The position numbers and the translations under genes are program-made. The notes below the pieces were generated by a model, which saw nothing but the letters and a program-made list of their open reading frames with translations, was not told the DNA's origin and did not search any database. Shown here piece after piece: positions 1-64,000 of a stretch of 64,000 bases of DNA (the first letter of the stretch is position 1; every line of letters begins with the position of its first letter). This DNA comes from Alphaproteobacteria bacterium (lineage in GTDB: Bacteria > Pseudomonadota > Alphaproteobacteria > Reyranellales > Reyranellaceae), in the NCBI GenBank assembly GCA_016870115.1, contig VGCH01000005.1:124001-188000 (forward strand), given 5' to 3'.

Positions 1-1
1 G

Positions 2-337
2 GTGACCAGCACCGGCCCGGTGACTTACGGCTATCAGGTGCCCTATGCCGAGCGACTGCGGCGCGACGCCGATATTCTCAGCATGGCGGTCGGGTTGATC
101 GTTCATGCCGATCAGGCCGAGGCGATCCTACAGGAAGGCCGCGCCGACCTGATCGCCCTGGCGCGCGAGCTTCTCTACAATCCCAACTGGCCGATGGACG
201 CGGCGCAGAAGCTCGGTGTGGACGCCCAGTTCGGTTCGGTGCCGTCGCCTCAAGCGTACTGGCTTGCCAAGCGGGCCCAGTCGGTGAAGAGCGTGGTTCC
301 GTCGACCTACGGCCGCAGTCTCAAGGCGTCGAGCTAG
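2..337 (+). CDS. NADH:flavin oxidoreductase (old yellow enzyme family), C-terminal part
   Basis: This is the 3' end of a gene that begins before the window, so only about 111 residues are visible. The segment matches the last part of the TIM barrel of YqjM/NamA-type ene-reductases: a VPYAERLR stretch, a VGLI strand followed by an [16 protein letters not shown] helix (the FMN-phosphate-binding end of the barrel), and the typical [11 protein letters not shown] tail. The family reduces activated C=C bonds with FMN and NAD(P)H. The initial methionine of the open frame is internal and not a start. Its stop codon shares three bases with the stop of the convergent crotonase gene (CTAG at 334-337). 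Confidence 0.8.
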
Positions 338-1125
338 CGCCCTTTCCAATCGGGCTGCGGTTGTTTGGCGACGAAGGCGTCAATGCCGAGCTTCGCATCC
401 TCGCGCATCAGGCCACCGGCCATGTAGGCGCTGGCGTAGGCGTAGGCCTGCTCGACCTCCATCGACATATGCTTGTGGAACAGCTCCTTGCCCTGGGCCA
501 GCACCAGTGGCGACTTGGCGGCGATCTGTTCGGCCACGGCCATGGTAGCGGCGTCGAGCTCAGTCGGCGGCACGACGCGGCTGACAAGCCCGTCGCGCAG
601 CGCAGTGGCGGCGTCGATCGGATCGCCGGTGAACAACATGTCGAGCGCCCGCTTGGCGCCCACGTTCCGACCAAGCGGCACAGAGGGCGTGCCGCAGAAC
701 AGGCCGATTTTCACGCCCGGCGTCGCGAACTTTGCATCGCTTGCTGCCACGGCCAGATCGCAGGCGGCGACCAGCTGACAGCCTGCCGCTGTGGCGATCG
801 CATGGACCTTCGCGATCACCGGCTGGGGCAGCTTGCCGATCGTCATCATCATGGCGCTGCAGCGCGTCACGAGGTCGTAGTGGAAGGCATAGTCATTGGA
901 CGAACGAATCTCATTCAAGTCGTGACCGGCGGAGAAGGCGCGACCCGCGGCCTCGATCACGACGCAGCGGACTTCACGATCGACCATCAGGCGGTCGAAT
1001 TCCGCCTGCAGCGCGTCTATAAGCTCGCCCGACAGCGCGTTCATAGCCTTCGGACGGTTGAGGGTCAGGATCGCGACCCGGCCGACATCGCGGCGCAGCA
1101 GGACCGGTTCATTGGCGACGGTCAT
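334..1125 (-). CDS. ECHDC3-like enoyl-CoA hydratase/isomerase family protein
   Basis: A 263-residue crotonase-fold protein. The start ATG at 1125 is chosen because the fold begins there ([16 protein letters not shown], residues 16-31); the open frame extends further upstream but that part is antisense to the thioesterase gene. The first oxyanion-hole motif FSAGHDL (64-70) and the second loop [15 protein letters not shown] are present. The two acid/base glutamates of enoyl-CoA hydratase are absent: Gln117 stands where the first Glu is expected, and TPGVKIG where the second is. The whole second half matches the mitochondrial ECHDC3 subfamily, whose reaction is unclear, so classic hydratase activity should not be assumed. 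It faces the thioesterase gene head to head. Confidence 0.85.
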
Positions 1126-1182
1126 GGCGTGTTCCCCGAACTTGGTGACCGGACGAGGATGCCAGAAGATGGGAGGGTCGTC

Positions 1183-1599
1183 ATGCCGGCGATGACACCG
1201 GATCAACTGCACGCCTTCATGGCGGAGAGCTTTCCGCAGGCCGCGCATATGGGGTTCCGGATCGAGGAACTCGACGATACGCGGATTCGCTTGCGCGTGC
1301 CCATGCACGACCGCCACTTGCGGCCGGGCGGCACGGTATCGGGACCGACGCTGATGTGGACGGTCGATTGCGCGTTCTATCTGCTGATTATGGGGCGGAT
1401 CGGGCCCGTGGCGCTTGCCGTCACCACCAATCTCAATATCAATTTCATGCGGAAGCCCGAGCCGGTGGATGTCCTGGCCGAGGCACGGCTCCTGAAGCTC
1501 GGCAGGACCCTGGCGGTCGGCGACGTGACGCTTTTCAGCGACGGCAAGGCGGACCCAGTGGCGCATGCAACGATTACCTATGCCATTCCGACACGGTAA
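1183..1599 (+). CDS. PaaI-family hotdog thioesterase
   Basis: A 138-residue single hotdog domain. The ATG at 1183 is preceded by a strong GGGAGGG at 1171-1177; an open frame runs much further upstream but is antisense to the crotonase gene. The active-site region is LRPGGTVSGPTLMWTVDCAFY-like at about residues 46-66, with the Asp near residue 62 in the usual place of the catalytic acid on the long helix, then the LNINFMRKP strand typical of PaaI-type acyl-CoA thioesterases. It probably hydrolyses a CoA thioester in the cytosol; the substrate cannot be read from the sequence. The gene is divergent from the crotonase, with only 57 bases between the two starts. Confidence 0.75.
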   Translation: MPAMTPDQLHAFMAESFPQAAHMGFRIEELDDTRIRLRVPMHDRHLRPGGTVSGPTLMWTVDCAFYLLIMGRIGPVALAVTTNLNINFMRKPEPVDVLAEARLLKLGRTLAVGDVTLFSDGKADPVAHATITYAIPTR

Positions 1600-1612
1600 A
1601 TTGATACCGTGT
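1591..1612 (+). terminator. Perfect 8-bp inverted repeat overlapping the thioesterase stop
   Basis: ACACGGTA (1591-1598) and TACCGTGT (1605-1612) form a perfect 8-bp stem with a 6-base loop. The stop codon TAA lies at the top of the 5' arm. A short T-rich stretch (TTCTAGG) follows, so it is at best a weak intrinsic terminator separating the thioesterase gene from the rplM promoter. Confidence 0.45.
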
Positions 1613-1650
1613 TTCTAGGCGACTGATTTTAAAAGATAAATAGGCCGCGC

Positions 1651-1679
1651 TTGACAGGCGCGGCGGCCGAACTCATAAG
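1651..1679 (+). promoter_or_regulatory. Sigma-70-type promoter of rplM-rpsI
   Basis: A consensus -35 box TTGACA (1651-1656) is followed, after exactly 17 bases, by CATAAG (1674-1679), which matches four of six bases of the -10 consensus. Transcription would start near 1686, leaving a leader of about 19 bases before the rplM ATG at 1705. A perfect -35 with the optimal spacer suits a strongly expressed ribosomal operon. Confidence 0.6.
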
Positions 1680-1704
1680 CGCCGCCTCTTTGGTAGCGAG
1701 ACCC

Positions 1705-2169
1705 ATGAAGACCTTCAGCCTCAAGACTGCCGACGTGCAGAAGAAGTGGGTGCTGATCGACGCGGACGGGCTGGTACTTGGCCGGCTGGCATCGATCATC
1801 GCCATGCGCCTGCGCGGCAAGCACAAGCCGACCTTCACGCCGCACATCGATTGCGGCGACAACGTCATCGTCGTCAACGCCGAGAAAGTGCGTCTCACTG
1901 GCCGCAAGGCCGAGCGAGAGGTGTTCTACTGGCACACCGGCCATCCCGGCGGCATCAAGGGCGAGACCCTGGGCAAGCGGCTTGAGGGCCGTTTTCCGGA
2001 GCGCGTCATCGTCAAGGCGGTCGAGCGCATGATCACGCGCGGTCCGCTGGGGCGTGCGCAGATGAAGAACCTGCGCGTCTTCAAGGGCACCAAGCACGAC
2101 CACGAGGCGCAGCAGCCCGAGAAGCTGGATGTCGCCGCGCTCAACCCGAAGAATTCGAGGATCGGCTGA
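1705..2169 (+). CDS. rplM: 50S ribosomal protein L13
   Basis: A 154-residue L13, the usual alphaproteobacterial length. It starts [15 protein letters not shown] and continues with the conserved [13 protein letters not shown] and [17 protein letters not shown] segments, HTGHPGGIK in the middle and RMLP-like RMITRGPLG near the end. L13 binds 23S rRNA early in 50S assembly. The open frame extends upstream of 1705 into the promoter, so the internal ATG is the real start. The gene is followed after one base by rpsI, the universal L13-S9 pair. Confidence 0.97.
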
Positions 2170-2170
2170 T

Positions 2171-2653
2171 ATGGCAACCGAACTTTCCTCCCTCGCCGCC
2201 CTGAAGAAGGCCCCCGTCGTCGCCGCTGCGGCGCCCGACGCGCCGCGCCAGAAGCAGGTCGATGCCCAGGGCCGCGCCTATGCCACGGGCCGCCGCAAGA
2301 ACGCTGTCGCCCGCGTGTGGGTGAAAGCCGGCACTGGCAAGATCACGGTCAACGGTCGCGATCAGACGGTGTACTTCGCCCGCCCGACGCAGCAGATGGT
2401 GATCAACCATCCGTTCGTGGTCGGCGATCGCGTCGGCCAGTTCGACGTGGTTGCGACTGTCTCGGGCGGCGGCCTGTCAGGACAGGCCGGCGCGGTGCGT
2501 CATGGCATTGCCCAGGCGCTCTCCAAGTTCGAGCCGGGCCTGCGCGGCGCGATGAAGGGCCAGGGCTTCCTCACCCGCGACAGCCGCGTGGTCGAGCGCA
2601 AGAAGTACGGCCGAGCCGGCGCACGCCGCCGCTTCCAGTTCTCCAAGCGCTGA
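2171..2653 (+). CDS. rpsI: 30S ribosomal protein S9
   Basis: A 160-residue S9 with an N-terminal Ala-rich extension of about 35 residues, common in alphaproteobacteria. The core begins at [14 protein letters not shown] and includes the [15 protein letters not shown] signature and the basic C-terminus ending FQFSKR, whose final Arg contacts P-site tRNA. The start is one base after the rplM stop, so the genes are translationally coupled. A strong intrinsic terminator follows the stop. Confidence 0.97.
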
Positions 2654-2679
2654 CGGCGCGGGTACAGTGGACTATGGTG

Positions 2680-2711
2680 GAAGGGCGGCCGCGGGCGCCC
2701 TTCTTCTTTTT
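2680..2711 (+). terminator. Intrinsic terminator after rpsI
   Basis: GAAGGGCG (2680-2687) pairs with CGCCCTTC (2696-2703) around an 8-base loop and runs directly into TTCTTTTT (2704-2711). This is a classic Rho-independent terminator closing the rplM-rpsI operon 27 bases after the rpsI stop, just upstream of the carbonic anhydrase gene. Confidence 0.8.
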
Positions 2712-2727
2712 GCGGAGAGCAGCGGCG

Positions 2728-3282
2728 ATGAGCGGCCTGATCGTTCCCTTCAATGGCTTCGTGCCCAAGGTGCATCCGACAGCCTTCGTGGCGCCGAACG
2801 CATCGCTGATCGGCGACGTCGAGATCGGCGAGAATTGTGGCATCTGGTTCACGACGGTGCTGCGCGGCGATGGACCGGGTATCCGGATCGGCGATCACTC
2901 CAACATCCAGGACGGCACCGTGATTCACGTGAGTTCCAAGTTTCAGGGAACAGTGGTCGGAGCCTATGTCACGGTCGGCCACATGGCGCTGTTGCATGCC
3001 TGCACGATCGAGGATCGGGCCTTTGTGGGCATGCACGCCACGGTGCTCGACGGCGCGGTGGTCGAGAGCGGTGCGATGGTGGCGGCGGGCGCGCTCGTGC
3101 CGCCGCGCAAGGTGGTTCGGAAGGGCGAACTCTGGGCGGGAAACCCCGCACAGAAGCTGCGCGATCTGGGACCCAAGGATCTCGATATGATGAAATGGTC
3201 GACGCTCCACTATATGGAGCTCGCCAAGGCCTACACCGGACGCCCCTGGACCGCCGACGTCCGGGCCGCGGCGGCGGAGTAG
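2728..3282 (+). CDS. Gamma-class carbonic anhydrase family protein
   Basis: A 184-residue left-handed beta-helix protein of the YrdA/CaiE/gamma-CA family. The three metal-binding histidines are visible as His67 (TVIH), His85 and His90 (GHMALLH). The conserved Arg46-Asp48 (VLRGD) and Gln61-Asp62 also match. Hexapeptide repeats run from about residue 20 to 130, followed by a C-terminal helical part. Likely role: reversible CO2 hydration or a related metal-dependent reaction; in alphaproteobacteria and mitochondria relatives associate with Complex I. The ATG at 2728 has GGAGAG upstream and lies beyond the rpsI terminator, so it probably has its own promoter. Confidence 0.88.
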   Translation: MSGLIVPFNGFVPKVHPTAFVAPNASLIGDVEIGENCGIWFTTVLRGDGPGIRIGDHSNIQDGTVIHVSSKFQGTVVGAYVTVGHMALLHACTIEDRAFVGMHATVLDGAVVESGAMVAAGALVPPRKVVRKGELWAGNPAQKLRDLGPKDLDMMKWSTLHYMELAKAYTGRPWTADVRAAAAE

Positions 3283-3285
3283 GGA

Positions 3286-5088
3286 TCAGGCGTCGACGCG
3301 CACCTTCACGTAGCTGCCGGGCGCATCCTCGATCGCCGGGGCGCCGCCTTCACCCGGCTCCCGCGCCGGAACCTTCGGGCCCGAGAGCGCCGACAGCCAG
3401 CGGTCCCAGTCGTGCCACCACGATCCGGGGTGTTCGACGGCGCCGGCCTGCCATTCCGCCAGTGTCGGCGGATTGCGACCGCTCTCGTTCAGCCAGTGCT
3501 GGTATTTCTTCGCGCGCGGCGGATTGACGACACCCGCGATGTGGCCGGATCCGGCCAGCATGAAGCGCACCGGTCCCGAATAGACCTGCGTCGCCTTGTA
3601 GACGGACTTGGCCGGCGCGATGTGGTCTTCCTTGCCCGACTGGATGTAGATCGGGATTGAGATGCGACGCAGATCGATCGGTGTTCCCTCGACTTCCAGA
3701 CCACCCGGCTGCATCAAAAGGTTCTTCTGGTACATGTTGCGCAGGTAGTAGCTGTGCATCGACGGCGGCATACGTGTGGCGTCGGCGTTCCAGAAGAGCA
3801 GATCGAAGGGGAACGGTTCCCTGCCGAGCAGATAGTTGTTCACCACGAACGACCAGATGAGATCGTTGGCGCGCAGCATGTTGAAAGTGGTCGCCATCTC
3901 GCTGCCGTCGAGATAGCCGCGCTTGGCCATCATGTCCTCGAGGCTCTTGAGCTGGTCCTCGTCGATGAAAACCTCGAGTTCGCCCGGCTCGGTGAAATCG
4001 ACCTGAGCCGTGAAGAACGTGCAGGCCACGATTCGGTTGTCGCCGCGCGCCGCCATCCAGGCCAGCGTCGTCGCCATCAGCGTCCCACCCAGGCAATAGC
4101 CGATCGCCGAAACCTGCCGTTCGCCGGTCGCACGCTCGATGGCGTCGAGTGCCGCGAGCGGACCTTGCTTCATGTAGTCGGCGAAGGTCAGGTGGCTCAG
4201 CCGCTCATCGGGATTGACCCACGAAACGACGAACACCGTGTACCCCTGCTCGGTGCACCACTTGATGAAGGAATTCTCGGGCTTGAGGTCGAGAATATAG
4301 AACTTGTTGATCCAGGGCGGAACGATCAGCAGCGGCACCTTGTGCACCTCAGCGGTGTTGGGCGCGTACTGGATGAGCTGCATCACGTTGTTCTGGAACA
4401 CGACCTTGCCGGGCGAGGTCGCGACGTTGCCACCGACCTTGAAGGCATCCATGTCGGTTTGCCGGATCGCCAACCGTCCCTTGCCGCGCTCCAGGTCGGT
4501 CAGCAGGTTCTGCAGCCCCTTGACCAGGTTCTCGCCCTTGCTGTCGACGGTGGCCTTCACGACCTGCGGGTTGGTGTGGGCGAAGTTGGAGGGCGACATC
4601 GCGTCGACAAATTGCCGCGTGTAGAACTCGACCTTCTTGCGCAGCCGGTCGTCCACACCGTCCACGTCGCGCACCGTGCCCTGCAGCCAACGGGCGGTGA
4701 GCAGGTAGCTCTGCTTGAGGTAGTCGAACACCACCTCGTCCTTCCAGGCGGGGTCGGCAAAGCGCTTGTCACCCTTGGGCGGTTCAATCACGGGTGCAGC
4801 CGGTTTGCCCAGCATCCGGTCAGCGGTCGCCTGCCAGAGCTTCATGTATTCCTGCATCAGGGCCATCTGGGCGGCGACCAGCTTGGACGGGTCGGCCAAC
4901 AGCCGGCTGGTGAATTCCATGAAGGTTCCGGTGAGATTCAGCGGGTCCAGCGGCTGCGGCCCGTCGCGCTGGCTACGCTCTCCGAACTCCGCCAGCAGCT
5001 TCTGGCTGCGCTGGGCAATGTCCTGGAACGCCGTCTGCAGCGCGTCAGCCGAAGGCGGGGTGGCGGGGGCGGGCGGGGTCTCAGGCAT
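3286..5088 (-). CDS. phaC: Class I poly(3-hydroxyalkanoate) synthase
   Basis: A 600-residue PHA synthase. The lipase-like box GYCLGG places the nucleophile at Cys332; the other members of the triad are Asp488 (SGKEDHI) and His516 (GSGHIAG). The N-terminal domain (about 1-200) and the conserved C-terminal region with PGSWWHDW are complete, and the length is that of class I enzymes that work without PhaE. It polymerises (R)-3-hydroxyacyl-CoA into storage granules. No phaA, phaB or phasin gene is next to it. It is transcribed divergently from the OmpA-type lipoprotein gene. Confidence 0.95.
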   Translation of the reverse strand: MPETPPAPATPPSADALQTAFQDIAQRSQKLLAEFGERSQRDGPQPLDPLNLTGTFMEFTSRLLADPSKLVAAQMALMQEYMKLWQATADRMLGKPAAPVIEPPKGDKRFADPAWKDEVVFDYLKQSYLLTARWLQGTVRDVDGVDDRLRKKVEFYTRQFVDAMSPSNFAHTNPQVVKATVDSKGENLVKGLQNLLTDLERGKGRLAIRQTDMDAFKVGGNVATSPGKVVFQNNVMQLIQYAPNTAEVHKVPLLIVPPWINKFYILDLKPENSFIKWCTEQGYTVFVVSWVNPDERLSHLTFADYMKQGPLAALDAIERATGERQVSAIGYCLGGTLMATTLAWMAARGDNRIVACTFFTAQVDFTEPGELEVFIDEDQLKSLEDMMAKRGYLDGSEMATTFNMLRANDLIWSFVVNNYLLGREPFPFDLLFWNADATRMPPSMHSYYLRNMYQKNLLMQPGGLEVEGTPIDLRRISIPIYIQSGKEDHIAPAKSVYKATQVYSGPVRFMLAGSGHIAGVVNPPRAKKYQHWLNESGRNPPTLAEWQAGAVEHPGSWWHDWDRWLSALSGPKVPAREPGEGGAPAIEDAPGSYVKVRVDA

Positions 5089-5280
5089 GAAATTTCCCTT
5101 TTAGATCATTGCCTTTGCGGCGTTTCTTGCGGTATTTTCATTGGCCCGGTATGATTGCGGCAGTCCGGTGCCGGCTGGGCGTGGTACGCCATTGGTAGGC
5201 TGCGACAAGACACGGGTCAATTTTCTCCCCGAGGTCCGGTACAGAACGCCGGCACCAAGGGTTTCAGGCGGGTGATGGAC

Positions 5281-6486
5281 ATGCGGACCTCTTTCCCGAA
5301 TAGCCGGTTGATCGGCTTGATGAGCGTTTCCGCGATCGCTCTGCTCGCGGCCTGTGACAGCACGCCCAAGACGACCCAGCCCGCGCGCCCCGGAGCCGAC
5401 CGTCAGGTGGCGGCTGGATCCATCCCCGCGCCCTCGACCGGCCGACAGTTCGAAGATGTGCGGGCGACGGACGAGTCTCGCGCCGGGCCGATCGGCTACC
5501 AAGTCGCCGGCCGAGGTGGTCAGCGCGCGCAGCAGGAAGAGGTGGCGCGCGCCGCGGCCGAACGCGCTGCGCGCGACCGCGCGGCCCAGCAGCAGTCCGC
5601 GCCGCCCGCCGCCGTCGCCACGGCCGCGCCGCCAGCGCCGGTCCCGGCACCTCGGACAAGCGTTGACGCGACGCCTCCGGTGCAGCCCGCCGCGCCTCCA
5701 GTCGCGCCAGCTCCCGCACCGGCACAGGCGTCGACCGTGACGACCCAGCCGCTGCCGCCGCCCCAGGCAGCCGCGCCGCCACCCGCGCCTCCGCCACCCG
5801 CGCCGGTCGCGGTTCCGGCGCCGGCGCCGGTTGCGGCGGCACCAGCGCCCGCGCCAGCTCCGGCCGCGACCAATCTCCCGGGCTCACCGCCCATCGCGAT
5901 GACGGTTCCGCCGTCGATGCCCAACCTCTCCGCGCCATCGCCCTCGCCGGTGCCTCCGCCCGCGCCGGCCGCCCCGTCGGTCTCGACGGCGCCCGCGACT
6001 TCAGTGCCGGCAGCACCCGCACCCACACCCACACCCGTGCCGGCGCAGGCGGCGCCGAGCCCCGCCAATATCGCGACCGCACACTCCGGTGCGGTCCCTT
6101 CTGGCACCACAGTCTCGCCACCGCTGGGGGGGCCGCTTCAGGTCGCGGTGATCCAGTTCGGTCGCAATTCCTCGCGGCTCGGCACAAATGACGCCAGTGT
6201 CGTCCGCCGCGTCGCGGACATTTACAAGCGGAACGGCGGTACCGTGCGGGTGCTTGGCCATGCCGCCAAGGACGTCGTCGGGGCGACCGCGGCCGAGATC
6301 AAGAACGGGAACCTGTCGGTCTCCATCTCGCGTGCCGAGGCGGTTGCCAACCTCCTCATCCGCTACGGCGTGCCGTCGGACGCGATCATCATGGAAGGCG
6401 TGTCCGACGAGGAACCCGTCTACGAAACGCGCACGGCCCGCGGGCTGGCCGCCAACCGACGCGCCGAGATCTTCGTCGACTTCTGA
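5281..6486 (+). CDS. OmpA-domain lipoprotein with long Pro/Ala-rich linker
   Basis: About 401 residues. The ATG at 5281 is favoured over that at 5275 because AGGCGGG (5266-5272) is then 8 bases away. The N-terminus is a lipoprotein signal ending LLAAC, so Cys is lipidated after cleavage. A charged Arg/Ala stretch follows, then roughly 170 residues made almost only of Pro, Ala, Val and Ser (about 5580-6080 in DNA). The last 115 residues form an OmpA-like peptidoglycan-binding domain with the SRAEAV-NLL and ANRRAEIF motifs. The likely role is tethering the envelope to peptidoglycan, with the linker spanning the periplasm. The linker is low-complexity and its alignments will be unreliable. Confidence 0.8.
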   Translation: MRTSFPNSRLIGLMSVSAIALLAACDSTPKTTQPARPGADRQVAAGSIPAPSTGRQFEDVRATDESRAGPIGYQVAGRGGQRAQQEEVARAAAERAARDRAAQQQSAPPAAVATAAPPAPVPAPRTSVDATPPVQPAAPPVAPAPAPAQASTVTTQPLPPPQAAAPPPAPPPPAPVAVPAPAPVAAAPAPAPAPAATNLPGSPPIAMTVPPSMPNLSAPSPSPVPPPAPAAPSVSTAPATSVPAAPAPTPTPVPAQAAPSPANIATAHSGAVPSGTTVSPPLGGPLQVAVIQFGRNSSRLGTNDASVVRRVADIYKRNGGTVRVLGHAAKDVVGATAAEIKNGNLSVSISRAEAVANLLIRYGVPSDAIIMEGVSDEEPVYETRTARGLAANRRAEIFVDF

Positions 6487-6511
6487 TCCCCCTCAGAGAA
6501 AGAACGACAAG

Positions 6512-7768
6512 ATGGACGATTCGGAGTTCCACCGGCTACGCCGGTTGCCGCCCTACGTTTTCGCCGAAGTGAACGCCATGAAGGCGCGGGCTCGTGCCGC
6601 GTCGCAAGACGTGATCGATCTCGGCATGGGCAATCCCGACCTGCCGACGGCGCCGCACATCATCGCGAAGCTCGCTGAAGCGGCCGCCAATCCGCGCACG
6701 CACGGCTACTCCCAGTCGCGCGGCATTCCGGGTCTGCGGAAAGCGCAGGCGGCCTACTATCAGCGCCGCTTCGGGGTCGATCTCGATCCGGAGAGCGAGA
6801 TCATCGTGACGCTGGGCTCCAAAGAGGGCCTCGCCAATCTCGCCCAAGCCATCACCGGACCGGGCGATATCGTGCTGGTGCCCAACCCCAGCTATCCGAT
6901 CCACCCCTACGGTTTCATCATCGCTGGCGGGTCGGTGCGCCATATTCCGGTTCCCGGCAGCATCTCCATCGACGAGTTCCTGCCGGCGCTCGAACGGGCG
7001 GTGCGGCACACCGTGCCCAAGCCGCTCGCGCTGGTGTTGAACTTTCCGTCCAACCCGACGGCTCAGGTGGTCGACCTCGACTTTTACGCCACCGTGGTCG
7101 ATTTTTGCCGCCGCCAGGGCATTTGGATCCTCTCTGATCTCGCTTACGCCGAGATCTATTTCGACGACCGGCCGCCGCCGTCGATCCTGCAGGTGCCGGG
7201 CGCGCGGGAGATCGCGGTCGAGTTCACGTCGATGTCCAAGACCTACTCCATGGCCGGGTGGCGCATGGGCTTCGCGGCGGGAAACAAGCGGCTGATCCAA
7301 TCGCTGACCCGAATCAAGTCGTACCTCGACTACGGTGCCTTCACGCCCATCCAGGTGGCGGCGACCGCGGCCCTGAACGGTCCGCAGGATTGCGTGGCCG
7401 AAGCGCGGGCGACCTACAAGGAGCGCCGCGACGTGCTGATCGAAGGAATGCGCGGTGCGGGCTGGGACATTCCGGCGCCGGCGGCAAGCATGTTCGCCTG
7501 GGCGCCGCTGCCGCCAGCGTTCGCCGAGCTGGGGTCGCTCGCCTTCTCGAAGTTGTTGCTGACGCAGGCCAATGTAGCGCTCTCGCCGGGCATCGGTTTT
7601 GGCGAGCACGGTGACGCCCATGTGCGAATCGCCCTCGTCGAGAACAAGCATCGCATCCGCCAGGCAATCCGCAGTATCCGGCAGGTCCTGGCCGACCCGG
7701 AGCGGTCGATCGATCTCTATCTGCGCGGTGTTGGGGACAATATCGCGCCGATCAAGGCTCGCGCCTGA
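6512..7768 (+). CDS. alaC: PLP-dependent aminotransferase, AlaC-like
   Basis: A 418-residue class I/II aminotransferase. The PLP-binding lysine is Lys243 in SMSKTYSMAGWRMGF; Asn181 (NFPSNPTA), Asp209 and Tyr212 lie in the usual cofactor-binding positions, and the C-terminal Arg is in VRIALVEN. The sequence fits the glutamate-pyruvate aminotransferase AlaC group, often also labelled LL-diaminopimelate aminotransferase. The gene lies 25 bases before hom, an arrangement found in many proteobacteria. The start ATG at 6512 follows AGAGAAAGAA; the longer upstream frame overlaps the OmpA gene and is rejected. The symbol rests on overall resemblance plus context. Confidence 0.82.
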   Translation: MDDSEFHRLRRLPPYVFAEVNAMKARARAASQDVIDLGMGNPDLPTAPHIIAKLAEAAANPRTHGYSQSRGIPGLRKAQAAYYQRRFGVDLDPESEIIVTLGSKEGLANLAQAITGPGDIVLVPNPSYPIHPYGFIIAGGSVRHIPVPGSISIDEFLPALERAVRHTVPKPLALVLNFPSNPTAQVVDLDFYATVVDFCRRQGIWILSDLAYAEIYFDDRPPPSILQVPGAREIAVEFTSMSKTYSMAGWRMGFAAGNKRLIQSLTRIKSYLDYGAFTPIQVAATAALNGPQDCVAEARATYKERRDVLIEGMRGAGWDIPAPAASMFAWAPLPPAFAELGSLAFSKLLLTQANVALSPGIGFGEHGDAHVRIALVENKHRIRQAIRSIRQVLADPERSIDLYLRGVGDNIAPIKARA

Positions 7769-7793
7769 GCGTCGCTTGCGTTAATCACCCGGC

Positions 7794-9086
7794 ATGAACG
7801 CGCCACTTCGCATCGGCGTCGCGGGCCTCGGCACGGTCGGCGGCGGTGTCGTCAAGCTATTGACCGAGCATTCGCGGCTCCTGTCGGTCCGTGCCGGGCG
7901 ACCGATTCGCCTGGTCGCGGTCAGCGCCCGCTCGCGCGCCAAGAAGCGTGACTTCGCGCTGGACGGTGTTCGTTGGGAGCGCGATCCCCTCGCACTCGCT
8001 GAGGCGACCGATATCGATGTTGTCGTCGAGCTTATCGGCGGCTCGGCTGGCGTCGCGCGCCGCCTGGTCCAGCGGGCGATTGCCCGCGGCAAGCATGTCG
8101 TGACGGCGAACAAGGCGCTGCTCGCCATGCACGGATCGCAGATTGCGCTCGCCGCCGAGAAGCGCGGCGTGGCTGTTGCCTTCGAAGCCGCGGTTGCGGG
8201 CGGCATTCCGGTCGTGAAGGCGTTGCGCGAGGGGCTGGTCGGCAATCGCGTGCGCCGGCTCTACGGCATCCTGAACGGCACCTGTAACTACATTCTCAGC
8301 ACCATGCGCGAAACCGGTCGCGACTTCGCGACCGTCCTGGCCGAGGCGCAGCAGGCCGGCTACGCCGAAGCCGATCCCAGCTTCGACGTCGACGGCATCG
8401 ATGCCGCGCACAAGCTCGCGGTCCTGACGGGCGCGGCGTTCGGCGCCAAGGTCAACTTTGCGGGTATCCATGTCGAGGGCATCCGGCGCGTGAGCGCGAT
8501 GGACATCGCCTTCGCGGATGAACTCGGCCATCGCATCAAGCTGCTCGGCCTCGCCCGCGAAACCCGAGATGGCATCGAGCAACGCGTTCATCCCTGCATG
8601 GTGCCTTTGGCGGCCCCGATCGCCCATATCGAGGGTGTGTTCAACGCCGTCGTGGTCGAGGGCGATTTCGTCGGCACGACGATGTTCCAGGGCCGTGGTG
8701 CGGGGCAGGGCCCGACAGCGTCTGCGGTCGTGGCGGATCTGGTCGACCTCGCCCGTGGACGCGTCATGCCGGCGTTCGTGGTGCCGGCCGAACGCCTCGC
8801 CGACCGTGCGGCGGCTCCAATGGACCGGCACGTTGGCGCCTACTACATGCGCCTGATGGTTCAAGATCAGCCGGGCGTTATCGCCGCCGTGTCATCGATA
8901 CTCGCGCGGCATCACATTTCGCTCGAATCCATGCTGCAGCGTGGCCGCTCTCCGGAAGGCGCGGTTGCTGTGGTTCTGACGACGCACAGCACCCAGGAGG
9001 CGCGGATGCGCCGCGCCGCCGAGCAAATTGGACGGCTGAAGGCGGTCACCGAACCGCCGTGCTTGATCCGCATCGAACAATTCTAG
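7794..9086 (+). CDS. hom: Homoserine dehydrogenase
   Basis: A 430-residue enzyme that reduces aspartate semialdehyde to homoserine on the way to threonine and methionine. It has an N-terminal nucleotide-binding motif GLGTVGGGVV (11-20), catalytic-region Lys107 in TANKALL, the GYAEADPSFDVDG-D signature (189-202) and a C-terminal ACT domain from about residue 350 (LMVQDQPGVIAAVSSIL) for allosteric control by threonine. It forms an operon with the upstream aminotransferase and the downstream glpX and recJ, a conserved alphaproteobacterial order. Confidence 0.96.
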   Translation: MNAPLRIGVAGLGTVGGGVVKLLTEHSRLLSVRAGRPIRLVAVSARSRAKKRDFALDGVRWERDPLALAEATDIDVVVELIGGSAGVARRLVQRAIARGKHVVTANKALLAMHGSQIALAAEKRGVAVAFEAAVAGGIPVVKALREGLVGNRVRRLYGILNGTCNYILSTMRETGRDFATVLAEAQQAGYAEADPSFDVDGIDAAHKLAVLTGAAFGAKVNFAGIHVEGIRRVSAMDIAFADELGHRIKLLGLARETRDGIEQRVHPCMVPLAAPIAHIEGVFNAVVVEGDFVGTTMFQGRGAGQGPTASAVVADLVDLARGRVMPAFVVPAERLADRAAAPMDRHVGAYYMRLMVQDQPGVIAAVSSILARHHISLESMLQRGRSPEGAVAVVLTTHSTQEARMRRAAEQIGRLKAVTEPPCLIRIEQF

Positions 9087-9115
9087 GCGGTCGCCGACCG
9101 CGCACGGAGGATACG

Positions 9116-10102
9116 ATGGCCGATGCCGACAAAATGGACCGCAATCTCGCGCTCGAAGCGGTCCGGGTGACCGAAGCCGCGGCCCTTGCGGCGTCCAAGC
9201 TGATGGGGCGTGGTGACGAGAAGAAGGCCGACCAAGCCGCGGTCGACGCGATGCGCACCACGCTGAATTCGCTCGCCATCCGCGGCAAGGTAGTGATCGG
9301 CGAAGGCGAGCGCGATGAAGCGCCGATGCTGTTCATCGGTGAGGAAGTGGGCCTGGGAACCGGCCCCCGAATCGATATCGCACTCGATCCGCTCGAGGGT
9401 ACGACGATAACTGCCAAGGGTCTGCCCAATGCGCTCGCGGTCATCGCAATGGCCGACGAGGGCGGGTTCCTGAATGCGCCCGATGTCTACATGGACAAGA
9501 TTGCCGTCGGCGGCGGCCTGCCCGATGGCATTGTCGATCTCGACAAGACGCCAGCGCAAAACCTGAAAGACCTTGCGGCAGCAAAGAAGGTGGACTTGGC
9601 CGATCTTGTCGTTTGCATCCTTGATCGCCCGAGGCACAGCGAACTGATCGCGAAGGTCCGCGAGGCTGGGGCCCGCATCGTGCTGATCGGCGACGGCGAT
9701 GTCTCAGGCGTGATCGCCACCTCGACCGGCGACTCCGGCATCGATGTCTACATGGGATCCGGCGGCGCCCCCGAGGGCGTGCTGGCGGCGGCGGCGCTTC
9801 GGTGCATCGGCGGCCAGATCCAGGGCCGCTTGCTGTTCCGCAACGACGACGAGAAGGGGCGCGCGCGGAAACTCGGCATCACCGACTTGAATCGAAAGTA
9901 CTCGATGCTGGAGATGGCCCGGGGCGATGTGATGTTCGCCGCCACCGGTGTCACCAACGGCTCGATGCTGAAGGGAATCCGTCGCTTCTCCGGTGGCGCG
10001 GAAACGCACTCCATCGTGATGCGTTCCAAGACGGGCACGGTTCGCTCGGTCGAGGCGCGGCACAACTTCAAGGTCAAGACCGGCCTTCCGAGCTGGGCCT
10101 AG
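9116..10102 (+). CDS. glpX: Class II fructose-1,6-bisphosphatase
   Basis: A 328-residue GlpX. Signature regions are GEGERDEAPML (62-72), which holds metal-binding acids, and DPLEGTT (91-97), the metal and substrate site of the lithium-sensitive phosphatase fold. It hydrolyses fructose-1,6-bisphosphate in gluconeogenesis, which fits an organism living on organic acids. The ATG at 9116 has GGAGG at 9106-9110. It sits between hom and recJ with a 4-base gap to recJ. Confidence 0.96.
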   Translation: MADADKMDRNLALEAVRVTEAAALAASKLMGRGDEKKADQAAVDAMRTTLNSLAIRGKVVIGEGERDEAPMLFIGEEVGLGTGPRIDIALDPLEGTTITAKGLPNALAVIAMADEGGFLNAPDVYMDKIAVGGGLPDGIVDLDKTPAQNLKDLAAAKKVDLADLVVCILDRPRHSELIAKVREAGARIVLIGDGDVSGVIATSTGDSGIDVYMGSGGAPEGVLAAAALRCIGGQIQGRLLFRNDDEKGRARKLGITDLNRKYSMLEMARGDVMFAATGVTNGSMLKGIRRFSGGAETHSIVMRSKTGTVRSVEARHNFKVKTGLPSWA

Positions 10103-10106
10103 GCCC

Positions 10107-11930
10107 ATGTCGGGCGCGCCGGTGCGGGCTCCGCGCGCGGCGTTCCTCGGCGTTGAGCAATCGCTGACGGGGCGGCGATGGGCCGCGCGGCTCGAGGACG
10201 AGCGGACCGCGCTCGCCATTGCCCAGCGTCACGGCGTCCCCGACGCTCTTGCCCGTCTACTGGCGGCGCGCAATGTCGGGCTCGATGAGGTTCCGGACTT
10301 TCTCGATCCGACGCTCCGCCGCTTTCTGCCCGATCCCTCCCATCTCAAAGACATGGATGCCGCCATCGCGCGGGTCGTCCGGGCGATCCGCGAGGGCGAG
10401 CGGATTGCGATCTTCGGCGACTACGACGTCGACGGCGCGACTTCGGGGGCTTTGTTGCTGCGCTTCCTGCGCGGCGTGGGTGGGGATGTCGGCTACTACA
10501 TTCCGGACCGTCGCAAGGAAGGTTACGGCCCCAACGCCGCCGCCCTCCTGAAGCTGCGGACCGCCGGTGCCGCTGTTGCGATCACCGTCGATTGCGGCAT
10601 CACGGCCTTCGCCCCTCTGGCGGAGGCCGCCGACGCGGGCCTCGATGTGGTGGTGATCGACCACCACCAGGCCGAACTCGCATTGCCGCGCGCCATCGCG
10701 GTGGTCGATCCCAACCGGCTCGACGACGCCAGCCCTCACAAGCAGCTCGCGGCGGTCGGGGTAGCGTTTCTGCTCGCCGTCGGCGTCAACCGCGCCCTCC
10801 GCGATGGCGGCTGGTATAGCAGCTCGCGTCCAGAGCCCGATCTCCGCGGTTTGCTCGACCTTGTGGCGCTCGGCACGGTCTGCGATGTGGTTCCACTCAC
10901 CGGTGTTAACCGCGCTCTCGTCCGGCAGGGCCTGACGATTGCCCAGAGGCGCAGCAACCCGGGCATGGCCGCCCTCGCCGACATTGCGCGCATCAAGGAA
11001 CCGTTGGGCGCCTACCATCTCGGTTTCATGCTGGGACCCCGCGTCAACGCCGGCGGCCGCGTCGGTCAGGCTGACCTGGGGATCCGGTTGCTGTCGAGTG
11101 ACGATCCAGCCGAGATTTCGGCGTTGGCGCTGCGGCTCGATGAGTTCAACAGCGAGCGACGGGCCATCGAGCGGGAAGTGCTGGACGAGGCCACCGCGCG
11201 AATCGACGGGCTCTATGGCCCCGACCGCGCCGGTTTGCCGCCGGTTCTCGTGGTCGAGAGCGAGCGCTGGCACATCGGCGTCGTCGGCATCGTGGCCAGC
11301 AGGCTGGTAGAGCGCTTCGGCCGGCCGGCTTTTGTCATCGGCAGCGACGGGGCACTTGGCAAGGGCTCCGGTCGCTCGGTGCGTGGCGTCGATCTCGGTG
11401 CCGCCGTCATTGCGGCAAGGCAAGCCGGCCTGCTGATCAATGGCGGCGGTCACGAGATGGCGGCGGGCCTGACGGTTGAGCGCGACAAGGTCGGTGCAGT
11501 GTCACAGTTCCTTGCCGAACGCATCGGGTCGCAGCTTGGCGCGGCGCCGTCGGTGAGAGAACTCGGGATCGATGCAAGCCTCACACCAGCGGGTGTCAAT
11601 CGCGATCTGGTCGATGGAATTGAGCGTGCCGGGCCTTTTGGCGCCGGCAATGCCCTACCGCGCTTTGCACTGGCCGGTGTCCGTGTGAGCTATGCCCAGA
11701 TCGTTGGCGATGGCCATGTCAGGTGCACGTTCGAGGGCGCGGGTCGGGGCAGGGTGGAAGGCATCGCATTTCGTGCCATGGCCAGCGCGCTGGGCCCGGC
11801 CCTTCAGGATTCCGCCCGGCCGATCCTCCATGTTGCGGGCGCCCTGCGGCTTGATCGCTACAATGGGCGTGAGACTGTGAAGTTGTACGTCGATGACGCT
11901 GCGCAGGGCGCGGGCTCGGTACTGGGCTGA
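10107..11930 (+). CDS. recJ: Single-stranded-DNA-specific 5'-3' exonuclease RecJ
   Basis: A 607-residue DHH-superfamily nuclease. Motifs in order: FGDYDVDGATS (103-113), VDCGIT (161-166), the DHH motif VVIDHHQAE (182-190), and DHHA1-domain GGGHEMAAG (about 447-455), followed by a C-terminal OB-like domain. It degrades single-stranded DNA 5' to 3' in recombination and mismatch repair. It is the last gene of the alaC-hom-glpX-recJ operon; tRNA-Glu follows after about 60 bases. Confidence 0.95.
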   Translation: MSGAPVRAPRAAFLGVEQSLTGRRWAARLEDERTALAIAQRHGVPDALARLLAARNVGLDEVPDFLDPTLRRFLPDPSHLKDMDAAIARVVRAIREGERIAIFGDYDVDGATSGALLLRFLRGVGGDVGYYIPDRRKEGYGPNAAALLKLRTAGAAVAITVDCGITAFAPLAEAADAGLDVVVIDHHQAELALPRAIAVVDPNRLDDASPHKQLAAVGVAFLLAVGVNRALRDGGWYSSSRPEPDLRGLLDLVALGTVCDVVPLTGVNRALVRQGLTIAQRRSNPGMAALADIARIKEPLGAYHLGFMLGPRVNAGGRVGQADLGIRLLSSDDPAEISALALRLDEFNSERRAIEREVLDEATARIDGLYGPDRAGLPPVLVVESERWHIGVVGIVASRLVERFGRPAFVIGSDGALGKGSGRSVRGVDLGAAVIAARQAGLLINGGGHEMAAGLTVERDKVGAVSQFLAERIGSQLGAAPSVRELGIDASLTPAGVNRDLVDGIERAGPFGAGNALPRFALAGVRVSYAQIVGDGHVRCTFEGAGRGRVEGIAFRAMASALGPALQDSARPILHVAGALRLDRYNGRETVKLYVDDAAQGAGSVLG

Positions 11931-11992
11931 GTGCCGCGCTTCGCTTGATTTAGCGGTTTGCGACGGCTATGTGCACGCGCTCGCGCCGCTAC

Positions 11993-12068
11993 GTCCCCAT
12001 CGTCTAGTGGCCTAGGACACCAGCCTTTCACGTTGGGAACACGGGTTCGAACCCCGTTGGGGACGCCA
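11993..12068 (+). tRNA. tRNA-Glu (UUC)
   Basis: A full cloverleaf of 76 bases with encoded CCA. The acceptor stem GTCCCCA pairs with TGGGGAC, the discriminator is G, the anticodon stem is CCAGC/GTTGG with loop CTTTCAC giving anticodon TTC, and the T-loop is GGTTCGAACC-like. Read on the plus strand just after recJ. Confidence 0.97.
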
Positions 12069-12141
12069 GGCGCCGTTTCGGCCCCTGCGGCGTCGTGATA
12101 CGCTTCCCGAAAAGACAACGACAGTGTCACGGGAGGGGTCG

Positions 12142-13122
12142 ATGAAGAACCGTCTGGGTCGGCGGAGCTTTGGCCGCGCGGCTGCTGTGGCGACTGCGAC
12201 GGCGATCCTGCCGCGCACGACGGCGGCGCAAGGATTTCCCAACCGGCCGTTCAAGTTCATCGTTGCCTTCGGCGCTGGTAGTGCCACGGACATCACCGCG
12301 CGTACGGTCGCGCAAGAGTTCACGACGCGAACCGGGCAACCCGTCGTGATCGAGAATCGGCCCGGGGCAGAGGGTCAAATCGCGGCCCAGGCGGCGGCTG
12401 GCGCGGCACCTGACGGCTATACGCTCTTCGTCACGACGCAGACCACGCAGGCGGCCAATATCCATATCTACAAGTCGCTGGCCTACGATCCGGTGAAGAG
12501 CTTCGTGCCGGTGAGCGGCCTGTCACGCGGCGCGCAGGTCGTGATGGTTCGCAATGACCTACCCGCGCGGAGCATTGCGGAGCTGGTCGCGCTGGCGAAG
12601 GCTCAGCCCGGCAAGTTGACCTTCGCGAGCGGCAACGGATCGAGCCGCGCCGGTGGCGAGCTCTTCAAGATCATGGCCAAGGTCGACATGGTGAACGTGC
12701 CCTACCGGGCGCAACCGCAAGCCGTCGCCGATCTCATGGGAGGGCGCATCGACGTTGTGTTCTCGGACTTCTTCGTCGGCCTGCCCCCGGTGAAGGACGG
12801 GCGCGCCCGCGGTATCGCCGTGACCAGCCGGGAGCGGACTCCCGGGCTGGAGGAGTTTCCGACCGTCCATGAAACCTTGCCGGGCTTCGAGATGTGGGCA
12901 TGGACCGCGACCTACGCGCCAGCAGGCACGCCCGGCCCCGTTGTCGCGCGATTGAGCCAGCTCGTGCGTGAGGCGACGCAGTCCGAAGCCTATCGGACGC
13001 TGACCCGCACGACCCATGGGATCGTGTTCTCCGGCACGTCGGAGGAACTCGCGGCGTTCCAGGCCAGCGAAATGCGCAAGTGGGGTGAGATCGTCGCCGC
13101 CGCGGGCATGCGCGAACCCTAG
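12142..13122 (+). CDS. Bug/TctC-family periplasmic substrate-binding protein
   Basis: A 326-residue secreted binding protein of the tripartite tricarboxylate (Bug) family. The ATG at 12142 follows GGGAGGGG; a GTG 18 bases upstream is less likely. The N-terminus RRSFGRAAA followed by an Ala-rich segment looks like a Tat-type signal ending AAAQG. Family features include PFKFIVAFGAGSATDITAR, IENRPGAEGQIAA and APDGYTL. The protein binds a carboxylate-type ligand in the periplasm. No tctA/tctB membrane genes are adjacent, a common situation for Bug proteins. Confidence 0.85.
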   Translation: MKNRLGRRSFGRAAAVATATAILPRTTAAQGFPNRPFKFIVAFGAGSATDITARTVAQEFTTRTGQPVVIENRPGAEGQIAAQAAAGAAPDGYTLFVTTQTTQAANIHIYKSLAYDPVKSFVPVSGLSRGAQVVMVRNDLPARSIAELVALAKAQPGKLTFASGNGSSRAGGELFKIMAKVDMVNVPYRAQPQAVADLMGGRIDVVFSDFFVGLPPVKDGRARGIAVTSRERTPGLEEFPTVHETLPGFEMWAWTATYAPAGTPGPVVARLSQLVREATQSEAYRTLTRTTHGIVFSGTSEELAAFQASEMRKWGEIVAAAGMREP

Positions 13123-13217
13123 AGTCTTTCCGCTCCGCCTGGCATCAGCCGGGCCAGAAAGCGGGCGAACGACGCATCTCGACTCGGGTGAGCGGTTCCA
13201 TCTGCGCCAACAGGCCT

Positions 13218-14405
13218 CTAGGCCCGTCGCGACGCGCGCCCCTGGAGGATCGCGGCGGCAAGTACCGCCACTGCGACGGCCGCGAAGGCCGCGCCATAGC
13301 CTGTGAGGGCGGCGAGAAGGCCGAACAGGGGCGGGCCGATGACCGCGCCCGAATAGGCGAACGCGGTCTGAACGCCTGTCGCCAGCGCGGTCTGCCCGGG
13401 CGGGGCGAGGTGAGCGAATTCGGCGATCGAGACACCATTCCAGCTGATGACGACGGCGCCATAGGCGAGCACCACGGCGGCGACCACGCTCTTCGGCGCG
13501 TCTGCCGGCATCAGACCAGTCGCAAGCGCGGCCCCCGCGATGGCGAAGCCGATCCAGGCGAGCAAGGACCGGCGCGGCACGCGATCGCCGGCCCAGCCGA
13601 AGGCCAACCGCACGAGCGTCCCGACGATCTGTGCGGCGCCCAGCAACAGTCCGGCGGAAATCAGATCGAAGCCATGCCGCTCGTACAGGAAGACGACGAG
13701 ATAGAAGGTGAACGTGTGCTGGGCCACGACATAGACCAGCGACGACCAGGCGAGCACGCGCAAGGCCGGGTCGGCCAGGACGATACGCACGGAGGCGAAG
13801 AGACCGGGCGGCGGCGTCGGCGGTGCGACGCCACGTTCCAGCGAGGCGCGGAACGGCTCAAGTGCGACGATGGCGGCCACGAGCAGCGCCGCGCTTGCAA
13901 GCGAAGCTCCCTGCCAGCCGAGCGCGGCGACGGTCGGCGGCAGGGCCGCACCGGCGAGGGCGAAGCCGAGCGGCACGCCGGTCTGCTTGATGGAGAAGAC
14001 CAGTCCGAAGCGCTCACGTGGCACGCGCTGCGCGAGGATGTGGGAGGCCGCCGGGTTGCCGGGCCCCTGAGCGAAGCCGATCAGCAGCGCCGCGATCGTC
14101 GTGGCAAGGAAAGCGCCGGCGGCATTGAGGGCAAGACCAAGTGCTGCGAACAGCAGGGCGAGTTGGCAGGTGCGGACCGCGCCCACGCCACGCACCAGCC
14201 GCGCCGCCACGACCGCGAGGGGGACGGCGACGGCGTAGGTGAGCGCGGTAAAGAGACCAACGGTCTTGGGATCGATCCCGAGATCACGGGCGACCGCTGG
14301 CATGGTGACGCTGAGCGAGAGCACCGCGGCCGACACCGCGACCTGCACGGCCAGCATGGCGGTGACCGGCAGGACAAAAGACGTCGTGGGAGGGGCGCGG
14401 CTCAT
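13218..14405 (-). CDS. MFS transporter
   Basis: A 395-residue membrane protein with about 12 hydrophobic segments in two halves of six, separated by a short cytoplasmic loop near residues 195-215 with a PPTPPP stretch. The loop between helices 2 and 3 is RLVRGVGAVRT, a loose form of the MFS motif A, and the equivalent in the second half is GWAGDRVPRRSLL. It looks like a drug/metabolite carrier; the substrate is unknown. It lies 25 bases downstream of the CitE-like lyase gene on the same strand and may be the last gene of the C5-acid cluster, which would suit an organic-acid carrier. Confidence 0.8.
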   Translation of the reverse strand: MSRAPPTTSFVLPVTAMLAVQVAVSAAVLSLSVTMPAVARDLGIDPKTVGLFTALTYAVAVPLAVVAARLVRGVGAVRTCQLALLFAALGLALNAAGAFLATTIAALLIGFAQGPGNPAASHILAQRVPRERFGLVFSIKQTGVPLGFALAGAALPPTVAALGWQGASLASAALLVAAIVALEPFRASLERGVAPPTPPPGLFASVRIVLADPALRVLAWSSLVYVVAQHTFTFYLVVFLYERHGFDLISAGLLLGAAQIVGTLVRLAFGWAGDRVPRRSLLAWIGFAIAGAALATGLMPADAPKSVVAAVVLAYGAVVISWNGVSIAEFAHLAPPGQTALATGVQTAFAYSGAVIGPPLFGLLAALTGYGAAFAAVAVAVLAAAILQGRASRRA

Positions 14406-14430
14406 GCTTGGCTTGCCGGTGCGCGGCCTC

Positions 14431-15345
14431 CTACATGCCGTAGAGATCAGCCTTGTTCAGCACCGTGTTCCGCAGGATGCGGATAGAGGCGACATCGACC
14501 ATCACACCGTCGACATTGATCGCGCCGAGCCCCTGCGCCTCGGCGTCGGCATAAGCCTTCTCGAGCCTGCGCGCGCGCGCCACGTCGGCCGGCTTGGGTG
14601 AATAGACCTCAAGCGCGATGTCGATCTGCGAAGGGTGGATCGCCCACTTACCGACGCAGCCGAGCGTCATCGACCGTCCGCACTCGGTGCGGTAGCCTTG
14701 CGAATTGCGGAAGTCGGCGTAGGGGCCGTCCACCGGGTCGATCCCGGCGGCACGGCAGGCCATCACCAGACGGAAGCGGGCGTAGTGCCAGATGTCCCCG
14801 GGATAGCCGTCGGTCTCGCCGACATTCTTGTTGGTGACGCCCATGGATGCCGAAAAGTCACCCATGCCGAACACCAGGCACTCGAGGCGTGGTGTGGACC
14901 GTGCAATGGCATCGACGTTCTGCATGCCCTCGACCTCCTCGATCAAGGCCTCGAGGCCGATGCGCCGCTTGAGCTTCAGCTTGCGCTCGAGCTGGTGCAG
15001 GAGCTTGTCGGCGAACAAGACATCGGCCGGAGTCAGCACCTTGGTCATCATGATGGTGTCGAGATGCTCGCCGGCACCCTCGACGATCTCGATGATGTCC
15101 TCAAAGGCGTACTCGGTGGTGAGGTCGTTGATCCGAACGCAACGGGTCTTGCCGCGCCAATCGAGCGACTTCAGGCCTTGTACGATCTTGGCCCGCGCCG
15201 CGCGCTTCTGGCTTGGCGCCACGGCATCCTCAAGGTCGAGGAACACATGGTCCGCCTTCGATTCGGCGGCCTTCTGGATCATCTTCTCGCTCGACCCGGG
15301 GGTCGAAAGCTGCACGCGCCGTGCGCGGCGGGGGCGGTCGGTCAT
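14431..15345 (-). CDS. CitE-like CoA-ester lyase (HpcH/HpaI aldolase family; citramalyl/malyl-CoA lyase type)
   Basis: A 304-residue TIM-barrel lyase. Visible motifs are LSTPGSSEKMI near the N-terminus, FLDLEDAV (35-42), substrate Arg71, metal-ligand Glu132 (LEALIE) and Asp163 (FGMGDFSASMG), and a C-terminal segment with KWAIHPSQI. Enzymes of this group cleave malyl-, methylmalyl- or citramalyl-CoA to acetyl- or propionyl-CoA plus glyoxylate or pyruvate. With a CoA-transferase, two MaoC hydratases, an acyl-CoA dehydrogenase and an MmgE/PrpD protein in the same operon, (S)-citramalyl-CoA lyase of itaconate breakdown or a mesaconyl/malyl-CoA route is most likely. AGGAG precedes the start. Confidence 0.85.
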   Translation of the reverse strand: MTDRPRRARRVQLSTPGSSEKMIQKAAESKADHVFLDLEDAVAPSQKRAARAKIVQGLKSLDWRGKTRCVRINDLTTEYAFEDIIEIVEGAGEHLDTIMMTKVLTPADVLFADKLLHQLERKLKLKRRIGLEALIEEVEGMQNVDAIARSTPRLECLVFGMGDFSASMGVTNKNVGETDGYPGDIWHYARFRLVMACRAAGIDPVDGPYADFRNSQGYRTECGRSMTLGCVGKWAIHPSQIDIALEVYSPKPADVARARRLEKAYADAEAQGLGAINVDGVMVDVASIRILRNTVLNKADLYGM

Positions 15346-15357
15346 CGTCTGGTCTCC

Positions 15358-16578
15358 TCAGGCCACGATCTTGTCCGCGCGGAGGCGCGCGATCTCGGCC
15401 GGGGAGCAGCCGAGCCGGGCCAGATAGCGGTCAGTATGTTCCCCCAGCAACGGGGCGCGATGGCGCACACGGCCCGGGGTCTCGGTCATCTTGATCGCCA
15501 CCCCGGCGACCAACGCTGGCCGGTCGAGGCCCGGATGCTCGACCGGAACCAGCATCTCGCGGGCCGCAAAATGCGGGTCGGCGGCAATGTCGCGGACCGT
15601 ATAGACCGGTGCGAAGGGCACTTGCCCGCCGAAGTGGACCAGCAGCTCGGCCTTGGTGCGGGTCGAGGTGAATGCCGAGACCGCCGCGATGATCTCGTCC
15701 TGGTGAGCGCGGCGATCCTGGACCGTCATGAGGCGAGGATCGGCCGCGAGATCGGGTCGCCCGATCAGCTTGCACAGGATCGGCCAATGGGCGTCGGCGT
15801 GGGCAGCGATGCAGATCTGTCCATCTCGGGCGGGGAACATGCCGAACGGGCACAGAAACGGATGGTGGTTGCCCTCCGGGAGCGGCAAGGCGCCGAGATA
15901 GGCGTGTTGATGCACGATCCGCTCACAGAGCGAGAGGATGGCGTCGACCATGCCGACATCCACGAATTGGCCGCGTCCGGTTCGCGTCGCGTGCAGAATG
16001 GCACTCACGATGCCGAAGGCGCACATGGTGGCGGGCACCAGGTCGCCAATCCCGGGGCCGACCTTCATCGGCGTGTCGCGGTCGGGTCCCGTGATCTGCA
16101 TCACGCCGCCCATCGCCTGGGCGATGACATCGTAGGCCGGCCAGTCGGAGTAGGGGCTGCGACCGGTCCGCTCGTCACCGAAGCCGCGAATCGTGGCGTA
16201 GACCAACTTCGGGTATCGCGCGTGCAACGCCTCCCATGACAGCCCGAGTCGCTCCATGACACCGGCACGGAAGTTCTCAACCACCGCGTCGGCGCCCTCA
16301 CACAGACGCAGGACCAGATCGCGACCCTCCGGTCGCTTGAGGTCGATAGCGATCGAGTGCTTGTTGCGGTTCACCGAAGCGAAGTAGCCGCCAAAGGCCT
16401 TGAGCTGGTCGTCGGCGTGGTAGGGACCGACGATCCGCGTGTGATCGCCGTCCATCGGTTCCACTTTCAGGACCTCGGCGCCCTGGTCGGCAAGCAGCTG
16501 CGTACAGAATGGACCCGCCAGCATCTGGGTGAGATCGACGATCCGCACCCCGGCGAGCGCGCCGGCGGGATGGCTCAC
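15358..16578 (-). CDS. Class III (CaiB/BaiF) CoA-transferase
   Basis: A 406-residue family III CoA-transferase starting with GTG at 16578, whose last bases overlap the TGA of the upstream MaoC gene (GTGA). It opens GVRIVDLTQMLAGPFCTQLLADQGAEVLKVE; the catalytic Asp is Asp150 in PAYDVIAQAMGG, and the GIGDLVPATMC and PFAPVYTVRDIAADPHF regions are typical. It probably moves CoA from succinyl-CoA (or a product CoA ester) to a free dicarboxylate such as itaconate or mesaconate, the activating step of the cluster. Substrate assignment is inferred from context only. Confidence 0.85.
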   Translation of the reverse strand: MSHPAGALAGVRIVDLTQMLAGPFCTQLLADQGAEVLKVEPMDGDHTRIVGPYHADDQLKAFGGYFASVNRNKHSIAIDLKRPEGRDLVLRLCEGADAVVENFRAGVMERLGLSWEALHARYPKLVYATIRGFGDERTGRSPYSDWPAYDVIAQAMGGVMQITGPDRDTPMKVGPGIGDLVPATMCAFGIVSAILHATRTGRGQFVDVGMVDAILSLCERIVHQHAYLGALPLPEGNHHPFLCPFGMFPARDGQICIAAHADAHWPILCKLIGRPDLAADPRLMTVQDRRAHQDEIIAAVSAFTSTRTKAELLVHFGGQVPFAPVYTVRDIAADPHFAAREMLVPVEHPGLDRPALVAGVAIKMTETPGRVRHRAPLLGEHTDRYLARLGCSPAEIARLRADKIVA

Positions 16579-17054
16579 TTGCCGGCCCAGGGCGCGCGGC
16601 GCTTCAACAGCACGACGCGCTCGCCCTCGAAGACGTGCTTGTCGTCCTGGTTCACGCCGTAGTGCCGGAAACGCACGATCCCGGCATCGGGCCGATCGGC
16701 GTCGCGGACCTCCAGAACCTCGGAGTAGCAGTAGAGCGTGTCGCCGTGGAACACCGGGGCCTTCAGCCTGATCTTGTCAAGGCCAAGCTCCATCAAGGCG
16801 TTCTCGGCCGTGTCCTCGGCGGCAAGACCGATGCAAAGCGAGATGGTGACACCGCCGAACCCGAGGCGCCGGCCCCACGGACTCGACTTCATCAGGTGCT
16901 CATTGAAGTGGCCCTCGGCGGTGTTCATCGTGACGTTGGTGATCCAGACCTGCTCCAGCGGCTCGACCGTCTTGCCGCGGGCGTGGCGCAGGACGTTGCC
17001 CACGCGAAAATCCTCGAAATAATTGCCGCGGCCGGTGAGCGGGGCGAGTTTCAC
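16575..17054 (-). CDS. MaoC-family hydratase, first copy
   Basis: A 159-residue single hotdog protein. The start is GTG at 17054, which overlaps the TGA of the acyl-CoA dehydrogenase gene as GTGA; the longer frame upstream is antisense noise. The N-terminus RGNYFEDFRVGNVLRHARGKTV strongly resembles that of mesaconyl-CoA hydratases and of the second MaoC gene at 18216-18701. The hydratase region is MNTAEGHFNEHLM, with the likely catalytic Asn/His. It presumably adds water to an unsaturated C4/C5 acyl-CoA such as itaconyl- or mesaconyl-CoA. Being only half the size of double-hotdog hydratases, it may need a partner subunit. Confidence 0.8.
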   Translation of the reverse strand: MKLAPLTGRGNYFEDFRVGNVLRHARGKTVEPLEQVWITNVTMNTAEGHFNEHLMKSSPWGRRLGFGGVTISLCIGLAAEDTAENALMELGLDKIRLKAPVFHGDTLYCYSEVLEVRDADRPDAGIVRFRHYGVNQDDKHVFEGERVVLLKRRAPWAGK

Positions 17055-18214
17055 CGATTTCTCCCACGGCCCAGCAGCCGGTCGGAGATGATGCGCTTCT
17101 GGATTTCCGATGTGCCCTCGAAAATCTTGGTAAGCCGCGCGTCGCGCCAGTAGCGTTCGACCGCATGCAGGGTGGTGTAGCCGGCGCCGCCATGGATCTG
17201 CAGGCCCTCGCTGCAGACGCGCTCGGACATCTCCGAGGCAAACAGCTTCACCATCGAGGCTTCCTTGTCGCAACGCTGGCCGGTGTCGATCTGGTCGCAG
17301 ACGAAGTACATGAGCTGACGCGCCGCTTCGATCTGGGTCGCCATCTCGGCGAGCTTGAAGCGGATCGCCTGGAACTCGGAGATCGACTGGCCGAACTGGC
17401 GGCGCTCCTCCGCGTAGGCGATGGAATCCTCAAGCGCGCCGCGCGCGAGGCCGATCGAACGGGCGGCTGTATGGGCGCGCGCGGTCTCCAGACCGCCGGT
17501 GGCGTAGTAGAAGGCCTTGCCCTCTTCGCCGACCAGGTTCTCGGCCGGCACGCGGCAATTGTCGAAGGCGAGCTCGAAGGTCTTCCAGCCGAAATAGCCG
17601 ATCTTCGGAATCGGCGAGCCGGAGCAGCCGGGCGGAAGCGTGCCGCGCGCTTTCTCGATCATGAACATCGACAGACCTTCGTGACGGCGTCCGGCGGGCG
17701 CTTCAGACGTGCGTGCGATCATAATCATGAAGTCGGCGCCGTCGGCGAACGTGCACCAGTACTTGTTCCCCGAGATCAGCCAGCTTGCGCCATCCTTGCG
17801 TGCCCGACAGGTGATGTTGGCGATGTCGGAGCCGGCGCCGGGCTCCGACATGGAGAAGGCGCCCAGAAACTCGCCCTTGGCCATTCGGCGAAGGTAGCGA
17901 CCCTTTTGCTCCGCGTTCATCATGTGCGCGCCGATCAGGAGATTGCCGCGCGCCACGATCGACGCGACGCTCATCCAGCCGCGCGCCAGCTCCTCTGTGA
18001 CGAGGCAATACTCGAAACAGCCGAGCCCCAGCCCGCCAAACTCCTCGGGAATCAGGATGCCGAAATAGCCGAGCTCGGCCATTTTCTCGCGCAGCTCCAT
18101 CGGGATCTCGCCCCGCTCGGGATCGAGCTTGTTGGCGACCGGCAGCACCTCGTTCAGCGTGAACTCGCGAGCCTGCTCCTGGATCATCCGGCGTTCGGGC
18201 GTGATGTACGACAT
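17051..18214 (-). CDS. Acyl-CoA dehydrogenase
   Basis: A 387-residue FAD-dependent acyl-CoA dehydrogenase of full length. The helical N-terminal domain begins MSYITPERRMIQEQAREF; the flavin-contacting segment is AFSMSEPGAGSDIANI, the WISG-NKYWCT-like beta domain follows, and the C-terminal helical domain ends with IHGGAGYT and IFEGTSEIQKRII, whose Glu is the usual catalytic base. It would introduce a double bond into a short or branched dicarboxyl-CoA. The stop overlaps the next gene by GTGA and the start lies one base after the second MaoC stop, so translation is coupled. Confidence 0.9.
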   Translation of the reverse strand: MSYITPERRMIQEQAREFTLNEVLPVANKLDPERGEIPMELREKMAELGYFGILIPEEFGGLGLGCFEYCLVTEELARGWMSVASIVARGNLLIGAHMMNAEQKGRYLRRMAKGEFLGAFSMSEPGAGSDIANITCRARKDGASWLISGNKYWCTFADGADFMIMIARTSEAPAGRRHEGLSMFMIEKARGTLPPGCSGSPIPKIGYFGWKTFELAFDNCRVPAENLVGEEGKAFYYATGGLETARAHTAARSIGLARGALEDSIAYAEERRQFGQSISEFQAIRFKLAEMATQIEAARQLMYFVCDQIDTGQRCDKEASMVKLFASEMSERVCSEGLQIHGGAGYTTLHAVERYWRDARLTKIFEGTSEIQKRIISDRLLGRGRNR

Positions 18215-18215
18215 G

Positions 18216-18701
18216 TCAGGCGGTCCTCTGCCGCACCAGGTTGGTGCGCTTGAAGTCGATGGCGAGCTCGTCGCGCTGGTTCAGCCCCTCGGTGTGCCAG
18301 GTCACGATTCCGAACCCCTTGTGGGTGTCGGAAAGCCGGCGATCGAGAACCCGGCTGCGGGCGCGCAACGTGTCACCGGGATACACCGGCTGATAGAAGG
18401 TGAGTTCGTTCACGCCCAGGAAAGGGCCACCGCCTTCGCTCAGATCTTCGACGCTGAGGCCAAACACCGTGGTGAAGACCAGCATCGGATTGGCGACGAT
18501 TCCAGGATGGCCATGCGCTCGGGCATAGGCCGCGTTGTAGTAGTGCGGATTGAAGTGCAGCGTGAGCGTCGAGAATTGCGCTGTCTCACTCTCGGTGATT
18601 GTGCGGCCCCAATGGTGCTCGAAGACCCGGCCCACCTGGAAATCCTCATAGCGATTGCCCTTGGGGATGAGCTTCGCCCGGCTGCGGAAGTCGTCCGTCA
18701 T
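18216..18701 (-). CDS. MaoC-family hydratase, second copy
   Basis: A 161-residue single hotdog protein. Its opening GNRYEDFQVGRVFEHHWGRTI mirrors that of the neighbouring MaoC gene, and the active-site stretch is TLTLHFNPHYYNAAYA. The two proteins share the layout but are clearly diverged, so they could be two subunits of one hydratase or two enzymes acting on different intermediates. ATG at 18701 overlaps the stop of the MmgE/PrpD gene (ATGA), and the stop is one base before the acyl-CoA dehydrogenase start. Confidence 0.8.
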   Translation of the reverse strand: MTDDFRSRAKLIPKGNRYEDFQVGRVFEHHWGRTITESETAQFSTLTLHFNPHYYNAAYARAHGHPGIVANPMLVFTTVFGLSVEDLSEGGGPFLGVNELTFYQPVYPGDTLRARSRVLDRRLSDTHKGFGIVTWHTEGLNQRDELAIDFKRTNLVRQRTA

Positions 18702-20077
18702 GCCGCGCTCCGCGCCGCCCGCGCGAGTTCACCGATGTCAGCCAGGCTCTCGACGCGATCGATCAGGCGGCGCAAATCTCCGGCTCGGACGGTTCCGAGC
18801 ACGGGAATCGCGAGCGCGTCGAACTTGGCTTCGAGCGCCGCGCGCTGACGGGCGATGTCGGTGGCGGGAACACCGGCGTCGTACCGGGACTCGAGCCGCG
18901 TGCCATCGTCGAGCTCGATCGCCATCTCGGCCAGCGTGTGGGACCAATCCGACTGGAAATCGATCGAGACCTTCGAGCGCAGGACCGCCAGCGCCGGATC
19001 TGACGCGGTCGTCTCGCTGTAGGAGCCAAGCGCCGCGGTATCGAGTCCGGCGAGAGCCATGGCGACAGTCTGGCGGAGCGAAAACTTCGACTCCAGCCCG
19101 GTGCGCGGTTCGGCGATGTTGCAGACGCGATCCGCGCCGCTGTCGAGGCGCAGCTGGATGCGTCGCACGCGTTCCGGTGGGAAGTTGCTGCGCTGGCGCA
19201 GTTCGCGAGCGCACTCGATGGGAGCGTGGGTCAAGTAGCAGGCCGCGTGATACTTGAAGAGGTTGTTGCGCAGGTGCCATCCCTGCTGCGGCTCACCCAG
19301 CGCGGCCCCGGCCTCCAGATGATCGCTTTGAGACGACGCGAATCCCTGGTCGCATTCAAGCGAGTCAGAGCGCGCCGTGAATCCTCGCGCGGCAAGGCGC
19401 GCGGCGCGCAGGCCGTGCTCGGACGCGGTGCCGGCGTGCAGTGGCTTGCACATGGTGCCGAAGTTGGACTTGAGCCCGGCCGCCTGCGTCGCGGCGATCC
19501 CGAACGCTGTGGCGAGCCTCGCCGGGTCGAGCCCGAGCATCCGCCCCACCGCGGCCGTCGCCGCGAACGACCCGACCGTGCCCGTGACGTGGAAGCCCTT
19601 GAGGTAGTGGCTCGGGGCGACCAGCCGTCCAACGCGGCCCGAGGTTTCATAGCCCGCGACGAACGCCTCGATGAAGGCGCGGCCGCTCGCACGACGTTGT
19701 TCTCCCAGCGCCAGGATGGCCGGGACGACAGTGACGGTGGGGTGGCCGCCCATGGCGAAATTCACGTCGTCGTAATCCAGCGCGTGGCTGGCGGATCCGT
19801 TGATCAGCGCGGCTGCCGACGGCGTAACGGTCTCGCCCCGCCCGACCAGCGAGATCGTGCCGGTCGCGCCATCTTCCAACGCCTCTTGCACCAGGATGTC
19901 GGTGAGTTCCTCCCGCGCGCCCGCGAGCGTGACGGCGAACCAGTCCAACAGGCATTGCTTGGTCCGTTCCAGCAGGTCATCCGGGAGGTCCGCCCAGCCA
20001 AGGCGCGCGGCGCGTCCGGCGATGGCGGCTGTGACGGCGGGCGGCGGAACGGACGATGCGGCGCGGGCGGCAGTCAT
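18698..20077 (-). CDS. MmgE/PrpD family protein
   Basis: A 459-residue protein of the MmgE/PrpD family, which includes 2-methylcitrate dehydratase and cis-aconitate decarboxylase (the itaconate-forming Irg1/ACOD1). The all-helical domain carries ALDYDDVNFAMGGHPTVTVVPAILALGE (about 95-125) with the family's Asp and His; the small domain starts near residue 270 (YHAACYLTHAPIE). It is the promoter-proximal gene of the six-gene cluster, with AGGAG before the ATG at 20077. The exact reaction is unknown: decarboxylation, hydration or isomerisation of a tricarboxylate or dicarboxylate is possible. Confidence 0.85.
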   Translation of the reverse strand: MTAARAASSVPPPAVTAAIAGRAARLGWADLPDDLLERTKQCLLDWFAVTLAGAREELTDILVQEALEDGATGTISLVGRGETVTPSAAALINGSASHALDYDDVNFAMGGHPTVTVVPAILALGEQRRASGRAFIEAFVAGYETSGRVGRLVAPSHYLKGFHVTGTVGSFAATAAVGRMLGLDPARLATAFGIAATQAAGLKSNFGTMCKPLHAGTASEHGLRAARLAARGFTARSDSLECDQGFASSQSDHLEAGAALGEPQQGWHLRNNLFKYHAACYLTHAPIECARELRQRSNFPPERVRRIQLRLDSGADRVCNIAEPRTGLESKFSLRQTVAMALAGLDTAALGSYSETTASDPALAVLRSKVSIDFQSDWSHTLAEMAIELDDGTRLESRYDAGVPATDIARQRAALEAKFDALAIPVLGTVRAGDLRRLIDRVESLADIGELARAARSAA

Positions 20078-20138
20078 GCGGAACTCCTGAGAGGGAGCCA
20101 GTGTCCGTCACCCCTGAAAGCGTGTCCAGAAAGTGGCC

Positions 20139-20750
20139 TTAGCGCTTCCGCGCAACGATATGGAAGATGTGCCAGTGCTTGGTATTGCCGTGGGCGGTCA
20201 CCCCTTCTGTTTCCTCTTCCTCGAACAACTCCAGCTCAAACCCGGACAAGCGCTCCAACGCTGCGGAGCGCGCCAGGAACGTGATGCCAGCGCGGCCGTT
20301 CCAGCTATCGCGCTCGCCGTACCACTGACCGCAGAAACGTCCCCCGGGCCGTAAGGCGCGACCGATTCGTCGCCAGACACGATCGAAGTCTGGTGGGGCA
20401 CAGAGGGGGAGGGAGAAGCTTGAATTGACGATGGCGAGATCCTCGGGAAGTGGCGCGTTCTCGTGCCGCGCGACCACGGCATGGACGCTAGCGCCCGATG
20501 GCAGGTCGGGGCGGCCGAGCAGCTGCCGCAATGCTTCCGGCTCAGCATCGATCGCAGTGAGCGGCCAACCCCGTCGCAAGAACTCGATCGCGTCCCTCCC
20601 CGAACCGCAGCCGAGGTCGGCGGCGCGGTCTTCAGGGCGGGGCGCGCCCGCGAGGTCGAGCGCTGACATGGCGGTTCGGCGAGGCGGCCGGTCGGCGAGG
20701 CGTCGGTAGTAGGCACCCCAGTCTCGGGGCAGTGGGGAAGGCGGGTTCAT
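20139..20750 (-). CDS. Class I SAM-dependent methyltransferase
   Basis: A 203-residue Rossmann-fold methyltransferase starting at the ATG at 20750; the longer frame upstream overlaps the divergent ABC ATPase gene. Motif I is AADLGCGSGRDAIEFLRRGW (about residues 43-62), then ID for ribose binding, LAIVNSSFSLPL as motif IV and LRPGGRFCGQWYGE as the following strand. Overall it resembles small TehB-like methyltransferases. Its C-terminus has an acidic ELFEEEETEG stretch. The substrate is unknown. Confidence 0.75.
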   Translation of the reverse strand: MNPPSPLPRDWGAYYRRLADRPPRRTAMSALDLAGAPRPEDRAADLGCGSGRDAIEFLRRGWPLTAIDAEPEALRQLLGRPDLPSGASVHAVVARHENAPLPEDLAIVNSSFSLPLCAPPDFDRVWRRIGRALRPGGRFCGQWYGERDSWNGRAGITFLARSAALERLSGFELELFEEEETEGVTAHGNTKHWHIFHIVARKR

Positions 20751-20796
20751 GTTCCTCTGCGGGCCGGCTGCGATCCATGCTAGAGGCTGCCGCGGC

Positions 20797-21858
20797 ATGA
20801 GCAAACTGGCGCTCCTCAAGGTTTCTCGGCGCTTTGGCGACGTGGCGGCGGTGTTGGACGTGACGCTCGACCTGGCGGCAGGCGAGTTCCTGTCGCTTCT
20901 CGGCCCGTCGGGTTGCGGCAAGACGACGACGCTTCGAATGATTGCCGGCTTCGTTCCGCCCAGCACTGGTCGCATTGAGATGGACGGGCGCACGATATCG
21001 GAGCCTGGCGCGGTCCTGCTGCCGGAGAAGCGGCGCATGTCCATGATTTTCCAGAACTACGCGCTCTGGCCGAACATGACCGTCGCGGAGAACGTCGCCT
21101 TCGGCCTCGAGGTGCGCAAGTTGGCGCGCGCCGAGATCGAACGCCGCGTCGATCGCATGCTCGACGTGGTACGCCTGCGCGACATGAAGGATCGCTATCC
21201 CTCGACGCTGTCTGGCGGCCAGCAGCAGCGGGTCGCCCTCGCGCGCGCGATCGTGGTCGAGCCCGAAGTTCTGTTGCTGGATGAACCGCTATCCAACCTC
21301 GACACCGGCCTGCGCGAGGAGATGCGCACCGAGATTCGGCGGCTTCACGACGCGTTCCGGATCACCACGGTCTACGTGACACACGATCAGGGCGAGGCAA
21401 TGGTCGCCTCGGATCGCATCGCCGTGATGAACGAAGGCCGTATCGAGCAGGTCGACACGCCGCAGCTTCTCTACGCTCGGCCGGCAAACCGCTTCGTCGC
21501 GAGTTTCGTCGGACGTACAAATTTCTTGACCGGGCGAAAGCAGGGCGGAACCGTTGCTTTCGACGGATTCGCGATCGCCGCCGCGCTCCTGGAACGCCCG
21601 GACGAGGGGGCCCCGCTGGTCTACTCTCTGCGACCACCCTCGATCGAGCTCCGCCTCGACCCGGGTTCCGGTTCCGGCGTGCGAATCGAGGCTGAAATTG
21701 CGTCGCGGGCCTACCTCGGGGAATACTGGGATTATCAGGCACGGCCGGTCGGCGGGGGGCTCACTCTGCGTCTGGCGGCGCCGCCGCGGACCGCGGTTGA
21801 GGTCGGACGCCGCGTCTGGCTCGAGATCGATCCCGCCGCAATGGTTCGCGTCGAATAG
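20797..21858 (+). CDS. ABC transporter ATP-binding protein, PotA/FbpC type, without partner genes
   Basis: A 353-residue ATPase with a C-terminal TOBE-like domain (about 240-353). Walker A GPSGCGKTTT (36-45), Q-loop FQNYALWPNMTV, signature LSGGQQQRVALARA, Walker B LLLDEPLSNLD and the switch His in VTHDQGEAM are all intact, so it should hydrolyse ATP. Relatives energise uptake of polyamines, iron, sulfate or phosphonates. No permease or binding-protein gene is nearby; it is instead followed after 14 bases by a CoA-transferase gene. It must borrow membrane subunits encoded elsewhere or have been stranded by rearrangement. Confidence 0.85.
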   Translation: MSKLALLKVSRRFGDVAAVLDVTLDLAAGEFLSLLGPSGCGKTTTLRMIAGFVPPSTGRIEMDGRTISEPGAVLLPEKRRMSMIFQNYALWPNMTVAENVAFGLEVRKLARAEIERRVDRMLDVVRLRDMKDRYPSTLSGGQQQRVALARAIVVEPEVLLLDEPLSNLDTGLREEMRTEIRRLHDAFRITTVYVTHDQGEAMVASDRIAVMNEGRIEQVDTPQLLYARPANRFVASFVGRTNFLTGRKQGGTVAFDGFAIAAALLERPDEGAPLVYSLRPPSIELRLDPGSGSGVRIEAEIASRAYLGEYWDYQARPVGGGLTLRLAAPPRTAVEVGRRVWLEIDPAAMVRVE

Positions 21859-21872
21859 GAGAGTTTGCACCG

Positions 21873-23048
21873 ATGACCGCGCCACTCGCCCGATTCACCG
21901 TCCTTGATCTCACGCGCGTTCGGGCCGGTCCGACTGCGGTCCGCTATCTCGCCGACTGGGGCGCCAATGTCGTCAAGATTGAGATGCCGCCCTCGGCCGG
22001 CGAGCAGGACATGGGAGGCCCGCGCCACGGGCCGGACTTCCAGAACCTTCATCGCAACAAGCGCTCGATCACGCTCAATCTCAAGGAGCCGGATGGCCGC
22101 GCTGTCTTCATGAAGATGGTCGAGAAGGCCGATGTGGTGGTCGAGAACTACCGCGCCGACGTGAAGTTCCGCCTCGGGATCGACTACGAGAACCTGAAGA
22201 AGGTGAATCCGCGCATTGTGCTGGGGTCGATCTCGGGCTTCGGTCAGGACGGCCCCTATGCCGGTCACGCTGGCTTCGACCAGATCGCACAGGGCATGGG
22301 CGGGCTGATGTGGATCACCGGCATGCCGGGGCAGGGACCCGTGCGGGCCGGTATTGCCGTGGCCGATGTCGGCGCGGGCCTGCATTGCGCGATCGGAATC
22401 CTGATCGCGCTATTGGGCCGCGAGAGCTCCGGTGAGGGGCAGTGGGTATCGACTTCACTCCTGCAGGCAATGATCTCGATGTGCGACTTCCAGGCAGCAC
22501 GCTGGACGATCGGACGCGAAGTTCCGGGGCAGGCGGGCAACAACCACCCAACGTCGATCCCGACCGGCGTCTTTAAGACCTCGGACGGCTACATCAACAT
22601 CGCGGCGTCCGGAGGCCACATCTATCGGCGCTTTTGCAAGGCCATCGCCGCCGAGGAGCTCACCACCGATGAGCGTTTCTCGACCGACAAGGCGCGCAGC
22701 CGCAATCGCGACGCGCTGAACGCGGAGATCGAGGCGCGGGTATCGAAATTCACCAGTGCCGCGCTCGTGAAGCTGCTGAACGAGGCCGGTGTCCCTGCGG
22801 GCCCGATCTACAAGATGGACGAGATGTTCGCAGACCCGCAGGTCAAGCACCTCAAGATGGCCCATCCGGTCAAGTCGGCCAAACTCGGCGAGATCGAGGT
22901 CATCGGCCAGGCGATCAACATGAGCGCGACGCCGTTCCAGATGCGTGGCGCGACGCCTGAACAGGGCGAGCACACCGACAGCGTCCTGGCCGAGTTCGGC
23001 TACGACGCCGCGTCCATCGCCGACTTCCGCAAGCGCGGCGTCATCTGA
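21873..23048 (+). CDS. Class III (CaiB/BaiF) CoA-transferase
   Basis: A 391-residue family III CoA-transferase similar to formyl-CoA:oxalate transferases. The N-terminal FTVLDLTRVRAGPTAVRYLADWGANVVKIE, a HRNKRSITLNLK block, the catalytic Asp136 in GHAGFDQIAQGMGG and GISGFGQDGPYA-like strands are present. It probably activates a carboxylic acid to its CoA thioester for the enzymes encoded next. It lies in a run of five co-directional genes with gaps of 10-14 bases or overlaps. The true acid substrate is not evident. Confidence 0.88.
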   Translation: MTAPLARFTVLDLTRVRAGPTAVRYLADWGANVVKIEMPPSAGEQDMGGPRHGPDFQNLHRNKRSITLNLKEPDGRAVFMKMVEKADVVVENYRADVKFRLGIDYENLKKVNPRIVLGSISGFGQDGPYAGHAGFDQIAQGMGGLMWITGMPGQGPVRAGIAVADVGAGLHCAIGILIALLGRESSGEGQWVSTSLLQAMISMCDFQAARWTIGREVPGQAGNNHPTSIPTGVFKTSDGYINIAASGGHIYRRFCKAIAAEELTTDERFSTDKARSRNRDALNAEIEARVSKFTSAALVKLLNEAGVPAGPIYKMDEMFADPQVKHLKMAHPVKSAKLGEIEVIGQAINMSATPFQMRGATPEQGEHTDSVLAEFGYDAASIADFRKRGVI

Positions 23049-23059
23049 AGGGGACAACG

Positions 23060-23854
23060 ATGCCCAGCCCGACTCCGCGCATGCTCGCCGAGAAACACGG
23101 CGCCGTTGGTCGCATGGTGTTCAACAAGCCGGAACGTCTAAACGCGACCTCGCTCGACATGTGGGAGGCGATCCCGACGATCCTCGACGACTTCGAGAGC
23201 GATCCGGCTATCCGGGTCATTGTGGTGACCGGGGCGGGCGACAAGGCCTTCGTCTCCGGTGCCGACATCTCGGAGTTCGAAACGGTCCGATCGACGCCCG
23301 AACAGGTCCAGCGCTACGAGGAGATCGCCGAGCGCGCGAGCGGTCGGCTGGCGCGCTGTTCGAAGCCCACGATTGCGCGCATTCGCGGCTATTGCGTGGG
23401 CGGCGGACTTGCGACGGCGCTCACGTGCGACTTGCGGATCGCCTCTGAAGACTCCCGCTTTGCCGTGCCTGCCGCCAAGCTCGGTCTCGGCTATCGCGCG
23501 GCTGGCATCCAGACCCTGATGAGCTTGGTCGGCCCCGCCTTCGCCAAGGAGATCTTCTACACTGGGCGTCAGTTCACGGCGGCCGAGGCGCAGGGCATGG
23601 GGCTCGTCAATCGCGTCGTGCCAGTCGCCGAGCTTGATGCCTACGTCATGCGCTATTGCGAGACCATCGCGGCTAATGCGCCGCTCACCATCCACGCCGT
23701 CAAGCGTACGGTCGAGGAGCTCTCCCGTCTTGATGGTAGGCCGGACCTGGGCCGATCGGCGGCGCTGGTGAAGGAGTGCTTTGAGTCCGCAGACTACATC
23801 GAGGGTCGACGCGCGTTCATGGAAAAGCGCCGGCCGGTTTTCAAGGGACGTTGA
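23060..23854 (+). CDS. Enoyl-CoA hydratase/isomerase family protein lacking both usual glutamates
   Basis: A 264-residue crotonase-fold protein. The oxyanion loops are intact (FVSGADI 64-70; GYCVGGGLATALTCDL 110-125). At the position of the first catalytic Glu there is Ala118, and at the second, in VPAAKLGLGY (136-145), Ala138. It therefore cannot work as a standard hydratase and may catalyse decarboxylation, hydrolysis or isomerisation with other residues, or act on an unusual thioester. It is between the CoA-transferase and the PhyH dioxygenase gene, 11 bases after the former. Confidence 0.85.
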   Translation: MPSPTPRMLAEKHGAVGRMVFNKPERLNATSLDMWEAIPTILDDFESDPAIRVIVVTGAGDKAFVSGADISEFETVRSTPEQVQRYEEIAERASGRLARCSKPTIARIRGYCVGGGLATALTCDLRIASEDSRFAVPAAKLGLGYRAAGIQTLMSLVGPAFAKEIFYTGRQFTAAEAQGMGLVNRVVPVAELDAYVMRYCETIAANAPLTIHAVKRTVEELSRLDGRPDLGRSAALVKECFESADYIEGRRAFMEKRRPVFKGR

Positions 23855-23864
23855 GGAGAAACCC

Positions 23865-24746
23865 ATGGCCCGTCTCACCCGCGCCGAGATCGACGCCTTC
23901 TGGCGTGACGGCTATCTGATGGTCGAGAATGCCGTGTCGCCGGCACAGCTCGCGGCGCTGAGATCCGAGATCGCAGGTTGGGTCGAAGAGAGTCGGGCTC
24001 ATACCGCGCCGTTCGGGACGCCCACAATCGATGGCCGACCGCGCTTCGACATGGGAGCCGAGCACACGGCCGCCCGACCGGCGCTGCGCCGGATCAACAA
24101 CCCGTCCGACATCTCCGAGGCCTACCTCGATGTGATGCGCAATGCCGCGACCGTCGACATGGTGGCCGACCTGGTGGGGCCGGACGTCAAGTTCCACCAC
24201 TGCAAGATCAACCTCAAGCTCGCCGGCGCGCGGACGGAAGTCGCCTACCACCAGGACTTCGCCTACACGCCGCATACCAACGATGATGTTGTTACAGCAC
24301 TGTTATTCCTGGATGACATCGACGAGGACAATGGCTGCCTGACCGTGGTTCCGGGATCGCATCGCGGCCCGATGCATTCGCTGTTTGAGGGTGAGCGCTT
24401 CACGGGCGGTGTGGCGGCCGACGAGGAGAGGCGCGCCTTGGCGACGTCGGTTTCCTGCGTCGGCAAGGCAGGGAGCGTTTGCCTGATGCACACGAGGCTG
24501 CTGCACGGCTCCGCCGCAAACCGCTCCGACGCCCCGCGCGGACTCTATATCTGCGTGTATAGCGCTGCCGATGCTGTGCCGATCGCGCGCAATCCGATGC
24601 CAAGCCCTAACGAGGGCCGCATTGTGCGCGGACACGAGGCCCGCTTTGCCCGCCTGAAGCCGGGCCTGATTGAACTGCCGAAGCAGCCGAAGTCGGCGTC
24701 TTTCTTCACCGTGCTGGGGCAGGAGTCCAAGCAGGCGGCCGAATGA
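23865..24746 (+). CDS. Phytanoyl-CoA dioxygenase (PhyH) family protein
   Basis: A 293-residue Fe(II)/2-oxoglutarate dioxygenase. The facial triad is visible: His129 and Asp131 in YHQDFAYTPHTND, and His214 in MHTRLLHGSAANRS, followed by an Arg about 6-11 residues later for 2-oxoglutarate binding. A DIDEDNGCLTVVPGSH segment is typical of the family. It would hydroxylate an acyl-CoA or small molecule made by the preceding enzymes. The start at 23865 has GAGGAGAA upstream; the longer frame overlaps the crotonase gene. Its last bases overlap the next gene as ATGA. Confidence 0.88.
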   Translation: MARLTRAEIDAFWRDGYLMVENAVSPAQLAALRSEIAGWVEESRAHTAPFGTPTIDGRPRFDMGAEHTAARPALRRINNPSDISEAYLDVMRNAATVDMVADLVGPDVKFHHCKINLKLAGARTEVAYHQDFAYTPHTNDDVVTALLFLDDIDEDNGCLTVVPGSHRGPMHSLFEGERFTGGVAADEERRALATSVSCVGKAGSVCLMHTRLLHGSAANRSDAPRGLYICVYSAADAVPIARNPMPSPNEGRIVRGHEARFARLKPGLIELPKQPKSASFFTVLGQESKQAAE

Positions 24747-25527
24747 TCGACCGCTTCCCCGGCATCGCAGAGGGCGACGCGCGGGGCGAACTCGCGGCGA
24801 CCTTTGCCGACATTCGGGCGACTATCGGCGTTCCGGTCGTCAATTTCGTGTGGCGCCACCTCGCGACGATCGACGGGGGCCTGGACTGGGCTTGGCGCAG
24901 TGTCCGCCCTCTCTACGTCTCGGGGGACGTGTTCATGTTGGCGGGCACTGTGCGGGCCGGGTTGGTGTTGCCGGGGCTGGGATCGCTGGTGGGACCGGAA
25001 CCCGCGGGTATCGACGCCGTACTGGCAAGCTACGACCATTCCAACACGGTCAATCTTGTCGCGCTCTCCGCCCTGCTGGCGGACGCCCGCGCCGGTCAGG
25101 CGGTGGCGGGGCACGCTGCGCCGCTGGTGGCCCCCAGGTCAGGTTGCCGCCGCTGTTGGCCGAGAAGGACGTCGCTCCGGAAACCTGGCGTCGCGTTCTG
25201 GCGCTCAATCGGCTGGGTGACGCACCATCGCCCGCGATATTGGCGAGCATGTATCGCCATCTTGCCCATTGGCCGTCGTTTCTTGCGCGGATCGAAGTCG
25301 CGCTCACGCCGGCCGCGGCCGACGGTTCTCTGGCACGCACGATCTCGGCCAACCGGGCGCTGGCCGAACGACTGGGAGCGAGCGTTCGCGATCGCCTTGG
25401 AAGTCCCAACGCCGACGATGTCACCCGACGTGAGGCGCGCCATGCAGTAGCGGCCTTCGTGGAGCATGCCATCGCCAAAATGGTGACGATCTGCCGGGCG
25501 ATCCGCGTCGCCCGCGGTGTCGCCTGA
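24743..25527 (+). pseudogene. DehI-like (2-haloacid dehalogenase family) protein, disrupted by a frameshift
   Basis: The first part (24743 to about 25130) reads GELAATFADIRATIGVPVVNF and RHLATIDGGLDWAW, resembling the N-terminal repeat of DehI-type dehalogenases. After the run of five C at 25131-25135 coding continues in another frame with QVRLPPLLAEKD, and runs to TGA at 25525-25527 as a sensible helical C-terminal half. One extra C would restore a single protein of about 261 residues. So this is either a recent one-base deletion in a homopolymer or a sequencing error. It begins with an ATGA overlap with the PhyH gene. The family link is from memory of DehI and is moderate. Confidence 0.65.
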
Positions 25528-26382
25528 CTATTCCGCGGCTCTCCGGGAGGCGGTTCGCCGCGCGAGCCACTCCTGCATGGCGTCTTCCATGGTCAGAAAA
25601 ACCGCGCCGCCCTCGATCAGGCGTTGGATCAGCCGCTCCAGCATCATCATTCGATGACCACGACCGACGACGTGGGGATGGAATGTGTAGGTCAGGATGC
25701 CGAAGTCGGCGATGCGGGTCATGTAGGTGAAATCATCGACGAAATTCTCGAGAACGGCGCTCGCATTCATAAGGCCAGCCTGGATCGATCCATTGGGATT
25801 GCGCATGTACTCGAAGTGCGGAAAGTCATCGAGCGACCAGCTGATCGGCATCTCCACAAGTGCAGTCTCGCGGCCGCGCCGAAAGGGCTTGAGCAATTCC
25901 GCGACGTCACCCTGCCGGGCATAGTAGCAGTCGTAGTCGTGGCCCATCATTGAGCTGTCGTAGCGGATGCCATGCTTCAGCAGCAATTCGATGGAGTGGG
26001 GTGAGAGGTCCCAGGCGGGCGAGCGATAGCCGCGCGCCGTCCGACCACTCACGCGCTTGATCGATTCGTTGCCGCGGACGATCTCCTCCTCCTCCTCTTC
26101 GCGGCTGAGCCCAACCGGTAGCCGATGGGTCCAGCCATGGTGAGCGAGTTCATGGCCGGCCTCGACGTAGGGCATCACGGCTTCGGGCGTGCTGTCGATC
26201 GTATGGCCTGGAGTAAAGAATGTCCCCTTGATCCCGTAGCGCCGCAACAGGTCGACGATCCGTGGAATGGCGACGATGTCGTACTCACCACGCGAGATGG
26301 GCGTCGGGGAGGTGAGGCCGCGGGCGATAAACCCTGACAGGTGATCGTGGTCAAACGTGAGACAGACGATGTGTCGGGCCAT
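25528..26382 (-). CDS. Polysaccharide deacetylase family protein (NodB/PuuE-like)
   Basis: A 284-residue NodB-homology protein. The ATG at 26382 follows GGGAGGAA on the minus strand; the upstream extension is rejected. Metal and catalytic residues fit the fold: TFDHDH (9-14) and HELAHHGWTH (77-86), followed by RGYRSPAWDLSPHSIELL. There is no signal peptide, so it acts in the cytosol and more likely belongs with PuuE-type allantoinase or cyclic-imide hydrolases than with cell-wall deacetylases. A run of six Glu lies at about residues 96-101. Its stop codon directly abuts the stop of the convergent DehI-like gene. Confidence 0.82.
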   Translation of the reverse strand: MARHIVCLTFDHDHLSGFIARGLTSPTPISRGEYDIVAIPRIVDLLRRYGIKGTFFTPGHTIDSTPEAVMPYVEAGHELAHHGWTHRLPVGLSREEEEEEIVRGNESIKRVSGRTARGYRSPAWDLSPHSIELLLKHGIRYDSSMMGHDYDCYYARQGDVAELLKPFRRGRETALVEMPISWSLDDFPHFEYMRNPNGSIQAGLMNASAVLENFVDDFTYMTRIADFGILTYTFHPHVVGRGHRMMMLERLIQRLIEGGAVFLTMEDAMQEWLARRTASRRAAE

Positions 26383-26460
26383 GGCAGTTCCTCCCGCAGA
26401 CAGTCTACGGGGATTTGTTGCATTCGCCCAAACCGCACTGCATGATCGCGGCAACGACAA

Positions 26461-26472
26461 GGACCTAGGTCC
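26461..26472. promoter_or_regulatory. Perfect 12-bp palindrome upstream of the Liv operon
   Basis: GGACCTAGGTCC is a perfect palindrome located 12 bases before the ATG at 26484 and just upstream of the GGGGGGGA ribosome-binding site, in the 101-base gap between divergent genes. It could be an operator for a dimeric repressor controlling the transport operon, but no regulator gene is adjacent. A chance palindrome of this length in a given short gap is unlikely but not impossible. Confidence 0.35.
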
Positions 26473-26483
26473 GGGGGGGAAAC

Positions 26484-27299
26484 ATGGCGGGAACAGCCGC
26501 CCGGGCATCCGACAAACGGATGCCGGGCGACAGTCAGCTTGTCGTCGAGGGCGTTTCCAAGAAGTTCGGCGGTGTCGTGGCCGTGTCGGACGTTTCTCTG
26601 GAAGTGCCGCGCGGCGGGATTCTGTCGATCATCGGCCCCAACGGCGCTGGCAAGACGTCGCTCCTGAACATGATTTCGGGCTTCTATACGCCCGACACCG
26701 GCCGTGTCGCGCTTGAGGGAACCGACATTACCCGTCGCAAGCCGAGTGACATTGCCGCGTTGGGCATTGCGCGCACCTTCCAGAACATCGCGCTCTTCAG
26801 CGGGCTGACCGTTCTCGACAATCTCATGCTTGGGCGGCACGTGCGGATGAAGGCGGGCGTCTTCGCGAGCGCGCTCTATTGGGGGCCGGCGCGGAGGGAG
26901 GAGATCGCCCATCGCGAGGCCTGCGAGGAGATCATCGAGTTCCTCAAGCTTCAGGACCTGCGCAAGCAGCAGACGGCCGCGCTGGCGTATGGGCTTCGCA
27001 AGCGCGTCGAGTTGGGTCGCGCGCTGGCTCTCGAGCCCAAGATCCTGCTCCTCGACGAGCCAATGGGCGGCATGAACACCGACGAGAAGGAGGATATGGC
27101 GCGCTACATCCTCGATGTGAATCAGGAGCGCGGCGTCACTGTGGTGCTCATCGAGCACGACATGGGCGTGGTCATGGACATCTCGGACCGTGTGGTGGTG
27201 CTGGATCGCGGGCGACGCATCGCCGGCGGAACGCCCGAGGAAGTGCAGCGCGACCCGGCGGTGATCGCGGCGTACCTTGGTGGAGGAAGCAGGGGTTAG
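26484..27299 (+). CDS. livG: Branched-chain-type ABC transporter ATP-binding protein (LivG-like)
   Basis: A 271-residue ATPase. Walker A is GPNGAGKTS, the Q-loop is ARTFQNIALFSGLTVLDN, the signature is the divergent ALAYGLRKRVELGRALA, and Walker B is ILLLDEPMGGMN with IEHDM as the switch region. The C-terminal GGTPEEVQRDPAVIAAYLG is the LivG hallmark. An alternative start lies 36 bases downstream, but the GGGGGGGA site supports 26484. It is the first gene of a six-gene transporter/ligase operon. Confidence 0.88.
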   Translation: MAGTAARASDKRMPGDSQLVVEGVSKKFGGVVAVSDVSLEVPRGGILSIIGPNGAGKTSLLNMISGFYTPDTGRVALEGTDITRRKPSDIAALGIARTFQNIALFSGLTVLDNLMLGRHVRMKAGVFASALYWGPARREEIAHREACEEIIEFLKLQDLRKQQTAALAYGLRKRVELGRALALEPKILLLDEPMGGMNTDEKEDMARYILDVNQERGVTVVLIEHDMGVVMDISDRVVVLDRGRRIAGGTPEEVQRDPAVIAAYLGGGSRG

Positions 27300-27301
27300 G
27301 C

Positions 27302-29230
27302 ATGGACGTGACCGGCATGACCCTTCCACAGCTCCTCGAGCGGAACGCCCGGGAGGCACCACAGGCGCCGGGCATGCGCGAGAAGACGCGCGGCGTGTGG
27401 CAGACCTGGAGTTGGCAGGCCTATCGCGACCAGGTCCGCGACTTCGCGCTCGGCCTGGCGGCCGGGGGCTTTGCGCGCGGCGACAAACTCACCGTGATCG
27501 GTGACAACCGCCCACAGCTCTATTTCGCGCAGCTCGCGGCACAGGCGCTGGGCGGCGTGTCGGTGCCCGTCTACCAGGATTCGATCGCGACAGAGATGGT
27601 GTTCGTGCTGAACCACGCCGAGTCGTCGATCATCGTGGCCGAGGACCAGGAGCAGGTCGACAAGGCGTTGTCACTTAAGACTCAGCTGCCGAAGTTGCGC
27701 GCCGTCATCTACGACGACCCGCGCGGTCTTTCGGCCTACGACGATCCCCTGCTGCGGTCGTTTGAGAGCATGCTGGAACTCGGGCGCCAGCATGGCGCCG
27801 CCAATCCCGGCCTGTACGAGCGCGAGCTGGCCGCCGGCAAAGCCGACGATCTGGCAATGATTGCGTACACCTCGGGAACCACCGGCCAGCCCAAGGGCGC
27901 GATGCTGTCCCATCGCAACATGGCGGAGACGGCTGCCAATTTTCTCGCGGTGAATCTGACACGCCCCGGCGACAACTGGCTCTCGTACCTGCCCATGGCA
28001 TGGGTGGGTGACACCGAGTTCTCGCTGGGCATGGCGCTGGTTGGACGGCTAACCGCCAATTGCCCGGAGAGCCCGGAGACGGTGCAGCGCGACCTTCGTG
28101 AGCTGGGGCCGGACGCGATGCTGGCGCCGCCACGCATCTGGGAAAACATGCTGACCCAGATCCAGGTCAAGAGCGGCGATGCCTCGCCCCTCAAGCGCTG
28201 GATCTTCGAGCGCTTCCGGGCGCTCGCCGAACGCTGTGAACTCGGGCGAGACGACGGGAAGGCCCCGACGGTCGGGCAGCGACTCGGGCTCGCTCTGGGC
28301 GAGGTCATGGTCTATGGGCCGGTCCGCGACCAGCTGGGCTTGCGCAATGCCCGCTGGTGCTACACGGGCGGCGCGCCGCTGGGACCCGACACGTATCGCT
28401 TCTTCCGCTCATTCGGCGTGAACCTGAAGCAGGTCTATGGCGCCACCGAGGCCTCGGCGCTGATCGCCTGCCAGGACGACGGCGAGGCCAACCCCAACAC
28501 CGTCGGCAAGCCTTTGCCCAAGGTCGAGGTGAAGATCGATGACCGCGGCGAGGTGTTGTTGCGCGGCCCCAATGTGTTCGTCGGCTACTTCAAGCAGGAC
28601 CAGGCCACGGCCGACACGCTGACGGCCGAGGGCTGGCTGCGCACCGGCGATGCCGGCTTCTTCGACAAGCGCGGCCATCTCACGATCATCGATCGCGCCA
28701 AGGATGTCGGCAAACTCGCGGACGGTTCGGCCTTTGCGCCACAATTCATCGAGAACAAGCTGAAGTTCAGCCCCTACGTTCGCGAGACTGTGGCGTTCGG
28801 CGACCAGCGCCCCTTCGTCGCCGCGATGATCGCGATCGACATGCAGACCGTGGGTACCTGGGCCGAGAAGCGCGGGTTGGCCTACACCAGTTTTATGGAT
28901 CTCAGTCGCAAGGACGAGGTCGCGGGCTTGATCGCGACGGAGATCGCCAAGGCCAACGCGACTTTGCCCGATGTCCAGCAGGTCAAGCGTTTCCTCTTGC
29001 TAAACAAGGAACTCGACGCCGACGACGCGGAGATCACGCGCACCCGCAAGGTGCGGCGCCGGTTTGTCGCGGAGAAGTACGCCGCGGTGATCGAGGCATT
29101 CTACGGTGGCGCGGCGACAGTGGACGTCACCATGGACATCACCTTCGAGGACGGCCGCAAGTCGCAGCTCAGTTCCACGATATCGATCCACGATGCGGCA
29201 GGTGGTCCGGCCACCCGCCGAGCGGCCTAG
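27302..29230 (+). CDS. AMP-dependent acyl-CoA synthetase (long-chain type) inside the Liv operon
   Basis: A 642-residue ANL-family ligase starting three bases after the livG-like stop. It has the phosphate loop AYTSGTTGQPKGAML (about 187-201), the YGATEASA motif, and the hinge region WLRTGDAGFFDKRGHLTIIDRAKD, followed by a C-terminal domain with DMQTVGTWAEK. It activates a carboxylic acid with ATP and CoA. Its place between the ATPase and permease genes means the imported acid is probably converted to a CoA thioester on arrival. Similar insertions accompany aromatic-acid or fatty-acid transporters in other alphaproteobacteria. Confidence 0.88.
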   Translation: MDVTGMTLPQLLERNAREAPQAPGMREKTRGVWQTWSWQAYRDQVRDFALGLAAGGFARGDKLTVIGDNRPQLYFAQLAAQALGGVSVPVYQDSIATEMVFVLNHAESSIIVAEDQEQVDKALSLKTQLPKLRAVIYDDPRGLSAYDDPLLRSFESMLELGRQHGAANPGLYERELAAGKADDLAMIAYTSGTTGQPKGAMLSHRNMAETAANFLAVNLTRPGDNWLSYLPMAWVGDTEFSLGMALVGRLTANCPESPETVQRDLRELGPDAMLAPPRIWENMLTQIQVKSGDASPLKRWIFERFRALAERCELGRDDGKAPTVGQRLGLALGEVMVYGPVRDQLGLRNARWCYTGGAPLGPDTYRFFRSFGVNLKQVYGATEASALIACQDDGEANPNTVGKPLPKVEVKIDDRGEVLLRGPNVFVGYFKQDQATADTLTAEGWLRTGDAGFFDKRGHLTIIDRAKDVGKLADGSAFAPQFIENKLKFSPYVRETVAFGDQRPFVAAMIAIDMQTVGTWAEKRGLAYTSFMDLSRKDEVAGLIATEIAKANATLPDVQQVKRFLLLNKELDADDAEITRTRKVRRRFVAEKYAAVIEAFYGGAATVDVTMDITFEDGRKSQLSSTISIHDAAGGPATRRAA

Positions 29231-29241
29231 GAGGTCGGACG

Positions 29242-30132
29242 ATGGAATGGGAATTCACCCTGCTGCTGATCGGCAACGGCGTGCTGATCGGCCTGATGTA
29301 CTCGCTGATCGCGCTGGGGTTCGTCGTCGTCTACAAGGCGACAGACGCGATCAATTTCGCCCAGGGCGAATTCGTGATGTTGGCGGCGCTGTTCTCCGCG
29401 GCGGTCATGGTATTGATGGAACTGCCCTTCTGGGTGGCGGTGATCGTTGCGGTCCTGGGCATGGTCTCGTTCAGCTTTGGCCTGGAACGCGTGGTCCTGC
29501 GCCCGCTGCTCGGCCGGCCGGTCGTGGCGGTGATCATGGCGACCATCGGGCTTGCCGCCATCCTGCGCGGACTGGGGCCGATGATCTTCGGGGCGGAGAC
29601 GCGATCGATTTCGCTTCCGGTGGGTGACGAGCCACTCCGGCTGGGGCCGTTCATCCTGCAGCCAGTGCAGATCACCGGCGCGTTGGTGGCGCTGGCGTTC
29701 CTTGGCGGCTTCACCTGGTTCTTCCTGCGGAGCCGGATGGGCGTGGCGATGCGCGCCGTCGCCGACAATCAGCAGGTTGCGATGGCCATGGGCATCAACG
29801 TCGAGCGCTACTTCGCGCTAGCATGGGCCATGGCGGGAATCGTTTCGGCACTGGGCGGCGTCGTTTGGGGCGCCATGCTGGGCGTCGATGTGCACGTCTC
29901 GCTGGTCGGGCTCAAGGTCTTCCCGGTGGTGATCCTGGGCGGTCTGGATTCGATCGTCGGCGCCGTTGTCGGCGGTCTGATCGTGGGTATCGTCGAGAAC
30001 CTTGCGGCAGGGTACCTCGATCCGCTGGTCGGAGGCGGCAGTAAGGACTTCGCGCCCTATGTGCTGATGATCATCGCGCTGATGGTCCGCCCTTACGGCA
30101 TCTTCGGCAAACGCAAGATCGAGCGGGTCTAG
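29242..30132 (+). CDS. livH: Branched-chain-type ABC transporter permease (LivH-like)
   Basis: A 296-residue membrane protein with about eight hydrophobic helices. N-terminal LIGLMYSLIALGFVVVYKATDAINFAQGEFVML is the classic LivH opening, and the cytoplasmic coupling loop FFLRSRMGVAMRAVADNQQVAMAMGIN carries the EAA-like helix. It starts 11 bases after the ligase gene with GGAGG upstream. It forms the channel with LivM. Confidence 0.92.
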   Translation: MEWEFTLLLIGNGVLIGLMYSLIALGFVVVYKATDAINFAQGEFVMLAALFSAAVMVLMELPFWVAVIVAVLGMVSFSFGLERVVLRPLLGRPVVAVIMATIGLAAILRGLGPMIFGAETRSISLPVGDEPLRLGPFILQPVQITGALVALAFLGGFTWFFLRSRMGVAMRAVADNQQVAMAMGINVERYFALAWAMAGIVSALGGVVWGAMLGVDVHVSLVGLKVFPVVILGGLDSIVGAVVGGLIVGIVENLAAGYLDPLVGGGSKDFAPYVLMIIALMVRPYGIFGKRKIERV

Positions 30133-30141
30133 GCGGCGTCC

Positions 30142-31230
30142 ATGTTTCATCGCGAATCCGGCTACTACAAGACGACCTACGCCGAGGACGGCGCGCTCTA
30201 TCCGTTGCCTATCGCCAAGTGGACGGTCGGTATTCTGCTGGCGTTGTTCGTGGTGCTGCCGCCGCTGACGACGGCGGTGACCGGCGCGCTGGCTGCCGAA
30301 TACTACATCTCGATCGTGAACCTCATCCTGATCGCCGTGGTCGGCGCCATCGGCCTCAATATTTTGGTGGGCTACACGGGACAGATCTCGATCGGGCACG
30401 CCGGGTTCATGTCGGTGGGCGCCTATACCGCGGCCAACCTGGCGGTGAAACTCGACCTGCCGTTCTGGATCACGCTGCCGGCGGGCGGGCTCATGGCGGC
30501 GGCGATCGGCGCGGTGGTCGGCATTCCGAGCCTGCGCATCAAGGGCCTCTACCTCGCGATCGCGACGCTGGCGGCCCAGCTCATCATCGAGTGGATCATC
30601 AACCACACGCCGGCGATCTCCGGCGGTTCGCAGGCCTCGATCGAGGTCGACCGGCCGGCGGTATTCGGCTATCCGCTCAAGACCCAGCGCGAGCTTTACT
30701 ACTTCCTGCTTCTGTTCGCTGTTTTGGCGATCGTGGGCGCGCTCAACATCGTCCGCAGCCGCATCGGCCGCGCTTTCGTGGCGATCAGGGACCAGGACAT
30801 CGCCGCCGAGATCATCGGCATCAACATCTTCCGCTACAAGCTCACCGCGTTCGCGATTTCGTCGTTCTATGCCGGCGTCACGGGCGTGCTCTACACCTAC
30901 TATCTCGGCATCGCGAACTACGAGAATTTCCTGATCTCGACGTCCATCGACTACCTGGCGATGATCATCATCGGCGGCCTGGGGTCGGTGTTGGGGGCGA
31001 TCTTCGGCGCGATCTTCGTCACGCTGCTTCCGATTTTGATCCGGTTGTTCATGGAGACGTTCGGAACGCTGTTCTTCACGACCGCCGAGCTGAACAACAT
31101 CATCCCGGCGATGCGGCTCGGCATCTTCGGTCTGCTGATCATCGTTTTCCTCGTCCTGGAGCCCGAGGGGTTGAACCGGCTCTGGCGCAACATCCGGAGT
31201 TACTTCCGGGTGTGGCCGTTCTCGTATTGA
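30142..31230 (+). CDS. livM: Branched-chain-type ABC transporter permease (LivM-like)
   Basis: A 362-residue permease. Family features are GLNILVGYTGQISIGHAGFMSVGAYTAA after an extended N-terminal region, and the coupling loop SRIGRAFVAIRDQDIAAEIIGIN. The N-terminal 35 residues (HRESGYYKTTYAEDGALYPLP) are an extra segment seen in the aromatic/fatty-acid type rather than amino-acid LivM proteins. It starts nine bases after livH. Confidence 0.92.
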   Translation: MFHRESGYYKTTYAEDGALYPLPIAKWTVGILLALFVVLPPLTTAVTGALAAEYYISIVNLILIAVVGAIGLNILVGYTGQISIGHAGFMSVGAYTAANLAVKLDLPFWITLPAGGLMAAAIGAVVGIPSLRIKGLYLAIATLAAQLIIEWIINHTPAISGGSQASIEVDRPAVFGYPLKTQRELYYFLLLFAVLAIVGALNIVRSRIGRAFVAIRDQDIAAEIIGINIFRYKLTAFAISSFYAGVTGVLYTYYLGIANYENFLISTSIDYLAMIIIGGLGSVLGAIFGAIFVTLLPILIRLFMETFGTLFFTTAELNNIIPAMRLGIFGLLIIVFLVLEPEGLNRLWRNIRSYFRVWPFSY

Positions 31231-31258
31231 TGTGCGCGTACCAACAACGGAGGTCTTG

Positions 31259-32506
31259 ATGAACAAGCTCTTGGCAAGTCTTGCGGCCGCCGGCGGGGCG
31301 ATCCTGCTCACTGCGGGGTCAGCCTGGTCGCAAGCCCGCGACATCGTGATCGGTGTGCAGTGCGATCGCACCGGTGCGACGCAGACCGTCGGCGTCTTCT
31401 TCTGCCCGGGTGTGCACGACTACACCGATCTCGTGAACTCGAAGGGCGGTATCGAGGGCCGTCGCGTCCGCGCGATGGAAATCGACCACGAGTACAAGGT
31501 GCCGGCGGGTGTGGAATCTTACGAGCGCCACAAGAAGGAGGGCGCCGTGAGCGTGCTGCTCTACGGCACGCCGCACGTCCAGGCGCTGACCGCGAAGATG
31601 GCCGAAGACAAGATCCCCGGCACGTCACCCGGTTTCGGGAGCGCCGCCAGCGCCGACGGCATGCGCTATCCCTATCTGTTCCCGATCGCCGCCAGCTACT
31701 GGTCGCAAGCTGCCGCATCGGTCCACTTCGCGAAGGACAGGCTGGGCGGCAGTCTTCGAGGCAAGAAGATCGCCTATCTATTCTTCGACAATCCGGCGGG
31801 CAAGGAGCCGCTTCCCGTACTTGAAGACCTCGCGAAGCTCGAAGGCTTCGAGCTGCGCACCTTCGCCGTGCCGGCGCCGGGCGTCGAAATGGGCCCGCAG
31901 GTGCTCGATATCACGCAGCGGTACCGTGCCGATTTCGTGGTCACCCATCTGTTCGGCCGCTCTCCGTCGGTTTCAATCAAGGAGCTGAAGCGCGTCGGCT
32001 TCCCGCTGTCGAAGGTCGTTGCCTTCGTGTGGGGCTCGTCCGAGGCCGACCTTGACGCCGCCGGTGGCGCCGCGGTCGCCGAAGGCTACAACACCCTGCA
32101 GTTTGCCGGCGTGGGCACGGACTACGCGGTCCATCGCGAGATTCGCGAGATGTACCAGAAGGCCAACAAGCAGCCGCCCAGGGAGATGAACTCCACCGTC
32201 TACTACAATCGGGGTATCTTCCACATGGCGGTGCATCTGGAAGCCTTGCGCAACGCGCTCAAAGCCAAGGGCGCTCAGGCGACCATCACCGGGGCCGACA
32301 TGAAGACCGGCTTCGAGTCGATCAAGGGCGTGACGCTGGGCGGGCTGATGCCGCCGCTTCAGATCACGCCGACTGACCACGAGGGAGGCGGCTGGATCCA
32401 GGTGTTCACGGTGAAGGGCGGCAAGCTCACCAAGACCACGGACTGGTTCCGGGCGTACCCCGACGTGATCAAGAAACACGTCGAGGCGGACGGCAAGAAG
32501 TCCTGA
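31259..32506 (+). CDS. ABC transporter substrate-binding protein (Liv family)
   Basis: A 415-residue periplasmic type I binding protein with a signal peptide (KLLASLAAAGGAILLTAGSAWSQA). The mature part starts RDIVIGVQCDRTGATQTVG; the lobe hinge and GMRYPYLFPIAASYWSQAA region fit the Leu/Ile/Val-binding family. The ATG at 31259 is preceded by GGAGG (31249-31253), ruling out the upstream frame. Internal CDRTG...FFCPG cysteines may form a disulfide. Its ligand is presumably the acid handled by the synthetase. A strong hairpin follows the stop. Confidence 0.88.
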   Translation: MNKLLASLAAAGGAILLTAGSAWSQARDIVIGVQCDRTGATQTVGVFFCPGVHDYTDLVNSKGGIEGRRVRAMEIDHEYKVPAGVESYERHKKEGAVSVLLYGTPHVQALTAKMAEDKIPGTSPGFGSAASADGMRYPYLFPIAASYWSQAAASVHFAKDRLGGSLRGKKIAYLFFDNPAGKEPLPVLEDLAKLEGFELRTFAVPAPGVEMGPQVLDITQRYRADFVVTHLFGRSPSVSIKELKRVGFPLSKVVAFVWGSSEADLDAAGGAAVAEGYNTLQFAGVGTDYAVHREIREMYQKANKQPPREMNSTVYYNRGIFHMAVHLEALRNALKAKGAQATITGADMKTGFESIKGVTLGGLMPPLQITPTDHEGGGWIQVFTVKGGKLTKTTDWFRAYPDVIKKHVEADGKKS

Positions 32507-32517
32507 TTCGGGACGGG

Positions 32518-32542
32518 GCGGGCGGTCCACTGGGCCGCCCGC
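32518..32542 (+). other. Intercistronic hairpin between binding-protein gene and livF
   Basis: GCGGGCGG (32518-32525) pairs with CCGCCCGC (32535-32542), a GC-only 8-bp stem that can extend inward through CC/GG with one mismatch. There is no T-run after it, so it is more likely an mRNA-stabilising or partial-attenuation element that raises the level of the binding protein relative to the downstream ATPase. Confidence 0.55.
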
Positions 32543-32573
32543 ACCCACTTCTTCCAATGCAACCGGTCGTTCC

Positions 32574-33368
<795 letters not shown>

Positions 33369-33375
33369 GGCGGCG

Positions 33376-34380
33376 ATGTCGCTCGCGCGCTTCCTCGGGG
33401 TGCTTGCCGCGCTGAGTCCCGGAGTAGCTATCGCACAGGGTACGTTGGCGCGGCACTGCGCTGCCTTCGGTGAGGTTGAGTACCGTAAGGTCGACCCGGC
33501 GGTAGAGAGCGTCGTGCCTGCTGAGTTCCCGGCGCCAATTCTAGAACGCACCTCGGTAAAGGTCGGGTCCCAGCCGGTAGCGGCCACGCTCACGCTGCGG
33601 GGCCGGATGGTCTTCCGCAACCGGCCGGCAGTGGAGACGCAGTTCGTTTGCCTTCTCGACATCGCCGATAAGCCGCTGTTTTTCTACGCCATTCCAACGC
33701 TGGCAACCCGAACGGCGCCGACCCCGTTTGGACGTCCCGTGGCCGGGGGCGGGGCGGCGCTCGAACCACCGCGGCCGCGCGCATCGGAGCGTCCACCGTT
33801 GCCCGCCACTGCGGTGCGAATGCGCGGTGTCGTGCGCGATCTCGCGGGCAAACTTCAGCTCCAGCCGTGCGACGCGGCGTTCCTCCCGGTCGAGGACCGC
33901 ACCCCGGGGCGCGAGTTGGAGCGCGCCGTGTCCGATCTGGCGGGGGGTCAAGAAGGCCGGCCGGTGTTTGTTGAGTTCTACGGCCAACGCGAGAGCGGCG
34001 GCGCCGCGGGGATGGTGGTCCTTGAGCTGAGGCGCGCCGCAACCGAGACGGCGGGCTGCCGCGAGCGCTTCGATCAGCGCGAATGGATCGTGATGGGCGG
34101 CGAGCCGCGCTGGAGACTGGACATCACCGCTCGCGACTTCGTCTTTTCGGGTGGCGGCGAGGCAGCCTCCCAGCGCGTGCCGCATGGTGGGCCGAACCGC
34201 GACGGCGCCCTGGTCCTCTACGCCGCGATCGAGGGCGCCGAGATCCGCGTCGCCATCGACGAGCAGCGTTGCGTCGATCCCGTGTCGCGCTCGATCTTCG
34301 CCTACCTTGTCGAGGTGCGGTCCGATGGACGATCCTTCATCGGCTGCGCGGCGCACAATCCGGCGCTGCCGGCGCCATAG
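33376..34380 (+). CDS. COG3650/NlpE-like periplasmic protein
   Basis: A 334-residue protein with a signal peptide (LGVLAALSPGVAIAQG). The C-terminal third (from MGGEPRWRLDITARDFVFSG to FIGCAAHNPAL) resembles the COG3650 domain, a small beta-barrel with a conserved Cys pair (here CVDP...IGC). The middle has a second all-beta unit around VRGVVRDLAGKLQLQPCD, similar to NlpE-type domains. Function is unknown; envelope stress or heavy-metal lipoprotein relatives exist. It starts seven bases after livF and precedes the sirtuin gene by ten bases, so it is probably in the same transcript. Confidence 0.6.
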   Translation: MSLARFLGVLAALSPGVAIAQGTLARHCAAFGEVEYRKVDPAVESVVPAEFPAPILERTSVKVGSQPVAATLTLRGRMVFRNRPAVETQFVCLLDIADKPLFFYAIPTLATRTAPTPFGRPVAGGGAALEPPRPRASERPPLPATAVRMRGVVRDLAGKLQLQPCDAAFLPVEDRTPGRELERAVSDLAGGQEGRPVFVEFYGQRESGGAAGMVVLELRRAATETAGCRERFDQREWIVMGGEPRWRLDITARDFVFSGGGEAASQRVPHGGPNRDGALVLYAAIEGAEIRVAIDEQRCVDPVSRSIFAYLVEVRSDGRSFIGCAAHNPALPAP

Positions 34381-34390
34381 GGAGCCCGCG

Positions 34391-35137
34391 ATGTCCGATG
34401 TCGGCAGACTGCGCGACCTGATCGAGAGCGCGCGCCGCATCGTGGCCTTCACGGGCGCCGGCATCTCCACGGAGTCGGGAATTCCCGACTTCCGCTCCCC
34501 GGGCGGTATCTGGACGAAGTACAAGCCGATCTACTTCGACGACTTCATGGCGTCGGATGAGATGCGCCGTGAATCCTGGAGGCGAAAGTTCGCTTCCGAC
34601 GAGACGATGCTGAAGGCCGAGCCGAACGCCGGCCATCGCGCGCTGGCCCGGCTGGTCGAAGCGGGGCGAATGTCCGCGATCATCACCCAGAATGTCGACG
34701 GCCTGCACCAGCGCTCGGGCGTCCCGGATCGGAAGGTCGTCGAGCTGCATGGCAATGCGACCTATGCAACGTGCCTGGATTGCGGGCACCGCCACGAACT
34801 CGGTCCGATCCGGGATGCCTTCCTGGGGCACGGCCGACTGCCGCTCTGCGTGAAGTGCGGGGGCATCGTCAAGACCGCCACGATCTCGTTCGGGCAGGCC
34901 ATGCCGGAGGTACCCATGCTGCGGGCCCGGGAAGAGGCGGAGGCCTGCGACCTCTTCATCGTGCTTGGAAGTTCATTGGTGGTCTATCCCGCGGCGTCGT
35001 TCCCGGGTCTCGCGAAGCGACGCGGCGCACGGCTGGCTATCGTCAATCGCGACCCGACTGAGCAGGACGACGATGCCGACCTTGTGGTCCACGGCGAGAT
35101 CGGCCCGACCATGGCACGGGTGGTGGGAATCAACTGA
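34391..35137 (+). CDS. cobB: NAD-dependent protein deacylase (sirtuin)
   Basis: A 248-residue Sir2 protein. GAGIS (22-26), TQNVDGLH (99-106), catalytic His120 (ELHGN), and four zinc cysteines Cys128, Cys131, Cys153 and Cys156 are all present. FGQAMP and GSSLVVYPAASFP follow as expected. Bacterial sirtuins remove acyl groups from acyl-CoA synthetases and restore their activity, so its location in an operon containing an acyl-CoA synthetase is suggestive. Start at 34391 with GGAG upstream; the longer frame overlaps the previous gene. Confidence 0.9.
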   Translation: MSDVGRLRDLIESARRIVAFTGAGISTESGIPDFRSPGGIWTKYKPIYFDDFMASDEMRRESWRRKFASDETMLKAEPNAGHRALARLVEAGRMSAIITQNVDGLHQRSGVPDRKVVELHGNATYATCLDCGHRHELGPIRDAFLGHGRLPLCVKCGGIVKTATISFGQAMPEVPMLRAREEAEACDLFIVLGSSLVVYPAASFPGLAKRRGARLAIVNRDPTEQDDDADLVVHGEIGPTMARVVGIN

Positions 35138-35204
35138 GGCGCCGGGCCGCGTTGCGGCGCGCCCGGCAAACTGCTTTGATCGTCGCCGTTCCAGGGAGGA
35201 ACCC

Positions 35205-36212
35205 ATGCTCATCCGTCGCAGAAGCGCCCTTGCCGGCGCATTCGGTGCGGCCGCCTTTTCGGGCCTGCCCGCTACCGCTCAGGACATCACCTTCTTCCGA
35301 ATCGGTACCGGCGGCACCGCCGGGACCTACTTTCCGATTGGTGGCTTGATCGCCAACGCGATCTCCAACCCGCCCGGCTCGCGCGCCTGCGCGGATGGCG
35401 GGTCGTGCGGCGTCTCCGGTCTGGTCGCCACGGCGGTGGCGTCGAACGGATCGGTCGCCAACGTGAACGCGATCGCGGGCGGCAGCATGCAGTCCGGCTT
35501 CGCCCAGTCGGACGTCGCGTACTGGGCCCATACCGGCACCGGCATCTACGAGGGCCGTCCAAAGGTCGACGGCCTGCGCGCGATTGCCAATCTATACCCC
35601 GAGAGCTTCCATCTGGTGGTCCGCAAGGGCGCCGGCATCAAGTCGATGAGCGACCTCAAGGGCAAACGCATGTCGCTCGACGAGCCGGGCTCCGGCACGC
35701 TGGTCGATGCCCGGCTGATCCTCGCGGCCTACGGCATGACCGAGAAGGACATCAAGGCCGAGTACCTGAAGCCCCAGCAGGCCGCCGACAAGCTGAAGGA
35801 CGGCGCGCTCGACGCGTTCTTCAGCGTGAGCGGCTGGCCACAGGGCGCCGTCGCCGAACTCGCGGCCACGACTGGCATCGAGTTGGTGCCGATCGCCGGC
35901 CCCGAGGCTGAGAAGCTCATCAAGCAGTACAGCTTCTTCGGAGCGGATGAGATTCCGGACGGCGCCTACAAGAACGTCCAAGGAGTGAAGACCGTGAGTG
36001 TGAACGCGCTGTGGGTCACCTCGATGCGTCAGCCCGAGGCGCTGATCTACAACATCACCGGTGCGCTGTGGAACGCCAACACCCGCAAGCTGCTGGATTC
36101 GGGCCATGCCAAGGGCAAGTCGATCCGGCTCGATACGGCGCTCACGGGGCTCGGCATCCCGCTGCATCCTGGCGCTGAGAAGTTCTACAAGGAAAAGGGC
36201 CTCGTGAAGTAA
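35205..36212 (+). CDS. TAXI-family TRAP transporter solute-binding protein
   Basis: A 335-residue secreted protein with an N-terminal RRRSALAGAFGAAAFSGLPATAQ signal that has Tat-like character. The mature part starts FFRIGTGGTAGTYFPIGGLIANAIS, the TAXI signature, with CADGGSCGVSGLVATA and QSDVAYWAHTG following. The ATG at 35205 follows CAGGGAGGAA. It captures the ligand (dicarboxylate, amino acid or sugar acid) for the fused permease encoded next. A hairpin separates the two genes. Confidence 0.9.
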   Translation: MLIRRRSALAGAFGAAAFSGLPATAQDITFFRIGTGGTAGTYFPIGGLIANAISNPPGSRACADGGSCGVSGLVATAVASNGSVANVNAIAGGSMQSGFAQSDVAYWAHTGTGIYEGRPKVDGLRAIANLYPESFHLVVRKGAGIKSMSDLKGKRMSLDEPGSGTLVDARLILAAYGMTEKDIKAEYLKPQQAADKLKDGALDAFFSVSGWPQGAVAELAATTGIELVPIAGPEAEKLIKQYSFFGADEIPDGAYKNVQGVKTVSVNALWVTSMRQPEALIYNITGALWNANTRKLLDSGHAKGKSIRLDTALTGLGIPLHPGAEKFYKEKGLVK

Positions 36213-36224
36213 CGGGGACCGGCG

Positions 36225-36246
36225 ACGCGGCGGGCAACCGCCGCGT
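36225..36246 (+). other. Intercistronic GNRA-tetraloop hairpin after the TAXI binding-protein gene
   Basis: ACGCGGCGG (36225-36233) and CCGCCGCGT (36238-36246) make a perfect 9-bp stem closed by GCAA, a GNRA tetraloop of high stability. It is followed by TTCGCTTC, not a T-run. It lies 12 bases after the stop and 21 bases before the permease start, a typical place for an element that protects the binding-protein mRNA. Confidence 0.65.
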
Positions 36247-36267
36247 TTCGCTTCGGGGGATCGGAGT

Positions 36268-39172
<2,905 letters not shown>

Positions 39173-39177
39173 TGGAT

Positions 39178-39798
39178 ATGGCTACCATCGCGGCGCTGGC
39201 GCCGGTGGTGCCGGTGCTGACGATCGAGCGCGTCGGAGACGCCGTTCCGCTTGCCCGTGCGCTGGTGCGGGGCGGCATTCCGGCGCTTGAGGTGACCTTG
39301 CGGACCGAAGCGGCGCTGGAGGCGATTGCCCGTATCGCCGCCGAAGTGCCCGAGGCGGTGGTGGGCGCGGGAACGGTGCGCTCGCCGCAGCAACTTGAAG
39401 CCGCTCGGGGCGCCGGCGCCCGATTTGCCGTTAGCCCAGGCTGCACCGCCACCCTGCTGCAGGCCGCCCGGGAAACCGGGACGGCGTTCCTCCCGGGTGT
39501 TCAGACGGTGTCCGAGGCCATGGCCCTGGCCGACTGGGGCTATCGCCTCTTGAAGCTGTTTCCGGCCGATGCGGCCGGGGGGATGAGGTGGCTCCAGGCG
39601 GTGCGAGGTCCGCTGCCGGAGCTGCAGTTCTGCCCGACCGGAGGGGTCGGGGCCGATACCGCCCCGGCCTTTCTACTGCTGGCAAATGTCGCGTGCGTGG
39701 GCGGCTCCTGGCTGGCGCCCCGGGACGCGGTGGCGGCGGGCGACTGGGAGCGGATCGAGCGGCTGGCAGCCCAGGCGGCGACGCTCAAGCGCCCCTAG
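39178..39798 (+). CDS. eda: KDPG/KHG-type class I aldolase
   Basis: A 206-residue aldolase of the Eda family. Key residues are Glu38 and Arg42 in LEVTLRT, and the Schiff-base Lys126 in GYRLLKLFPADAAGG; PVVPVL opens the barrel and PTGGVGADTA follows. It cleaves 2-keto-3-deoxy-6-phosphogluconate (or a related 2-keto-3-deoxy sugar acid) to pyruvate plus an aldehyde. GTG at 39172, overlapping the SDR stop as TAGTG with GGAG six bases away, is an equally good start and would add two residues. Confidence 0.88.
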   Translation: MATIAALAPVVPVLTIERVGDAVPLARALVRGGIPALEVTLRTEAALEAIARIAAEVPEAVVGAGTVRSPQQLEAARGAGARFAVSPGCTATLLQAARETGTAFLPGVQTVSEAMALADWGYRLLKLFPADAAGGMRWLQAVRGPLPELQFCPTGGVGADTAPAFLLLANVACVGGSWLAPRDAVAAGDWERIERLAAQAATLKRP

Positions 39799-39849
39799 AA
39801 AGCCGGTCCGAAAGGTGCTTCAAGGGCGCCCAAGGAGATCGCAACCCCC

Positions 39850-40860
39850 ATGAAGACAACGGCCCTTTTGGCCTTCGCGCTCGCGGCCGCCATCGCCGCT
39901 CCGGCCCATGCAGACGGCGTGATCATCCTCAATTCCGATGAGGCGTCATACAGTGTGCTGAGCCGCTCCCAACGGGCGGAGATCACGCGGCTGCCGGTGG
40001 GACGCGAGCCGCATCACCTGATCACTTCGCCCGACGGCAATGACGTCATCATCGCCTCGACCTTCACCAACGAATTGTTGTTCCTGGATGTGAGGACGGC
40101 GGCGCGCAAGCGTGTCGTGCGCGACATCATCGATCCCTACCATCTGGGATTCAGCCCCGACGGCAAGTGGTTTGTGACCGCGGCCTATCGCTTGGATCAT
40201 GTCGACATTTATCACGCCGACGGGTTTCGCCTCGCCAGTCGCATCTTCATCGACGGGCTGCCGAGCCATATGGCTTTCGACAAGGACTCCAAGACCGTCT
40301 TCGTGACGCTCCAGAAGACCGGTCGGGTCGTTGCCTTCGATCTCGCCACCCAAGCGGCGAAATGGAATGTCTATGTCGGCGACTCACCGGCCGGAATCGT
40401 GATGCTGCCGGACGACAAGCGCCTGCTGGTCGCCAATACCGGCGAAGACGGGATCGTGAAACTTGACCCGGCCACCGGCAACATCATCCACAGCATGCGA
40501 ACCGGGAGGGGCGCCCACAATTTCTGGCCGCAAGGCGATGGCCGGCACTTCTTTCTCAGCAATCGCGTTGAGGGCACCGTGATCCGGCTGGACACGCAGG
40601 ACATGAAGATCGTCGGCGAGGTCAAGATTCCGGGTGGCCCCGACTGCATGGATGTGTCGCCGGACGGCAAGGAGTTGTGGGTGACGCAGCGCTTCATCCG
40701 TCGTGTGGCCGTGGTCGATATCCCGACCATGACGCGCGTGGCCGGGATCAATGTCGGCAAGTCGCCACATGGCGTCTACATGCTGAAGGAGGGCACGCTG
40801 GCACCCGGCGGCGGAGCTCCGCCGGCGCGCCGCGCGGCAGGAAGCGGCAACGGTCGCTAG
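39850..40860 (+). CDS. YncE-like secreted beta-propeller protein
   Basis: A 336-residue protein with a clear signal peptide (LLAFALAAAIAAPAHAD) and six to seven blade-like repeats of the YVTN/YncE kind: LITSPDGNDVIIAS, LGFSPDGKWFVTAA, MAFDKDSKTVFVTL, IVMLPDDKRLLVAN, and MDVSPDGKELWVTQ. There are no obvious enzyme residues. In the sugar-acid context it might be a periplasmic lactonase-like or binding propeller, but that is a guess; many such proteins have no known role. A Gly/Ala/Pro-rich tail ends the protein. Confidence 0.75.
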   Translation: MKTTALLAFALAAAIAAPAHADGVIILNSDEASYSVLSRSQRAEITRLPVGREPHHLITSPDGNDVIIASTFTNELLFLDVRTAARKRVVRDIIDPYHLGFSPDGKWFVTAAYRLDHVDIYHADGFRLASRIFIDGLPSHMAFDKDSKTVFVTLQKTGRVVAFDLATQAAKWNVYVGDSPAGIVMLPDDKRLLVANTGEDGIVKLDPATGNIIHSMRTGRGAHNFWPQGDGRHFFLSNRVEGTVIRLDTQDMKIVGEVKIPGGPDCMDVSPDGKELWVTQRFIRRVAVVDIPTMTRVAGINVGKSPHGVYMLKEGTLAPGGGAPPARRAAGSGNGR

Positions 40861-40873
40861 GGGCGGGTCTCCA

Positions 40874-41836
40874 ATGCAGGCGCTGACGGACCTTTGGATC
40901 GGTGTCCAGACCTGGATTTTCGAGACGCTGGTCGTGCCGGTGATCTACGGCGGTGGCTGGATGGCCTGGTACGAGCCCGCCTTCAACGCGGTAGAACTCG
41001 TGATGCTGGGGTGCGTGCAGATCGCCGTCATCGCCTTCGGGATGCGCGCTATCGAAAAGCGCTGGCCTCTGGAACGCACGACCGATGAGCGGTTGATGCG
41101 CGTCGATGTCGTTTACTCGCTCTTGAACAAGCTCGGCATCGTACCGCTCGCGGTGTTCATCGCGATCTTTCCGCTGGCGCAGTGGATCGAGTTGGTGGTG
41201 CGGCAGATGGGCTTCGCACCGCCACGCATCGAGCATCTGGCGCCGTGGCTGAATGACTACCCGCTACTCACCTTCCTCGCCTATTTCGCCCTCTACGATT
41301 TCGCGGCCTACTGGGTACATCGCGCCCAGCACGCGATCCCGCAATGGTGGGCGCTGCACTCGCTGCATCACAGCCAGCGCCAGATGACGGCGTGGACCGA
41401 CGATCGAAACCACATCCTCGACGATACCTTCGTCGCCATTGTGATGGCGGTGTTTTCGCAAATGGTCGGAGTGCAGCCAGCCGACTTCGTGATGATTCTG
41501 CTGGTGGGGCGGCTGGTCGAAAGCTGGTCGCACGCCAATGTCGACGTCGATTTCGGCGGGATCGGCGGGCGCCTGCTGGTCAGTCCCCGGTTCCATCGCC
41601 TGCACCATGCGCTCGCCTCTCCTGATGAGCGACACATCCACGACCATAACTTCGCGCCGGTGTTTCCGATCTGGGACATCATGTTCCGGACGGCAATCTA
41701 CGACCGCAAGTTCCGCCCGACCGGCGTCGACGATCGGGACGCCGATCGCGACAACGGGCGAGGCTGGATCGCGCAGCAGGTCGGCGGATTCGGGCGGTTC
41801 TTGCGCGCGCTCGTGCCCGGCTTCAAGAGCGCCTGA
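40874..41836 (+). CDS. Sterol desaturase / fatty acid hydroxylase family protein
   Basis: A 320-residue integral membrane diiron protein. Histidine clusters are HRAQH (149-153), HSLHH (162-166) and HRLHH (about 240-244), with HIHDHNF following: the eight-His pattern of the family. Four or five hydrophobic segments precede and surround them. It would hydroxylate or desaturate a lipid in the inner membrane. It follows the propeller gene by 13 bases, and its 3' end overlaps the convergent kinase gene by 14 bases. Confidence 0.85.
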   Translation: MQALTDLWIGVQTWIFETLVVPVIYGGGWMAWYEPAFNAVELVMLGCVQIAVIAFGMRAIEKRWPLERTTDERLMRVDVVYSLLNKLGIVPLAVFIAIFPLAQWIELVVRQMGFAPPRIEHLAPWLNDYPLLTFLAYFALYDFAAYWVHRAQHAIPQWWALHSLHHSQRQMTAWTDDRNHILDDTFVAIVMAVFSQMVGVQPADFVMILLVGRLVESWSHANVDVDFGGIGGRLLVSPRFHRLHHALASPDERHIHDHNFAPVFPIWDIMFRTAIYDRKFRPTGVDDRDADRDNGRGWIAQQVGGFGRFLRALVPGFKSA

Positions 41837-42752
41837 GTCCGATCTCAACCTCTGCACGACTGGGGATTGGGGCCACCGCGCCAAAGCCGCGGGTAGACAA
41901 GGCCGCCGCGACGTTGGCGTAGCGCGCCGCCGTCAGGGGGCTGTCTCCGGCCAACCATCGAGCGAGGAAGCTGCCGGCGAAGCAGTCGCCCGCGCCGGTG
42001 GCGTCGACTGGGCGCACGGCGAGAGGCGCTAAGCGATGCCGGCTGGATGCGGTGGCAACCAGGGCTCCGTCAGCGCCCATCTTCAGCAAGACCAGCGGTA
42101 CGCCCATGGCGAGATACCGGTCAACGATCTCGTCGGGGTCTCGCAGCCCGGTCAGGAGTCGTGAATCGTCGAGGCTTGGAAACAACAGATCGCACTGCGC
42201 GACGGTCGCGTCGATCACCGAACGCGCGCGGCCGATATCCCAGAGACGCAGTCGCAGGTTCGTGTCGTAGGACACCTTAACCCCAGCGGCGCGCGCGGTG
42301 TCGATCGCTGCGGCGCAGCACCGTTCGGCGGCGCCCGAAATCGCCTGGCTGATCGCCGACACGTGGAGGACGCGCGTACCGGCGAGCCAACCGTTGGGCA
42401 GGTTGCTGGCGTCCATCAGCGACGCGGCCGATCCCTTGCGCAGGAAATCGAACTTGTGGCCCTGCTCTCCGTGGGTGACGAAATAGACCCCGGTCGGGGC
42501 CGTGGCGTGGCGCGAGACGCGTGTCGTGTCGATGCCTTCGCGCGCCCACAAGGCCAGCAACGCGTCGCCCATCCAGTCCTGGCCGAGCGCCGTCGCGTAG
42601 CCAACCCGCGCGCCCTGGCGCGCCGCCGCGATCGCCGCGTTCGAGGTGTCACCACCGAAACCCTGCACCCAGGTGAAGCCGTCGCCCTGTGGCGGGCGGT
42701 TGAACTCCACCATCGGCTCGCCGAGGCAGATCAGGTCGGGCGGGGAAGCCAT
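41823..42752 (-). CDS. kdgK: PfkB-family sugar kinase, 2-keto-3-deoxygluconate kinase-like
   Basis: A 309-residue ribokinase-fold enzyme. The opening [15 protein letters not shown] and [18 protein letters not shown] are typical of KDG kinases; the ATP and catalytic-base motif is [14 protein letters not shown] near the C-terminus. The start at 42752 is preferred over 42767 because GGGAAGA is then eight bases upstream. It would phosphorylate 2-keto-3-deoxygluconate to KDPG for the aldolase at 39178. It is divergent from the dehydratase gene, with about 100 bases between. Confidence 0.82.
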
Positions 42753-42854
42753 GACGTGTCTTCCCATGCGGTTCGGGTCCGCTCAAGCGAGGGAGAGGCT
42801 GGACTTCGCGAGCCAGCTCTCGCACCGTGCGGCCAAGACAGGGGAGGAACCGGG

Positions 42855-44648
42855 ATGTCTTCGGATGGGCGCAAGGTGGGGCGGCGGCTGCGCAGTCGCG
42901 AATGGTTCGATTCGCAAACCGATCCCACGATGACGGCGCTCTATCTTGAGCGGTACATGAATTTCGGGCTGACGCTCGCGGAACTGCGGAGCGGCAAGCC
43001 GATCATCGGCATCGCCCAGACCGGCAGTGACCTGTCGCCCTGCAATCGCCATCATCTCGATCTGGCGTGGCGTGTGCGCGACGGCATTCGCGACGCTGGC
43101 GGCATTCCGATCGAGTTCCCGGTCCATCCTATCCAGGAGTCCGGCAAGCGGCCGACCGCGGCGCTCGACCGCAATCTCGCCTATCTCAGCCTGGTCGAAT
43201 GCCTCTACGGCTACTTCTTCGACGGAGTCGTGCTGACCACGGGCTGCGACAAGACCACGCCAGCCATGATCATGGGCGCCGCCACGGTCGACATTCCCGC
43301 GATCGTCCTGTCCGGCGGACCCATGCTCGATGGCCACTTCGCAGGCGGCCTGTCGGGTTCCGGCACGATGGTCTGGCACGCCCGCCAGGAGCTGGCGGCG
43401 GGCCGGATCGACATGGAGCAGTTCATCGAGATGGTCGCGTCGAGCGCGCCCAGTGTCGGGCATTGCAACACCATGGGCACTGCGCTGTCGATGAACAGCC
43501 TGGCCGAGGCCCTGGGCATGTCGCTGACCGGTTGCGCTGCCATTCCGGGCCCCTACAAGCAGCGAGGGCAGATGGCCTACGAGACGGGCCGCCGGATCGT
43601 CGACATGGTGTGGGAGGATCTCCGCCCCTCGATGATCCTCACCCGGTCGGCGTTTGAGAACGCGATCGTCACGGCAAGCGCGCTTGGCGCCTCGACCAAT
43701 TGTCCACCCCATATCAACGCGATCGCCCGCCACGCCGGGGTCGAGCTCCAGAACGCCGATTGGGATCGCATCGGTTACGATATCCCGTTGCTGGTGAATT
43801 GCATGCCGGCCGGCAAGTATCTCGGCGAGGCGTTCTATCGCGCGGGCGGCGTTCCGGCGGTCATGGCTGAGCTCGCGGGCAAGGGCAAACTCCGGGGCGA
43901 CGCGATGACGGTGAGCGGCCGCACGATGGCTGAGAACCTCGCGCGCGCGCCGCGGGCCGACGGGGAGGTGATCAAGCGCTACGACCGGCCGATGCTGGGA
44001 CAATCCGGGTTCGCCGTTCTGTCGGGCAACCTTTTCGACTCAGCCATCATGAAGACCTCGGTGATCTCGGCCGAGTTCCGCGCCAAGTATCTTGAGCGGC
44101 CCGGCGATCCGGATGCCTTCGAAGGGACCGCCATCGTTTTCGAAGGGCCGGAGGACTACCATCATCGCATCAACGACCCGGCACTCCCGATCGATGCCGA
44201 TAGCATCCTGTTCATCCGCAACACCGGGCCGGTCGGCTACCCCGGGGCGGCCGAGGTGGTGAACATGCTGCCGCCGGATCGGCTGGTGAAGGGCGGGATC
44301 CTGTTATTGCCTTGTGTTGGCGATGGGAGGCAGAGCGGCACTTCGGCCAGCCCGTCGATCCTCAATGCCTCGCCCGAGGCGGCGGTGGGTGGAGGCCTTG
44401 CGCTCCTGAAGACCGGCGACCGCGTTCGGATCGACATTGGCAAGCGACGCGCCGACATGCTGGTCCCCGAAGGCGAGCTCGCTCGACGTCGAGCCGCGTG
44501 GTCGCCGTCGGTCGTCGAGAGCCAGACGCCGTGGCAAGAACTACAGCGCAAAGTCGTGGGGCAGTTGGCCAGTGGCGCTTGCCTCGACTTTGCGGTCAAC
44601 TATCAGCGGATTTCCGAGACCAAGGGCGTGCCGAGGCATTCGCACTGA
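42855..44648 (+). CDS. IlvD/Edd-family sugar-acid dehydratase
   Basis: A 597-residue Fe-S dehydratase starting at ATG 42855 with GGGGAGGAA upstream; the much longer upstream frame is antisense to the kinase gene. Cluster cysteines are Cys63 (SPCN), Cys131 (TGCDKT) and Cys204 (GHCNTMGTA), with Lys133 as the modified lysine of the metal site. Length and the [16 protein letters not shown] motif match the pentonate/hexonate dehydratases (L-arabonate, D-xylonate, gluconate) better than IlvD itself. The product would be a 2-keto-3-deoxy sugar acid, linking to kdgK and eda nearby. Confidence 0.88.
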
Positions 44649-44662
44649 CAGGGGAGACCAAC

Positions 44663-44707
44663 ATGGCGGGACCGTTCGATCAGATGCTGGGGGGCCTGTT
44701 CGGCTAA
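44663..44707 (+). other. 14-codon 5' segment of yidB cut off by an in-frame stop
   Basis: ATG at 44663 has a good GGGGAGA site and encodes MAGPFDQMLGGLFG, matching the start of YidB-type proteins, then TAA at 44705-44707. The next codon, in the same frame, is ATG of the downstream open frame. A C-to-T change of a CAA glutamine codon would explain the stop. It could also act as a small leader with reinitiation. Confidence 0.6.
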
Positions 44708-45109
44708 ATGCTGGGCGGCGCCCAGAACGCGCCCGGCGCTCAGCTGATGCAATCGGTGCTCCGGATGATGATGGGTGGCGCGCAAGGAGGGCAGGCGGCC
44801 AACCCGCTCGGGGCGTTGCTTGAAACCTTCACCAAGGCCGGGCTGGGGCCGCAAATGAACTCGTGGATCGGGACCGGCCAGAACCTGCCCATTGATCCGG
44901 CGCAGATCGCGCAGGCCTTCGGTGCCGACAAGATCGCCGCGATGGCACAGTCGGTCGGCCTGTCCCAGGCCGACGCCGCGCGGCAGCTGTCGGAGATGCT
45001 CCCGCAGTTCGTCGATCGCATGACTCCGATGGGTCAGCTTCCCAGTGTCGGGCTGGAGCAAATGCTGCAGCAGGGTGCGGGAGTTCTGGGGCAGTTGCTG
45101 AAGCGCTGA
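44708..45109 (+). CDS. YidB/DUF937 family protein, body of the gene
   Basis: A 133-residue open frame that holds almost the whole YidB domain: Gln/Gly-rich start, LGALLETFTKAGLGPQMNSWIGTGQN, the conserved LPIDPAQIAQAFGADKIAAMAQ segment and a C-terminal LPQFVDRMTP helix. The function of YidB is unknown. It lacks its own good ribosome-binding site; the proper site belongs to ATG 44663, whose frame is closed by TAA immediately before this ATG. Expression may depend on reinitiation at TAAATG. Confidence 0.65.
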   Translation: MLGGAQNAPGAQLMQSVLRMMMGGAQGGQAANPLGALLETFTKAGLGPQMNSWIGTGQNLPIDPAQIAQAFGADKIAAMAQSVGLSQADAARQLSEMLPQFVDRMTPMGQLPSVGLEQMLQQGAGVLGQLLKR

Positions 45110-45116
45110 CGCTTCG

Positions 45117-45734
45117 TCAGCGGAAGAGGCGCTGCTCCACCGAAATCGGCAGGTCGGTGCGGTTGATAAGGACGATGGCCCAAGGCGACGTGGGCTTACC
45201 GACGGAGCGCAGCGCGGGCGCAGAGCCAGACGCTGCCGTGGCTGGCGCAAAGGTCGTCGTGCCCCCGCCCGCCGCACCTCCGGCTGGACCCGAAACCACG
45301 CGCGCGGTCGGCGCCGCCGTACGGCGGTCGGCCACGGTGTCGTCCTGGGGCGAGCGCTCCTCAAACACGACGACAAGACGGTCGCGGCGCCGGCTGGTGG
45401 AAATCACGTTGACGCCGTAACCCTCACCGGGCCGCGTGCCGAGGAAGATACCGACGGCGTGGGTCCGGCCGGGTTCAAACATGTCAGGGGCCGGCACACC
45501 AACGCGGCTCCATAGGCTGCGCCATTCGGCGTTGCTTGTGGCGACGACATGCTCCGATTGCCGGCTCATGGCGGCGTGCCCCTGCCAGTGGCGGGTATCG
45601 ACTGTCTGGGCAACGGCCCCGATGGCGAATCCGAGGGCGAGAGCCAAAACACTCGCTCCCCCCAGCCGTCGCAGCCCGCGAAGGCGGCGGAAGCTGCCGA
45701 TCCAGGTCGTCAGGACGGCAAAGCGAAGGGACAC
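45117..45734 (-). CDS. PrcB-like secreted protein
   Basis: A 205-residue protein with an N-terminal signal/anchor (ASVLALALGFAIGAVAQ) after a basic lead. The part from SNAEWRSLWSRVG through AVGIFLGTRPGEGYGVNVISTSRRRDRLVVVFEERSP resembles the C-terminal domain of protease-complex subunit PrcB. A Gly/Ala/Thr-rich insert (about 145-175) separates this from the final strand. It is presumably periplasmic; function unknown. It is preceded by a 178-base intergenic region with a possible promoter. Confidence 0.65.
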   Translation of the reverse strand: MSLRFAVLTTWIGSFRRLRGLRRLGGASVLALALGFAIGAVAQTVDTRHWQGHAAMSRQSEHVVATSNAEWRSLWSRVGVPAPDMFEPGRTHAVGIFLGTRPGEGYGVNVISTSRRRDRLVVVFEERSPQDDTVADRRTAAPTARVVSGPAGGAAGGGTTTFAPATAASGSAPALRSVGKPTSPWAIVLINRTDLPISVEQRLFR

Positions 45735-45830
45735 TCAGAACACCTGTGGTCGAGGAAGGCGCGGTCGAAGGATCACGGGACAGTGAGGCTCAATTGCGGC
45801 ATCGGCTGCTAAGTCATGATTCCAGTTTTG

Positions 45831-45878
45831 TCTCAAATAACTGATATAATATACTGAATTATAACAATTTATTTGAGA
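45831..45878. repeat. AT-rich inverted repeat in intergenic DNA
   Basis: TCTCAAATAA (45831-45840) and TTATTTGAGA (45869-45878) are a perfect 10-bp inverted repeat around 28 bases that are almost pure A/T (containing TATAAT on both strands). The block stands out sharply from the GC-rich surroundings. It lies in the gap 45735-45912 between two minus-strand genes. It may be an operator overlapping a promoter, or a remnant of a small mobile element; no protein gene overlaps it. Confidence 0.65.
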
Positions 45879-45885
45879 TGTGCAA
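45858..45885 (-). promoter_or_regulatory. Possible promoter for the PrcB-like gene
   Basis: On the minus strand a perfect TATAAT (45863-45858) has TTGCAC (45885-45880) 16 bases upstream. Transcription would begin near 45851 and run about 117 bases to the start at 45734. The -10 lies inside the AT-rich inverted repeat, so a protein bound there would block it. Confidence 0.45.
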
Positions 45886-45912
45886 CTGTGTCTTGATGGC
45901 CACACCCGTCGC

Positions 45913-46794
45913 TCAAGTACGCTTGGCCTTGTCCGCGGCATTGGTCGCGGAGATGGTTTCGCGGATCCGCTGCCAGTCCTGTTCGGTGTGCTTCAGCATG
46001 TCCGAGAAGGTGCCGTTGCCCATAATTCCCATGCCGCCGTCGATCGCCATGACCTCGCCATTGATGTACTCGACCTCGTCGCTCATCAGGAACGCCGCCA
46101 TGTTGGCGAGCTCGCTGTTGCGGCCGACGCGGCCCATCGGATTGCGGCTGCGGTAACGGTCGTTCTCGCCGGTGCCGCCCAACGGATTCAGGCGGGCCCA
46201 GGCGCCCTCGGTCGGGAACGGCCCCGGCGCGATGGCATTGAGACGGATGCCGTGGCGTGCCCATTCGACCGCTAGGCTCTGCGTCATCACTGCGATGCCA
46301 GCCTTGGACATGGCCGAGGGCACCACAAACGGGCTGCCAGTCCACACCCAGGTGGTGAGGATGGAGAGCACGCTGGCCTTGCGCCCGGAGGCGATCCACC
46401 GCTTGCCGCAGGCATTCGTGGTGTAGAACGTTCCGTGGAAGACGATGTTGGCGATCGCGTCGAAGGCACGCGGGCTCAGATCCTTGGTCTGCGAAATGAA
46501 GTTGCCGGCAGCGTTGTTCACCAGCCCGTCCAGCGGGCCGGTCGCGAAGATCTGCTCGATCATCTCTTCGACAGCGGTGGCAACGCGGATGTCCACCGTG
46601 AATGTGTCGACGCGCCGGCTGGGGTACTTGGCCATGGTCGCCTTGGCGGTTTCCTCAAGAACGCCGCCACGACGCCCGCAGATCACGCAGTCCGCGCCCA
46701 GCTCGACGAACTTATCCATCATTACCTTGCCAAGACCCGAGCCGCCGCCGGTGACCAGGAACCGTTTGCCCTTGAATAGATCGGTCTTGAACAT
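45913..46794 (-). CDS. SDR oxidoreductase, 2,4-dienoyl-CoA reductase (DECR1) type
   Basis: A 293-residue SDR starting at MFKTDLFKGKRFLVTGGGSGLG (ATG 46794; a GC-rich extension upstream is possible but lacks a site). The NNAAGNF, FVVPSA-S-KAG and IAPGPFPTEGAW-RL segments, and the C-terminal MLKHTEQDW-RIRETI, match mitochondrial dienoyl-CoA reductase throughout. The ordinary SDR Tyr of YxxxK is replaced by Ser (SAMSK), as in that subfamily. It likely reduces 2,4-dienoyl-CoA with NADPH during breakdown of unsaturated acids. Confidence 0.82.
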   Translation of the reverse strand: MFKTDLFKGKRFLVTGGGSGLGKVMMDKFVELGADCVICGRRGGVLEETAKATMAKYPSRRVDTFTVDIRVATAVEEMIEQIFATGPLDGLVNNAAGNFISQTKDLSPRAFDAIANIVFHGTFYTTNACGKRWIASGRKASVLSILTTWVWTGSPFVVPSAMSKAGIAVMTQSLAVEWARHGIRLNAIAPGPFPTEGAWARLNPLGGTGENDRYRSRNPMGRVGRNSELANMAAFLMSDEVEYINGEVMAIDGGMGIMGNGTFSDMLKHTEQDWQRIRETISATNAADKAKRT

Positions 46795-46916
46795 GGAATC
46801 CGCCTTCGTTGTCGGTGATGCCACGGTCTAGCGCGGCGTCCGCAATCGCCACAAGGGTTGTTGCACCGACCAACCGAGGTGGTAGCATCCGCTGAACTAC
46901 AACACGGGATCGTTGA

Positions 46917-47429
46917 ATGACGACCCAACAGGGGGATGCGAGCGGGGGCGGCGAGCCGGTCGAGTTGAGAGGCCGGGTCAAGTGGTTCAACGCCGTCAAG
47001 GGGTACGGATTTCTGGCCCTTGAGAGCGACGGCAGCGACGCGTTCCTGCACGTGACGATCTTGCGTCAGGCCGGGCATGAAGACCTCAAGCCCGGCGCGA
47101 CCGTCATCTGCGCCGGCGTCCGCAGCCCCAAGGGCTGGCAGGTGATGAAAGTGCACGCGGTCGACGCGTCTACCGCGGCAGCGCCGCCGGTGCGGGTGGC
47201 GCCTGCCGAACCTGCCGGCGAGGATTTCGTCGCGGCCACAGTCAAGTGGTACAACAACGAGCGCGGCTACGGCTTCATCACACGTGATGGCGTGAGTGGC
47301 GATGTGTTCGTGCATGCCGCCGTCCTGCGTCGCAACGGCATCGACTCCCTCGAACCCTCCCGCAAGGTCGCGGTGAGGGTGGGCGAGGGGCAGAAGGGCC
47401 TCCAGGTCGTCGAGATTCGCCTCGCCTGA
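46917..47429 (+). CDS. Double cold-shock-domain protein
   Basis: A 170-residue protein with two cold-shock domains, about residues 17-81 ([18 protein letters not shown]) and 104-168 ([18 protein letters not shown]). Both RNP1 (KGYGFL, RGYGFI) and RNP2-like (DAFLHV, DVFVHA) motifs are kept, joined by an Ala/Pro linker. Two-domain Csp proteins are characteristic of alphaproteobacteria and bind single-stranded RNA. It is divergent from the SDR gene. Confidence 0.9.
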
Positions 47430-47439
47430 CTAGCCTGCC

Positions 47440-48396
47440 TCAGCGCGCGATGCGCCGCAGGTACGTCGCCGGATCGGGCGGCATCTTCAGCAAGCCGCGC
47501 TTGACCAGGAACTGTCCGAATCCCGCATAGCGCGCGTCATCGAGCGCATACGGATCGTCAGCGAGCAGGGGCACGGTGTCCTTCCACGCGCGCCGGTTCA
47601 GTTCATTCGCCAGTTCCTTGGCGTAGGCCTCGAAAATCTTCCAAGCGGGTTCCGGATTGGCCTTGAGCCAGGCGGTGGCCTCCGCCAGTGCGGCCAGCAG
47701 ACGCCGGGTGCGCGCGGCATCGTGAGTCTCGCGCTTCTCGACCAGCACGAGCTCGTCGTACATCGGCACGCCGTGCTGTTCGACCAGCCAGATGCGGCCC
47801 CGGGCGTTGTTGATTTCGAGGTCGTTCAGTTCGAAGTTGCGGAAGGCGCCGATCACGCCATCGACCTGCTTGGTCATCAACGCCTTGGTGAGCGCGAAGT
47901 TGATGTTGATCAGCGTGACGTCCTTCAACGACAAACCGGCGCTATCCAGCATCGCACCCAAAATCGCCTCGTCGAAGCCCGCGATCGAGTAGCCGATCTT
48001 GCGGCCCTTGAAGTCGGCGATGGTGCGGATCGGCCCGCTCTCCAACGCCACAAGCGAGTTGAGCGGCTGGGCGACCAGGACGCCGACCCGCACCAGCGGC
48101 AAACCCTCAGCCACAAGCATCTGCAGGGTCGGCTGGTAAGAGATGGCGTACTCGGCTTGTCCTGCCGCCACAAGCTTCGGCGGTGCGTTGGGGTCGGCGG
48201 GCGCGATCAGCTCGACGTCGAGTCCGTACTTGGCGAAGATCCCGTTTTGTCGCGCCACGATCAGCGCGGCGTGATCGGGATTGACGAACCAGTCGAGCAG
48301 CACACGCACTTTTTGTTGCTGCGCTCGCACCGGCAGCGCGGGGCTGGCCAATGCCAGGGCCGCCACGGCGGCAATTGAACGACGTTTCAGGGTCAT
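47440..48396 (-). CDS. thiY: Thiamine-precursor ABC transporter substrate-binding protein (ThiY/NMT1-like)
   Basis: A 318-residue periplasmic protein with a signal peptide (RRSIAAVAALALASPALPVRAQ). It has the NMT1/THI5-like features VRVLLDWFVNPDHAALIVARQNGIFAKYGLDVELI and the pyrimidine-pocket-like FKGRKIGYSIAGFDEAILG. The start ATG at 48396 overlaps the permease stop (ATGA). With the ATPase and permease genes behind a TPP riboswitch it most likely imports a thiamine pyrimidine precursor such as formyl-aminopyrimidine. Confidence 0.88.
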   Translation of the reverse strand: MTLKRRSIAAVAALALASPALPVRAQQQKVRVLLDWFVNPDHAALIVARQNGIFAKYGLDVELIAPADPNAPPKLVAAGQAEYAISYQPTLQMLVAEGLPLVRVGVLVAQPLNSLVALESGPIRTIADFKGRKIGYSIAGFDEAILGAMLDSAGLSLKDVTLININFALTKALMTKQVDGVIGAFRNFELNDLEINNARGRIWLVEQHGVPMYDELVLVEKRETHDAARTRRLLAALAEATAWLKANPEPAWKIFEAYAKELANELNRRAWKDTVPLLADDPYALDDARYAGFGQFLVKRGLLKMPPDPATYLRRIAR

Positions 48397-49136
48397 GGAC
48401 GATCTCCAGTCGGGTGGATCCAGGGAACGAGGCGACGCGCCAGCCGGTCGATCGTGAAATAGACCGTGAGACCAAGCAGGCAGAGGATGAACAAGGCGGC
48501 GAATGCGAGCGGGGTCTGGCCGCGAGCGAGCTGCTGCGTCATCAGATAGCCGAGCCCGGCACTTGCACCGACCCATTCGCCAATGATGGCCCCGATCGGG
48601 GCCACGGCGGCGGCTACGCGCGCGCCGGTCGCCAGCGCCGGGAGCGCAGCGGGCAGGCGGATACGCAGCAGGATCGCGCGTCGAGGAGCGCCCATGGTGT
48701 GCGCGAGGTCGAGCCAACCCGGATCGGTCTGGCGCAAGCCGTCGAAGAAGGCGCTTGCCACAGGAAAGAAGATGATCAGCACCGCCATCACCACCTTCGA
48801 GGCGAGGCCGTAGCCCAGCCAAACGATCAGCAACGGTGCGATGGCGATGACCGGGATTGCCTGCGAGACGATCACCACCGGCAAGGTCCAGCGCCGCACC
48901 TCGGTCGAAGCCGCCATGCCGATGGCGATGGCGATGCCCAGCGCCAAGCCGAGGAGGAGGCCCAGCACAATCTCCAACCCGGTCCAGAATGCGTGGATGG
49001 CGAGGAGATCGGCCCGCCGCCACAGCAAATCAACCACCACAGAGGGTGGCGGCAGTAGGTAAACCGGGAGTTCGGTAAAACGCACGAAGCCTTCCCAGAT
49101 CGCGAACAGGCCAATGGCGGTGACAACACCTCTCAT
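48393..49136 (-). CDS. thiX: Thiamine-precursor ABC transporter permease
   Basis: A 247-residue permease of the SsuC/TauC/ThiX family with six predicted helices and the EAA loop FFDGLRQTDPGWLDLAHTMGAPRRAILLRIRLPAALP, which docks the ATPase. Its start overlaps the ATPase stop by four bases, and its end overlaps thiY by four bases. The riboswitch upstream of the first gene indicates thiamine-related substrate. Confidence 0.88.
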   Translation of the reverse strand: MRGVVTAIGLFAIWEGFVRFTELPVYLLPPPSVVVDLLWRRADLLAIHAFWTGLEIVLGLLLGLALGIAIAIGMAASTEVRRWTLPVVIVSQAIPVIAIAPLLIVWLGYGLASKVVMAVLIIFFPVASAFFDGLRQTDPGWLDLAHTMGAPRRAILLRIRLPAALPALATGARVAAAVAPIGAIIGEWVGASAGLGYLMTQQLARGQTPLAFAALFILCLLGLTVYFTIDRLARRLVPWIHPTGDRP

Positions 49137-49843
49137 GGCGCGCCTCGAAGCGTGGCCAACAGCGCCCCCTGCTCGGTCAACAACGCCGGAGCGCCCGGGT
49201 TGCGCGGCGGGCAGCCGGCGGGGCGGGTCCGATGGGCAATCGAGAGCGGCGGGCCCGCGACAACGCGGACCTCGTGCCCCAATCGCAATGCCTCCATGGG
49301 GTCATGCGTCACCAGCACGACCGTCCGCCCGACGAGCAGCCGGGCAGCGAGGTCCTGCAGATCGAGCCGCGTGATGGCATCGAGCTGTGCGAAGGGTTCG
49401 TCCATCAAGACGACCGGTCGATCCTCGCAGATGGTGCGTGCGAGTGCGGCGCGCTGGCGCATGCCGCCGGACAAGGCGGCCGGAAGATCATCGACACGAT
49501 CAGCGAGGCCAACATCGGCAAGCAGCGCGCGAGCGCGATCCAAAGGCGCCGGCGCACCGCGCAGCCGATAGCCCACCACAACGTTCTCCAGCACGCTCGC
49601 CCAGGGCAGCAGGAGGTCCTGCTGGGCCATCCAGGCGACGTCCGTCCGGGCCGGACTGCCCGGTAGCAGTCCTGCTAGCCAGCGCAGGAGGGACGACTTG
49701 CCAACGCCACTGCGGCCCAGCACGCAGAGCGTCTCCCGTTCAGGCACGTCGAAACTCAGGCCAGCGGCGATGGTCCGCCCGCCGAGCGCGATATCGATGC
49801 CACGCGACGTGGCGGAGGGAACGCCCGAAGGCGAAACAGACAT
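49133..49843 (-). CDS. thiZ: Thiamine-precursor ABC transporter ATP-binding protein
   Basis: A 236-residue ATPase of the SsuB/TauB/ThiZ family: Walker A GRSGVGKSS, Q-loop MAQQDLLLPWASVLENV, signature LSGGMRQRAALART, Walker B VVLMDEPFAQLD and VTHDPMEA. It is the first gene of thiZXY. Its Shine-Dalgarno GGGTGAG sits directly downstream of, and partly within, the TPP riboswitch closing stem, so translation should fall when thiamine pyrophosphate is plentiful. Confidence 0.88.
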   Translation of the reverse strand: MSVSPSGVPSATSRGIDIALGGRTIAAGLSFDVPERETLCVLGRSGVGKSSLLRWLAGLLPGSPARTDVAWMAQQDLLLPWASVLENVVVGYRLRGAPAPLDRARALLADVGLADRVDDLPAALSGGMRQRAALARTICEDRPVVLMDEPFAQLDAITRLDLQDLAARLLVGRTVVLVTHDPMEALRLGHEVRVVAGPPLSIAHRTRPAGCPPRNPGAPALLTEQGALLATLRGAP

Positions 49844-49853
49844 GCCGAACTCA

Positions 49854-49937
49854 CCCGTCCCTACGCCGGTACTAACCGGATCAGGTTCCGGGGTCGTTCT
49901 TGCGAACCTCTCAGCCGCGTGTCGGCTCCCCCCGGGG
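49854..49937 (-). ncRNA. TPP riboswitch (THI element)
   Basis: Read on the minus strand, the hallmark blocks occur in order: GGGGG-AGCC, CTGAGA (49914-49909), ACCC, GAACCTGATC (49888-49879), GGTTAGTACC and GCGTAGGGA (49866-49858). P1 can form between CCCCG (49937-49933) and CGGG (49857-49854); the latter merges with the GGGTGAG ribosome-binding site of the ATPase gene 14 bases from its ATG. This arrangement predicts translational repression by TPP. The conserved bases are all intact. Confidence 0.95.
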
Positions 49938-49991
49938 ATAGAACCACTATGGGCAGCCCCCCGCGCGCGCGCAAGGTGCTAAACTGACCGC

Positions 49992-50483
49992 ATGTCTGTC
50001 CGCCCGCCGTTCCAATTCTCGCGCCGGTTCGCGGTCGCCGCGCTGCCTGCGCTGGTGCTCGGCGCGACCGCGGCGCAGGCGCAGGCCGAAGTGAAGTTCG
50101 AACGCTCGCGGCTCAGCGTGCGTTCCGGCGGCCGGGAGATCCCGTTCGATGTCGATCTTGCGCTGAACGATATCCAGCGTCAGCGCGGCCTGATGTTCCG
50201 CGAGAAGATGGGCGCGTACGAAGGAATGTTGTTCGACTTCCAGGTCGAGCAGCCGGTCAGCTTTTGGATGAAGAACACGCTGATCCCGCTCGACATGATC
50301 TTTATCGCCGCCGACGGCACCATTCGCCATGTCCACGCCAATGCCGTGCCCAAATCGACGGACACGATCCCCAGCGTCCACCCAGTGCGCGGCGTGCTCG
50401 AGATCAACGGCGGGACCGCGCGCTTGCTCGGCATCAAACCGGGCGATGTGGTGCGGCACCCGATCTTCGGCACCGCGCGCTGA
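49992..50483 (+). CDS. DUF192 family secreted protein
   Basis: A 163-residue protein with a signal peptide (FAVAALPALVLGATAAQAQA). The DUF192 core is plain: FDVDLALNDIQRQRGLMFREKM, GMLFDFQVEQPVSFWMKNTLIPLDMIFIAADG and NGGTARLLGIKPGDVV. The function of the family is unknown. It is divergent from the riboswitch-controlled operon, with its promoter in the short gap. Confidence 0.9.
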   Translation: MSVRPPFQFSRRFAVAALPALVLGATAAQAQAEVKFERSRLSVRSGGREIPFDVDLALNDIQRQRGLMFREKMGAYEGMLFDFQVEQPVSFWMKNTLIPLDMIFIAADGTIRHVHANAVPKSTDTIPSVHPVRGVLEINGGTARLLGIKPGDVVRHPIFGTAR

Positions 50484-50498
50484 GGCTGCGGGCGGGCG

Positions 50499-51158
50499 TC
50501 AGCGTTTGCGTGCCGCCGTCATGCCATCGCCAACTGAGAACAAGGCGAGATCCACCCGACTATCGGCGTGCAACTTGGCGTTCAGCGCGCGGATCGCCTC
50601 TGTGTCCTCACTGGTCTTTGTGGGGTCTGCCACGGAGCCACCCCAGAGCACATTGTCGACCAGGATCAGGCCACCAGGGCGCAGCAGCTTGAGGCAGCGT
50701 TCGTAGTAAGCGTCGTAGTTCGACTTGTCGGCGTCGATGAACGCGAGGTCGAGAGTCCCTGTGAGGCCGTTGGCGAGTAGGCGATCCAGTGTTTCCGTGG
50801 CCGGCGCGAGGGTGAGCTCGATCCGGTCGTCGAGCTGGGCTTCGCGCCAGTAGCGTCGCGCGACCGATGTCCATTCGTCGCTGACATCGCAGCACCACAG
50901 TTTGCCCTCCAGTCCCAACGCCTCGGCGAGGCAGATCGAGGAGTAGCCGGTAAAGGTTCCCACCTCGACCGCACGGCGGGCACCAATGAGGCGCGCGAGA
51001 AGGCCGAGCGTCTGGCCCTGGTGGGGCGATATCTGCATGCCCGCCATGGGACGGGCTTGGGTTTCCTCACGCAGACGGCGCAACACGTCGCTCTCGCGTC
51101 GCCAATGCGCGTCAACGTAGGTGCCGAGCCGATCGTCGATGCGCGGCCAGCTCTTCAT
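50499..51158 (-). CDS. Cation-dependent O-methyltransferase
   Basis: A 219-residue caffeoyl-CoA/catechol O-methyltransferase-type enzyme. SAM-binding motif [18 protein letters not shown], the DVSDEW strand, metal-site [15 protein letters not shown] and [12 protein letters not shown] are all present. It probably methylates a catechol-like substrate using Mg2+. It is convergent with DUF192 and divergent from fhs. Confidence 0.9.
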
Positions 51159-51204
51159 GTCGGCTCCTGTGCTAGGTTCTCACTCGAAATCGCCCGGGGA
51201 ACCA

Positions 51205-52872
51205 ATGTCCGATATCGCCATAGCACGCCGCGCTCGCAAACAGTCCATGCCCGAGGTGGCCGGCAAGCTTGCCATTCCGGCGGCCGCGCTCGAGCCCTAC
51301 GGCACCGACAAGGCCAAGCTCTCGACGTCATTCCTGCGCTCGTTGGCCGGCAAGCCGCGCGGTCGGCTGATCCTCGTGACCGCGATCAATCCGACCAAGG
51401 CGGGTGAGGGCAAGACCACGACTACCATCGGCCTCGGCGACGCGCTTTGCCGTATCGGCAAGAAGACGGCGATCGCACTGCGCGAGCCGAGCCTCGGGCC
51501 CTGCTTCGGCCAGAAGGGCGGCGCCACAGGTGGTGGGCACGCCCAGATCGTGCCGATGGCCGAGATCAATCTCCACTTCACCGGCGACTTCCACGCCATC
51601 ACGACCGCGCACAATCTGTTGGCGGCGATGCTGGACAATCATGTGTACTGGGGCAATGCGCTGGGCATCGATGCTCGACGCGTTCACTGGCCGCGCGTCC
51701 TCGACATGAACGATCGCGCTTTGCGCGATCTCGTGATCAGCCTGGGCGGCGTCGCCAATGGCTTTCCGCGCCAGGCGCGGTTCGACATCACCACGGCGTC
51801 CGAGGTGATGGCGATCCTCTGCCTCGCGGAGGATCTCACCGATCTGGAACGGCGGTTGGCGCGTATCGTCATCGCCGAAACGCGCGACGGCAAACCGGTC
51901 ACCGCCGGCGACCTCAAGGCCGCCCGCGCGATGGCCGCGATTCTCAAGGACGCCGCCAAGCCCAACCTGGTCCAGACGCTTGAGAACAACCCCGTACTGA
52001 TCCACGGTGGGCCGTTCGCCAACATCGCGCACGGCTGCAACTCGGTGATCGCGACCAAGGCCGCACTCGGTCTTGCGGACTATGTGGTGACCGAAGCGGG
52101 GTTCGGTGCCGATCTTGGTGCGGAGAAGTTTCTCGACATCAAGTGCCGGCAGGCCGGCCTCAATCCCGAGCTCGCCGTTGTGGTGGCGACGGTGCGGGCG
52201 CTGAAGCTGCATGGAGGCGCGAGCGAGAAGGAACTCGGCAAGGAGGACGTCGGCGCGATCGAACGCGGTCTGCCGAATCTCCTGCGTCACGTCGAGAATC
52301 TCGGGAAGTTCGGTCTCCCCGTGCTGGTCGCGATCAACCGGTTCGTCTCCGATTCGCCGGCTGAACTGGCAGCGATCGAGGCGCAATGCGCTAAGGCGGG
52401 CGCCCGCGCGATCCTGTGCGAGCACTGGGCCCACGGCGGAGCGGGGGCGGAAGCGCTGGCGCGTGCCGCCGTCGAGGCGCTGGACAGCGGCAAGGCCGCT
52501 TTCAAGCCGCTCTACCCCGATGACATGCCGCTCGCGGCCAAAATCGAGACCGTCGCTCGCGAGGTCTACCGCGCGTCGGCTGTGTCGATCAGCAGCGCCG
52601 CCCGTCGGCGGCTGGCGGCGATCGAGGCGGCGGGGTTCGGCAAGGTGCCGGTCTGCATCGCCAAGACCCAGTACAGCTTCTCCGCCGATCCCGAGGCGCG
52701 CGGCGCGCCCACTGGCCACACTCTGCCGATCCGCGAGGTGCGCTTGTCTGCGGGTGCCGGCTTCGTCGTGGCAATGGCCGGCGAAATCATGAGCATGCCG
52801 GGCTTGCCGCGTATCCCAGCGGCGGAGGCCATCGGACTCACCGAGGACGGCGAGGTCGACGGAATCTTCTGA
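51205..52872 (+). CDS. fhs: Formate-tetrahydrofolate ligase
   Basis: A 555-residue enzyme that makes 10-formyl-THF from formate, ATP and THF. The ATP loop is [13 protein letters not shown] (62-74), followed by [27 protein letters not shown] and the [20 protein letters not shown] signature. The ATG at 51205 follows GGGGAAC. The C-terminal [16 protein letters not shown] is complete. It supplies one-carbon units and can help dispose of formate. Confidence 0.96.
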
Positions 52873-52878
52873 GCGCGC

Positions 52879-53292
52879 TTACTCTTTCGGGGTAGGTGCC
52901 GCGTAGCGCTTGAGATCGGCCAGCGACACGATCTGGAGCGTGACCGCATGGGTTGCCTCCAGGACCACCTGGGGCGCGCGGCCCGCCTCGAGCGCTTCCT
53001 TCCAGCGCGCAGCACATAGACACCACCGGTCGCCCGGTTTCAGCCCGGCGAATCCAAAGCGTGGCATGGGCGTGGAGAGATCGTTACCCCTCGCCTTGGA
53101 GAAGGCGAGAAACTCAGCCGTCATCACCACACATACTGTGTGCAGACCGGAGTCTTCTCGCCCCGTGTTGCAACAAGCGTCGCGATAGAACCCGGTGAGC
53201 GGCGACACGGAACAGGGTGCCAGTGGGCCGCCCAGCACATTGATGGAGGGCGCTCGGCCGCCGCCGCCCTTGTCCGGCGTCTGATCAAACAT
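52879..53292 (-). CDS. DUF2237 family protein
   Basis: A 137-residue protein matching DUF2237 along its length: NVLGGPLAPCSVSPLTGFYRDACCNTG, DSGLHTVCVVMTAEFLAFSK-RGNDLSTP and GLKPGDRWCLCAARWKEALEAG. Five or six conserved cysteines suggest metal binding, but no function is established. It is convergent with fhs (six bases apart) and lies nine bases upstream of the histidine kinase stop on the other side. Confidence 0.92.
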   Translation of the reverse strand: MFDQTPDKGGGGRAPSINVLGGPLAPCSVSPLTGFYRDACCNTGREDSGLHTVCVVMTAEFLAFSKARGNDLSTPMPRFGFAGLKPGDRWCLCAARWKEALEAGRAPQVVLEATHAVTLQIVSLADLKRYAAPTPKE

Positions 53293-53301
53293 GCGTGGAT
53301 T

Positions 53302-54723
<1,422 letters not shown>

Positions 54724-54829
54724 GGGAACAGGATACGCTTCCGCCAACGGAGGGGAAGCGGTTTTGGCCTTCCGGGCGCGCGTCGCGGCTGATAAAAGCT
54801 GCGGCGGCGCCGAAACTATCGCGTCGGTG

Positions 54830-54906
54830 CGGGGCGTAGCGCAGTCTGGTAGCGCGTCTGCCTTGGGCGCAGAAGGTCGTCGGTTCGAATCCGGCCGCCC
54901 CGACCA
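54830..54906 (+). tRNA. tRNA-Pro (UGG)
   Basis: A 77-base cloverleaf with encoded CCA. The acceptor stem CGGGGCG pairs with CGCCCCG, discriminator A; anticodon stem TCTGC/GCAGA encloses loop CTTGGGC with anticodon TGG; the T-loop GGTTCGAATCC is canonical. It lies 30 bases before the NDUFS4-like gene. Confidence 0.97.
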
Positions 54907-54936
54907 GCCGCCGCCGGCAAGCACGAGTGGGAGACC

Positions 54937-55239
54937 ATGCAGGTACGCATCTTCAAGCCCGCCAGGACCGCCATGCAATCCGGCACCGGCAATACCGGCG
55001 AGTGGGTGTTGGAAGCCGAGCCGGCGCGGAAGGAAACCGATCCGCTCATGGGTTGGAGCGGCTCACGCGACACGACGAGCCAGCTTCGGCTGTTCTTTCC
55101 GACGCTCGACGAGGCGATCGCCCACGCGACCCGGCAGGGCTGGACCTACAGCGTTTCCGAGCCCAAGTCGCGCGCCGTGAGACCCAAGGCCTACGCCGAC
55201 AATTTCGCCTACACCCGCGTCGGCCGCTGGACGCACTGA
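54937..55239 (+). CDS. NDUFS4-like accessory subunit of NADH dehydrogenase (Complex I)
   Basis: A 100-residue protein of the ETC complex I 18-kDa (NDUFS4) family: MQVRIFKPARTAMQSGTGNTGEWVLE, then DPLMGWSGSRDTTSQLRLFFPTLDEAIAHA, and the end of KSYADNF-like form (KAYADNFAYTRVGRW). This accessory subunit is limited to alphaproteobacteria and mitochondria, which supports the taxonomic call. It is encoded alone between tRNA-Pro and tRNA-Arg. Confidence 0.9.
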   Translation: MQVRIFKPARTAMQSGTGNTGEWVLEAEPARKETDPLMGWSGSRDTTSQLRLFFPTLDEAIAHATRQGWTYSVSEPKSRAVRPKAYADNFAYTRVGRWTH

Positions 55240-55252
55240 CATCGCCCGGCCC

Positions 55253-55329
55253 GCGCCCGTAGCTCAGGGGATGAGAGCAACCGCCTTCTAAGCGGTAGGT
55301 CGCTGGTTCGAATCCAGCCGGGCGCGCCA
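55253..55329 (+). tRNA. tRNA-Arg (UCU)
   Basis: A 77-base cloverleaf with encoded CCA. The acceptor stem GCGCCCG pairs with CGGGCGC, discriminator G; the anticodon stem ACCGC/GCGGT encloses loop CTTCTAA with anticodon TCT; T-loop GGTTCGAATCC. It begins 14 bases after the NDUFS4-like stop. Confidence 0.97.
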
Positions 55330-55337
55330 GCGCGCGT

Positions 55338-55793
55338 TCAAAGCTCCAGATGCAGGAACTGGTTGAACGGGCTGGCTTCGTAGTCCGCGAAGGCGCCGCC
55401 ATTTCGGAAACCGTAGCGGCGATAGAGCGCGAGCGCGGCGTCGAAGGCAGGGCCTGAGCCGGTCTCGAGGCTCACCCGGCGGTAGCCGCGGGTGCGGGCG
55501 AGTCCGACCAGATGCTCCAGGATGCGGGCACCGACGCCGCGGCGCAGATGAGCCGGGTCGGTGCGCATCGACTTGAGCTCGCCGCTGAGGGGAGTGAGTT
55601 CCTTCAGGGCACCACATCCTAGGAGCGTGCCACTGTCCCAGAGGCCGACGAAGGTGATGTCGGGGCGCTGGAGGCCCGATAGGTCCAGCGCGCACACAGA
55701 GCCCGCTGGCGAGTTTGCGTGCATACCGGCGAGGTGAAGGCGCAGCAGCGCCAGGACCTGGGGGTTCTCGAAGTCGGCGGGAATGATCTGCAT
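55338..55793 (-). CDS. GNAT-family N-acetyltransferase
   Basis: A 151-residue acetyltransferase. The acetyl-CoA-binding motif is RTDPAHLRRGVGARILEHLVGLARTRGYRRVSLETG (about 77-111), followed by ALYRRYGFRNGGAF. It resembles the PhnO/YjgM-like group of small-molecule acetyltransferases. It is convergent with tRNA-Arg and divergent from the HAD gene. Confidence 0.88.
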   Translation of the reverse strand: MQIIPADFENPQVLALLRLHLAGMHANSPAGSVCALDLSGLQRPDITFVGLWDSGTLLGCGALKELTPLSGELKSMRTDPAHLRRGVGARILEHLVGLARTRGYRRVSLETGSGPAFDAALALYRRYGFRNGGAFADYEASPFNQFLHLEL

Positions 55794-55856
55794 TGTGGCT
55801 CAACAAGCTTGCCCCAACGCGGCAGGGCGGGGCAAATGCCTATCGAAGGAGCTGGC

Positions 55857-56474
55857 ATGACCGACGCGACACTGGTGCTCGATATCGACGGCGTTGTGTC
55901 ACTGGCCCATCCGGGCTCGGCACGCCCTTGGTACACCGGCATGAAGGAAGCGCTGGGCCTCGAGCCGGAGCACATGCAACTCCACTTCTTCCGTACGCCC
56001 GTGTTCCTCGAGGTGCTGCGCGGCCGCCAGGACCTGCGGGTGGCAATGAACGACTATCTCGAGCCCCTGGGACTTGCCGACCGCATGGACGAGCTGATCG
56101 CCTGGTGGTTCGCCCAAGACTCGGTACTGGACCGGGAGGTGCTCCGGCTGGCCGACGCTTGGCGGCTCCGCACCGGCGGCCGGGTCTTCGCCGCCACCAA
56201 CCAGGAGCATCACCGCTCGGCGTACCTGCGGGACACTGCCGGCCTCTCCGCGCATTTCGACGAGATCGTCTATTCGGCGGCGCTCGGAGTCTGCAAGCCG
56301 GACAGGGTCTTCTACAGCAATGCCCAGATGCGCATGAAGGTCGCCAATGTGCGGTCCATCCTGTTCGTGGACGACACGGCCGCCAATGTCGACGGCGCCC
56401 GCGCCTGCGGCTGGCAGGCGATGCTCTATCGCGGTCGCGACAGCCTCGCGGCGGCCCTCGACCGGTGGGGCTGA
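55857..56474 (+). CDS. HAD-family hydrolase
   Basis: A 205-residue haloacid-dehalogenase-superfamily enzyme. The nucleophile motif is LVLDIDGVV (Asp9 and Asp11), motif II is FAATNQE, and the metal-binding motif FVDDTAANVDGARACGW is followed by a short end. The start is set by AAGGAG just upstream of ATG 55857; the upstream extension overlaps the GNAT gene. It is most likely a phosphatase of a small metabolite. Confidence 0.85.
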   Translation: MTDATLVLDIDGVVSLAHPGSARPWYTGMKEALGLEPEHMQLHFFRTPVFLEVLRGRQDLRVAMNDYLEPLGLADRMDELIAWWFAQDSVLDREVLRLADAWRLRTGGRVFAATNQEHHRSAYLRDTAGLSAHFDEIVYSAALGVCKPDRVFYSNAQMRMKVANVRSILFVDDTAANVDGARACGWQAMLYRGRDSLAAALDRWG

Positions 56475-56513
56475 GGGCGGCCGACGACCGCCGATCCGTG
56501 CTACACGGTCGCC

Positions 56514-56843
56514 ATGCTGATGTTCGACATTCCCTTCGGCACGACCGACTGGGCCACGGTGGAGCGCACCGAGCACAAGGGCGAGACCGGCACAGCCTGG
56601 TGGCGGACCCGCACCTTCAACAACATCCGGGTCCGCATGGTCGAGTACTCGCCCGGCTACCTTGCCGACCATTGGTGCCAGAAGGGCCATGTCCTCCTGG
56701 TAACCGAAGGCGCGCTCACGACTGAACTGGCAGACGGTCGAAGCGTCGAGTTGCGGGCGGGCCAAAGCTATCAAGTCGCCGACAACACGCTCGCCCATCG
56801 CTCCCGAACCGAGCACGGCGCCAAGCTCTTCATCGTGGACTGA
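56514..56843 (+). CDS. DHCW-motif cupin protein
   Basis: A 109-residue single cupin domain. The motif region is SPGYLADHWCQKGHVLLVTEGAL, and the C-terminal motif is VADNTLAHRSRTEHGAKLFIVD. The DHCW-cupin group has no proven function. It is followed one base later by the dehydrogenase gene, suggesting a shared transcript. Confidence 0.85.
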   Translation: MLMFDIPFGTTDWATVERTEHKGETGTAWWRTRTFNNIRVRMVEYSPGYLADHWCQKGHVLLVTEGALTTELADGRSVELRAGQSYQVADNTLAHRSRTEHGAKLFIVD

Positions 56844-56844
56844 C

Positions 56845-57735
56845 ATGACCCAACCGATAGGTTTCATCGGCACCGGCACGATGGGCGAGCCCATGTGCCG
56901 TCGCCTTGCCCTCCACTCCGGCGCGCCGGTGCTCGCGTGCGACCTCGACCCGGCGCCGCTGAAGCGGCTCGCGGCCGACGGCGTGCGAGCAGGTTCGCTC
57001 GAGGAGATCATCGCGGAGGCGCGCACGATCTTCCTCTCTTTGCCGGGTGGGCGAGAAGTCGAGGCTCTCTGCCTGGGTCCCAACGGACTCGCACGCCGCC
57101 TCGAGGCCGGCCGGACCGTGATCGATCTCAGCACGGCGCCGGTCGCCCTCGCGCGCCGCCTGTTCGAGGAGTTCGACGGCCGCGCTTCCGCGTTCGCCGA
57201 TGCCCCCGTGGCTCGGACGCGTCAGGCCGCGATCGACGGCACGCTCTCAATCATGGTGGGCGCCACGCGCCCATGTTTCGAACGCATTGAGCCGCTATTG
57301 CGCCTAATGGCGAGCGACGTAACGCACTGCGGTCCCGCCGGGTCGGGGCAAGCGGTGAAGATCTTGAACAACATGGTCCTGTTTCAGACCGGAGTGGCGC
57401 TGGCCGAGGCGCTCTCGATCGCCCGCGCCCACGGCGTGGATGGCGCGGCGTTGTTCGAGACGCTGGCGAAAGGATCCGCCGACAGCTTCGCGCTGCGCAA
57501 CCACGGCATGAAGTCGATGTTGCCCGGCACCTTCCCGGAGCGGGCCTTCTCGACGGAGTACGCGCTGAAGGATCTCGGCTACGCCATCGACATGGCGGAA
57601 GAAGCGGGGGTGCCGGCGTTGGGCGCCGACGTTGCGCGCGAACTCATGGAGCGCGCCCGTGAACTCGGACACGGCGCCGCCTATTGGCCAGTGCTGCTGA
57701 AGTCGATCGAGGACACCGTCGTGGACGAGGATTGA
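56845..57735 (+). CDS. NAD(P)-dependent 3-hydroxyisobutyrate dehydrogenase-family oxidoreductase
   Basis: A 296-residue beta-hydroxyacid dehydrogenase. It has the dinucleotide motif GFIGTGTMGEPMCRRL at the start, a substrate motif near DAPVARTRQAAIDGTLSIMVG (where Ser-Gly-Gly is usual, here altered to ART), and the catalytic Lys in GSGQAVKILNNMVLF. Substrates could be 3-hydroxyisobutyrate, tartronate semialdehyde or similar acids. The change in the usual DAPVSGG motif is notable. Confidence 0.88.
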   Translation: MTQPIGFIGTGTMGEPMCRRLALHSGAPVLACDLDPAPLKRLAADGVRAGSLEEIIAEARTIFLSLPGGREVEALCLGPNGLARRLEAGRTVIDLSTAPVALARRLFEEFDGRASAFADAPVARTRQAAIDGTLSIMVGATRPCFERIEPLLRLMASDVTHCGPAGSGQAVKILNNMVLFQTGVALAEALSIARAHGVDGAALFETLAKGSADSFALRNHGMKSMLPGTFPERAFSTEYALKDLGYAIDMAEEAGVPALGADVARELMERARELGHGAAYWPVLLKSIEDTVVDED

Positions 57736-57742
57736 TGCCCGC

Positions 57743-58087
57743 TCACCCGCGCTCGTTGGGCACGGGAACCAGTTCGTAGCCCTTGTTGCGCATGCAGAAA
57801 TTAGCGAGCCGGTGCTCGTAGAAGAACCGCTCCGCCTCCAGCCGCTGACGCCAGGCGAAGTACTCGGGGCGCGTCTGGTACCCCCAATATTGCGGCCCCA
57901 GCCGCGGGAAGCCGACCTCGTAGACATACTGCCGGAAAGCCTCGCTGGCGGCGGCACGACGGCACTCGACCTGGTCCGCGCGGCTCGACTCCTCTGTCGC
58001 ACCGGCGCGATCCCAGCGATAGGTCGGCCCGCCACAGGCGGTGAGCGGCAGGAGGACGGCCAGAAATAGGGCAGGCACGATGCGCAT
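57743..58087 (-). CDS. Small lipoprotein
   Basis: A 114-residue protein with a lipoprotein signal MRIVPALFLAVLLPLTAC; Cys18 would be lipidated. The mature part is rich in Arg, Tyr and Phe (VYEVGFPRLGPQYWGYQTRPEYF) with two later cysteines. No known domain recognised. It is convergent with the dehydrogenase gene and divergent from the MlrC-type gene. Confidence 0.65.
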   Translation of the reverse strand: MRIVPALFLAVLLPLTACGGPTYRWDRAGATEESSRADQVECRRAAASEAFRQYVYEVGFPRLGPQYWGYQTRPEYFAWRQRLEAERFFYEHRLANFCMRNKGYELVPVPNERG

Positions 58088-58190
58088 GGCGGAAACGGTA
58101 TCGTCGCTCGCGGTGGCCGAATTGTGAAGAGCCGATGTCGAAGGAAGGGATTTGCGTCAAACTGCGGCGCTCACAGGGGAGATGGAGTTC

Positions 58191-59714
58191 ATGGCCCGGA
58201 TCGCCGTCGGCGGCTTTCAGCACGAAACCAACACATTCGCGCCGCAGCAGGCGACCTGGGACGAATTCGTTCGGGCCGACGCCTGGCCTCCGCTGTTGCG
58301 GGGCGCCGAGATGATTTCGGGCGTCGCCGGCTACAACATTCCCATCGCGGGGGCCGTGAAGCGACTTACCGAGCTTGGGCACAGCATCGTGCCGCTTGCC
58401 TGGGCGGCGGCGGCGCCGGCGAGCTACGTCACCGAAGACGCCTATGAGCGCATGTGGGCGATGTTGGCGGAGGATCTGAAGCGCCAGGGTCCGTTCGATG
58501 CCGTCTATCTCGACCTACACGGCGCCATGGTCGCGGAGAACACCGAGGATGGCGAAGGCGAGCTTCTGAAGCGCGTCCGCGGCATTGTGGGCGAGACCAT
58601 CCCCGTCGTCGCGAGCCTCGACTACCACGCCAATCTCACGCCGGAGATGGCGCGCTACTCGACCGCGCTGGTCGGCTATCGGACCTACCCGCATATCGAT
58701 ATGGCGGCGACCGGCGCGCGAACCATCGAGCTCCTCGACCGGCTGCTGCGGGAGAAGCGGCCGCTGTACAAGGCCTACCGACAGGTCGATTTCCTGATCC
58801 CGCTGGTCTGGCAATGCACCTTCAACGAGCCGGCCAAGGGCATCTTCGACCTGTTGGGCGAGATCGAAGCAGGCGAGCGCAGCCACAACCAGGGCATCGT
58901 GAGCGTCACCCACACACCGGGTTTCCCGCCGGCGGACATCGCCCAATGCGGACCTGCCTTGGTGGTCTATGGCCACGATCGCGAGGCCGTTGAAGCAGCG
59001 GCCGATCGTCTGGCGGCCGCGGTCAAAGCGAAAGAAGCGGCCTTCGCGGGTGAACTGCTCGATCCCGATGAGGCGGCCTTGCGCGCCATCGAATTGTCGC
59101 GCCGGGCGAAAAAGCCCATCGTGCTCGCCGACGTGCAAGACAATCCCGGAGCCGGCGGCACCTCAGATACAGTCGGCCTGCTCGCCGCCCTGATGCGCCA
59201 CAAGGCCCAGGGCGCTGTCATTGGCATGATGATCGATCCCGGCGCTGCAGAGGCGGCAGCGGTGGTCGGCGAGGGCGCTATCCTGCGTCGCGGGTTGGGC
59301 GCCGTCGTGGGCTATGCCGGCGAGAAGCCGGTCGAAGCCGCGTGGCGCGTGGCGAAGCTGGGCGATGGAAAGTTCACCGGCACCGGTCCGTTCTATGGCG
59401 GCGCGCGGTTCAACATGGGGCCAATGGCACTCCTCACCGACGACGCGAGCGGGGTCTCGGCCGTCGTGGCCTGCAAGCGCGTGCAAGCCGCCGACCAGGA
59501 GATGTTCCGGCATGTCGGCGTGGAACCGGCGCGCGTCCCGATCCTGGGATTGAAGTCGACCGTCCATTTCCGCGCTGACTTCCAGCCCATCGCGGAGACT
59601 ATCCTGGTCGTGCGCGCGCCCGGGGCTCACATCACCGATCCGGCCGAAATGCCGTACAAGCACTTGCGCACGGGCGTCCGCATCCGGCCCATGGGGCCGG
59701 TGTGGCGCGGCTGA
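58191..59714 (+). CDS. M81-family metallopeptidase (MlrC-like)
   Basis: A 507-residue protein of the MlrC/M81 family. GGFQHETNTFAP near the N-terminus and YLDLHGAMV and SLDYHANLT carry the zinc-binding residues; DVQDNPGAGGTSDT is a C-terminal-domain signature. ATG 58191 is chosen with AGGGGAG nine bases upstream. The family is named for microcystinase C but is widespread; its usual substrates are unknown small peptides or amides. Confidence 0.9.
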   Translation: MARIAVGGFQHETNTFAPQQATWDEFVRADAWPPLLRGAEMISGVAGYNIPIAGAVKRLTELGHSIVPLAWAAAAPASYVTEDAYERMWAMLAEDLKRQGPFDAVYLDLHGAMVAENTEDGEGELLKRVRGIVGETIPVVASLDYHANLTPEMARYSTALVGYRTYPHIDMAATGARTIELLDRLLREKRPLYKAYRQVDFLIPLVWQCTFNEPAKGIFDLLGEIEAGERSHNQGIVSVTHTPGFPPADIAQCGPALVVYGHDREAVEAAADRLAAAVKAKEAAFAGELLDPDEAALRAIELSRRAKKPIVLADVQDNPGAGGTSDTVGLLAALMRHKAQGAVIGMMIDPGAAEAAAVVGEGAILRRGLGAVVGYAGEKPVEAAWRVAKLGDGKFTGTGPFYGGARFNMGPMALLTDDASGVSAVVACKRVQAADQEMFRHVGVEPARVPILGLKSTVHFRADFQPIAETILVVRAPGAHITDPAEMPYKHLRTGVRIRPMGPVWRG

Positions 59715-59715
59715 G

Positions 59716-60894
59716 CTACGGGCGCAGCGCGGGCCGCAGGAAAAGCACCAGCGGCACGGTGAGAAGCGCGACCGCCGCGACAACGCTCACGGCAGTCGCC
59801 ACGCCCGTGAAATCTCCCAGCGTGCCGAACAGCAGCGGTCCCACCATGCCTGTGAGCGAGCCGCTGGTGTAGAAGATCGCGAAAGCCTTGGTGCGGCGCT
59901 CCGCCGTCACAAACTCCGGCACCGTGCCGTAGAGCACCGACGAAGTTCCGTTCAGCATCAGCCCGACCGCAGGCAAGAGCACCAATGAGAGCGGGAGCGA
60001 TGAGGGCAGTAGCGCGAGGATCAAGAGCGTCGTCGCCGTTTCGGTCAGGATCACCGTGCGCACAACGCCGAACCGCGCGCCCAGCCAACCGCAGGCGAGC
60101 TTGCCAGCCGCGCCGCCGGCGAACACCAGCGACAGGCCCAGTCCAATCGTCGGCAAGTCCGCGCCTTTGTCGCGCAGCAGGAATGGCAGGAAGATCAGGA
60201 ACCCCGAACGCACCAGGTCATCTGCGACATGAATGGCGACGAGCAAGCGGAAGGCCCAAGGCTTGTCGCTGCCGCCAGCGCCGACCTCGTCCCTCTCCAG
60301 GGGCCGGTCGAGCGGCGTTGCCGGGACCAGCGCCAGGATCGCTCCGGCGCCCAGCACGCCCAGGATCGCCACCGCAACGAGCCCGGTTTGCCAACCCACG
60401 GCGGCGGCGAGAAGCGCGAAGGAAGCCGGCAACACCGCCTTGCCGAGATCGCCGCTGAAATTGTAGGTGCCCAGCGCGGTGCGCGAGCGGGGGCCGGCAT
60501 AGGCGGCTGCGACCAGACTCGAGCTAACCGCATGCTGGCAAGCGCCTCCCAATCCCGCCACGGCCAACCCGATCGCGACGCCCACAAGAGAGCCAGTGAG
60601 GCCGGCAATCGCGAAGCCCAACGCGGCCAGGAGTGTGCCGCCTGCGAGCACCCGAGCGGCGCCGATGCGGGTCGCGAGGGACCCGGCTGGGATCTGGCCG
60701 AGCGCGAAAAAGGCCGAATACAGCCCCCTCAGCGCGCCGATGGCGGCGTAGGCGAGGCCGAACTGCGCCTGCAAGAGGGGCCAGAGCGCATTCAGGATGT
60801 CGGTGAATCCGTCATGCAGCGCATGGGCACCGCCGCAGACCGCGAGCGTCCGCCGCGCCTGCGGAGAGGAGGGGGCAGGGGCGGCGAGCGTCAT
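59716..60894 (-). CDS. MFS transporter
   Basis: A 392-residue carrier with 12 helices. Motif A in the first half is in GSLATRIGAARVLAGG, and the linker between halves holds TPLDRPLERDEVGAGG. It resembles the FSR/fosmidomycin-resistance-like exporters. The stop is one base from that of the convergent M81 gene. Substrate unknown. Confidence 0.82.
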   Translation of the reverse strand: MTLAAPAPSSPQARRTLAVCGGAHALHDGFTDILNALWPLLQAQFGLAYAAIGALRGLYSAFFALGQIPAGSLATRIGAARVLAGGTLLAALGFAIAGLTGSLVGVAIGLAVAGLGGACQHAVSSSLVAAAYAGPRSRTALGTYNFSGDLGKAVLPASFALLAAAVGWQTGLVAVAILGVLGAGAILALVPATPLDRPLERDEVGAGGSDKPWAFRLLVAIHVADDLVRSGFLIFLPFLLRDKGADLPTIGLGLSLVFAGGAAGKLACGWLGARFGVVRTVILTETATTLLILALLPSSLPLSLVLLPAVGLMLNGTSSVLYGTVPEFVTAERRTKAFAIFYTSGSLTGMVGPLLFGTLGDFTGVATAVSVVAAVALLTVPLVLFLRPALRP

Positions 60895-60909
60895 GCGACG
60901 GTGAACCTA

Positions 60910-61386
60910 CTACCGCCCGGGCATCCGGTCGAACCAGAAGCCGATCTGCTGCTGGAAGTCGTTCTCGGCGAAGCCGCGATCGGTGATCAGCAAGGCGCGG
61001 CCGCCGCGCGGCAGGCTGACGCTCGACAGCCGAGCGAAGCGGCTGTCGGAATGATGGAAGGTAAGGCGGTCGCCTTGCCGGCGATGGAACACGAACTCGT
61101 CGATCTGGCGCACCCGCAGCAGGCTCACGACGTAGCGTCCGTCCGGGCCGTCTTCGGCGAGCTGCTTGGCCGGCACGTCGCGGCCCGGTGGAGCGAGTCC
61201 CATGACGGTGAGCGCGTCAGGGGCCATTTGGGTGTTGCGGCCGCTATTGCCAATCCAACGGATGAGGCGCTCCGTTCGGGTCGACACCGTGACGCTGCGG
61301 CGCGACCCGAACAAATCCGACATCTGGCTGCAGGCGCCGAGTGGCAGCGTGGCAAACGCCGCCAGGATGACGCGCCTTCCGATCAA
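60910..61386 (-). CDS. Small lipoprotein coupled to hisI
   Basis: A 158-residue protein read from TTG at 61386, which overlaps the hisI stop as TTGA, with GGGAG about nine bases upstream. The N-terminus ([19 protein letters not shown]) is a lipoprotein signal. The mature part has no domain I recognise; it contains [22 protein letters not shown] and ends [22 protein letters not shown]. No better start exists upstream, because that part is antisense or inside hisI. Confidence 0.55.
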
Positions 61387-61802
61387 GCGCGGTGGCTCCC
61401 ATCGGGCGGCGCGATCACGGGCAGGATCGTCTCGAGCACCCCGCCTCGCACGGCACGGAAAAAGCAATTGTGCCGGCCGGTGTGGCAAGCCGCGCCGGTC
61501 TGGCGGACTTCGACCAGCAGCGTATCGCCATCGCAATCAACCCGCAGATCGACAAGATCCTGGACATGCCCCGAGGTCTCGCCTTTGCGCCACAGCGCGC
61601 CCCGAGACCGCGACCAGTAGCAGACGCGGCCGGTGCGCATGGTTTCAACCAGAGCATCGCGGTTCATCCACGCCATCATCAGCACTTCGCCCGTCCCCGA
61701 CTGTTGCGCGATAGCCGGCACCAGGCCCTTGGCGTCGAAGATCACCGCCGCAAGCACAGCCTCGATTTCCTTGTCTGCATAGATCGTCGCGGGTTCCTGC
61801 AT
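61383..61802 (-). CDS. hisI: Phosphoribosyl-AMP cyclohydrolase
   Basis: A 139-residue HisI performing the third step of histidine synthesis. WRKGETSGH (71-79), zinc-binding Cys90 (DCDGD), Cys106 and Cys113 (CHTGRHNC) fit the known zinc and magnesium sites. It is a stand-alone HisI (no HisE fusion), and other his genes are not adjacent. Confidence 0.95.
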
Positions 61803-61810
61803 GGATCACC

Positions 61811-61840
61811 TTGGCGGGATGGAACGGCCCGGCGTATACT
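61811..61840 (+). promoter_or_regulatory. Possible promoter for the small Cys-rich protein gene
   Basis: TTGGCG (61811-61816) and TATACT (61835-61840) are separated by 18 bases in the divergent gap between hisI and the gene at 61873. A GAGGG site follows at about 61864-61868. Spacing is one base over the optimum. Confidence 0.4.
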
Positions 61841-61872
61841 CGGCGCCTGTCGTTTAGGCAAACGAGGGTCGG

Positions 61873-62220
61873 ATGCGCGAGCCGCGGGCTACAGCCGGAA
61901 ACATCGGGGCATCGGGACGTCGCAATCTGATCTGGGGCAGCGCCGCGCTGCTCGCTGGCACCGCCGCATTGGCAGCGCGGCCTGGTCGGGCCTTCAGCAT
62001 CGTGGACGCCGACGCCCGCACTCAGGCCGCGTTCCACGACGCCTGTGGTGCCGTGCAGATGCACACCGATCTCGTCGCCGAAGCACGGGCGGAACTGACC
62101 CGCCGGGGCATGGCACCCGCCGAGATCGACGCCGCGCTGCCGATTGCCTGCCCGACCTGCGGTTGCCGTCTCGCCCTCGCCGGCGGTGCGGTGAACGGCG
62201 CTCCCGGCGCGGAACGCTGA
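61873..62220 (+). CDS. Small Tat-type secreted protein with CxxCxC motif
   Basis: A 115-residue protein. The N-terminus SGRRNLIWGSAALLAGTAALAA looks like a twin-arginine signal peptide. The C-terminal part has an IACPTCGCRLAL motif, a possible metal or heme-type Cys cluster, preceded by a short helical stretch (RTQAAFHDACGAVQMHTDLVAEARAEL). It is directly upstream of zur with two bases between, so it may be co-transcribed and metal-related. No family is recognised. Confidence 0.6.
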   Translation: MREPRATAGNIGASGRRNLIWGSAALLAGTAALAARPGRAFSIVDADARTQAAFHDACGAVQMHTDLVAEARAELTRRGMAPAEIDAALPIACPTCGCRLALAGGAVNGAPGAER

Positions 62221-62222
62221 TC

Positions 62223-62714
62223 GTGGGAGCGCGCGCGCGCCAACCGTCCAAACCTAGTCACAGCCACAATCACGAGCTATGCGTCGAGGATGCGCTCGCC
62301 GCCGCCGAACGGGTGTGCAGCGATCGTGGCCTGCGCTTCACGCCGCTGCGCCGGCGCGTGCTTGAGCTGATCTGGTCCGACCATAAACCTGTCGGTGCCT
62401 ACTCGTTGCTTGACCGCCTGCGAGAGGAAGAGCTCGGCTCGGCGCCGCCCACGGTCTATCGCGCGCTCGATTTCCTGATCGAGAATGGACTTGTCCACCG
62501 CATCGAGCGGATGAACGCTTTCATCGGCTGCACCCACCCCGGCGAAGCCCACCGCGGCATATTCCTGATCTGCACCGTTTGCGGGAGTGCCGCCGAACTC
62601 GACGACAAGGGCGCAGTCGACGGCCTTGTAGAGGGCGCTGCTCGCAAGGGCTTTTCGGCTCGCGAGATGACCGTTGAAATCACCGGCAACTGCCTGTCGT
62701 GTAGCCGAAACTAA
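62223..62714 (+). CDS. zur: Fur-family zinc uptake regulator
   Basis: A 163-residue Fur-family repressor read from GTG 62223, the only credible start in frame after the previous stop. It has a His-rich N-terminus (SHSHNHELC), a winged helix with LRRRVLELI and TVYRALDFLIENGLV, the metal-sensing region IGCTHPGEAHRGIFLICTVCG with Cys117/Cys120, and a last pair Cys157/Cys160 (NCLSC). The features fit Zur rather than Fur. A decayed second copy lies downstream at 63696-64000. Confidence 0.85.
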   Translation: MGARARQPSKPSHSHNHELCVEDALAAAERVCSDRGLRFTPLRRRVLELIWSDHKPVGAYSLLDRLREEELGSAPPTVYRALDFLIENGLVHRIERMNAFIGCTHPGEAHRGIFLICTVCGSAAELDDKGAVDGLVEGAARKGFSAREMTVEITGNCLSCSRN

Positions 62715-62789
62715 CGTAGCGTCGTCAGAGCTTGGGGCGACCTGCTCCAGCCGTCGCAATTGGCAAGACGATCCCGGCGCAGGAGCCGA

Positions 62790-63527
62790 TCACGAGGCCC
62801 AGCGATGATCAGACCTCACAGGTGAATTTTCGGGCACGAAAGCGACGTCCATCTGAGCCAATGCATTGTCGAGCGGCCGCCTCAAGAGGCCTGTGACATC
62901 GAACAGCACGAAGCCCGCTTCATGCATCGAAGAAAAAAGCTCGGCGAACTCCGGGCCGCCGCGTATGGTAGCGATCGTGCTGGTCTCGACCAGGAGGCAG
63001 TCGATCTCCCCCCGCAGGCGATCGCCCATGCCCTTGATCACCATGATCTCGGCGCCCTGCACGTCGATTTTCGCAAACGCTGGCCGCTGGAACGCCGGCA
63101 TGACCTTGTCGAAGCGCGCGACGGGAACCTCACGCTCCTCGACGACATCGGTCTGACCGACCTCCTCGAAAATCGTCGAATCCGAATGATGTGGTCTGAT
63201 CTTGAGCCTCACCGAGCCCTCGGTGTCGCCCAACGCAATGTTGAAGACCTGTGCATCGAGCCGCTGGGCTATGGCCTGCATATGGGGCATCGACTGGGGG
63301 GTAGGGTCGAACAGGAAGTACTTGGCGTGCGGATAGGCGTCATAGAGCCATGGCGTGCCCGATGCGACGCCAATATCGACAACCGTCTTTGGCGTGAGCC
63401 CGGCTCTGTCGAGGTGACCAACCAGCCGACCGAACGACGGAAAGTGGCCTTCGAAGTCAATTTGATGGCCGGTCCATTTGAGGGCGTAGTTGGCTCCTCG
63501 CTTTAACTTTCCAAGAAGTGAGGTCAT
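62790..63527 (-). CDS. FkbM-family methyltransferase
   Basis: A 245-residue SAM methyltransferase of the FkbM group starting at MTSLLGKLKRG (ATG 63527 with GGGGAA upstream). Motif I is VVDIGVASGTPWLYDAY, then FLFDPTPQSM and the FAKIDVQGAEIMVIKGM motif typical of the family. Such enzymes often methylate sugars of surface polysaccharides. Its base composition is visibly less GC-rich than its neighbours, and it sits between zur and the zur remnant, suggesting insertion or duplication. Confidence 0.85.
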   Translation of the reverse strand: MTSLLGKLKRGANYALKWTGHQIDFEGHFPSFGRLVGHLDRAGLTPKTVVDIGVASGTPWLYDAYPHAKYFLFDPTPQSMPHMQAIAQRLDAQVFNIALGDTEGSVRLKIRPHHSDSTIFEEVGQTDVVEEREVPVARFDKVMPAFQRPAFAKIDVQGAEIMVIKGMGDRLRGEIDCLLVETSTIATIRGGPEFAELFSSMHEAGFVLFDVTGLLRRPLDNALAQMDVAFVPENSPVRSDHRWAS

Positions 63528-63695
63528 CTGAGATTCCCCAGGGAGTCGAAAGCTTAAGAGGCGGCCGTTAAGCAGCAGTAGATCGTCGTTCGTGCGCGCC
63601 GAACGTATCAGCGACATGACGCACGGACTGATCTTCGTCAACCAAGCGCAAGGTAAGGGCGAGTTGCTGGGGCTTAAACTCGAGTTTCGGCTTGC

Positions 63696-64000
63696 GGCCT
63701 GCGCTTCACCCCTCTGCGCCGGCGCGTTCTTTAGCTGATTTAGTCGATCACAGGCCGGGCGGCGCCTATTCGCTGCTCGACCGTCCGCATGAGGATGAAC
63801 TTGGCGCGGCTCCGCCGACGGTGCACCGCGCGATCGATCTCCTGATCGAAAACGGGCTGATTCACCGCATCGAGTGGATGAATGCTTTCGTCGGCTGCGC
63901 CCACTCGGGAGAATCCCATCGTGGCATGTTTCTGATCTGCACAGTGTGCCGCCCGCGCCATGATTGTCGAAATCACGGGCACCTGCTAACCTGTAGCCGA
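63696..64000 (+). pseudogene. Decayed second copy of zur, running off the window
   Basis: From GGCCTGCGCTTCACC (63696) the sequence aligns with the intact zur gene at 62330-62710. The opening GLRFTPLRRRVL is conserved, then TAG stops at two positions and a one-base deletion break the frame. The frame resumes as GAYSLLDR, then PTVHRAIDLLIENGLIHRIE and FLICTVC, still clearly Zur. After that about 60 bases of the intact gene are missing, and the rest ends in an altered form of the CxxC end. A real pseudogene of zur. Confidence 0.88.

Follow-up and report, generated by a model that had tools for sequence, protein, structure and literature searches.

A decayed second zur allele behind an intact Zur-like regulator gene and an fkbM gene in a Reyranellaceae genome: a candidate scar of allelic replacement

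Gene content of the locus

The window, that is, the whole stretch of 64,000 bases that was analysed, corresponds to bases 124001-188000 of contig 5 of a genome of 3.56 Mb in 59 contigs, and the contig extends 9.66 kb beyond the window end. The gene order at the right window end is hisI (-), a small gene (+), zur (+), fkbM (-) and a broken zur copy, which bears out the order proposed in an earlier note made from the sequence alone, both by domain matches and by alignment. The conserved left neighbour is hisI, encoding phosphoribosyl-AMP cyclohydrolase (61383..61802, minus strand). It is followed by a small gene on the plus strand (61873..62220; 115 aa, with a CPTCGC motif), for which neither Pfam nor NCBIfam gave a match. 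This gene lies directly before the intact zur (62223..62714, plus strand), with two bases between its stop and the GTG start of zur. The 3' flank of zur, common to the remnant, occupies 62715..62756 on the plus strand (35 of its bases at 80% identity) and is followed by the gene for an FkbM-family methyltransferase on the minus strand (62790..63527). Upstream of fkbM are 168 bases (63528..63695) in which zur homology was not detectable, with a G+C content of 56% as measured over 63528-63694. The zur remnant, homologous from codon 36 on and interrupted by stops, deletions and frameshifts, then fills the plus strand of 63696..64000 and continues 49 bases beyond the window. Past the window lie a MipA-like gene (+), metC (-) (the name used here for a gene of the cystathionine beta-lyase type), to which zur is convergent, and a gene run common to the relatives; further right are tRNA-Asn, tRNA-Cys and a phage-type integrase gene near the contig end. 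A promoter scan of the stretch found none, and one terminator-like site was found against 1.6 expected.

Genes like the small CPTCGC-motif gene matched in all five genomes of groups g2, g5 and g6 and in none of eight g3 genomes. In the three genomes of g2, g5 and g6 that are shown, such a gene is the longest open frame before zur, and it is absent there in the shown genomes of g3 (five) and g4 (one).

Identity of the intact regulator gene

The product of the intact gene has a FUR domain by Pfam (PF01475, positions 2-120 of 121, 36.3 bits against a cut-off of 23.1, E 6.9e-9). Its best NCBIfam match is Zur (NF008646, 2e-34, 118.8 bits), which tops the eight NCBIfam families listed for it, the next one scoring 28.5 bits. 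The best PDB matches were 7dh7 (1.8e-39, deposited as a Fur-family regulator) and 4mtd (E. coli Zur, 2.5e-29), and the CTVC and CLSC motifs align with the CxxC pairs of both structures, which we take to be the structural zinc site of Fur-family proteins. The protein is thus matched to these zinc uptake regulators over nearly its whole length, but it scores under the curated NCBIfam Zur cut-off of 167 and was therefore called Zur-like. Two ZnuA-family genes are present in this genome, and zinc-dependent repression of znu genes is a putative function of the predicted regulator.

Another Fur-family, Zur-like gene was seen on contig 55 of the same genome (4.6 kb; L121 759-1301), with 42% identity to zur over residues 26-106 and 34% over residues 105-162. 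It adjoins an integrase-core (transposase-like) gene.

The decayed zur copy

Homology of the remnant to zur begins at 63696, corresponding to zur codon 36, and runs through the zur stop and about 42 bases of the zur 3' flank, ending 49 bases beyond the window (L003 4049), where the earlier note had advised looking for the rest. In a protein search against its own genome the remnant matched zur residues 48-123 at 72% identity (E 1.6e-33), far beyond chance. The first 35 codons are missing, and the remaining part carries two in-frame TAG stops, an in-frame TAA near the C-terminus, two 1-base deletions, the second of them also near the C-terminus, and a net loss of 74 bases (84 to 10). The two TAG stops and one of the deletions had been recognised before; the TAA and the second deletion had been missed, and the missing stretch, rightly noticed, had been put at about 60 bases. 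With its start lost and its frame broken by several lesions, the copy qualifies as a pseudogene by its sequence and has presumably lost its function; its reading as a decayed zur copy is well supported. It is equally well supported that a second, formerly working zur allele stood beside the first.

To the left of 63696, homology to the zur 5' region was not found: 35% of 500 shuffles gave a local alignment of equal quality. At the junction, the remnant matches zur exactly over its first 14 bases. It lacks its 5' end and keeps its own 3' flank, behind which the mipA-like gene follows. A 24-base pattern from this flank occurs in the whole genome only at the two zur copies and is thus not a dispersed repeat in this genome; the shared flank showed no more stable folding than its shuffled versions (z from -0.97 to 0.13). 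Assembly error at the contig end, raised earlier as an explanation, did not show and is disfavoured, as the contig continues for 9.66 kb and the two copies are only 79.6% identical.

Divergence of the two copies

The identity of 79.6% between the remnant and the intact zur was measured over 289 aligned bases, with 12 differences in 97 first, 8 in 96 second and 39 in 96 third codon positions. Over 93 codons, dN was 0.104 and dS 0.859, so that the copies are separated as deeply in dS as the intact gene is from four g3 genomes (0.57-0.78). In a tree with 34 other genomes the remnant was sister to the intact zur with an ultrafast bootstrap of 100. When the differences were placed with a g3 reference as outgroup, 9, 7 and 13 differences (positions 1, 2 and 3) were assigned to the remnant and 2, 0 and 8 to the intact gene, while 1, 1 and 18 were left unplaced. 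Branch lengths for positions 1+2 and position 3 were 0.264 and 1.02 for the remnant and 0.005 and 0.595 for the intact gene; the ratio of the two for the remnant had a median of 0.24 with a wide interval of 0.07-0.90 (100 bootstraps).

The timing of the decay was simulated. Under neutrality from the start, none of the 300 runs made at each of five depths gave 20 or fewer differences at positions 1+2, which disfavours decay from the moment of duplication. Without a neutral phase, 95%, 60%, 22%, 4% and 0% of the runs stayed within this number at depths of 0.3, 0.4, 0.5, 0.6 and 0.8, and the number of third-position differences observed, 39, falls between the means for 0.3 and 0.4 (36.8 and 41.8). 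At these two depths the fraction was 39% and 4% when a tenth of the branch was neutral, and 7% and 0% when a fifth was; once the neutral share reached a third or more, it did not exceed 0.7%. The simulation is simple, as all third positions are taken as neutral, and it fits at shallower depths only; as far as this model goes, the two copies parted long ago and the decay is recent. The codon-position pattern and the simulation together support that two alleles diverged for long as working genes and that one of them broke late.

The FkbM-family gene

The domain assignment of the interposed gene is over cut-off in both databases (PF05050, 3.4e-14, 53.8 bits against 22.7; TIGR01444, 67 against 37.7). 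Its G+C content is 59.3% compared with 66.1% for the stretch of 73.7 kb, within the lowest 0.9% of windows of the same size, and the earlier description of the gene as less GC-rich thus holds. The proposed check of G+C and codon usage for 62790-63527 gave no foreign mark beyond this low value: G+C at third positions is ordinary (0.732 against 0.758, sd 0.082), and so is codon usage, at the 45th percentile of 58 open frames. A foreign origin by codon usage was rejected on this native-like value.

The protein is 46-51% identical to those of 15 relatives, 14 of the family and one of a sister family, while the g3 and g4 members are 48-61% identical among themselves. In an unrooted tree it places outside the g3 and the g4/g6 groups; a foreign origin read from this tree was withdrawn, as vertical descent beside g3 would give the same place. 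Since zur and metC are nearest to g3, vertical inheritance should have left fkbM closer to g3 than was found, and the distance from the family's own FkbM proteins may hint at foreign origin or fast change. A search for a near donor across 385 sampled genomes of the class returned only three others passing E 1e-50, at 49-51% identity, and the six matches among plasmid records were all under 30%. Whether fkbM is foreign matters for how the cargo is read and only slightly for how replacement is weighed against a paralogue below.

zur loci in related genomes

The family set comprised 75 genomes including this one, the comparison genomes belonging to other genera, and a zur match at E 1e-15 was found in 73 of them. 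The survey covered 72 loci from 71 genomes, one of them from a sister family and the others being 70 of the 74 relatives within the family; G072 and G085, which had no match, and G012 and G013 were left out. Each surveyed locus had exactly one zur hit above 50% identity. Second matches were found in six relatives, always on another contig, at 31-40% identity in five and at 65% in G070. The last was tried as a second two-copy relative and rejected: its pieces lie on two contig ends that overlap by 255 bases at 99.6%, and were read as a broken contig. Two intact close copies in relatives, which would have spoken against the earlier proposal, were thus not seen in the 72 loci, of which the gap between zur and metC was whole in 54; in the other 18 metC was not reached, some having few bases behind zur, and a remnant could be missed there.

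The gap between zur and metC is a variable, tolerant spot, in which relatives carry 0 to 8 kb of differing genes. Among the 54 loci it measures up to 100 bases in 21, 101-600 in 15 and more than 600 in 18, with a maximum of 8078; in four more (G018, G019, G024, G027) it is 1133-1329 bases. A gene of the MR/MLE enolase superfamily is near zur in 13 loci by tblastn (two confirmed by Pfam), a GNAT gene was found in G004, and larger gene sets in G020, G064 and G091. When 21 loci were searched for zur repeats in the gap, a gene-length repeat was found in this genome only, the other 20 having no zur coding repeat longer than 37 bases. The zur 3' flank was seen repeated in the gap of G020 (L093; 69 bases at 94%) and, inverted, in that of G064 (L151; 61 bases at 97%); these are possibly dispersed repeats helping insertions there.

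An FkbM-family gene is located directly behind zur on the other strand in G061 (L149 7628-8365; confirmed by Pfam) and at the same place in G063 (L150). As it is only 28% identical to the FkbM protein of the window, cargo of this kind probably arrived at the spot separately. Nearer relatives (47-50%) were observed in G021 (L089) and G023 (L087), about 12 kb downstream of zur and beyond metC, on the strand opposite to zur as in the window.

A search by related loci for a genome of the same genus returned two loci only, at 52% and 43%, and among the compared genomes of other genera neither a donor nor an unreplaced locus was seen. Both zur and metC are nearer to g3 than to other genera, with average identities over eight genomes of 66.8% and 79%, and zur thus lies nearest to g3 as its neighbours do. 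The neighbours, with sseA left aside, have identities of 66.7-83.8% to g3, a span that takes in the value for zur, and thus nothing marks the intact zur as imported.

Allelic replacement and its alternatives

The earlier note had left open a duplication or an allelic replacement. A decayed second allele is well supported, whereas the codon-position pattern speaks against a plain duplication whose second copy decayed at once, and favours either allelic replacement or a long-kept paralogue. We consider it about an even bet that the scar at this locus stems from an allelic replacement, in which a related zur allele was recombined in together with fkbM and cut off the older allele. Two alleles of common origin, both with the 3' flank of their ancestor, diverged as working genes, as the codon-position pattern supports, presumably in two related lineages, and DNA of the other lineage carrying zur, flank and fkbM would then have recombined into the chromosome. 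The left join may have formed by homology in or before zur and the right one by end-joining near codon 36 of the resident gene. The incoming zur would have taken its place behind the small upstream gene, and the resident allele, deprived of its start, would have gathered stops, deletions and frameshifts, lesions that are present in the remnant and whose order is our reconstruction. From the layout, the broken copy would be the older resident, and the arrival of fkbM with the new allele fits that layout.

Such a replacement finds support in the sister relation of the copies, the codon-position pattern, the retained flank, the single zur of the relatives and the variable gap, and a single event would account at once for the loss of the 5' end, for the flank and neighbour that the remnant still has, for the arrival of fkbM and for how far the copies have diverged. 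The same signals also fit a paralogue that was long kept and lost lately: zur and its flank would have been duplicated in tandem soon after the split from g3, both copies would have worked for long, and an fkbM insertion or a deletion would have removed the 5' end of the second copy before it decayed. The sister relation, the shared flank and selection on both copies for most of the time agree with this course. It needs duplication, long keeping, truncation and fkbM insertion, however, and long keeping of two tandem zur genes was seen in no relative (one hit in each of 72 loci, gap whole in 54), so that we regard it as possible but rather doubtful. A simple tandem duplication in which one copy was useless and decaying from the start would also leave a broken copy beside an intact one, and the upper bootstrap bound of 0.90 is near the neutral value, but the bias among codon positions and the absence of any fitting run among the 300 simulations at each of five depths make it highly improbable.

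Phages that integrate into icd leave an icd 3' fragment behind and bring their own 3' part of the gene. By analogy, an integrative element with its site inside zur could have brought its own 3' part, making the intact zur a mosaic of old 5' and new 3' sequence and the remnant the displaced 3' part. As with icd, a 3' part of the gene, here with flank, is left at the far end of the insert with many silent differences, and the identity of the first 14 junction bases suits such an origin. Unlike those phages, the zur insert holds only fkbM between the copies, with no integrase-like frame recognised; the pattern is not repeated in the 20 other loci, where no zur coding repeat exceeds 37 bases, and the integrase gene that was found sits about 7.6 kb further on, beside tRNA-Cys. 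This origin is unlikely.

Xenologous gene displacement in place can leave a remnant of the displaced gene. The preferred reading, allelic replacement, shares with it the pairing of a decayed allele with a divergent working one, in conserved surroundings; it differs in that here the displacement is deduced from the layout of the locus, with a donor not found among the compared genomes and the direction itself deduced. To go by the excerpt of PMC3240628, homology-facilitated illegitimate recombination, with one end joined by homology and the other without it, could produce such joins, giving this layout together with a gain of genes, whereas the present locus is known from the sequence of one genome of its genus. 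In the titles and opening lines of abstracts covered by a literature search, nothing was recognised as such a zur locus.

Allelic replacement is an event of a known, ordinary kind and changes no general view. How a bacterium may exchange one allele of a regulator for another can be read from this locus, where the traces lie together. It also draws attention to the stretch between zur and metC as a variable insertion spot in the family, which may interest those who map such spots. A bolder and quite improbable extension is that this gap serves as an exchange spot, where recombination in zur would exchange whole units of zur, flank and cargo among lineages and bring in, time after time, genes for surface modification such as those of FkbM methyltransferases; if true, a housekeeping regulator would serve as a homology arm for cargo exchange.

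Genes to the right of the remnant

The MipA-like gene on the plus strand past the window (PF06629, 1.7e-45) has relatives of 54-71% identity in many genomes of the family, and a MipA hit was found in none of the 72 zur loci, from which we infer that it moved to this locus. Near the contig end, the phage-type integrase gene (L003 11609-12742, C5 about 195.6-196.7 kb) adjoins tRNA-Cys and perhaps marks the edge of a genomic island.
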